The notes under the pieces are model-generated. The model was not told the origin of the DNA. It saw nothing but the letters and a program-made list of their open reading frames with translations, and ran no database searches. From a virus, in IMG/VR virus record IMGVR_UViG_3300018080_001685, positions 1-29,549 of that record: a DNA stretch of 29,549 nucleotides; one strand, given 5' to 3'. The position numbers were made by a program, and so were the translations under genes. Of this stretch, positions 1 through 29,549 are shown in pieces (position 1 is the stretch's first letter; each line of letters begins with the position of its first letter).

Positions 1-428
1 GTGTATTCGTACGGGTCAAAGCTGTAGTCTGGCTTTCTCCAGTAAGTGCTTATCGTGCTAACTGGGTTCTCGATCATGTACGGCACCTCTGCCCATTCGC
101 AGAACTCAGCGGCTGTAGCAAACAGGTTTATGCTGCGAGCCAGGCTCCGCAGACCTTTTCCCTTGAACCACCTCGACCCACTTACGGCAAGGTGATCGCA
201 CGGCGGGAATGCTGACACAAACTCAATCCGATCCCTGTCGAACGGTGCCACCCAAGGCATGGACAGGTCGTAGTTGACTTTGAAAAAGCCATCCTGATCA
301 GTGACTCCACTGTTCGATATGGCCTGTGGATGCTGGTTGTCGACTATCCAGCACTCGTAGCCTGCGTCTCGCCACGGAATAAGCATATTCCCAGTAAGGT
401 CAAACAGGCTAACTGCAATCGGTCTCAT
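1..428 (-). CDS. DNA cytosine-C5 methyltransferase, N-terminal part (runs off left edge)
   Basis: About 142 residues read on the reverse strand from ATG at 428 and stay open to the window edge, so the C-terminal part is missing here. The start reads SLFDLTGNM (residues 7-15), a variant of the SAM-binding motif I (DLFxGxG). FPPC at 74-77 is the catalytic PC motif IV, and ENP at 120-122 matches motif VI (ENV in most Dcm-type enzymes). Such enzymes transfer a methyl group from S-adenosylmethionine to carbon 5 of cytosine; in phages they usually protect the genome from host restriction. The ATG overlaps the stop of the MazG-like gene (ATGA), so the two are translationally coupled. The ENP variant and the sequence around FPPCDHLAVSG suggest the small phage branch of the family. 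The target sequence cannot be read from this. Confidence 0.8.
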   Translation of the reverse strand, partial: MRPIAVSLFDLTGNMLIPWRDAGYECWIVDNQHPQAISNSGVTDQDGFFKVNYDLSMPWVAPFDRDRIEFVSAFPPCDHLAVSGSRWFKGKGLRSLARSINLFATAAEFCEWAEVPYMIENPVSTISTYWRKPDYSFDPYEY

Positions 429-877
429 GCCAGCTTCCCATGCTTGTGTTGCCGTCCTTCGTTGACGAGCATCTTGTCAGCGATGACGTGGTCGATCGGT
501 GCGCCGTCGATGCGATTGTCGAGGTGCAGAATGCGAATGATGGTGTCGGCCAGTTCCGCTTTCTGACCGCTGTGCTCGGGGCACTTGTCGTCGGGGCCAG
601 GCTTCCGAACCGCTTCCACGAACTCGCCCAGTTCCGAGATGATGAGTCCGACTTGAGCTAGCGTGAAGAGGCGTTCGATGGTTGCGTGCGCTCGGCGTGA
701 GGAATCTGTGGTCGTACCGTTATGGGCTAGCCTAACAGCGCAATCGACGACTTCGTGCAACTCGTCAACGTCCTCCTCGAAACCCTTCTCACGTGCCCAT
801 TCGCGGATGGAGTCACCAGTAACAGCGTTGAGGCCGAATTTCTTGATCATGTCGTATTTGTCTTGACGTGTCGTCAC
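425..877 (-). CDS. MazG-like nucleotide pyrophosphohydrolase
   Basis: This protein of about 150 residues has an all-alpha NTP-pyrophosphohydrolase core in its C-terminal half. SELGE gives the ExxE pair (E82, E85, counted from the GTG start) and ELAD gives the ExxD pair (E108, D111). Together they form the metal-binding signature of the MazG/dUTPase-like superfamily. The later K..N..R..HGK stretch (about 135-148) is also typical of phage MazG-like proteins. The expected reaction is hydrolysis of (d)NTPs to the monophosphate and pyrophosphate; proposed phage roles are nucleotide-pool cleaning or lowering ppGpp, which is not shown here. The N-terminal 75 residues are extra and unassigned. I chose GTG at 877 because AGGAG lies 8 bases upstream and it gives a GTGA overlap with the preceding gene; TTG at 880 is the alternative. 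Confidence 0.75.
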   Translation of the reverse strand: MTTRQDKYDMIKKFGLNAVTGDSIREWAREKGFEEDVDELHEVVDCAVRLAHNGTTTDSSRRAHATIERLFTLAQVGLIISELGEFVEAVRKPGPDDKCPEHSGQKAELADTIIRILHLDNRIDGAPIDHVIADKMLVNEGRQHKHGKLA

Positions 878-1218
878 CAATCTATCTCCTCGTCTGGAAG
901 TAGCAGCCCTGACACCTGTTCTGTGATGCCAAGGTTGCGGTCTGCGTAAAAGTTATGAAAACGAATAGCACGGTACTGTTCGTGCCACTTAGGATGCTTT
1001 GCTCGCCATTTGTCCTCGTCAGCTTCACCCCCGTTGTGATGCAATCCGATCAATTTCCCTGGGCACTTCTCTTCACGGAACCGTGGGTAGTGCTGGATTT
1101 CGTAGGTGTACTCAGCTTCTTTCCCTCCATAGATGGCCGTGACCTCGACCCAGAGAAACCAGTAATCAGGCCACTCGGTGACATCCATGACGTAACACTC
1201 GGTATTAACTACGCTCAC
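874..1218 (-). CDS. Hypothetical phage protein, aromatic- and charge-rich
   Basis: Unrecognised protein of 114 residues, rich in Trp, Tyr, His and Glu, with no membrane segment or known catalytic motif. An open frame extends upstream to 1323, but it would overlap the neighbouring gene almost completely. The GTG at 1218 has GAGGA 8 bases upstream, inside the end of that neighbour, and leaves only a 14-base overlap, so I use it. The gene sits between another small unknown and the MazG-like gene in a co-directional, overlapping reverse cluster that probably makes one early transcript. The alternating aromatic and charged residues suggest a small globular cytoplasmic protein. No function is proposed. 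Confidence 0.6.
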   Translation of the reverse strand: MSVVNTECYVMDVTEWPDYWFLWVEVTAIYGGKEAEYTYEIQHYPRFREEKCPGKLIGLHHNGGEADEDKWRAKHPKWHEQYRAIRFHNFYADRNLGITEQVSGLLLPDEEIDW

Positions 1219-1444
1219 TGTCGATTTCCTCGTCAGCCCCTTCCGTGACGTGCTTTCGAAAAATCTGGTTAAAAACAGTTGCTGATCCACAACCTCGGAC
1301 GCGATTCGCAGTTGCCAAGTCATTCGGCACCCACGAAATGCAGTGATACTCGACGTACGTCTGCCACGGCTCGTGAATTACGGACTCGATGCGCACGATC
1401 ATGTGCGGGTCGGTACGGTCGCGATAGAGTTGTCGAGGTTTCAT
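1205..1444 (-). CDS. Small hypothetical phage protein, first gene of left reverse cluster
   Basis: A 79-residue protein starting MKPRQLYRDR and ending in an acidic tail (EEIDSERS). No family is recognised. It is the promoter-proximal member of the left reverse-strand cluster, and its 3' end contains the ribosome binding site and start of the next gene. The ATG at 1444 has only a weak purine stretch upstream (GAGAAAC about 10 bases away). It lies across a 128-bp non-coding gap from the forward block, so it probably belongs to an early or lysogenic transcript that diverges from the late genes. The charged composition suggests a soluble regulator-size protein, but no helix-turn-helix is clear. 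Confidence 0.55.
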   Translation of the reverse strand: MKPRQLYRDRTDPHMIVRIESVIHEPWQTYVEYHCISWVPNDLATANRVRGCGSATVFNQIFRKHVTEGADEEIDSERS

Positions 1445-1509
1445 GCCGCACAGTTTCTCATAAGTTGCAGAAATGTCAACCTAGGTAGCATGAATGCGAC
1501 CAAATCCCA

Positions 1510-1539
1510 TTGAAGTAAATCGACCGTCTGAGTTATATC
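1510..1539 (+). promoter_or_regulatory. Candidate promoter for the forward block, in a divergent intergenic gap
   Basis: The 128-bp gap 1445-1572 separates divergent genes. On the forward strand TTGAAG (1510-1515) and TATATC (1534-1539) are spaced by 18 bases and lie about 35 bases before the first forward gene, whose GAGGG ribosome site follows. On the reverse strand a TTGACA (complement of 1474-1479) points toward the left cluster, but I see no convincing -10 at 16-18 bases. Both are weak consensus matches; phage sigma-70-type promoters are an inference here. Confidence 0.35.
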
Positions 1540-1572
1540 TGAGATAGAGGGGCCACAACATTCGAGGGAACC

Positions 1573-1908
1573 ATGACAGATCAAGAGTTTGCCAACAGTC
1601 TGGCAAAAAACATCAACCCTTACATCGACATTCCAGTGGCCACTGAAGCGATGGAAGAGGATTGGCTTACGCTGGCCCTGACTCCGGTCGTGGGTTTTGT
1701 TCCAGCCAAGTATCGAGATGTGATGCTGAGCGTCTCAGACGGCATCGACGACAGTGAGATCGCAGTCGCCAAGGAGTGGCTGCTGAACATTATCGACGAC
1801 AAGTTGCCAATTCCGTTCTTCACTCGGGAATTCAAGTCCATGCTGCTCGATCAGATTGTGGAGCAGATCACCAAGTACCTGAAACCTGGGGTCGCGTTGT
1901 CAGCATGA
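1573..1908 (+). CDS. Hypothetical protein, first gene of forward block
   Basis: A 111-residue acidic protein with no recognised domain and GAGGG upstream of its ATG. The middle region (about residues 30-48) is hydrophobic (LTLALTPVVGFVP), and the C-terminal half forms predicted amphipathic helices. The last codons overlap the next gene by ATGA. It opens a run of six small genes, several with an N-terminal membrane or export segment and one a papain-like protease. It may therefore belong to a lysis or envelope-acting module, but this is position only. Its amphipathic character slightly resembles the small helical protein at 4124, which also ends in a hydrophobic segment. Confidence 0.6.
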   Translation: MTDQEFANSLAKNINPYIDIPVATEAMEEDWLTLALTPVVGFVPAKYRDVMLSVSDGIDDSEIAVAKEWLLNIIDDKLPIPFFTREFKSMLLDQIVEQITKYLKPGVALSA

Positions 1909-2204
1909 ACCAGTACATCTTTTTCGCAGCAATCGCAGGTCTGGCTCTATTCAATATCCCATGGTCGAAATTGGGGTATCTGCGAACGCTTGCAGGGAAC
2001 CTATTGAAATCAGAGAAGGGAGGTGATCTTGAATCTCCGTGGGACTCGGACGAGCCTCCTTGTGCCGATACCCAACGGTGGGCCAAAGCTGTCGATCAGC
2101 ACTGTCCAGCAGCCTCCTCCTCCGATAAGTGGCAGTACCTGATCGACGGCCTAAGCCCTATCCAAGCCGCAACCAAAGCACAGCAGCCCAAGGAGGAAGG
2201 ATGA
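1905..2204 (+). CDS. Small single-pass membrane protein, candidate lysis module member
   Basis: The 99-residue protein starts at the ATG that overlaps the previous stop (ATGA). Residues 4-20 (YIFFAAIAGLALF...) form a hydrophobic N-terminal membrane anchor or uncleaved signal. The rest is soluble, with a Cys in EPPC and another in DQHC about 15 residues apart that could form a disulfide, and a Gln/Lys-rich end. One N-terminal anchor followed by a polar domain would suit a pinholin, antiholin or inner-membrane spanin. No sequence signature fixes the role. The following gene begins inside its stop codon with a strong AGGAGGAAGG site, so the genes are co-expressed. Confidence 0.6.
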   Translation: MNQYIFFAAIAGLALFNIPWSKLGYLRTLAGNLLKSEKGGDLESPWDSDEPPCADTQRWAKAVDQHCPAASSSDKWQYLIDGLSPIQAATKAQQPKEEG

Positions 2205-2623
2205 AGCAATTCATCAATGGGCTCTGTGTCGGGCTGCTCCTTGCGAGCGTTCTCGAAAACGGCCTGCCCAACATTATTCCGATCCCGGACATCATCCCCA
2301 GTAGCGCACCGTTCGAGACGGATGTGCCGCGCTGCCTGGCGATCTATGAGTCTGGCGAGACGCATACACTTCCAGCGTCCAAGCTCGACATCTTGACCGG
2401 GACCAAGTTCCGTCGCTGGTGCTCCGAGAATGGCTGGGAGTTCAAGAGCTGGGACGAGGAAATCACCATCGAGCGTGCCGACGAATCGTGGAAGAAAGCG
2501 CTGCAGGTGGAACGTACCGATACGCCATGGCTCGTGTTCTCCAATGGCAACACAGGGGGATCTGTGCCGCTACCGAACGATGCCGATGCTGCGATTGAGC
2601 TTTTGAGGGAGCACACGAAATGA
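2201..2623 (+). CDS. Exported or membrane-anchored thioredoxin-like protein (tentative)
   Basis: A 140-residue protein with a hydrophobic N-terminal segment (about 5-20, INGLCVGLLLASVL) that should direct it to or across the inner membrane, followed by a Pro/Ile-rich linker. The body contains a W-C-SENGW stretch and then TPWLVFSNGNTGGSVPLP, which reads like the cis-Pro strand/turn region of a thioredoxin fold. The CxxC active site is absent, so thioredoxin-like redox activity is doubtful and the fold call is weak. AGGAGGAAGG precedes the ATG, which overlaps the previous stop (ATGA). Its own stop overlaps the papain-like protease gene in the same way, which points to joint action in the envelope. 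Confidence 0.55.
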   Translation: MKQFINGLCVGLLLASVLENGLPNIIPIPDIIPSSAPFETDVPRCLAIYESGETHTLPASKLDILTGTKFRRWCSENGWEFKSWDEEITIERADESWKKALQVERTDTPWLVFSNGNTGGSVPLPNDADAAIELLREHTK

Positions 2624-3444
2624 GTTTCAGGAGCTACATCCCCAGCAAAATGAAGGTGATCGGTGACCACAATGCTGATGTTGTGGTGCGAGCCTACGCC
2701 GAGAATCCAGAGTATGGTCGCGGTTTGGACCCAGACTGCGCTGAGCCACTTGAGGGATTTGGCACATCGTTCAACGCCATGATTCCACGGGAAGAGTGGA
2801 ACGAACGTATCGAGGAGATGGAACGCAAGAAGATGCGCCTACCTGACCTCGTAGATGATCTCAAGGCTCGTGGTGAGTGGGATGGCCCGCGTGTGCTTAA
2901 CCAAAGTCGCACAAATTACTGTTGGATTAATTCGCCAGTCCACGCTGTGATGCTCACACGCGCTAAGCAAGGCGAGAAGTATGTTCCGCTATCTCCAGCT
3001 TCTGTCGGCGCCAAAATTAAAAACTTCCGCAACGTCGGAGGTTGGGGAAGCGAGGGTCTGAAGTACATCCGCGAGCATGGTATTGTTCCGCATGAGTTGT
3101 GGCCCGCCAATGCCATTGACCGCAGGTACGACAATAGCGAGTCAGATGCCGCTAGAAAGCATTTCAAGTGTGATGAGTGGTGGCTGCTACAGCCCCGCAA
3201 TCTCGACCAGATGATGAGTTGTCTGCTTCAGAACATTCCAGTCTGCATTGGTCTGAATTGGTGGTCTCATGAAGTGACGGCAGTGGCTCCGGCAAGGGTC
3301 GGTGAGAACTCCTATGGAATAATTTTTGACAATTCCTGGGGAGAGGGTTATGGGGACAAGGGCCGTGGGTTGCTAAGAGATTCAAAAATGCTACCTGACG
3401 ACGCGGTGGCACCCCGGACAGTAACAGCGAGTGATTGGAAATAG
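2620..3444 (+). CDS. Papain-like (C1 family) cysteine protease
   Basis: In this 274-residue protein the papain-family catalytic set can be read in order: Q95 (oxyanion hole) six residues before C101 in NQSRTNYCW, as in papain QGSCGSCW; H217 in SHEV; and N238 in DNSWGEGYGDKG, matching the papain NSWG motif. Between them GGWGSEGLKYIREHGI resembles the family GGxxxxAFxYIxxNGG segment. The first 90 residues, charged and helical, could be a propeptide or targeting region. There is no signal peptide. C1 peptidases cleave peptide bonds with a Cys-His pair. In a lysis-like gene cluster the substrate could be an envelope protein layer, a virion protein or a host protein; none can be chosen from sequence. 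It is coupled by ATGA to the upstream gene. Confidence 0.85.
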   Translation: MSFRSYIPSKMKVIGDHNADVVVRAYAENPEYGRGLDPDCAEPLEGFGTSFNAMIPREEWNERIEEMERKKMRLPDLVDDLKARGEWDGPRVLNQSRTNYCWINSPVHAVMLTRAKQGEKYVPLSPASVGAKIKNFRNVGGWGSEGLKYIREHGIVPHELWPANAIDRRYDNSESDAARKHFKCDEWWLLQPRNLDQMMSCLLQNIPVCIGLNWWSHEVTAVAPARVGENSYGIIFDNSWGEGYGDKGRGLLRDSKMLPDDAVAPRTVTASDWK

Positions 3445-3452
3445 GAAATCAA

Positions 3453-4124
3453 ATGAAACAATTCATGACGTTTTTGTGCTTTTGTGTGGCGTGGGCTACT
3501 TACGATACGGCTTCGACTCCGAAGCCTAAGTCAGCGGTCAAATTTGACAGCGACCGAGAGATTGTGCAGCAGCCAAAAGATGACCTCTTTGTGGTGCAGA
3601 TTCCAGATGTGAGCGACACAATCGCCAAGGCTGTAGCTGAGTGTCAGTGTGAGAACTGCTGCGACTGTGATGCCAAGCTGAAGGATCTGGAGTCGCGAAT
3701 CGCCGCACTTGAAGAGAAGTGCGACAAATGCTGCCAGGCTCCACAACCGCTTCAGGGCACATACCACCCAGCGGGCGCTAAGACTTTCACGCTCAATGGT
3801 ACGGTTTACAACTTCAAGGATTACGTGGCACGGCATACCGATCCGAGGAAATCGATCTATGACATTGCAGCTGGCATGAGTCTGGATCAGCACTTGCGAG
3901 ATCATGGGGCTTCCGACTTCGGGCAATTGACCATGAGCGAGAAGGCTCAACTGCACACGGCCCTGCATCATGCAGGTGTAGAGCCAGAGGGTGAGTTCAC
4001 ATACACGCAGAAGTCAGTTCCAAGACAAACTGTGCAGCGATCCACAAGAACTTACAGTTCTGGCGGGTGTGCGAACGGTCAGTGTAGCCAGCCACGTGCG
4101 AGACTATTCGGGAGGTGGCGCTAA
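3453..4124 (+). CDS. Exported cysteine-cluster coiled-coil protein
   Basis: The 223-residue protein starts at the ATG at 3453, which has AGGAAA 7 bases upstream. An N-terminal hydrophobic segment (MKQFMTFLCFCVAWA) looks like a signal or lipoprotein-type leader. A cysteine cluster CQCENCCDC (about 65-73) is followed by a short coiled coil (KLKDLESRIAALEEK) and a second cluster CDKCC, so the coil is bracketed by cysteines that could lock an oligomer by disulfides or bind metal. A helical domain follows, and the end is Ser/Arg-rich with GGCANGQCS. I associate such NGQC tails with planctomycete proteins, as a recollection and not a search result. It ends inside a TAATG overlap with the next gene. 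The role is unknown, possibly structural or spanin-like in the periplasm. Confidence 0.65.
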   Translation: MKQFMTFLCFCVAWATYDTASTPKPKSAVKFDSDREIVQQPKDDLFVVQIPDVSDTIAKAVAECQCENCCDCDAKLKDLESRIAALEEKCDKCCQAPQPLQGTYHPAGAKTFTLNGTVYNFKDYVARHTDPRKSIYDIAAGMSLDQHLRDHGASDFGQLTMSEKAQLHTALHHAGVEPEGEFTYTQKSVPRQTVQRSTRTYSSGGCANGQCSQPRARLFGRWR

Positions 4125-4456
4125 TGGGCAGTGCAGCACTAGAGCGGGCAGCACGCGACTTCGTTGAGGGCAAGCAGCTTGACGAGACAACGTCGGAGGC
4201 GGTGCGGAGAACAATCAACGCTGCCGACCGATTCGTTTCCATTAACAAGTCGTCGTCTCTGGTCAAGGGTTACGGCAAGTCGCCAGAAGCAATTCAGCGC
4301 CGTCTCAGGAACAGCATGAAACGAGATGCCACCAAGGCACTTAAAGCTGAGTCTGGGATTCTGTTGTGGCTTCTGTCTCCGCTGATCAGGTCGCTGGTGC
4401 AGAAATTGGTTGATGCAATTTTGGATGAACTTTTACCGCGAGGCGTAGAAGGATAG
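4124..4456 (+). CDS. Small helical hypothetical protein with hydrophobic C-terminal helix
   Basis: A 110-residue protein whose ATG overlaps the previous TAA (TAATG), with GGGAGG upstream inside the preceding gene. The N-terminal two thirds are charged helices. Residues about 80-100 (GILLWLLSPLIRSLVQKLV) form a strongly amphipathic or hydrophobic helix that could sit on or in a membrane. The protein ends with a few polar residues. Placement just before a second membrane protein (4463) fits a membrane-active lysis component such as a holin partner, but a scaffold or regulator is equally possible on sequence alone. Confidence 0.55.
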   Translation: MGSAALERAARDFVEGKQLDETTSEAVRRTINAADRFVSINKSSSLVKGYGKSPEAIQRRLRNSMKRDATKALKAESGILLWLLSPLIRSLVQKLVDAILDELLPRGVEG

Positions 4457-4462
4457 GGGGCC

Positions 4463-4783
4463 ATGGACGAAGGGCAAGAAAAGGCTGTTAGCAAAAATTT
4501 GCGAACAATGTGGGATTTCCTAGCCGATGTCGCGAAGACCCAGGGCGTCACTGCGATGATCCTAATTTACGTGATCTGTGTTGGCCAGCCAGCAACACAC
4601 GAGCGTCAGTGCAGGGCTGTTGAGACTATTGCCGAAAATCACGCCGCTGCCGTGAACTCTGTTGTAGCTGCTTTCCGCGAGGAGCAGGCCAAGTGCGACG
4701 AAAGAAACCAAGAATTGATGCGCGAAGTGTTTCGAAGTAGAGGCTTCGCAGGAGAGTGGGAACCAGCAAGGGACTTGCCATGA
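4463..4783 (+). CDS. Single-pass membrane protein, holin or spanin candidate
   Basis: The 106-residue protein has one clear membrane segment at about residues 28-43 (GVTAMILIYVICVG). A charged cytoplasmic N-terminus of about 25 residues precedes it, and a long helical, Glu/Arg-rich C-terminal part (NHAAAVNSVVAAFREEQ) likely forms a coiled coil. This layout resembles inner-membrane spanins or class III-type holins, yet no family motif is visible. It closes the cluster that contains the papain-like protease; directly after it lies an 11-codon open frame and then the tail fibre gene. The upstream gene ends 6 bases before its ATG, with GGGGG close to the start. Confidence 0.6.
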   Translation: MDEGQEKAVSKNLRTMWDFLADVAKTQGVTAMILIYVICVGQPATHERQCRAVETIAENHAAAVNSVVAAFREEQAKCDERNQELMREVFRSRGFAGEWEPARDLP

Positions 4784-4815
4784 GCTTAACCTACAACGAC
4801 ATTTCCGCACTCTAG
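4780..4815 (+). CDS. Possible 11-residue leader peptide or gene-start remnant
   Basis: An ATG overlapping the previous stop (ATGA) opens an 11-codon frame (MSLTYNDISAL) ending in TAG, 12 bases before the tail fibre ATG. The peptide resembles the first residues of some phage structural proteins that begin ...YNDISAL..., so it may be a scar left when a gene was replaced, or a coupling peptide. This is a recollection-based, low-confidence call. Confidence 0.2.
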   Translation: MSLTYNDISAL

Positions 4816-4827
4816 CTGGAGGCACTA

Positions 4828-6351
4828 ATGCAATTACTCTCCGCACAACCCGATTTCATTATCACCGACGAAGACGGTATCCTCATCGGATCTTCTGGCG
4901 GTACGTCTCTGCTTACGGGGGGAACTGAGGGTCAAGCCCCAATTGTTCAAGGTGACGGATCTGTTGCTTGGGGTGCGGCTGGTGCTTCGTCGTTAAGCGA
5001 GTTGGATGAATGGGATGGTACTTATTTGACTGTTCCACCCTTGATTGTCAACAAGTCGGGACAGCTCAAAACGATCACGATTGACTCAGGTGCTCAAAGA
5101 ATCAGTGCGGGTAGCGGAGCACAGTTTATCCTTGGCAGTACGAGTCTTCCGACATATTTGGATGGAAACACTGTTACGGCTCGTGACACTTTTATTGTCC
5201 AGCAACAGGGAGGAGTCGCGGGCACGGACGAGATCCAGATCTACCATGACGGTTCAAACGCCTACATTGATTCTCAGTCCGGTTTGATAAGGATCAACAG
5301 CACTTCGAATACTGAATTACAGATCAATGGTTCCACGAATTGGACCTTCAAATACAACTCACTTCAAGCCTCTAATTCTGCAACTCGCGATTATGCAATT
5401 CTTAGGGCTGGAGGGGCTGGTGACTTGATTCTAGGAGCGGATCAAGGTGATTTAATTCTACAACCAGATGGGAGTGCTCAAGGCGATATTTACCTTAAGC
5501 AAGATACTCACCTTGAGGGGACGTTAAAAGTCCTCCAGCCGGGAGGTGTTGCTGGTACTGATGAGGTTCAGATCTACCATGATGGAACAGATGCTTATAT
5601 TGTTCCCCAATCTGGAGATTTACACTTTTCGACGGGTGCTTCGGGGCCGCGTGTCACACTAGCTGGAGAATTCTCGAACAATCAAGGCGTAACAGACGGG
5701 GAAATCTTTGGCGAGGACGCTGTTGTCAACGGGTCGTATGGTGTGGGAGTTGGTCATGCCGTGACTGCTGGAGAGCGTTGTGTTGTGGCTGGCTGGAACG
5801 CACGAGGCACATCCAGAGATGTTGTGTTAGGTCATAATACGATTGCGACAAGTGCCACAGGTCGCAATGTCCTTGTAGGCCACAACGTCAATGTGAGCGG
5901 CGCTAGTTACGCCTGCACATTCTTAGGGTATGAATGCGGCGGAGCTAGTGTAAACAGTGCTATTGCGATTGGATATGGTTCGCAAGTGACTGCGAACTCA
6001 CAATTTGTAGCTGGATCAGATTTTGCACCGACGACTGATGTCTATTTTGGACGAGGTGTTGTGCATGCCACTCCAGTAGACGCGACAGTTCATGGAACAG
6101 GTGGTTCTGGAACTGATGTTGCCGGTGCTTCTCTCTACCTTGCGGGGGGCAAGGGCACTGGTTCAGGGGCTGGTGGCAGTTTGATCTTTCAAACAGCCGC
6201 AGCAGGTGCCTCTGGATCAACCTTAAACACACTCACGACACACGTTGAGATCAATAGTGACGGTCTCATCATTTTACCAACAATTCCAACTTCCGATCCC
6301 AGCGTTTCTGGCGCGTTGTGGTCGGACGGCGGGACACTCAAAGTGAGCTAA
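4828..6351 (+). CDS. Tail fibre protein with IYHDG repeats and adhesin-like beta-roll
   Basis: This 507-residue protein is low in Cys and high in Gly, Ser and Thr. Two copies of a GGVAGTDE(I/V)QIYHDG unit start near residues 130 and 240, the type of repeat common in tail fibres of marine phages. Residues about 295-395 (GVGVGHAVTAG, VVLGHNT, VLVGHNV, IAIGYGSQV) repeat every 14-16 residues like the trimeric YadA/Hia head beta-roll. Residues about 420-460 (GTGGSGTDVAG ... GSGAGGSLIF) and the end SDPSVSGALWSDGGTLKVS are also typical of phage fibre tips. The likely role is a trimeric receptor-binding fibre. GGAGG precedes the ATG. It lies far upstream of the tail operon and next to the lysis-like cluster. 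Missing a chaperone/peptidase domain, it may use the small downstream genes for assembly. Confidence 0.75.
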   Translation: MQLLSAQPDFIITDEDGILIGSSGGTSLLTGGTEGQAPIVQGDGSVAWGAAGASSLSELDEWDGTYLTVPPLIVNKSGQLKTITIDSGAQRISAGSGAQFILGSTSLPTYLDGNTVTARDTFIVQQQGGVAGTDEIQIYHDGSNAYIDSQSGLIRINSTSNTELQINGSTNWTFKYNSLQASNSATRDYAILRAGGAGDLILGADQGDLILQPDGSAQGDIYLKQDTHLEGTLKVLQPGGVAGTDEVQIYHDGTDAYIVPQSGDLHFSTGASGPRVTLAGEFSNNQGVTDGEIFGEDAVVNGSYGVGVGHAVTAGERCVVAGWNARGTSRDVVLGHNTIATSATGRNVLVGHNVNVSGASYACTFLGYECGGASVNSAIAIGYGSQVTANSQFVAGSDFAPTTDVYFGRGVVHATPVDATVHGTGGSGTDVAGASLYLAGGKGTGSGAGGSLIFQTAAAGASGSTLNTLTTHVEINSDGLIILPTIPTSDPSVSGALWSDGGTLKVS

Positions 6352-6653
6352 TGAAGACTCTCGAACTCAAACAAACGGAACTCAAGATCAATCAGGATGG
6401 CAATGCCAGCTACAAGGATCTGATCTTGCTCTGTGTGAACGCACCCAAGCAGGGTGGATTCACGATCACCGAAATCAAGTCGCGTCTAGAAATCGTGGAT
6501 GCGGTTGAAAAGGCCGACGGTTCTCTTCAGTTGGAGAATTCCGCAGCACAACTACTCCAGGAAATCGTATCAGAATTCAAATGGGGCAGTGTCCATGCCG
6601 ACATTGTCCAGTTTGTTGAAGACGTCCAGAACATGAAGGAACTTTCATCATGA
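6351..6653 (+). CDS. Small protein downstream of tail fibre, possible assembly partner
   Basis: A 100-residue protein whose ATG overlaps the fibre stop codon (TAATG). The N-terminus alternates hydrophobic and charged residues (LKQTELKINQDG) and suggests beta strands. The remainder is helical, with a C-terminal segment QNMKELSS. No family is recognised. Its pairing with the fibre gene and with the next gene (ATGA) suggests a fibre or tail assembly factor or a minor structural protein, as seen for small genes after fibre genes in many phages. The predicted mixture of helices and short strands looks cytoplasmic. Confidence 0.55.
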   Translation: MKTLELKQTELKINQDGNASYKDLILLCVNAPKQGGFTITEIKSRLEIVDAVEKADGSLQLENSAAQLLQEIVSEFKWGSVHADIVQFVEDVQNMKELSS

Positions 6654-7072
6654 AGACTGTCGTACACATCATGATCGTCGAGGACATTGCGGACGAGGAT
6701 CTTCAAACGGTTCTCGACGAACTTAAAGTCGTGACTCCCTCAAAAGGGACGGTGACCGCAAATCCAATCGCCGGTATGCCTCAACAGGTTTGGGATGATA
6801 CGGAAGACGCTTGGGCAGACGCTCTGGGTTGGACCGAGACAGTGCCTAATCCAAACTTCGATGCCGAGCAACCCGTTTCCGAACAGAACCCTGAAACGAT
6901 CCCCAACCCAACAAGCAAACCGTGGAATGCCACGGTAGGTTGGCGACTACGCAGCGAGTTGTTGCTGCGTAACCGAGCCAAGAAACTGGCTCGCACTCAG
7001 GCTGAATCCACAGTTGACTCTAGCGTCGACCAAGCCGACGCTGCAATTACTGTTATCGATGGAAATGAGTAA
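6650..7072 (+). CDS. Hypothetical protein with Trp/Asp-rich centre
   Basis: A 140-residue protein translated from an ATGA overlap. The N-terminal 40 residues (VVHIMIVEDIADEDLQTVLDEL) could form a small alpha/beta unit. The centre is rich in Trp, Asp, Asn and Pro (WDDTEDAWADALGWTETVPNPNF) and probably extended or disordered, and the C-terminus has an Arg-rich helix (RLRSELLLRNRAKKLAR). The chaperone-like mix of helical and disordered parts and its place between two structural genes suggest a tail-associated protein. Function is not assigned; ATG at 6671 (M8) is a possible later start, but ATGA coupling favours 6650. Confidence 0.5.
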   Translation: MKTVVHIMIVEDIADEDLQTVLDELKVVTPSKGTVTANPIAGMPQQVWDDTEDAWADALGWTETVPNPNFDAEQPVSEQNPETIPNPTSKPWNATVGWRLRSELLLRNRAKKLARTQAESTVDSSVDQADAAITVIDGNE

Positions 7073-7707
7073 TGGCAACCCAAACCGTTACCTTTGCGTA
7101 CCAGACCGGCAAGACGTTGACACTGAAATTATGCTCGCTCGACTCCGATGCGATTGTGGATTCAGTGTCAGCGACAGAACGCGCCACGGATCTGGGAACA
7201 TACGAGGCAGAGTTCACAGATGTTGCTGCTGGCACATACCGGTCCAAGGTGTACATCGGTGCTGTTCCGTACGCTAGCGGGTTCGTGCGGTTGACGGCTA
7301 CTACAGACACGTTTGAAGTTACGAACGATCCAATAGTCAACCTCAACGTCACAGTCGCCCCTCTCCAGGCCACGGCACCACAGCGAGTCAACGGTACGAC
7401 AATCACGTACTTCGTTGGCGAAGTCACGTCCCAGACCATAGCGATCACAGATGCCGACAACGCTGCTGTTGACCTCAGCGGTATTACACCACAGGTCGTG
7501 ATCGAGTCACGACAGAACCGTGCAGACATCCAAACTGTGACGCCATCCGTAAGCGGCGCATCCAACAATCAAATCACATTCACCAATAACTCTAGCGTCA
7601 CGAAAACTGTCCGTGAGCTTTACTGGTCCTTGCGAGACACGTCAGATAGCAAGGTCTACGCCCATGGAATCGTTGACGTGAAGTACGCAACAGGTGCTGA
7701 CAGTTAG
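7072..7707 (+). CDS. Beta-rich tail or baseplate structural protein
   Basis: In this 211-residue protein two beta domains can be recognised. The first (about 5-80: TVTFAYQTGKTLTLKL ... LGTYEAEFTDVAAGTYRSKV) has a repeated G-x-Y and beta-hairpin pattern that I recognise from structural proteins of planctomycete prophages. The second (about 105-205: VDLSGITPQVVIESRQ ... ELYWSLRDTSDSKVYAHGIVDV) resembles the immunoglobulin-like BppU N-terminal domain of baseplate proteins, with the W-x-L-R-D and final strand signature. This recognition is from memory, not a search. TAATG overlap couples it to the previous gene. The stop is immediately followed by the perfect palindrome at 7708, where the forward run meets a converging reverse gene. 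Confidence 0.6.
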   Translation: MATQTVTFAYQTGKTLTLKLCSLDSDAIVDSVSATERATDLGTYEAEFTDVAAGTYRSKVYIGAVPYASGFVRLTATTDTFEVTNDPIVNLNVTVAPLQATAPQRVNGTTITYFVGEVTSQTIAITDADNAAVDLSGITPQVVIESRQNRADIQTVTPSVSGASNNQITFTNNSSVTKTVRELYWSLRDTSDSKVYAHGIVDVKYATGADS

Positions 7708-7733
7708 GATTTTACTACACGTGTAGTAAAATC
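7708..7733. repeat. Perfect 26-bp palindrome, BlaI/MecI/CopY-type operator-like site (copy 1)
   Basis: The whole 26 bases are self-complementary; the core TTTACTACACGTGTAGTAAA (7711-7730) contains TACA-CG-TGTA. BlaI, MecI and CopY repressors bind TACAnnTGTA dyads such as the mec operator, so this is a good match in shape. It lies exactly between convergent genes and overlaps two bases of the stop codon of the reverse gene, so a terminator hairpin is an alternative; the A/T stem has only a 4-base loop and no U-tract, which argues against it. A second copy with 3 mismatches in 26 lies near 21978. Confidence 0.75.
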
Positions 7734-8289
7734 ACTTCTTCTCCAGCGTCACCTTGTATCCCGCCGACTCCAGGCACTTCACCGCAACCTGCGGATTGTC
7801 TTCGATAATCGGTATCGCGACTTCAGAGATAGCATCGAGCAGTTCTTGTTTGGACATTTCCTTGACTGGCTTGCTGGCGACTTCCTTGATTCTTTGTTCG
7901 CGGCTGGCCAGTTCTTCCAAGCATGTCAAAGTTTTAACCATGATCCATGCCAGTTCTGTTTGCCTGATGCGACGTGCCATGTCACCGCGTAATACTCGAA
8001 CATGGTCTTGATTTGTATCGTTGATGTACTCGCTTAGAATTCTCGGCAATGCTTCCGGCCCGCCAATCATGTCAAGCGTTGCAGCGCACCACTGAGCCAT
8101 TGCCTTGGCATCCTTGTCTGATGCGATGAGCATGCCTATGCGTGTGCCGAAGTTGAATTTTCGGTATCCCTCATTGCGTCTTCGGTACTCATCTTCGCAG
8201 ACACTACAGTGCCCGTGCGACTTGACGTAGCTAGCCTGGTATCGAATTTTGCCACACAGAGGGCACTCTCTGCGATTCGCTCTTGCCAT
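7732..8289 (-). CDS. Zinc-ribbon hypothetical protein on the reverse strand (moron-like)
   Basis: This 185-residue protein begins MARANRRECPLC from ATG at 8289. C9, C12, C28 and C31 (CPLC-x15-CSVC) form a zinc ribbon, followed by a basic run (EYRRRNEG). The rest is long helical segments (QRIKEVASKPVKEMSKQELLDAI). The ATG at 8349 would overlap the forward gene start, so the internal ATG is preferred. It is the only gene on the opposite strand inside the forward structural block, typical of a moron or late-inserted gene. A zinc ribbon with long helices could mean a DNA- or RNA-binding regulator, a small-terminase-like protein or a homing-type insertion; none has a decisive motif. Its stop codon merges with the palindrome at 7708. 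Confidence 0.65.
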   Translation of the reverse strand: MARANRRECPLCGKIRYQASYVKSHGHCSVCEDEYRRRNEGYRKFNFGTRIGMLIASDKDAKAMAQWCAATLDMIGGPEALPRILSEYINDTNQDHVRVLRGDMARRIRQTELAWIMVKTLTCLEELASREQRIKEVASKPVKEMSKQELLDAISEVAIPIIEDNPQVAVKCLESAGYKVTLEKK

Positions 8290-8347
8290 AAATTCCAGTT
8301 CCCGTGGTATGTTGCAGTAATGCGACCAACACAAGGGGTAGTATAGC

Positions 8348-8983
8348 ATGGCAGCAGAGATTTCAGGTACGTTTACGATTGCTGACGGATCGTTAGACCA
8401 AAATGTTCTAAGCTCTGGAACGCAGATTCCAATCTCGAAGATTGCTCAGAAGTCGGCGGCGATCACACGCATCAAGCTCACAGATCTGCGAAAGACTGAC
8501 GGTACGTACGATGACGTGCTGCCAGATTCAACCACAACTGGAGACTCGTTCCTGTCTCTAGTTGGTGGGACGCACGGCACCGCTACGCCGATGGTTAAGA
8601 CAGCTGACTTCAAAACAACGTCTGGAACGCAGTCGTGCAGGTTTCAAGCTGACATACCGGCTAACTACGACGACGAAGAAGACATCTCAATCCGCATCCG
8701 TGCCCGTCTCCAGAACGACGCTGACACATCGAAAACGATCGACGTCCTCGCCTTCTTGGAGGATGGCGATGGAGCAGTCAGCGGATCTGACAAATGCACC
8801 ACAGCGGCACAGACGCTGACAACAAGTTGGGCAAACTACACGTTCGCGATCACATCAACAGGCGTGTCTGCTGGAGATTCGTTCGATATTCAGATTGACG
8901 TCGCACTCAACGATGCTGCTTCCGGTTCAGCCGTGATCTGCGAAATCAGCAAGATCGAGCTTTTAACGGACAACCGTGGATAA
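8348..8983 (+). CDS. Beta-jellyroll structural protein (head or tail accessory)
   Basis: In this 211-residue protein the sequence reads as a jelly-roll. The N-terminal part (LTDLRKTDGTYDDVLPDS) leads into strands, a run SFLSLVGGTHGTA, then paired strands with DISIRIRARLQN, IDVLAFLEDGDGAVSG, SWANYTFAITSTGVSAGDSFDIQIDV and the end ISKIELLTDNRG. I recognise this order from structural proteins of planctomycete prophages (from memory). Such proteins usually form capsid- or tail-attached appendages. AAGGGG precedes the ATG. The gene restarts forward transcription after the inserted reverse gene and is followed by an 85-bp AT-rich gap with a promoter-like site before the scaffold gene. Cys residues are few. 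Confidence 0.65.
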   Translation: MAAEISGTFTIADGSLDQNVLSSGTQIPISKIAQKSAAITRIKLTDLRKTDGTYDDVLPDSTTTGDSFLSLVGGTHGTATPMVKTADFKTTSGTQSCRFQADIPANYDDEEDISIRIRARLQNDADTSKTIDVLAFLEDGDGAVSGSDKCTTAAQTLTTSWANYTFAITSTGVSAGDSFDIQIDVALNDAASGSAVICEISKIELLTDNRG

Positions 8984-9033
8984 GAAATCAAGACCAAAAT
9001 TAAAAAAATGCGGAAATAGCCAAGAAATGTTAT

Positions 9034-9042
9034 TGCTATAAA
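9034..9042 (+). promoter_or_regulatory. Extended -10 promoter candidate for the head gene block
   Basis: In the 85-bp gap 8984-9068, TG-C-TATAAA (9034-9042) gives an extended -10 element, with an A/T-rich tract (8994-9008, UP-element-like) upstream. The -35 at 17 bases is AAATAG, far from consensus, but extended -10 promoters often lack one. It is placed 27 bases before the scaffold ATG. The same 12-mer TTGCTATAAATC occurs inside the large terminase gene at 14121, so the site is not unique. Confidence 0.4.
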
Positions 9043-9068
9043 TCGCGTATTTTTCGGAACATGACAGT

Positions 9069-10157
9069 ATGGCAGATATGCAACCTCCTACAGATCCAAA
9101 TCCGCAAGCTGGTGTTGAGCCACAACAGGCTCCACCTGCCGAGCACCAACCATCCATTATGGAGGCTGTTCGCAAGCGCTACGAAGTCCCAGAGGATGTC
9201 ACCGAAGACGAGTTCTTCGATCAGTTTGACAAGGGACTGAAATATCAGCAAGAAGCGGAAGAACTCCGACAGCAGTTGGCACTGTTGCAGCAGAAGCAAC
9301 AAGCCGCACCGCAGCCTGAGCCGACTCCTGCTCCAGAGCCAAAAGAAAATGTGGAGCCTCAAGAGCCCACGTTCGAGATTGACCCAGAGATCCGCAAGAT
9401 CGCTGACATCCCAAAACTGAGCGACTACGCACAGGACATGGTCAGTCGCGGTTGGGTGTATCAAGATCCCGAGACAAAGATCTGGACAGCCAAAGAGCCA
9501 CACCTGGCACCGTTTGCCGAAGAGGTGAACAAGCACTACATGGCTCGCCAGAACTTCAGCAACAAGTTGTTTCAGAATCCTTGGGAGTTGATCCAGAAGG
9601 GCGCTGAACCAATTGTGAAGCAGAACGCATACGAGCTTCGCAAGAGCATCATGGATGAGATTTCCAAGATGATCGAAGACAAGCTGGGTGCTAGCCAGCC
9701 ATCCGATCCTCAGCAGGAAATCACCGTCATGGACTTGGTCGCCAAAGAGGCGAACGAGAACCCAGCCAAGTTCTACGCATTTGAGAACGGCCAGTGGAAA
9801 TATGGCGAGAACGGCAAGCCAGTGATGACTCCCTACTCTGAGGCGTTCAACGAGCACGCCAAGTATCTCTCAGAAGCTGGCCTTCAAGATCCTCAGAAGA
9901 TCTTTGATGCAGCGAAGGCTTACGCCGAAAGGGCCGTTGCCGCCGCAAAGAAGCCAGAGCCTGAACCGGAACCAGTCCAAGATTCAGGCGACAAGAAGCA
10001 GAACTTTCTGAAGCGTCAACGGGCAAACGGAAACGCTCCAGTCAATCGAATCCAGAATCTTCCTGGCCGCGAGGTTCCAGAGATTTCCACGCCGACCACT
10101 AACCGCAAGGGCCGTGGTATCGAGCTTTACAAAGAAGCAATCGCCAAGCAACAGTAA
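9069..10157 (+). CDS. Capsid scaffold or assembly protein
   Basis: A 362-residue protein with the composition of a scaffold: Gln, Glu, Pro and Lys dominate. A predicted coiled coil at about 56-78 (LKYQQEAEELRQQLALL) is followed by a Pro/Glu linker (residues 80-105). Mixed helical and W-containing segments occupy 105-290, and a second Pro/Glu repeat near 295 leads to a basic C-terminal tail with RKGRGIELYKEAIAKQQ, where scaffolds often bind the shell. It lies immediately upstream of the capsid gene, the usual position. No protease domain is seen in it or nearby, so the scaffold may leave intact, as in P22. Confidence comes from composition and position, not a motif. An extended -10 promoter candidate precedes it. 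Confidence 0.7.
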   Translation: MADMQPPTDPNPQAGVEPQQAPPAEHQPSIMEAVRKRYEVPEDVTEDEFFDQFDKGLKYQQEAEELRQQLALLQQKQQAAPQPEPTPAPEPKENVEPQEPTFEIDPEIRKIADIPKLSDYAQDMVSRGWVYQDPETKIWTAKEPHLAPFAEEVNKHYMARQNFSNKLFQNPWELIQKGAEPIVKQNAYELRKSIMDEISKMIEDKLGASQPSDPQQEITVMDLVAKEANENPAKFYAFENGQWKYGENGKPVMTPYSEAFNEHAKYLSEAGLQDPQKIFDAAKAYAERAVAAAKKPEPEPEPVQDSGDKKQNFLKRQRANGNAPVNRIQNLPGREVPEISTPTTNRKGRGIELYKEAIAKQQ

Positions 10158-10167
10158 GGGGCAATAA

Positions 10168-11298
10168 ATGGCAACCGTTCTTCCATCAACAGTTACTGCG
10201 GCTCTGTCAGTGGTCAACACGACAGCGCCCAAGTATTTCAAGGAAGAGTCCGACCTCACAATGCGGAATCGCGTTGTGCTGGCTCTTATGGAGAAATACG
10301 GCGTTATCGAATACAACGCCAATATCGGACACTCCAGCGTCTGGACTGTCAAGTACAAGAATCCGACGACCTCGCCGTTCACGAATCGGCAGGACATCCG
10401 CTTCGGTGCTTCTCAGAACCGTAAGCAGTTGACAATCGAGCCTCGCTACTTCCTCGGCACTGAATCGCTCAGCTATCATGAAGCTCAGCAGAACTCTGCG
10501 ACTGAACTTCAGATCGTGAGCCTGATGGACAAGAAGCAAGAAGACCTTGCGATGTCCATGAAGAACACTTTTTGCTCGAAGTTCTTTAATGACGGCTACA
10601 CAAACACGAGTTGGTTCCACGGGATCGACTCTTGCATGGGCACTGGCACAACCGTCGCCGCCGACAAGGTCGCTCAGCCAAGTGATACCTACGGCGGGTT
10701 GAGCACTGCTCTTGGTGCTGTGGCATCAAGTTGGTCAAGCGACTTGGCAACATCGCCAAACGCCAACGCAGCCACAGACTGGCCTTTCGGTCAGGGTGAT
10801 GCTCAGTACGACTACATCAGTCCGCTGATTCTCAATACGACCTCTACGAGCTGGTCGAACGGGACCGCCTTCGCTGATAACTGCGAAGAGGTCATGCAGT
10901 ACATGAAGAACGCTCAAGACCACCGAGTTGGCAAGGAGATGCGAACCAATTCTCCATACGTCCACTTGCTGGCGAGCGACTACTTCAACTCATTCGAGGC
11001 GTTCTTCCGACCTCGTCAGGAAATCATGGTTCCTCTCGAAGCACAGGAACTTGGATTCCGCGACAACGTGTTCAACTTTGACGGAACCTGGGTGACTCCC
11101 GACTACGACGTTCCATCGTCTAGCGGTTACTACGTCTGCCCAGAACAAATGGAGTTCTTCACTCCAAACGCACAACTTTACGACGTGGAAGGCCCAGTGT
11201 GGAGCACGCCAGATCAGGCGTACTTGATGGTCTCCATCTGTGCTGGCAACTACCGCCTGCAACCACGCTTCCTTGGCAATTACGAAGAAGTCGCCTAA
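10168..11298 (+). CDS. Major capsid protein (HK97-fold inferred)
   Basis: A 376-residue protein directly after the scaffold gene and before a small head decoration candidate, which is the standard capsid position. The start MATVLPSTVTAALSVVNTTAPKYF with a long N-terminal arm and the middle stretch FTNRQDIRFGASQNRKQLTIEPRYFLGTESLSYHEAQQN fit an elongated shell subunit (N-arm and E-loop followed by spine helix DKKQEDLAMSMKNTF). The size is normal for phage shells. AAGGGG precedes the ATG. The protein contains few Cys, and both an internal delta-peptide and a maturation protease are absent, so shell maturation without cleavage is likely. HK97 fold is inferred from context and length; no definitive short motif exists for this family. 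Confidence 0.75.
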   Translation: MATVLPSTVTAALSVVNTTAPKYFKEESDLTMRNRVVLALMEKYGVIEYNANIGHSSVWTVKYKNPTTSPFTNRQDIRFGASQNRKQLTIEPRYFLGTESLSYHEAQQNSATELQIVSLMDKKQEDLAMSMKNTFCSKFFNDGYTNTSWFHGIDSCMGTGTTVAADKVAQPSDTYGGLSTALGAVASSWSSDLATSPNANAATDWPFGQGDAQYDYISPLILNTTSTSWSNGTAFADNCEEVMQYMKNAQDHRVGKEMRTNSPYVHLLASDYFNSFEAFFRPRQEIMVPLEAQELGFRDNVFNFDGTWVTPDYDVPSSSGYYVCPEQMEFFTPNAQLYDVEGPVWSTPDQAYLMVSICAGNYRLQPRFLGNYEEVA

Positions 11299-11314
11299 TC
11301 AGGAGATCAGATAG

Positions 11315-11863
11315 ATGGCAACATCACCAGTCAACCATACTGACTTAATCAACGACTCAGACGGCATCACAGATGACATGCTCGGTACTGAGCGAGAGTT
11401 CCAAGCGATCGACACGTCCACTGCCGGTGAGGGCAAGTCTCTCTGGCACCGTGGCATCATCAAAGCCGTGGCTGTCAAGAACCGCTCTGCCGGTGCTCTG
11501 ACTGCTGGCGAGATCGTCACTTGGAACACTGACGTTACCGGACTCACAGGCGGGCCAGGCCATGCGGTTGAGGGCGAATGTGGGGCAGGGGCCATCGCTG
11601 CGGGGGTTGTTCCTTGGAACGCCCCTAGTGGCGGTTACGCTGTCGGAGACAACTTCTGGCTGATTCGCAAGGGTCCAGCTTACGTGCTCTCTGACGGTGG
11701 CGACGACGTTGCTGCTGGCGAAGAGTTCACGACCGGAGCTACCGGGTATGTCTCAGACGGTGCTGCCGGAACGAACCGTATCTACGGCATCATGATCGAG
11801 GCCATTGGTGCTGTCGCCGGTGCCGCCAAGAAGGCTCTCGTCAACTTCGAAAGCGTGGGGTAA
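11315..11863 (+). CDS. Head decoration protein candidate (DUF2190-like)
   Basis: The 182-residue protein is rich in Gly, Ala, Val and Thr and reads as beta strands: AVAVKNRSAGALTAGEIVTW, SGGYAVGDNFWLIRKGPAYVLSDGG and a final IYGIMIEAIGAVAGAAKKALVNF. The pattern of alternating G-x-x-G turns, with a strand ending in KALVNFES, is like the small decoration or cement proteins that follow the capsid gene in many phages (DUF2190-type). An AGGAGA site precedes the ATG. It probably binds the outer shell and stabilises it, or forms part of a head fibre. Sequence similarity is a judgement by eye; a minor tail or fibre role is possible. Confidence 0.6.
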   Translation: MATSPVNHTDLINDSDGITDDMLGTEREFQAIDTSTAGEGKSLWHRGIIKAVAVKNRSAGALTAGEIVTWNTDVTGLTGGPGHAVEGECGAGAIAAGVVPWNAPSGGYAVGDNFWLIRKGPAYVLSDGGDDVAAGEEFTTGATGYVSDGAAGTNRIYGIMIEAIGAVAGAAKKALVNFESVG

Positions 11864-11866
11864 TAA

Positions 11867-11962
11867 ATGGACAAGGGCAAGAAGTGCAGCGACTGCAAGC
11901 TGCCTAAGCAATCCGTCAACAACGTCAGCGGCAAGAACAAACTGGCCACCAAAGGCAAGTAG
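11867..11962 (+). CDS. 31-residue CxxC lysine-rich mini-protein
   Basis: The frame reads ATG at 11867 to TAG at 11962: MDKGKKCSDCKLPKQSV..., ending LATKGK. A CSDC pair would bind metal or form a disulfide, and 9 of 31 residues are Lys, so the product is basic. GTGGGG lies about 6 bases before the ATG, which sits 3 bases after the decoration gene stop, and the terminator at 11992 follows its own stop within 30 bases. This placement as last gene of the capsid transcript and the ribosome site support a real small gene, though it is below the usual size cutoff. No family recognised. Confidence 0.55.
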   Translation: MDKGKKCSDCKLPKQSVNNVSGKNKLATKGK

Positions 11963-11991
11963 CCGTTGTAACAACTTGATCCTCATAGTTA

Positions 11992-12027
11992 GGGCCAGAC
12001 GGCAATGTGTCGCTGGCCTTTTATTTT
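11992..12027 (+). terminator. Rho-independent terminator after the head genes
   Basis: GGCCAG (11993-11998) pairs with CTGGCC (12013-12018), and CG bases inside can extend the stem across a bulge. TTTTATTTT (12019-12027) follows directly. The hairpin closes the capsid operon and precedes the terminase genes. The next ATG comes only 3 bases after the U-tract, so the terminase genes need readthrough or another promoter. Confidence 0.8.
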
Positions 12028-12030
12028 GCC

Positions 12031-12489
12031 ATGAATGAACTGATTGAACACGACGTTTCGGTTGGCGACGAAGTCAACCTTAAGAACATTGTCAACATCA
12101 CGTTCAAGGAACTTGGTGGTGCTGAGGAGTTTGGCAAACAGCTTGGCGAGAAGTTCAAGCAGATCATGAATGAAGATCTGTCTGGGCAAGGCGCCAAGTA
12201 CAAGGAAGGCATCCAGAAGCTGCGCCTGCACTGGGCGAAGTATCTCACGTCGATGGTTCAAGAGAAGGATAGGCTCGAAGTGGACGCAGGTGTAACGAAT
12301 CTTCCACCGGAGGAGCAGAAGGCAATCTTAGCTCCGCTGGTCATGGAGTGGCTGAAGAACGACGACAAGATCGGTCGCATGGTCATCGAGAACCTCAAGC
12401 GTGAAGACCCAGATTACTTCTACACGATGATCACGGAAGAGGCTCAGAAACTAATTGAGGTCGATGGAAGCGAATCAGACTCAGATTGA
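12031..12489 (+). CDS. Small terminase subunit candidate
   Basis: A 152-residue helical, charged protein (FGKQLGEKFKQIMNEDL, RLHWAKYLTSMVQEKD, an acidic end GSESDSD) directly upstream of, and overlapping, the large terminase gene. That position is where the small subunit, which recognises packaging DNA and regulates the motor, usually lies. A clear N-terminal helix-turn-helix is not evident, so the assignment is by position and helical character. The ATG lies just after the terminator U-tract and has no good ribosome binding site. A GTG at 12007 inside the terminator hairpin is in frame, but it would place the start within the stem. Translation initiation here is therefore unusual or leaderless. 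Confidence 0.5.
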   Translation: MNELIEHDVSVGDEVNLKNIVNITFKELGGAEEFGKQLGEKFKQIMNEDLSGQGAKYKEGIQKLRLHWAKYLTSMVQEKDRLEVDAGVTNLPPEEQKAILAPLVMEWLKNDDKIGRMVIENLKREDPDYFYTMITEEAQKLIEVDGSESDSD

Positions 12490-14230
12490 TCGAGCTAGGC
12501 GGGCCGCTGCCGAGCTTGTCTATCGCTCCCGCGATGGCTTGGACATGTTCCGTGCGCTGAGTCCTGACATGAGTGATGGCTTCCCTGATCAGGTAGGGTT
12601 GTTCAAGGACAAGGCTTCGGAGTGTTTGGTAAGTGGCGGGAATCGCTCAGGAAAGAGTATGTGTGCCGCAACTCTGTTCGCGTCCATTGCCAGGGATAAG
12701 CCGATTACGGCGTGGAATGGTGAGAAAATCGAGACTCGCCTGCCACACCAGAAAGACCGCCTGCTTCAGATGTGGGTGATTGGCCTAAAGATTGAGCACT
12801 TCTCGACCATCTACCGCTTGCTGTTTCGGTCTGGAGTTTACAAGCGCATCAAAGACAAGGATACAGGGAAGTGGCGTGCGTTTCAGCCTTGGATAGAAGA
12901 TGACGCCGATCGTAGAGATGAGTGTCGCGGATCATTTCCGCTGATCCCGCCGCATGAGATTGACCCAAAGTCGATGGCCTTTCATAGCAAGGCTAAGAAT
13001 GAAATCACACACGTGCTATTGCCGGGCAAGGCTGAGATCTGGTGTTTCCCGTCAACGGCGAAAGAGCCTCGTCAGGGTGAACCTGTAGATGTGGTGTGGA
13101 TCGATGAGGCAATCGAGAACCCCGACCACTACACTGAATGGTTAATGCGTCTGGCTGACGAGCGGGGCCGTATCTTCTGGTCGAGCTATCCGAACAAAAA
13201 GAACGAGAAGCTGATTGAGATTCGGGACCGTGCCGAGGAGCAGGCTCTCGAAGTGGAGCGCGGCATTCGCGACCATGTAGACACGAGTGTGTACAGCTTC
13301 ACATTCGAGGGTAATCCGTACATTCCACGTGACGAGGTTCGCAAGGCCAGAGAGAGGCTGAGCGATGAGGAGTGGGCACGTCGTAACCACGGCCTGTTCC
13401 TGGATAGCGATTCCAAGATTTACCCGTTCTTCGACACCGACGTACACTGTGCTGTGCCGTTCGATCAGAATCTCGACGACAAGATTGCCAAGGTGTTGCG
13501 AGAAAACAACGGTGTGCCGCCGAATACATGGACTCACGAGTTGGTCCTCGACCCAGGTACGCAGAAGCCTGGCTTGCTGCTCTGCGCTGTGCCGCCTCCA
13601 GAACTGTGGATGGACCAGATAGAACCGCCTCTGGTTATCTACAAGGAGATCTACGAAGGTCGCATGAATGCGGATGACACAGCCCTAGCTGTGATGCAGG
13701 CTTTGCCGGATGCTACACAGTTGTACCGGATGATTATCGACAACCAGGCAGGTCGTCGTGTCCCAGAGGGTTTCAGCATCTCTGTTGCGACCAACTACCG
13801 TGACAAGTTCGACAAGTATGGAATTGAACCGGCTCTACTTGGCGATGCCAGCGGGTTCCATGTTGGCAATCCTGAGTTTCAAATCCGCAAGATGATGGTA
13901 GAGAGTGTGATGCAGTTGCAGTCGAACAGCCTGCCACGCCTGAGAATCGTCAAGGAACGTTGCCCTCACTTGTGTCGCCAGATGTCCGAGAATCGTTTTC
14001 AGGTGATCGGAGACTTCATTACGAACAAGGAACATCCACGAGAGAAGAACGACCTGCGACAGTGCTTGGAATACTGGATCGCATCCAAGCCGAAATACGT
14101 TCCCGCTGAGAAATATCGTGTTGCTATAAATCCGCTCGATGACGTAAAAGAATGGTTGAGGGGATTGTTCGACAAGGGCCAAGAAAAGAGTTCCAGATCC
14201 ATCAACTTAGGACCAAAGCAATTCGCATAA
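12464..14230 (+). CDS. terL: Large terminase subunit (packaging ATPase-nuclease)
   Basis: The 588-residue protein carries the two-domain terminase signature. The N-terminal ATPase has Walker A GGNRSGKS at 58-65 and Walker B VDVVWIDEA at 208-216 with catalytic E215, then the coupling motif FWSSYP near 239. The C-terminal part has RNase H-like nuclease acids at D363 in LVLDPGTQ and D426 in RMIIDNQ, with further acids beyond. It packages DNA into the prohead and cuts concatemers, docked on the portal. The start chosen is ATG 12464 with GAGG 3 bases upstream; TTG at 12455 is possible. It overlaps the small subunit candidate by 26 bases, which supports co-translation. Full length for the family, with no disruption. 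Confidence 0.95.
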   Translation: MEANQTQIDRARRAAAELVYRSRDGLDMFRALSPDMSDGFPDQVGLFKDKASECLVSGGNRSGKSMCAATLFASIARDKPITAWNGEKIETRLPHQKDRLLQMWVIGLKIEHFSTIYRLLFRSGVYKRIKDKDTGKWRAFQPWIEDDADRRDECRGSFPLIPPHEIDPKSMAFHSKAKNEITHVLLPGKAEIWCFPSTAKEPRQGEPVDVVWIDEAIENPDHYTEWLMRLADERGRIFWSSYPNKKNEKLIEIRDRAEEQALEVERGIRDHVDTSVYSFTFEGNPYIPRDEVRKARERLSDEEWARRNHGLFLDSDSKIYPFFDTDVHCAVPFDQNLDDKIAKVLRENNGVPPNTWTHELVLDPGTQKPGLLLCAVPPPELWMDQIEPPLVIYKEIYEGRMNADDTALAVMQALPDATQLYRMIIDNQAGRRVPEGFSISVATNYRDKFDKYGIEPALLGDASGFHVGNPEFQIRKMMVESVMQLQSNSLPRLRIVKERCPHLCRQMSENRFQVIGDFITNKEHPREKNDLRQCLEYWIASKPKYVPAEKYRVAINPLDDVKEWLRGLFDKGQEKSSRSINLGPKQFA

Positions 14231-14239
14231 GTGCAATCT

Positions 14240-14494
14240 ATGGCTAAAGACAAAACCAACCCCGTTTTCCCACGATTCGTTCAGTACCTGCCCAATGGCA
14301 CTGAGGACGACACACCCATTGCTGCGATTGTCGTGGCCCAGAAACCTGGCAACCTGTGTGTGCTGGCAACGATCCGCCCCGAGACATCTGGCTTGTTCCC
14401 GGTCGACGGCCTAATTCGCCACGTGGACGACCCAGATTTTGACGAGAGCCCAAGCCAGCGCAGTGAGTATGGTGCCTGGAGGGAGGCTCAATAG
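14240..14494 (+). CDS. Small hypothetical protein between terminase and portal
   Basis: An 84-residue protein (MAKDKTNPVFPRFVQYLP ...) with alternating hydrophobic strands (TPIAAIVVAQKPGNLCVLATIRP) that suggest a small beta-rich fold, and a polar acidic end. No ribosome site is apparent at ATG 14240 or at the in-frame GTG at 14231. It lies between two essential packaging genes, and its end contains the Shine-Dalgarno-like GGAGGGAGG used by the portal gene. A head-assembly or regulatory role is possible, but nothing in the sequence indicates which. Confidence 0.5.
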   Translation: MAKDKTNPVFPRFVQYLPNGTEDDTPIAAIVVAQKPGNLCVLATIRPETSGLFPVDGLIRHVDDPDFDESPSQRSEYGAWREAQ

Positions 14495-14495
14495 G

Positions 14496-16703
14496 TTGTC
14501 TGAACTGACCGTCATGGAGCGATTCCAGCAGCGAATGACCAAGAATTGGCTTGGCCACATAGAGAGTTCGCGCAAGAACTCTGCTCGTGAACGGTTCATG
14601 CAGATTGCTAAGCAGTGCCGCTCGTTCTACGACGGCGGCTGCGGCTTCATGTGGGGTAAGGACTGGTCTGAGGAGTATGGCACCGATGGTATCGGTGATC
14701 CCATGTTCAAGATCACGATTAACAAAGCTTACGAGCTGGTTGCGATCTACGGCCCTTACCTGTTCTGGGACTACCCCAACCGACATGTGCAGCCGTACGA
14801 GCCAATCGAGATCGACACTGAGTTCATTGACCGCATTGGTCAAACTGACCCGATGCAGGCCCAATTTCTCGGTCAATTGATGGATCAGCAGATCACGCAG
14901 AGCAAGGTGGCTGAGGTTCGCTCTGAGTTGATGGGGCGATACCTGAACTACAGTCAGCGTGAGCAGCGACAGCGACTGGCCGTGGAAGCGGCTACTGCGA
15001 TTCAGGATGCACTGATCGAAGGCCGTGGGTTGCTGTTCCCTGAAACCTACGAAATGCCAGGCTCCACAAGGAGATTGACCGGTCTGTTTCGGGAGCGTAA
15101 CGAAAACTTCTTCATCGATCCTGACTGCAATGATCCATACCTGCGCAACGCATCTTGGATCGCACGTCGTCACGTTGACACCGTCGAGGATGTCGAGGAC
15201 CGCTTCAGCCTTGAACGTGGTGCTCTGAAGGAAAAGGGCACAGCTGAGAGCAACAAGTCTCGCGTCGAGAACGGCAGTAACAGCGACCGTATTAACGGCA
15301 AGACGAACGACCTGATCGTTTGGTACGAGATCTGGTCGAAGGGTGGTATTGGAACGCACCACAAGGGGATGGATAGCACTCTGGACAAGGATCTGGAGGA
15401 ACTTCTTGGCAAGTACACCTATGTTTGTGTGGCAGTTGGCGTTGAGTATTTCCTGAACGCACCACCGAACGCCATCGAGGAAGAGTCAGACGACGACATC
15501 GCCTTGCGGTTTGCGTGGCCATTCCCAAGTTATCTGGATGACAGGTGGCCAGTTGGCGTCCTCGACTTCAACATCAATACACAATCAGCTTATCCGGTAG
15601 CCCTGCTGTCGACAGCACTGGGCGAGCTGATGACGTTGAACATTCTGGTGTCGGCAGCGGTTGAGAACTGCTACGAGAACCGACGTCAAGTGGTTGCCTA
15701 TCTGAAATCGGCGTCCAAAGAGATCGAGTCTGCGTTTAACAGTGGAGTGGGCAACGTCTACATACCACTAGACGAGGTCAACAACTCGATCAATAACGTG
15801 GTCCAGTACCTCAACAAGCCGGGAATGAACAAGGACATCTGGGACGCGATCAGTTACGTCAGTAACATGTTCGACAAGCGGACTGGCTTGGTCGAGTTCA
15901 TGTACGCGACACAGTCGACTCAGGACAGGTCAGCACGCACCACGGCAGCGAAGCAGGAAGCCGCAAGCATCCGTCCCGAGAAGATGGCCAGGGACGTGGC
16001 AGCATGGATGACGGAGTGTGCTGAACTGGAGCGCCTGCTTGCCACATTCGAGTTGCGTGGCAGCGACATCGATGTGTTGCTTGGCCCGATGGGCGCCTAC
16101 CTATGGGACACCTACATCTACAGCGAAGACCCAGAGATTGTCACTCGCGAGATGACATGCACGGTCGAAGCCTCAGATGTGAAGCGGCCAAACAAGGAAG
16201 CCTACTTCCAGTCACTGTCTAGTTTGCAGCAGACGATGATTCCGATGTTGCAACAGGTAGCAGCATTGCGTGGCGACGAAGAGGGTGTGGAGCCACTGCG
16301 TGCGTTCGTGAAGTCGATGCAAGACGCAATGAATCAACGTGGCGAGGACTGGGGTAACATCCCAGCCTTCCAGCCGCCACCGCCTGATCCGCAGATCCAG
16401 CAGCTCGAAATGATGATGCAGCAGCTGGAGATGGAACTCAAGGGCGCTGAGGCTCACAAGAAGACAGCCGATGCTGCCAAGTCTGCCGCTGAAGCAGAGA
16501 AGACAGCAGCCGAGGCTAAGAAGGTTGGGCTGGAGCCACCGAAGGAACAACTTCAGTTCCAGTTCGATAGGGCTAAGGGTGAGTTGGAATTGTTGCAGAA
16601 GCAGGAGAAGCATCGCCAGGACATGGCACAGAGTGCTGCACAGTTTGCGATGAAGGGGGCCATGATGAATCAAAGTCGGGCACTGAAGGAGCAGGCTGAA
16701 TGA
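14496..16703 (+). CDS. Portal protein
   Basis: At about 735 residues this is one of the longest genes in the window, placed straight after the terminase. It begins MSELTVMERFQQRMTKNW and continues with helical stretches typical of a portal clip and stem. Residues 629-735 form a long Gln/Glu/Ala/Lys coiled coil (PDPQIQQLEMMMQQLEMELK onwards), like the barrel extension seen in P22-type portals. As a dodecamer it would form the DNA channel and dock the terminase and connector. The best start is the TTG at 14496, with GGAGGGAGG 9 bases upstream and 1 base after the preceding stop. ATG at 14469 has no good site at correct spacing, and ATG at 14514 is too far. Start choice is uncertain. Confidence 0.85.
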   Translation: MSELTVMERFQQRMTKNWLGHIESSRKNSARERFMQIAKQCRSFYDGGCGFMWGKDWSEEYGTDGIGDPMFKITINKAYELVAIYGPYLFWDYPNRHVQPYEPIEIDTEFIDRIGQTDPMQAQFLGQLMDQQITQSKVAEVRSELMGRYLNYSQREQRQRLAVEAATAIQDALIEGRGLLFPETYEMPGSTRRLTGLFRERNENFFIDPDCNDPYLRNASWIARRHVDTVEDVEDRFSLERGALKEKGTAESNKSRVENGSNSDRINGKTNDLIVWYEIWSKGGIGTHHKGMDSTLDKDLEELLGKYTYVCVAVGVEYFLNAPPNAIEEESDDDIALRFAWPFPSYLDDRWPVGVLDFNINTQSAYPVALLSTALGELMTLNILVSAAVENCYENRRQVVAYLKSASKEIESAFNSGVGNVYIPLDEVNNSINNVVQYLNKPGMNKDIWDAISYVSNMFDKRTGLVEFMYATQSTQDRSARTTAAKQEAASIRPEKMARDVAAWMTECAELERLLATFELRGSDIDVLLGPMGAYLWDTYIYSEDPEIVTREMTCTVEASDVKRPNKEAYFQSLSSLQQTMIPMLQQVAALRGDEEGVEPLRAFVKSMQDAMNQRGEDWGNIPAFQPPPPDPQIQQLEMMMQQLEMELKGAEAHKKTADAAKSAAEAEKTAAEAKKVGLEPPKEQLQFQFDRAKGELELLQKQEKHRQDMAQSAAQFAMKGAMMNQSRALKEQAE

Positions 16704-17263
16704 GAATCAGTAGCGTTCGCCGCAAGATGATCGAAGCTGAGGTCGAGACGTGGCCTGAGTGGAAGCAGGAGTGGTATCACGATCTGCGTAAGCGCAACAC
16801 GATTGTGATGGCTCACATGCTGGCCAATCGCCAGCCTCCACGCTGCCTGACGGACGATGTCCTGATGTCTGGCCAGCAGAAGATCAAGGACTTGCCAGAC
16901 GACCGTCGCGAGTACATCTGCGGCAAGATCATCGAAAACGGCGGGACCGTGAACCCGGATGATGTGTACAAGCCTGGACTGGCAAGGTTCACTGGCGACC
17001 CAGAAGCATTGGTTGGGCATGGCGACTATTCCAGCCGAGTCCACGCAATTGCCAAGAAGCGTAAGGCCAAGATTCTCGGCCCTGTGAGTTGCGACTACAC
17101 GGAAGAGATTCGAGACGACAAAAAGCCTGTTCACAAGGTTCACCCCAGAATTGTGGAGCGGAACATGGAGCAGGCCATCAAGGAAAACCCAGACTTAATC
17201 GCCAAAAATCGGCGAGAACTTCGAGAGTCCATCATCGAAAAACACTCGGCAAAGGAGAAATAG
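16700..17263 (+). CDS. Hypothetical head-associated protein downstream of portal
   Basis: A 187-residue, highly charged protein whose ATG overlaps the portal stop (ATGA). It is Arg/Lys/Glu-rich (RISSVRRKMIEAEVETWPEWKQEWY), with a soluble helical N-terminus and a basic C-terminal end (KNRRELRESIIEKHSAKEK). There is one Cys in RCLTDD and another in YICGK, and a third in VSCDY. No family is recognised. Its place after the portal and before decoration genes is where head proteases or connector-assembly proteins often lie, but no Ser-His-Lys/Asp protease triad is evident, so I do not propose one. It is probably a minor head or DNA-binding protein. Confidence 0.55.
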   Translation: MRISSVRRKMIEAEVETWPEWKQEWYHDLRKRNTIVMAHMLANRQPPRCLTDDVLMSGQQKIKDLPDDRREYICGKIIENGGTVNPDDVYKPGLARFTGDPEALVGHGDYSSRVHAIAKKRKAKILGPVSCDYTEEIRDDKKPVHKVHPRIVERNMEQAIKENPDLIAKNRRELRESIIEKHSAKEK

Positions 17264-17731
17264 ATGGCAGCTATCAAAACTGACAACGTTGTCAAGCGCA
17301 TGAAGGACATCACACATGATCCTCGGCTTGGACGCATCATCGGCAACCAGTTGATCTCGTTGGTCAATGGTGTCGACTCTGTCGCATTCACCGTAGGAAC
17401 CGAAGACGGTTCCAACGTGATCAACGTCGCCATGCAGGCATCTGACGTTGAAGGGAATGACATCGCTGAGCGGTGCATCTTCTTCGTCGGGCTGTTTGCT
17501 GACGCCAATGGTGACGCCTTCCAGACTGCGGAGGATTACACCATCGCAGCCGGAACCGATGGCGACGTACTTGAGCTTGTCGCTGACAAGCTCCTGGTCG
17601 TGATCACAGAAGCCGACGGTGATGCCGACGTGGACTTCACGCTGACTGGGGCTGGCACGAGCTACCTGATCGCGTTTGGCCCAACTGGCAAAGTGATTGG
17701 AACGTCAGCAGCCATGACACACGCCGCGTAA
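17264..17731 (+). CDS. Beta-rich virion protein, decoration or fibre candidate
   Basis: A 155-residue acidic protein with short beta strands and glycine turns: VDSVAFTVGTEDGSNVINVAMQASDVEGNDIAER, then TIAAGTDGDVLELVADKLLVVITEADGDADVDFTLTG. The N-terminal 35 residues are helical and basic. The sandwich-like second part, with repeated G/D turns, is like small decoration proteins or fibre domains on phage heads. GGAGA precedes the ATG, adjacent to the preceding stop. The following genes are a 48-residue coil protein and another beta protein, suggesting an accessory set for the head surface or head-tail joint. This is inference; no family match is known. Confidence 0.55.
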   Translation: MAAIKTDNVVKRMKDITHDPRLGRIIGNQLISLVNGVDSVAFTVGTEDGSNVINVAMQASDVEGNDIAERCIFFVGLFADANGDAFQTAEDYTIAAGTDGDVLELVADKLLVVITEADGDADVDFTLTGAGTSYLIAFGPTGKVIGTSAAMTHAA

Positions 17732-17748
17732 TTAACCGAGGAGCGACC

Positions 17749-17895
17749 ATGCTCAAGAAAGCTGAAAGCGTTCTTGGCAAGCACGACGCAGCCGTACTCG
17801 AAGATCTTATCAAGAGAGTCGAGGCGTTGGAGAGTGCCAAGACAACCACGACCAAGAAGACCACAAAGAAGGTGAGTACCAATGGGACTAAGTGA
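17749..17895 (+). CDS. 48-residue coiled-coil mini-protein
   Basis: ATG at 17749 with GAGGAG 5-10 bases upstream opens a frame ending at TGA 17895. The peptide (MLKKAESVLGKHDAAVLEDL ...) forms a predicted amphipathic coiled coil (residues 15-30, VLEDLIKRVEALESAK) and a Thr/Lys-rich tail (TTTTKKTTKK). The next gene starts inside its last codons. The good ribosome site, coupling and coil design support a true small gene; a membrane or fibre multimer partner is possible. No family recognised. Confidence 0.6.
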   Translation: MLKKAESVLGKHDAAVLEDLIKRVEALESAKTTTTKKTTKKVSTNGTK

Positions 17896-18193
17896 CGCTG
17901 GGGTTGCGAAGTACACGCTTTCGTTGACTAATGTTGTGGCGACTTCTGCGGGCTTCAAGATGAAGCGCACTGCTCGCATTGGCAACAAGTCTGGCGGTCA
18001 GATTGTGGTTTCCTTTTACGAGGCGAACAATCTGTCGTCAACTAAGACGACCTGGGATGCCGGTGACGCAAGCGACTTGACCATTCCAGATGGTGAGTCT
18101 AAGGCTGTGCCGTCTTCTCTTGAGGCGTGCGAGTACGTTGTCTTGGTTGTTGCATCAGGGACACCATCAGTAACTGTCGTTACGAAGGATTGA
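17882..18193 (+). CDS. Small beta-structured virion protein
   Basis: In this 103-residue protein, alternating hydrophobic strands run through the whole length (AKYTLSLTNVVATSAGFKMKR, GGQIVVSFYEANNLSS, CEYVVLVVASGTPSVTVVTKD), with Gly/Ser turns. No catalytic motif or membrane segment is seen. AAGGTGAG lies before its ATG within the overlapping coil gene. It follows that coil gene and a larger beta protein, and just precedes the connector gene, so a head-tail joint or decoration role is plausible. It is short enough to be a capsid spike or head fibre shaft subunit; I cannot decide between them. Confidence 0.55.
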   Translation: MGLSDAGVAKYTLSLTNVVATSAGFKMKRTARIGNKSGGQIVVSFYEANNLSSTKTTWDAGDASDLTIPDGESKAVPSSLEACEYVVLVVASGTPSVTVVTKD

Positions 18194-18194
18194 C

Positions 18195-19424
18195 GTGACT
18201 CGACGAACATGGACACGACCGGAATATAACACGGAATCGGAACTCTTAACATTCCGTGACCTGTTCGATCATGTCGTGAATGCGTTCGATGATGATCAGT
18301 TCTCCGCTGGTGATCGTGCGTACCGGCAAGCCATGCAGGCATGCCGAGACGCATATCGCGAGTTGGCATCACAGCACGATTGGTCGTACCTGAACCGACG
18401 ATCGCAAGTCCGAATCGAGGCTCCGCAAACTACCGGGACGATCGCCTACGATCACACTGGTGGAACGTATGAGAGAGAGCTGACTCTGTCCGGTGCAACG
18501 TGGCCATCTGATGCGCGTTACTACAAAGTCGAGATCGACGAGGAAGTCTACGAGATTGCCGAGCGTAAGTCTTCTACTGTTGTGACGCTGCGAGAGGACA
18601 CGAATCCTGGATCTGACATCGCTGCTGGCACGAGCTATAAGTTGTTCCGGCAGCAGTATCCAGCACCTGCCGATTTTCGCACGGGGTCGCAACCATGGCA
18701 ATTATCCGAGCGATTCTGGAATCCATCCTACGTGCATCCGCACGAATTGCAGGCTTGGGATTCCAATGCCGTCATTAGCTTTGACGAACCGCGTGTCTAC
18801 ACAGTTCGCAGCGCCGACGACGCCTATGCTCAGATGGTGTTTGAGTTCTCGCCAGTGAGCGACCAGTCGCGTCTGTTCGACTACGTGTACAAGGCACAGC
18901 CACGGCCTATCAAGCCGTTCGCTCAAGAGCCTGAATACTCAGATGGCAGCGTGGCAGTGTCTGGTACTACCGTCACTGGTACAGGAACCGCATTCAGCGA
19001 TCGCATGATCGGTTGTGTGATTCGCTTCTCCGACACAGACGACGCTCCATCTGGGTTGATTGGATCAAACGAGAATTACCAACCGTACGCAGAGCAGGCA
19101 ATCATCACAGCGGTTGCCAGCACCACATCGTTGACAATCGACGCGGCGCTGAGTGGAACTTACTCAGGCAACGGATACACGATTAGCGACCCATTGGACA
19201 TCGAACCAATTGTGATGCTGGAACCGCTCAAGATTCTATCCGAGGCGAAGTACGCACGCATGATTGGTCATGAGGACCATAAGGATCGCCTCGCTCAATA
19301 CGGCATGGCACTCAGGCAGGCTAAGGCCGCCGACTCGCGTGTGATTGACCCGTTCGGTCGCCGCAAGCGTGGCCTGCAATGGTGGGAAGGTAGCCACAAC
19401 CTCCAGTTGGGAGAGTGGACTTGA
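18195..19424 (+). CDS. Head-tail connector or tail accessory protein, P22 gp4-like N-terminus
   Basis: A 409-residue protein whose helical N-terminus (RDLFDHVVNAFDDDQFSAG ... MQACRDAYRELASQHDWSYL) resembles the adaptor helix bundle of phage head-tail connectors such as P22 gp4. A larger beta part with Gly/Ser/Thr segments (VAVSGTTVTGTGTAFSD; TIDAALSGTYSGNGYTI) follows, and it ends in a helix with basic residues (SEAKYARMIGHEDHK). Such adaptors bind the portal underside and the first tail ring. GAAGGA precedes the GTG start at the right distance. It is preceded by decoration-type genes and followed by a small neck-type gene, consistent with the connector region. The resemblance is by layout; a specific family cannot be confirmed from sequence alone. 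Confidence 0.6.
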   Translation: MTRRTWTRPEYNTESELLTFRDLFDHVVNAFDDDQFSAGDRAYRQAMQACRDAYRELASQHDWSYLNRRSQVRIEAPQTTGTIAYDHTGGTYERELTLSGATWPSDARYYKVEIDEEVYEIAERKSSTVVTLREDTNPGSDIAAGTSYKLFRQQYPAPADFRTGSQPWQLSERFWNPSYVHPHELQAWDSNAVISFDEPRVYTVRSADDAYAQMVFEFSPVSDQSRLFDYVYKAQPRPIKPFAQEPEYSDGSVAVSGTTVTGTGTAFSDRMIGCVIRFSDTDDAPSGLIGSNENYQPYAEQAIITAVASTTSLTIDAALSGTYSGNGYTISDPLDIEPIVMLEPLKILSEAKYARMIGHEDHKDRLAQYGMALRQAKAADSRVIDPFGRRKRGLQWWEGSHNLQLGEWT

Positions 19425-19942
19425 GTGCCTACTACAACATCTTGAACGAAATCAAGAATCAGATTTCACAGCGAATCAATACACGCGGTGAAGACGGTTA
19501 CGCCAGCATCACCGACAAGAAGATTGTGTTGCGTCACCAGCCGTTCGTTGACGGGATGAGTTCGTGGGACAACGGTGAAGAAACACCTGGTGTTGTGATC
19601 AGTCCGATTCAGCAGGTGAATATCCCTGTCGATAGCGGAGACCTCCACAATGACGACGTTCAGTACGGAGCGATCATCCAGATTATTGACAAGTGCAACA
19701 CAAGGTTGAGTGATAAGCAACTCAAGAGTTGGACTAAGTGGGAAGAAAACATTCGGTCCTACTTTTCACACAATGATCTGCGACTGGAACAGTACGACTC
19801 AACTGGATACTGCAATCAGGTTTTGATTCCCAGCATGGAATGGGCTGATTCCAGGCAGGTCAGGCGTCACAAGAACTGCATATTTCTAATTCCACTCATT
19901 GCTGTGACACGTATCGCTCGCAATGAAAACGGGAGGGCATAG
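19421..19942 (+). CDS. Neck or tail terminator candidate
   Basis: A 173-residue protein. TTG at 19421 shares bases with the stop of the connector gene (TTGA) and has GGGAG about 7 bases upstream, so it is preferred over GTG at 19415, which has no room for a ribosome site. The fold appears alpha/beta: N-terminal helix (YYNILNEIKNQISQRIN), then strands (KIVLRHQP, GVVISPIQQVNIP), and a later basic segment (RRHKNCIFLIPLIAVTRIAR). Position between connector and tail tube, together with size, suggests the tail completion or terminator protein that caps the tube and joins the head. This is inferred from synteny only. Confidence 0.5.
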   Translation: MSAYYNILNEIKNQISQRINTRGEDGYASITDKKIVLRHQPFVDGMSSWDNGEETPGVVISPIQQVNIPVDSGDLHNDDVQYGAIIQIIDKCNTRLSDKQLKSWTKWEENIRSYFSHNDLRLEQYDSTGYCNQVLIPSMEWADSRQVRRHKNCIFLIPLIAVTRIARNENGRA

Positions 19943-19944
19943 TT

Positions 19945-20865
19945 ATGGCTGGAATGAGCCAAGGGGCCAAGTCAACAATCTCAATCGGCAGCACTAAGTT
20001 CTGCTACGTGTCAATCGAAGACAAGACTGTTTACTACCACGTTGATGGCAGTGCTGAATCGATCTGCGGAAGCTACTACAGCCGCAATAAAGATCGCGTT
20101 CGAGCTGGCATTATCGTTCCTCGCTTGCACATTACCATGCAGCCAACTCCAGAGGAACTGGACGCCCTGCTGCCACTGTGGAACTTCTCAGAATCGACAG
20201 ACGTCTGGACTCCAGGAGACGACTTCTCGTCCCTGACCAGCTTCGACCTTGAATGGTACAAGGAGGCGGATGTCACGACATACAGCAACGGGTTGTGCGA
20301 CAAAGTGATCTTGCGTGCTCAGAAGGGCGCCAAGCCTTGGGCGCTGGAAATGCAGGTTGTCTTTGACAACATCTCCCGTGCTGACGGCGCTTCCGAAATG
20401 GGCGACTCACTGACAACACCAACAACTGCCCCGTACACGTTCTCAGACGGAACGCTCACGTTGAACAGCGCATCGAAGGAATGTCAGTCGATGGTCGCCG
20501 TGATCGACTACGCCCTGGCTGTGCAGCACAACAACTCTCAGCTTCCAACGTCCATTCGTCCTACGGACATTAACATGTTCCTGGGTGTTGACACTCCATG
20601 GACATCTGACGAGGTGGCACTCCTGTCTGCCTTTACTGGCGAAACCACAGGCCCGACGACTGCGTCTACGGCAGGGTACTCGGGTTCATTCGCATTCGCA
20701 TCAGGAACGAAGTCAACGACATTGACGTACAGCAACTTGAAGCTACCGCAGGCCAAGTTGCCTAGCGTCATGGGCAAGGAGGAGATTCGCAACAAGATGT
20801 TCTTTGAGGCATTTGGCGACTCGTCCAACTACCCGATGACGATCACGAATGATGTAACCGCGTAG
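19945..20865 (+). CDS. Major tail tube protein candidate
   Basis: A 306-residue beta-rich protein in the classic tube position, after connector and neck genes and before the tail assembly genes. It has strand-turn patterns such as STISIGSTKFCYVSIEDKTVYY, EMQVVFDNIS and SFAFASGTKSTTLTYSNLKLP, with many Asp/Thr/Ser and Trp residues, and ends NYPMTITNDVTA, similar to the external tube strands of siphophage tubes. GGGAGGG precedes the ATG. The size is larger than a minimal lambda gpV-like tube, so an extra surface domain may lie in the central Thr/Ala-rich segment (about residues 225-260). A tube implies a siphovirus or myovirus; no sheath gene is evident, which favours a siphovirus. Confidence 0.6.
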   Translation: MAGMSQGAKSTISIGSTKFCYVSIEDKTVYYHVDGSAESICGSYYSRNKDRVRAGIIVPRLHITMQPTPEELDALLPLWNFSESTDVWTPGDDFSSLTSFDLEWYKEADVTTYSNGLCDKVILRAQKGAKPWALEMQVVFDNISRADGASEMGDSLTTPTTAPYTFSDGTLTLNSASKECQSMVAVIDYALAVQHNNSQLPTSIRPTDINMFLGVDTPWTSDEVALLSAFTGETTGPTTASTAGYSGSFAFASGTKSTTLTYSNLKLPQAKLPSVMGKEEIRNKMFFEAFGDSSNYPMTITNDVTA

Positions 20866-20874
20866 AGGTGACAG

Positions 20875-21495
20875 ATGGAGTTGATTCACGATGGCTACAC
20901 GCAGCGAGCGGAGGTTGGCGACACAGTCTTTCTGTACCGTCCAATGGTCTACTCAGAGGCTGTTGGCGTCGGGAAGATTGCTCAGTCGTTGCCTCGTGAG
21001 ATGCAGAAAGATTTCATTGCCGAAGTGGTCATCGCCCATGTTGTGTGGCCTTGCATATTCGAGCCGTTGAAGAACAACCTCGCTGCGATCTTCAGGCTGA
21101 TTGCTGGCTCCAGGGAGCAGGAACTTGCTGACGAGAAGAACTTGCGTGATGGTTCACGCTTAGCAATTCGGTATCCGCACCTTGATCAGGTCTCATGTGC
21201 AGACTGCAAGTATTGGTGGTTCGATATCCATGACGGTGAGTTCTGCAAGAGGGGTGATGAGTACCTCAAACGAGATGGCGCAGCACCATGCGACAAGGGA
21301 GTCAACTGTCCTGTTGGTCACTGGAAGCAGGAAAAGAGACTCAACGACAAGAACCGCCAAGCGTTCGAGCATCATATGACATGTCGTGCCACTGGTCAGT
21401 TTCCGAACGATCCGATTGTGAAGCGAAACGCAAGAATCATTAACCAAGTCATCGAAGAATGCCAGAGGAAATCCAAGATGTCATCGAGCAAGTGA
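20875..21495 (+). CDS. Tail assembly protein with Cys cluster, chaperone position
   Basis: A 206-residue protein in the slot between tube and tape-measure region, where the assembly chaperone usually sits. The N-terminal half is a compact helical/beta unit. Residues 108-145 hold a Cys set (C108, C111, C124, C139, C145 in CADCKYWW ... CDKGVNCP) with G and R between, a motif I recall from tail-region proteins of planctomycete phages. It likely binds metal or forms disulfides. The helical end overlaps the next gene by 37 bases in the -1 frame. No canonical slippery heptamer is visible in the overlap, so the gpG/gpGT type frameshift is unproven. AGAGGTG precedes the ATG. Confidence 0.55.
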   Translation: MELIHDGYTQRAEVGDTVFLYRPMVYSEAVGVGKIAQSLPREMQKDFIAEVVIAHVVWPCIFEPLKNNLAAIFRLIAGSREQELADEKNLRDGSRLAIRYPHLDQVSCADCKYWWFDIHDGEFCKRGDEYLKRDGAAPCDKGVNCPVGHWKQEKRLNDKNRQAFEHHMTCRATGQFPNDPIVKRNARIINQVIEECQRKSKMSSSK

Positions 21496-22373
21496 TGGCC
21501 GAAGCCAAGGCTGTCGCGGGAAAGTTCAAGGAGACGCAACTGTTTCCTTGGTCTGCTAGCGAACCTGCGCAGCCAGAGCCAGTTGAAGTGCAGCCCGAGC
21601 AGGAAGGGGAGAGGTTTGAAACACCTGAGCTTGATACTCCAGAGTCTCAGCCGCAACCTGTTGAAAACATGGAAGTGGTTGGCGAGTCTAGTCCTATGCT
21701 GCCTGAGAGCAGCGAAGAGGCTCCACAGCCAAGTGTGGTCGAGCCTGCGAGACAGGATTTCGAATCAGCGCCAGTCGTGGACCGAGAGCAAGCCGAGTTT
21801 CCAGTTCAACCCTCTTTTGTACCCCAGCCACTCGAAACTGTTCCTGAAGCGGAGACACCCGCATCAGATACGCAAGTTGCACCAGAGGCAACACAACCAG
21901 TTCGAGAGGAATCAACGCCACCCGAGGCGAAGGCACTTCGACCTGATCGAGGAGTAGAGGAACCACGGTCGTCCGAGTTTACTACGCGTGTAGTAAAATT
22001 TGAGGATGCCAACGAGTTCTCCAGTGAGCCTGAGGATGCTCCACAGTCTGAGGGCTTTGCGCGTGAAGATACAGGTCCACCAGAAACAAGTTCCACATTT
22101 AACGTGGAGCAAGAACCAGGGTTAGAGTCAGCCACCTTCTCGTGGGACACATCCGCTGGAGAAGAGGCGAATCCGTTTGATGTTGAGCCAATCAAGCGAG
22201 ATCCAGAACCAGACTTCTCCAGCGTAATCACGAAGCAATCCGATGCCATCTCTAAGCGACTTTCCGAGGAGATACAGAATGGGTTTGCGCAAATGTACGG
22301 GAAGGTGGCTGACGACGTCCAAGAACAGATTAGGGAAGCGATGCTCGTGATGGATAGGAGGCACGCCAGATGA
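21459..22373 (+). CDS. Pro/Glu-rich tail-region protein in the tape-measure position
   Basis: In this 304-residue protein residues 1-25 are an amphipathic helix (EEIQDVIEQVMAEAKAVAG). Residues 30-150 are an unusually Pro/Glu/Gln/Ser-rich tract (e.g. QPEPVEVQPEQEGERFETPE), predicted disordered. The last 60 residues (DAISKRLSEEIQNGFAQMYGK ... VQEQIREAMLVMDRR) are helical and could form a coil. It lies where the tape measure is normally found but is much too short and too disordered for a typical one. It may be a linker, a fibre anchor or a shortened tape measure. No ribosome site is clear at ATG 21459; ATG at 21495 (overlapping the previous stop, TGATG) is an alternative. The palindrome copy 2 (21978) lies inside it. 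Confidence 0.55.
   Translation: MPEEIQDVIEQVMAEAKAVAGKFKETQLFPWSASEPAQPEPVEVQPEQEGERFETPELDTPESQPQPVENMEVVGESSPMLPESSEEAPQPSVVEPARQDFESAPVVDREQAEFPVQPSFVPQPLETVPEAETPASDTQVAPEATQPVREESTPPEAKALRPDRGVEEPRSSEFTTRVVKFEDANEFSSEPEDAPQSEGFAREDTGPPETSSTFNVEQEPGLESATFSWDTSAGEEANPFDVEPIKRDPEPDFSSVITKQSDAISKRLSEEIQNGFAQMYGKVADDVQEQIREAMLVMDRRHAR
21978..21997. repeat. Second copy of the BlaI/MecI-like palindrome, inside a coding region
   Basis: TTTACTACGCGTGTAGTAAA differs from the core of the site at 7711-7730 by one base; over the 26-bp unit 23 bases match. It is near-palindromic with only the central pair broken. Here it lies in the Pro/Glu-rich tail gene and is translated as FTTRVVK. A 26-base near-repeat separated by 14 kb is very unlikely by chance. 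Confidence 0.7.
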
Positions 22374-23113
22374 GACTGTACTTGGGCGGATACCCGTTTG
22401 ACGACAACGAGATTCAGTTTTCTTACAACAAGAAGCTCATCCTCAGCAAGACGAACCGCCGAGAGCGGATGCGTCACCAGATGAAGGTGCGAGGTGTTAA
22501 GCAGCGGTCAACAGCTGCTGACCTGACGATCGCGCTGCAAGAGTTGGAGTTCGCTGTCGGGCAAGGTGGAGACCTCATCTTCAAAGATAATGACGGAAAC
22601 AACACCGTTCATGCCTACACGGAATCGAACACACTCAACGGAATCCGTGCCGTGGGTGGTGTGAACTATCCGCCAGGTCTACCTGGAGTCTGGGGCGCTC
22701 GTACTGAGTACGTCAATGCACGCACCTATGAGATTGTGTTTGAATGGGACACTGCCGACGTTGAGTCAAATCTTATTTATTGGTCACAGCAGATTGTGGA
22801 GCTGAGTTCGGGTGGATTCGACTTTGTCGTCCAAGAGGCGTTGACCGGGTTTCCTCAGCAGCAGCAAACGGCCCAGTACACAAAGCAGGTGTTCCAACAA
22901 GTTGGCCGTGCTGTTGGTTTCAGCTCATACCCGAACTTTCCAGGATTGGCCTATCCGTCTGTGTACCTTCGAACGAAGCAGTCGCGGCGTACGCTTGGCG
23001 ATCCGATCAACTGGAACGTGAACCAGTTCACGCACTACCCAATCAGTTGGGTCTACCACTACGAAGCGCCGTTCGGGTTGGCGCTCGGCTCACCAGCAAC
23101 ACCGATATTCTAA
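22370..23113 (+). CDS. Distal tail or baseplate-type protein
   Basis: A 247-residue protein with ATGA overlap to the previous gene. The start MRLYLGGYPFDDNEIQFSYNKKLILSKTNRRERM shows strands and a basic patch, followed by ELEFAVGQGGDLIFKDNDGN. A later segment (NARTYEIVFEWDTADVE) has Trp and aromatic strands, and the C-terminus ends in YHYEAPFG. The size and beta composition fit a distal tail protein (Dit-like ring at the tube end) or a first baseplate ring that precedes the hub. It is next to a larger protein whose start lies 1 base after its stop, so the pair likely forms adjacent rings. No short motif proves this. Confidence 0.5.
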   Translation: MRLYLGGYPFDDNEIQFSYNKKLILSKTNRRERMRHQMKVRGVKQRSTAADLTIALQELEFAVGQGGDLIFKDNDGNNTVHAYTESNTLNGIRAVGGVNYPPGLPGVWGARTEYVNARTYEIVFEWDTADVESNLIYWSQQIVELSSGGFDFVVQEALTGFPQQQQTAQYTKQVFQQVGRAVGFSSYPNFPGLAYPSVYLRTKQSRRTLGDPINWNVNQFTHYPISWVYHYEAPFGLALGSPATPIF

Positions 23114-23114
23114 G

Positions 23115-24794
23115 ATGGAATACCCACTCGCCACATATCCTGGGATTAACCAGATCACCGACTGCTTCGGAACGAGCACACCAGGTGTGACGCCGGACGT
23201 GGCTATTGTCCGGTTTCTACCGCAAGCCTCTACGCCGAATGCCAACGGAAACCTTGTGTGGCAGCAGGGCGCAGAGGTTGTTCAGTGGACGAACGCTCAC
23301 CTTGACTTCACATCAATCTCAGCCAACACAGAAAACGGTTACATTACCGAAGCTAGAATTCTGGATCGCAGAGTGTGGTGGCGATTCAGCGAAATCAATG
23401 GGCGTTACAACTTCCGCGAGCCTGACGGAAGCCTTGTCCCTGGGTATGAAAAGACGCCTCAGCAACTGGCGACGTTGCTGTTTCAGGCTATGGGTGAGAG
23501 CAGTTTCGACGTTAGCGACCTACCCAACAACACTGATGATCGGCCTGCTGTGGACTGGACTGGTGCCAATGCCGCCGCTGAACTCCAGAGGCTGTGCAAG
23601 GACCGTGGCTGCGATGTCGTTCTGAAACACAGCACAAACACAGCCAAGATTGTGGTGCTCGGAGAAGGCGCTTCACTGCCATCGACATTTGCGCAGTCTG
23701 TGTCGTTTGGCGTTGACATCGGTGAGGTTCCAGAGACATTCAAGGTGTACACAGCACCTGTCATATTCCAGTGCAAGCTGAAGCTGGAAGCGTATGGATA
23801 CGACACAGATGACGAACTCAAGCCAATCGCAGACCTGAGCTTCGAACCCACTGGTGGCTGGGAAGACACGAACCCAGAAGAGTTACTCCCGGAAGAAACA
23901 GACGAGGACGTTCGGGCACTTGCTAGAAAATACGTCTTTAAGCTGTACAAAATCACTAACACGTCAACTGACGACTTGGTAATCCCTGGGTACGACGACC
24001 CTGATTTGGAAACCGCACCTGGTGATGGCGACACAGTTGACGCGATCGAGCAAATCTACCCTGTGAACAAGGTTCTTGCTGAAACTTACACTGACGCTGG
24101 CGGAGTCCTTCGTCGCAAGCCAGCCTATGTCGAGGGTGTGTTTAAGTACAACGTCGATGAAGACGAAGAGATCATCGGTAACAGTTCTGCAAACACGCGC
24201 TACACAGGTGGCTTCACAATCTATCCCGAGCAGGGTTTGGTGTTGTTTGACAATCCCGTGTGGAAAGAGAGCGCAACAGCTGGCGAAGTCGAGGAGGCTG
24301 AGCTTTATCTTTGCACGTCATTCAGTGTCCACAGTGCAACGACGGGACAGGCTTATCGGTATTTTAACACTCAGTCTCTCGGCGGCACAGGAACTTATGT
24401 AAAAACACGAAATGACATTGTCAGGGTGATCAAAGCAAGTTACACTTCTGGAACTCCCACAACTGTTGACTCAATTTCGGACAACAAGACGACCGTGGAC
24501 ACAGCCATCAACAATGTGATTACTGCCCATCTGCCGGAATTTGCTAGCTATTCTGCGAATCAAGTCAGGTACATGGGTATTGTTGCGGGCGATGTCGATG
24601 GTCTCAACCGGCAAGTCGGTTATCGCATAAGTCGCAGAACTGGTGCCAACACAACAGTGGCCCAGAACAGCGAACCAGAGATGGGTGTCATGCGAAGTCG
24701 GGAGAAATTTGACGCTGCCATGTTCTTTGCTAAGGAGCAGGAACAGAGCACTGTGCAGCGTGACCGTGAAATTTCCAATCAGGTGAGACCGTAA
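23115..24794 (+). CDS. Tail hub or baseplate protein candidate
   Basis: This 559-residue protein is beta-rich with Thr, Ser, Asp and aromatic segments: DVAIVRFLPQAS, VVWTNAHLDFTSISANTE-type strands, and later VDAIEQIYPVNKVLAETYTDAGG. A central acidic linker (about 250-270) precedes a second beta region, and the C-terminus is helical and charged (MFFAKEQEQSTVQRDREI). The length and position after the distal tail-type gene and before fibre genes suit a central hub (gp27/gpD-like, tail-tip) protein. Layout is the main evidence; I cannot see catalytic residues or a lysozyme domain. Internal Cys residues are few. Confidence 0.5.
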   Translation: MEYPLATYPGINQITDCFGTSTPGVTPDVAIVRFLPQASTPNANGNLVWQQGAEVVQWTNAHLDFTSISANTENGYITEARILDRRVWWRFSEINGRYNFREPDGSLVPGYEKTPQQLATLLFQAMGESSFDVSDLPNNTDDRPAVDWTGANAAAELQRLCKDRGCDVVLKHSTNTAKIVVLGEGASLPSTFAQSVSFGVDIGEVPETFKVYTAPVIFQCKLKLEAYGYDTDDELKPIADLSFEPTGGWEDTNPEELLPEETDEDVRALARKYVFKLYKITNTSTDDLVIPGYDDPDLETAPGDGDTVDAIEQIYPVNKVLAETYTDAGGVLRRKPAYVEGVFKYNVDEDEEIIGNSSANTRYTGGFTIYPEQGLVLFDNPVWKESATAGEVEEAELYLCTSFSVHSATTGQAYRYFNTQSLGGTGTYVKTRNDIVRVIKASYTSGTPTTVDSISDNKTTVDTAINNVITAHLPEFASYSANQVRYMGIVAGDVDGLNRQVGYRISRRTGANTTVAQNSEPEMGVMRSREKFDAAMFFAKEQEQSTVQRDREISNQVRP

Positions 24795-25532
24795 ATGGCA
24801 ATCACCAAAGCCCCTAGAGTTCGGATTTACAACGCATCCGGCGAGACGATACCAGCGCGTTCGTTCGTGCAGGTCGACGCTGACCGTGCCCGTGGCGATC
24901 ACCGCGTCTACGATGTTGTGAAGCCTGACGGAACGGGACTGGTTTATCTCGTCACTGAGAATCGTGACATTGCCAGTACCGAGTATGGAGTGGCCTACAA
25001 TCCAATCAGTCCGGTGCCTGTAAAGCACTCTACTGCACCGTCAGCAGTTGAGGAAGTTGGTCCTGCTTCTGGCAGTTGGGAGTGCGATCCTGGAGGGACT
25101 GGTTTTGTTGCAATGCGAACGAGTGGCAATTACACATACGTACAGAGTCTGGGTGGTGGAGGTGGTGGTTGCTCGACTATCTTCAAAATGCTCATGCTGG
25201 GCAATCCCACTGGAGGAGATTTTGACGTACCGCTCACTGTCACTGACGGTGTTGGATCGTCGAAGGAGACAATGACGTTCAACTGGGACGACACAGTCAC
25301 TGACGTTATCACGGAACTGGAAACCCATACGAAAATATCAAGTGGAGACCTGTCTGAGGTGGCTGGCGTTAATAGTTTTCCCAATGGTGAAATCACCTTC
25401 CGGTTAGATGCTGATGACTTGACTCTTGAATTTGACACAGACCCTTCAGGTGGCTACGACGTGAGCACATTAACTGGTGGTGCCTCGTGGACGTTTGTGT
25501 CGATACGTCAATGCTGTGAGTGTAACGCATGA
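24795..25532 (+). CDS. Tail-tip protein with Gly-hinge and C-terminal CCEC cluster
   Basis: A 245-residue protein starting one base after the preceding stop. The N-terminal domain (APRVRIYNASGETIPARSFV ... VVKPDGTGLVYLV ... GPASGSWECDPGGTGFVAM) follows a pattern I associate with planctomycete prophage tail proteins. A Gly6 hinge (near residue 124) joins a second domain (FKMLMLGNPTGGDFDVPLTVTDG ...) of short strands. The end reads RQCCECNA, a Cys cluster. The next gene starts MTDKCCCCFDF and overlaps by ATGA, so two Cys clusters meet across the junction. Both could bridge by disulfides or metal in the tail tip. The function is probably structural. Confidence 0.55.
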   Translation: MAITKAPRVRIYNASGETIPARSFVQVDADRARGDHRVYDVVKPDGTGLVYLVTENRDIASTEYGVAYNPISPVPVKHSTAPSAVEEVGPASGSWECDPGGTGFVAMRTSGNYTYVQSLGGGGGGCSTIFKMLMLGNPTGGDFDVPLTVTDGVGSSKETMTFNWDDTVTDVITELETHTKISSGDLSEVAGVNSFPNGEITFRLDADDLTLEFDTDPSGGYDVSTLTGGASWTFVSIRQCCECNA

Positions 25533-26797
25533 CAGATAAGTGTTGCTGTTGCTTTGATTTCAAGAATGTCACTCCACCGCAGTCTATATTGACTGTGTTC
25601 TCGTCTAGCGGTGAAGTGTTGTGGCAGAGGTTCGAAAAGCAAGTGGATCGTTCCACATGCGTTACGGACGCAAATGGAAATATCATCCTGCTTTGGTCAA
25701 GTACAGCCGCCTCAAGTGGCCTAGATACGCACTGTGAAATCTGGACTCCTGACGGAGTGCTGCTGTTTGATGATGTGCAAAGCTCGTCTGGAAACCTTTA
25801 TCAGTGGTCGCGACTGATTGGCGATTACGGAGTCGTGCAATTCCAAACAGCCACGCCATCGCAACCGTATGGTAGAGTTGTTGATGTTGAGGGATCGGTC
25901 ACGTTTGGATCAGAATTGCAGTTTGATGTAACCAAAGGCAATCACACGGATCCTTGGACGGTAGCGAACGGCCACTATGGCTGGGTCAACACGTACGACA
26001 GTTTCGCGAACCCAGCATTTGTCGAATGGCAGACAATCAGCGCATCTGGGAAGTCATCTCACTGGCTCGGTCGCACTTCAACGACGAGTGATAGATCGTA
26101 TGGTTACGGCTTCCCAATCGGTGCTGATTGCGTGATCATTGTGAGAAATGGTGGAAACGACTACCTCGTGCGGATGGATGCCGCTTCAACTGTGTCAGCG
26201 GATGTGGAGCTGTGGAAGACTCAGTTTGATGCCAATTCATCAGGTGACGCAGAGGTCCACGACTGGGGTGTTTGTGGAGGCGCTGGCGAAAATCTAATCA
26301 CGAAGCAGTTCACGGGGACGTTTGGATCGGAAACCGCAAGCAGGTTTAACTGCCACCGATTGTCGGACGGTGCAGAGTTGTGGACCATTGACCAGTCGCA
26401 CACCGTGAACGGATTTACGACGCGGGAACTGACAGTTTCTCCAGATGAGTCTTATTTCGGGTATGTCGTCAATGAAACTGGAAGCACAAGCGATGACCAT
26501 ACGGCAGTTGTAAGAGATGCGAGCGATGGGTCTTTAGTCTTTTCAAAGACAGTCTATTTCACAAGCTCCGTTAACGAAGCGTTTCGCTGGGTACAGGTTG
26601 CGAACGACCGAGTTTATATACCAAGTAATGACACTGGAAGCACAGCCGACCATTTAGGGTGTTATGACATGTCATCTGGTGATTTGATTTGGGCTACGCA
26701 GTACCTCGAATACTACCACAAAGTTTGGCCGCTATCGGAAGGTCGCGTGGCAGTGGCACACGAATCTCTTGTTGTGGAAGATAGCGAGTCCTTCTAA
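25529..26797 (+). CDS. Beta-propeller tail fibre protein with CCCC start
   Basis: The 422-residue protein starts MTDKCCCCFDF, four consecutive Cys, by ATGA overlap with the previous gene. The body has repeated outer-strand motifs, spaced about 50-100 residues apart, such as GEVLWQRF, TPDGVLLFDD, DGAELWTID, DASDGSLVFSK and MSSGDLIWATQYL, the G-x-x-x-W type end of PQQ-like/quinoprotein beta-propeller blades. I therefore expect a six- to eight-blade propeller, used in phage fibres as a ligand-binding disc. No catalytic PQQ residues are implied. It follows a tail-tip protein and precedes accessory genes, so a host-surface adhesin is a good inference. A host-derived enzyme copy is less likely, since the protein has no signal peptide. 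Confidence 0.6.
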   Translation: MTDKCCCCFDFKNVTPPQSILTVFSSSGEVLWQRFEKQVDRSTCVTDANGNIILLWSSTAASSGLDTHCEIWTPDGVLLFDDVQSSSGNLYQWSRLIGDYGVVQFQTATPSQPYGRVVDVEGSVTFGSELQFDVTKGNHTDPWTVANGHYGWVNTYDSFANPAFVEWQTISASGKSSHWLGRTSTTSDRSYGYGFPIGADCVIIVRNGGNDYLVRMDAASTVSADVELWKTQFDANSSGDAEVHDWGVCGGAGENLITKQFTGTFGSETASRFNCHRLSDGAELWTIDQSHTVNGFTTRELTVSPDESYFGYVVNETGSTSDDHTAVVRDASDGSLVFSKTVYFTSSVNEAFRWVQVANDRVYIPSNDTGSTADHLGCYDMSSGDLIWATQYLEYYHKVWPLSEGRVAVAHESLVVEDSESF

Positions 26798-27328
26798 ATG
26801 AAGCTATTCATCACGGGTCCAGGGCGACACGGCAAAGACACAGTTGCTGGGTTTGTGCGGCGCCGCACAGGGTTGACGTTCGAAAGCAGCAGTCACTTCG
26901 TAGCCCGCAAGGCTGTGGTGCCTTACCTGGCCAAGATCGGGATTCACTACCGAACGTTTGACGAGTGCTACGCCGATCGCGTCAACAATCGCATGCACTG
27001 GCGCAGGGCCATTGAAATCTACAACACTCCAGATGTGACGCGAATGTCTCGGGAGTTGTTTGATCAGTATGACATCTATGTCGGAATCAGGAAGCGTGAC
27101 GAGTTCCTCAAGGCCAAGGAATTTGCAGATTTGTCAATTTGGGTTGACGCTTCGATTCGCATCTCAAAGCAAGACCCCAGCCTAGATATCCTTCCAGGTG
27201 ACTGCGACATCAGGATAGACAACAACGGAACACTGGAGGAACTAGAGGCGAAAGTTTATCGCCTTTGCGACACATTCAGCAACTTGCCATCCAAGGGAGA
27301 ACTGGACTTATGCTACACTGACAAGTAG
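26798..27328 (+). CDS. Deoxynucleotide monophosphate kinase-like protein
   Basis: A 176-residue P-loop protein with Walker A at residues 7-15 (GPGRHGKDT), the GKD[T/S] form typical of phage dNMP kinases of the T4 gp1 type, then a RRRTG stretch and later VDASIRIS. The expected reaction is phosphoryl transfer from ATP to a deoxynucleoside monophosphate to feed viral DNA synthesis. The C-terminal half is more divergent, so the substrate cannot be read and a general P-loop kinase role is the safe claim. The ATG is adjacent to the previous stop (TAA then ATG). Placement at the end of the tail block and before a phosphoesterase suggests an accessory metabolic cassette. Confidence 0.65.
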   Translation: MKLFITGPGRHGKDTVAGFVRRRTGLTFESSSHFVARKAVVPYLAKIGIHYRTFDECYADRVNNRMHWRRAIEIYNTPDVTRMSRELFDQYDIYVGIRKRDEFLKAKEFADLSIWVDASIRISKQDPSLDILPGDCDIRIDNNGTLEELEAKVYRLCDTFSNLPSKGELDLCYTDK

Positions 27329-27351
27329 CACAACTGCTGCAAAGGATTGTA

Positions 27352-28026
27352 ATGAGTCGAGTCTTGGCGATCGGAGACGTTCACTGCCCTGGCATGCTGC
27401 CAGATTACCCAGAATTCCTTTCAGATATCTACAAGCAGTGGAACTTGGACAAGGTTGTCGTCATCGGAGACCTTGTTGACTGGCACGCAATCAACTTCCA
27501 CGGAAAGCATTCCGAGACACCTGGAGTCAGAGAGGAAGTCGAGCAGGCCCGCAAGCAGATTGCAGAGATCAAGAAGAGGTTTCCCAAGGCAACTTGGATG
27601 CTTGGCAATCATGATGTGTTGCCGAAGCGTAGAGCCGACGAGGCTGGGCTACCATCCAACATCCTGAAGAGTGAGAAGGAATACTGGGATCTCAAGGGAT
27701 GGAAGGTTGTGGAGCGTTATGGATCACACCTTATTGACGGAGTGAGATACAGCCACGGCGAGACCGGCGACGGCGGCAAAGAGGCAGCTCTCAAGCAGGC
27801 GGTGAACTGTGGCCGTTCCACAGTCATCGGGCACTACCACCAAACAGCTGGTGTGCGATGGGCGGCAAATGAGGACAGGCGGATGTTCGGCCTGTCGACA
27901 GGTTGCGGGATGGACTGGAAACGACTTCAGTTTCAGTACGGTCGCAAGTTCAAAGATAAACCACTGATTGGATGCGGTGTGATCCTCGACGGTCAGTACG
28001 CTTACTGGGAGCCGATGCAATTATGA
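27352..28026 (+). CDS. Calcineurin-like metallophosphoesterase
   Basis: The 224-residue protein has the complete metallophosphoesterase set: GDVH (D9, H11), GDLVDW (D40), GNHD (N86, H87), SHG (H135) and GHYH (H161, H163). These bind two metal ions and the catalytic water. The substrate could be nucleotide, phosphoprotein, RNA end or signalling molecule; the sequence does not decide. AAAGGAT precedes the ATG. It is coupled to the next gene by ATGA and follows the dNMP kinase. In phages such enzymes are often accessory. Full-length and intact; no signal peptide, so it is cytoplasmic. Confidence 0.85.
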   Translation: MSRVLAIGDVHCPGMLPDYPEFLSDIYKQWNLDKVVVIGDLVDWHAINFHGKHSETPGVREEVEQARKQIAEIKKRFPKATWMLGNHDVLPKRRADEAGLPSNILKSEKEYWDLKGWKVVERYGSHLIDGVRYSHGETGDGGKEAALKQAVNCGRSTVIGHYHQTAGVRWAANEDRRMFGLSTGCGMDWKRLQFQYGRKFKDKPLIGCGVILDGQYAYWEPMQL

Positions 28027-28352
28027 ACCAGAACCAACTCCACGCAGAACTGACACGCTTGGCATCACAGGTTGGAGATGCTGACAAATCAGAGAACGGG
28101 ATTCGCGTCTTCGGCAAGTTCCAGTTCGGATCGAAGGTCTACCTCAAGAACCAGACCAGCCCAGGCGCCGGGACTGTGGTTGCGTGGGTCGTCAATGAGC
28201 ACGCCAACGTCGACTACTACGTCGGTTTCGCTGAGAATCAGTACGGCACGTTCACGGAAGCTGAACTGACAGACAATCCTAAGGAAACCGAGGTCAGCGC
28301 CATGCAGTCGTTCCTTGGTATGGACATTGATGATGCAGATGATGATGACTAA
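28023..28352 (+). CDS. Small acidic protein, function unknown
   Basis: A 109-residue protein that starts at the ATGA overlap with the metallophosphoesterase and ends MDIDDADDDD, a run of acids. The middle has a small beta domain (IRVFGKFQFGSKVYLKNQT ... GAGTVVAWVVNEHANVDYYVGF) that reads like a Tudor/SH3-style barrel, and the acidic tail may bind basic partners or metal. No family is recognised. The coupling to the phosphoesterase suggests it may be a partner or regulator of that enzyme. The reading frame is supported by the overlap and by the next gene beginning directly after its stop. Confidence 0.55.
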   Translation: MNQNQLHAELTRLASQVGDADKSENGIRVFGKFQFGSKVYLKNQTSPGAGTVVAWVVNEHANVDYYVGFAENQYGTFTEAELTDNPKETEVSAMQSFLGMDIDDADDDD

Positions 28353-28883
28353 ATGGCAATCATCCTCCCGAAACAGAACCTGCTGATTGTCGAGTTTCCC
28401 AGGACTGCGACAACGTGGCTCAGGCGCACGCTGAGAGCACTGAATGTGCCGCACCACATTCCTGTCGCAGAGCCTGGCAAGTGCCCTAGACACAGCCCTG
28501 TGGCCTCCTACGAGTGGTCTGGCGACACAGTTGTTTTCTACCGCAGGCCGAAAGATTGGATCGAGAGCATGTGGCGACATCACCGTGGGCGCTGGTATCG
28601 CAAGATGTACAACAACATCGAATACGGTTTCGAGTTCATGATGCCGTTCGATCCACTATTCGAGACGTGGATTCAACGCTTCACAATAGATGATGTCGAG
28701 GCGTACTACCGCAAGATGATGAATGGAGTTGGAACTGTTGTTCCATTCGAGGGTGTGCAGGACTGGCTGGCCGACACGATTAAAAAGCATGTGCCGCGCG
28801 AGCGAGTCAATGCTAGCGTTAAGATTGCTTGTGATTGGCAGACGACTCCAGTATCTCGTTCATGTAATCCTCGACAGCCATAG
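28353..28883 (+). CDS. Sulfotransferase-like protein
   Basis: The 176-residue protein reads PRTATTWL at 16-23, matching the 5'-phosphosulfate (PAPS) binding loop PKSGTTWL. R64 and S72 in YRRPKDWIESMW fit the 3'-phosphate motif R-x7-S. Between lie short strands and helices of a sulfotransferase core, and later the segment GVGTVVPFEGVQDWLA resembles the motif preceding the PAPS-binding helix. The enzyme would use PAPS to sulfate a hydroxyl or amine, possibly a surface glycan or a small molecule. It is shorter than standard cytosolic sulfotransferases (about 290), like many phage versions. It starts adjacent to the previous stop; its C-terminal 65 bases overlap the reverse gene at 28819. The substrate is not predictable. 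Confidence 0.65.
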   Translation: MAIILPKQNLLIVEFPRTATTWLRRTLRALNVPHHIPVAEPGKCPRHSPVASYEWSGDTVVFYRRPKDWIESMWRHHRGRWYRKMYNNIEYGFEFMMPFDPLFETWIQRFTIDDVEAYYRKMMNGVGTVVPFEGVQDWLADTIKKHVPRERVNASVKIACDWQTTPVSRSCNPRQP

Positions 28884-29022
28884 CGAGGACCGTGTCAGGT
28901 TTCTCGCCACGAGCAGAGGCGTCGGCGTGCTCCTGGATCTCGTCGATGGTGGCGTAGATTCCAGTCTCTTCAAGTCGCCTTTTGATCTGGCGACACATCT
29001 GGCGTGATACGATGTTGTTCAC
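28819..29022 (-). CDS. Small hypothetical protein beside the attachment region
   Basis: In this 67-residue reverse-strand protein, the GTG start at 29022 has GGAGGG 8 bases upstream. The sequence (MNNIVSRQMCRQIKRRLEET) is helical and basic at the N-terminus and acidic toward the end (AMAVEDYMNEILE), with one Cys. It converges on and overlaps the sulfotransferase gene by 65 bases, an unusual but tolerable arrangement. Its position next to the repeats and tRNA fragment suggests a recombination or lysogeny control role (e.g. an excision or repressor partner), although no helix-turn-helix is evident. A TTGACC on the same strand (complement of 29077-29082) is a possible -35 element. Confidence 0.5.
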   Translation of the reverse strand: MNNIVSRQMCRQIKRRLEETGIYATIDEIQEHADASARGEKPDTVLAMAVEDYMNEILESSANHKQS

Positions 29023-29043
29023 TGCAATTTCCCTCCAATACCG

Positions 29044-29064
29044 AGCAGCTAAAAAGCAGCTAAC
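29044..29064 (+). repeat. Arm-type direct repeat pair, left of core
   Basis: AGCAGCTAA at 29044-29052 and AGCAGCTAAC at 29055-29064 start 11 bases apart, about one helical turn. The same pair with the same 11-base phase occurs on the other side of the tRNA segment. Such paired repeats are typical of integrase arm-binding sites. Confidence 0.75.
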
Positions 29065-29073
29065 AGAGTAAGA

Positions 29074-29096
29074 TTTTGGTCAACTTTTGACGAAAA
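29074..29096. repeat. 10-bp dyad with 3-bp centre
   Basis: TTTTGGTCAA (29074-29083) and TTGACGAAAA (29087-29096) are complementary in 9 of 10 positions around CTT. The dyad lies upstream of the small reverse gene at 28819 and overlaps its possible -35, so it could be a repressor or recombination protein site. A weak terminator is unlikely without a U-tract. Confidence 0.6.
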
Positions 29097-29097
29097 G

Positions 29098-29159
29098 GTT
29101 AGCAGAAGTGCAACGCGAGTCAAGCAATTTTGCTTGTGATCGGTTACATTTCTGCTAAC
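29098..29159. repeat. 62-bp interrupted palindrome with nested inner palindrome
   Basis: GTTAGCAGAAGTG (29098-29110) pairs with CATTTCTGCTAAC (29147-29159) in 12 of 13 positions. CAAGCAATTTTGCTTG (29121-29136) is an inner palindrome. Both share exactly the same axis between 29128 and 29129, and AAC/GTT bases between them also pair. The outer arms share GCTAAC with the arm repeats. It abuts the tRNA-derived core, so it may bind integrase or an accessory factor. Confidence 0.7.
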
Positions 29160-29164
29160 ACTCG

Positions 29165-29211
29165 TCTGTCTTACACACAGAAGGCCGTCGGTTCGAGTCC
29201 GACTGTGACCA
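29165..29211 (+). other. 3' half of tRNA-Val(UAC), probable attachment core
   Basis: The anticodon stem TCTGT/ACAGA encloses a 7-base loop CTTACAC with anticodon TAC at 29172-29174 (valine). The T-arm GTCGG-TTCGAGT-CCGAC and 3' acceptor TGTGACC plus discriminator A (29211) follow; CCA is not encoded. The D-arm and normal 5' half are absent, so it is not a working tRNA. A tRNA 3' half reconstitutes the host gene after integration, the usual reason phages carry one. Confidence 0.8.
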
Positions 29212-29260
29212 CTTGATATCAAAGGACTTACGACAAATTCAAAATCGCGCAAATCGCAAA

Positions 29261-29281
29261 AGCAGCTAACGAGCAGCTAAC
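29261..29281 (+). repeat. Arm-type direct repeat pair, right of core
   Basis: AGCAGCTAAC occurs at 29261-29270 and 29272-29281, again 11 bases apart, mirroring the left pair about 200 bases away. The last repeat ends one base before the stop codon of the excisionase-like gene, so gene and site are compactly joined. Confidence 0.75.
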
Positions 29282-29533
29282 TCATTCACCTACCTTTGGG
29301 ATTTTGGACCACCAGTCAGCAGCGTCGATGAAGCCAGACTTATGTGAAGCGCCCCACACGATCACATCCCATGATTTCAGCCAGACACGCACTGTCGCCT
29401 CATTGTGGCCGATGATAGCCGCCCACTGTTTAATAGAATACTTGCCAGTGTGCGGTACTGGCATTGTTGACATTACACCTTGAGTGTGAAATTCTTTCAC
29501 GTTCTCACTTGACGCACCTTGAGTGCTCTCCAT
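29282..29533 (-). CDS. Excisionase-like helix-turn-helix protein
   Basis: The 83-residue reverse-strand protein starts at ATG 29533 with AGGAG 7 bases upstream (29540-29544 on this strand). After a disordered N-terminus of about 30 residues, it reads YSIKQWAAIIGHNEATVRVW followed by LKSWDVIVWGASHKSGFIDAADWWSKIP, the winged helix-turn-helix pattern of Xis/AlpA/MerR-like DNA-binding proteins (helix, turn G-H-N-E, recognition helix, then a wing). It ends at the second repeat pair of the attachment region. The likely role is a recombination directionality factor bending attP/attR DNA. An alternative is a small transcription regulator. The integrase is expected to the right, outside the window. 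Confidence 0.7.
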   Translation of the reverse strand: MESTQGASSENVKEFHTQGVMSTMPVPHTGKYSIKQWAAIIGHNEATVRVWLKSWDVIVWGASHKSGFIDAADWWSKIPKVGE

Positions 29534-29549
29534 AACATGACTCCTGTCA

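Follow-up and report, generated by a model that had tools for sequence, protein, structure and literature searches.

The 3′ half of a tRNA gene, flanked on each side by arm-type repeats, is the anatomy of the phage attachment site (attP) in tyrosine integrase systems that use tRNA genes as targets. Published attP sites are about 250 bp in size, and crossover is centred on the anticodon in about half of tRNA islands (PMC4383910); the common core is usually 30–45 bp in length and includes the tRNA 3′ half (PMC10865867). In mycobacteriophage Pixie (cluster K3), whose target is a tRNA-Lys gene, the arrangement of the arm sites has been described (PMC3203893), and the repeat search used in the present work, when applied to the Pixie attP (JF937104), finds direct TTGGGTACAC sites as a pair on the left and a group of three on the right of the tRNA-Lys fragment, with a sixth site inverted on the left, a spacing of 12–14 bp and a total span of 292 bp. 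Two pairs of 11-bp repeats have been described in the attP of CrimD (cluster K1), which uses a tmRNA gene (PMC3203893), and the same search recovers one of these pairs, its members being 11 bp apart. Phages of cluster J, for example Omega, use a tRNA-Leu gene and possess a 44-bp common core, the left end of which lies in the anticodon loop, together with direct pairs of 10-bp arm sites (PMC3706429).

The site described here is of this familiar type and occurs in a poorly related phage. It was found in IMG/VR record IMGVR_UViG_3300018080_001685, an incomplete linear record that was analysed as a single window of 29,549 nucleotides, where it occupies a 259-bp intergenic gap (29023–29281) between two leftward ORFs at 28819–29022 and 29282–29548. 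The G+C content of the gap is 44%, versus 51–55%, and the confinement of all its elements to 259 bp fits the published attP size of approximately 250 bp. With a probability of nearly 0.9, the gap constitutes the attP of a temperate phage whose heterobivalent tyrosine integrase is encoded past the right end of the contig.

At the center of the gap lies the 3′ half of a tRNA-Val(UAC) (29165–29211, plus strand; TCTGTCTTACACACAGAAGGCCGTCGGTTCGAGTCCGACTGTGACCA), consisting of the anticodon arm, variable loop, T-arm, 3′ acceptor strand and A73. The anticodon stem is formed by five pairs (29165–29169 with 29177–29181) and closes the loop CTTACAC, with the anticodon TAC at 29172–29174; it is followed by an AGGCC variable loop, a T-arm (29187–29203) with five stem pairs and the loop TTCGAGT, and the acceptor strand TGTGACC (29204–29210), with A73 at 29211. 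An anticodon of UAC and an A at position 73 are features of valine tRNAs. When the 5′ part is removed, the 3′ half alone scores 37.1 bits against the Rfam tRNA model (RF00005), for which the gathering cut-off is 29 bits, and the 47-bp length is in keeping with published cores of 30–45 bp. No D-arm can form, as there is neither a D-stem nor a GG at the D-loop position; the Rfam alignment skips 13 nt there, and ARAGORN reports zero tRNAs anywhere in the window. Thus, the complete cloverleaf of a phage-encoded tRNA gene is missing, and what is present is a 3′ fragment without the complete gene, as found in tRNA-targeting attP sites. The initial annotation had described a tRNA-Val 3′ half lacking its D-arm, and this description holds. 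It had also named an intact tRNA in the phage genome as evidence against an attP; neither ARAGORN nor Rfam detects one in the contig, which fits an attP.

One detail of the tRNA had escaped that description. A 5′ acceptor-like strand does exist, since the sequence GGTTACA (29142–29148) pairs with the 3′ acceptor strand at all seven positions and lies at approximately the expected distance from it. Approximately 0.12% of the 7-mers in the window would pair in this way, which amounts to a chance of about 1% over the nine allowed offsets. With this strand included (29142–29211), the Rfam score rises to 41.8 bits over model positions 1–71, from acceptor to acceptor, and it is conceivable that the phage encodes a functional D-armless tRNA-Val or tRNA-like RNA. 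Such a gene is nonetheless highly improbable. The 5′ part is worth a mere 4.7 bits, the D-stem and the D-loop GG are absent as noted above, folding of the strand is no better than that of shuffled sequences (z −0.93), and the paired repeats on either side would be left unexplained. Moreover, six of the seven GGTTACA bases belong to one copy of a phage inverted repeat (GTTACATTTCTGCTAAC), the other copy of which lies 45 bp away, and this mimic within the repeat leads Rfam to call a “full-length” tRNA. The resemblance to an acceptor strand is probably accidental, the simplest reading being that a phage protein has its site there. A combined version, in which the site serves both as attP and as a tRNA-like element, is very unlikely: the repeat at the D-arm position would close the acceptor stem, and the phage, while unintegrated, could produce a tRNA-like RNA lacking a D-arm or preserve the remains of a phage tRNA-Val that was formerly complete.

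The second component of the attP anatomy is provided by four copies of a 10-bp repeat, AGCAGCTAAC, all on the plus strand and arranged as two direct pairs, one on each side of the core. On the left, the putative integrase arm-type sites P1 (AGCAGCTAAA, 29044–29053; a 9/10 match to the repeat) and P2 (29055–29064; exact) are followed at some distance by the core, and on the right lie the putative arm-type sites P3 (29261–29270) and P4 (29272–29281), both exact. In each pair the repeats are 11 bp apart from start to start, leaving a 1-nt gap, and there are no further exact AGCAGCTAAC copies elsewhere in the window. When the 259-base region was dinucleotide-shuffled 200 times, with families defined as 10-mers having up to one mismatch, the largest family never reached four copies and reached three copies once. 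The repeat search and the shuffles, with the Pixie and CrimD attP sites as controls, thus bear out the earlier claim of two repeat pairs with 11-base spacing flanking the core.

The placement of these repeats also bears on what else the gap could be. Direct repeats phased at 11 bp, accompanied by a palindrome and inverted repeat within a gap of lower G+C content (44%, as given above), could also be the elements of an iteron-type replication origin or of an operator region in which a tRNA remnant is present by chance. There are just four copies, however, split into pairs with the tRNA half between them, which is the arrangement of known attP sites, and an origin or operator would give the tRNA half no role; this explanation is accordingly judged highly unlikely. 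A tRNA half also remains at the ends of an integrated prophage, and the locus might be taken for an attL or attR in which one side is host DNA. One side of such a junction would be devoid of phage arm sites, whereas the same arm repeats occur here on both sides of the core and phage genes run up to the core on the left, making a prophage end extremely unlikely. A search for the paired arm-repeat pattern in other viral contigs returned candidates that were rejected, as they possess repeats of 11-bp units without a tRNA; in seven contigs (L001–L007), the fit to the pattern came from tandem 11-bp units, mostly AACCAGCAGCT.

Two additional elements, both overlooked in the initial annotation, lie on the left side of the core. 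An inverted pair, GTTRCAYTTCTGCTAAC, has its first copy on the minus strand at 29098–29114 (GTTGCACTTCTGCTAAC) and its second on the plus strand at 29143–29159, at the position of the would-be D-arm, where it supplies most of the mock acceptor strand; the two copies are identical at 15 of 17 positions. Between the left arm pair and this inverted repeat sits a 23-bp palindrome, TTTTGGTCAACTTTTGACGAAAA (29074–29096), in which 10-bp arms with one mismatch surround a short spacer (TTTTGGTCAA-CTT-TTGACGAAAA), and which may be a site for an excision factor or a repressor. Both elements are probably further binding sites for the integrase, an excisionase or a regulator.

In its overall layout, the locus is best read as resembling the attP sites of Pixie and CrimD. 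As in Pixie, a 47-bp core made of a tRNA 3′ half is flanked by directly oriented 10-bp arm sites, a pair to the left and a set to the right; the left side also has a further site in inverted orientation and is bordered by a small leftward gene. The two differ in the tRNA used, in the arm sequence, in the spacing (12–14 bp in Pixie versus 11 bp here), in Pixie’s three right-hand sites and in the adjacent integrase gene seen in Pixie, and no sequence kinship with the Pixie attP was found. With CrimD the locus shares two pairs of arm repeats around a core and the 11-bp phase of the pair that was recovered, but in CrimD the right pair is inverted relative to the left and the core is a 24-bp piece of tmRNA. 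The cluster J sites are similar in core length, in having the left end of the core within the anticodon loop, and in their direct pairs of 10-bp arm sites; they differ in the tRNA and the arm consensus, and identity of the core to attB is proven in cluster J, whereas it is predicted here. Together, the anatomy and the direct comparison with the Pixie attP strongly support the identity of the site as first proposed.

On the attP reading, an integrase supplied from beyond the right contig end would engage, through its N-terminal domain, the AGCAGCTAAC arm sites of both pairs and, through its catalytic domain, the core in the anticodon arm. Strand exchange with a host tRNA-Val(UAC) gene would then take place at or near the anticodon loop (29170–29176). 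In this scheme the host would retain the 5′ half of the tRNA, the phage stretch from 29165 to A73 would serve as the 3′ half, and one of the junctions would thereby carry a rebuilt tRNA. The initial annotation had looked to an integrase gene near the site as a check, and none was found: the contig, which extends 268 bp past the last repeat on the right, contains neither a tyrosine nor a serine recombinase, and PHROG scans gave no match to either among the ORFs tested.

The left border of the site is a 67-aa ORF with a GTG start on the minus strand (28819–29022) that belongs to no family. The right-hand ORF (29282–29548, minus strand), of 83 aa from an ATG at 29533 and possibly longer, likewise has no significant family or fold match and has a weak helix-turn-helix look. 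Its fold model is of low confidence (pLDDT 58) and includes two HTH-like helices; structure matches of this model were discarded as not significant, the model being too weak. Excisionases are in many cases small proteins with a winged helix, highly diverse in sequence and usually encoded near the integrase (PMC11963761), and the right-hand ORF is a candidate excisionase, as a guess from its position.

A link to a host with a matching tRNA-Val(UAC) gene is a prediction of the attP reading and is the part of the earlier proposal that failed to find a match. With exact and relaxed patterns, in which the named bases had to match exactly such that a host departing from them at a few positions would escape detection, the core (29165–29211) was absent from the GTDB 220 species genomes, and under the same rule for named bases it was also absent from IMG/VR. 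Phages and plasmids gave partial matches to the tRNA half, with no record covering 80% of the query, and, among the matches listed, those with an annotation are tRNA-Pro genes, a result that general similarity between tRNAs would produce. The missing exact match does not refute an attP, because published phage cores differ from attB at several bases, as in Boilgate, where five mismatches occur within 43 bp (PMC10865867). It would also be compatible with the tRNA-dependent lysogeny known from actinobacteriophages (PMC10865867), in which the core would not rebuild the host tRNA. Those attP sites share approximately 10 bp with a tRNA, however, while here the whole 3′ half is present with its anticodon and T-arm pairing intact, and the contig is without a phage tRNA gene; this variant is exceedingly improbable. 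For the attP reading preferred here, the 47-base core is a bait that could identify the host, once a tRNA-Val(UAC) gene that matches it, or a read across a junction, is found. A Planctomycetota host could be guessed from the style of the proteins and a papain-like gene and is not claimed.

The phage that carries the site is probably temperate and is without detectable relatives of its terminase and portal in a tblastn search of 50,697 phage records, and without close relatives of its terminase and capsid in IMG/VR. Nameable proteins include the terminase large subunit (weak PHROG and Pfam matches), the portal and the major capsid protein. Searches of phages and IMG/VR found no relative with a site of this kind. 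Protein comparison with IMG/VR turned up a single relative, contig L009, which has a metallophosphoesterase (77%) and a kinase-like protein (58%) in common with the phage but little more; it was set aside as a source of a related attP, with few shared genes and no attP-like sequence seen. In the window, a dNMP kinase-like gene and a calcineurin-like phosphoesterase gene are adjacent (26798–28026, plus strand), and their order and orientation differ in L009, where the products are 58% and 77% identical. A product with a sulfotransferase-like look (28353–28883, plus strand; FPRTATTWLR start) has no family match, and its naming is a guess from sequence alone. At the left end, leftward genes (3–1323, minus strand) encode a DNA methyltransferase truncated at the end of the contig, a MazG-like pyrophosphatase and a product of unknown function. 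Finally, a predicted papain-family cysteine protease (2620–3444, plus strand; Pfam Peptidase_C1, 23.2 bits, above the cut-off) is encoded among the rightward phage genes.
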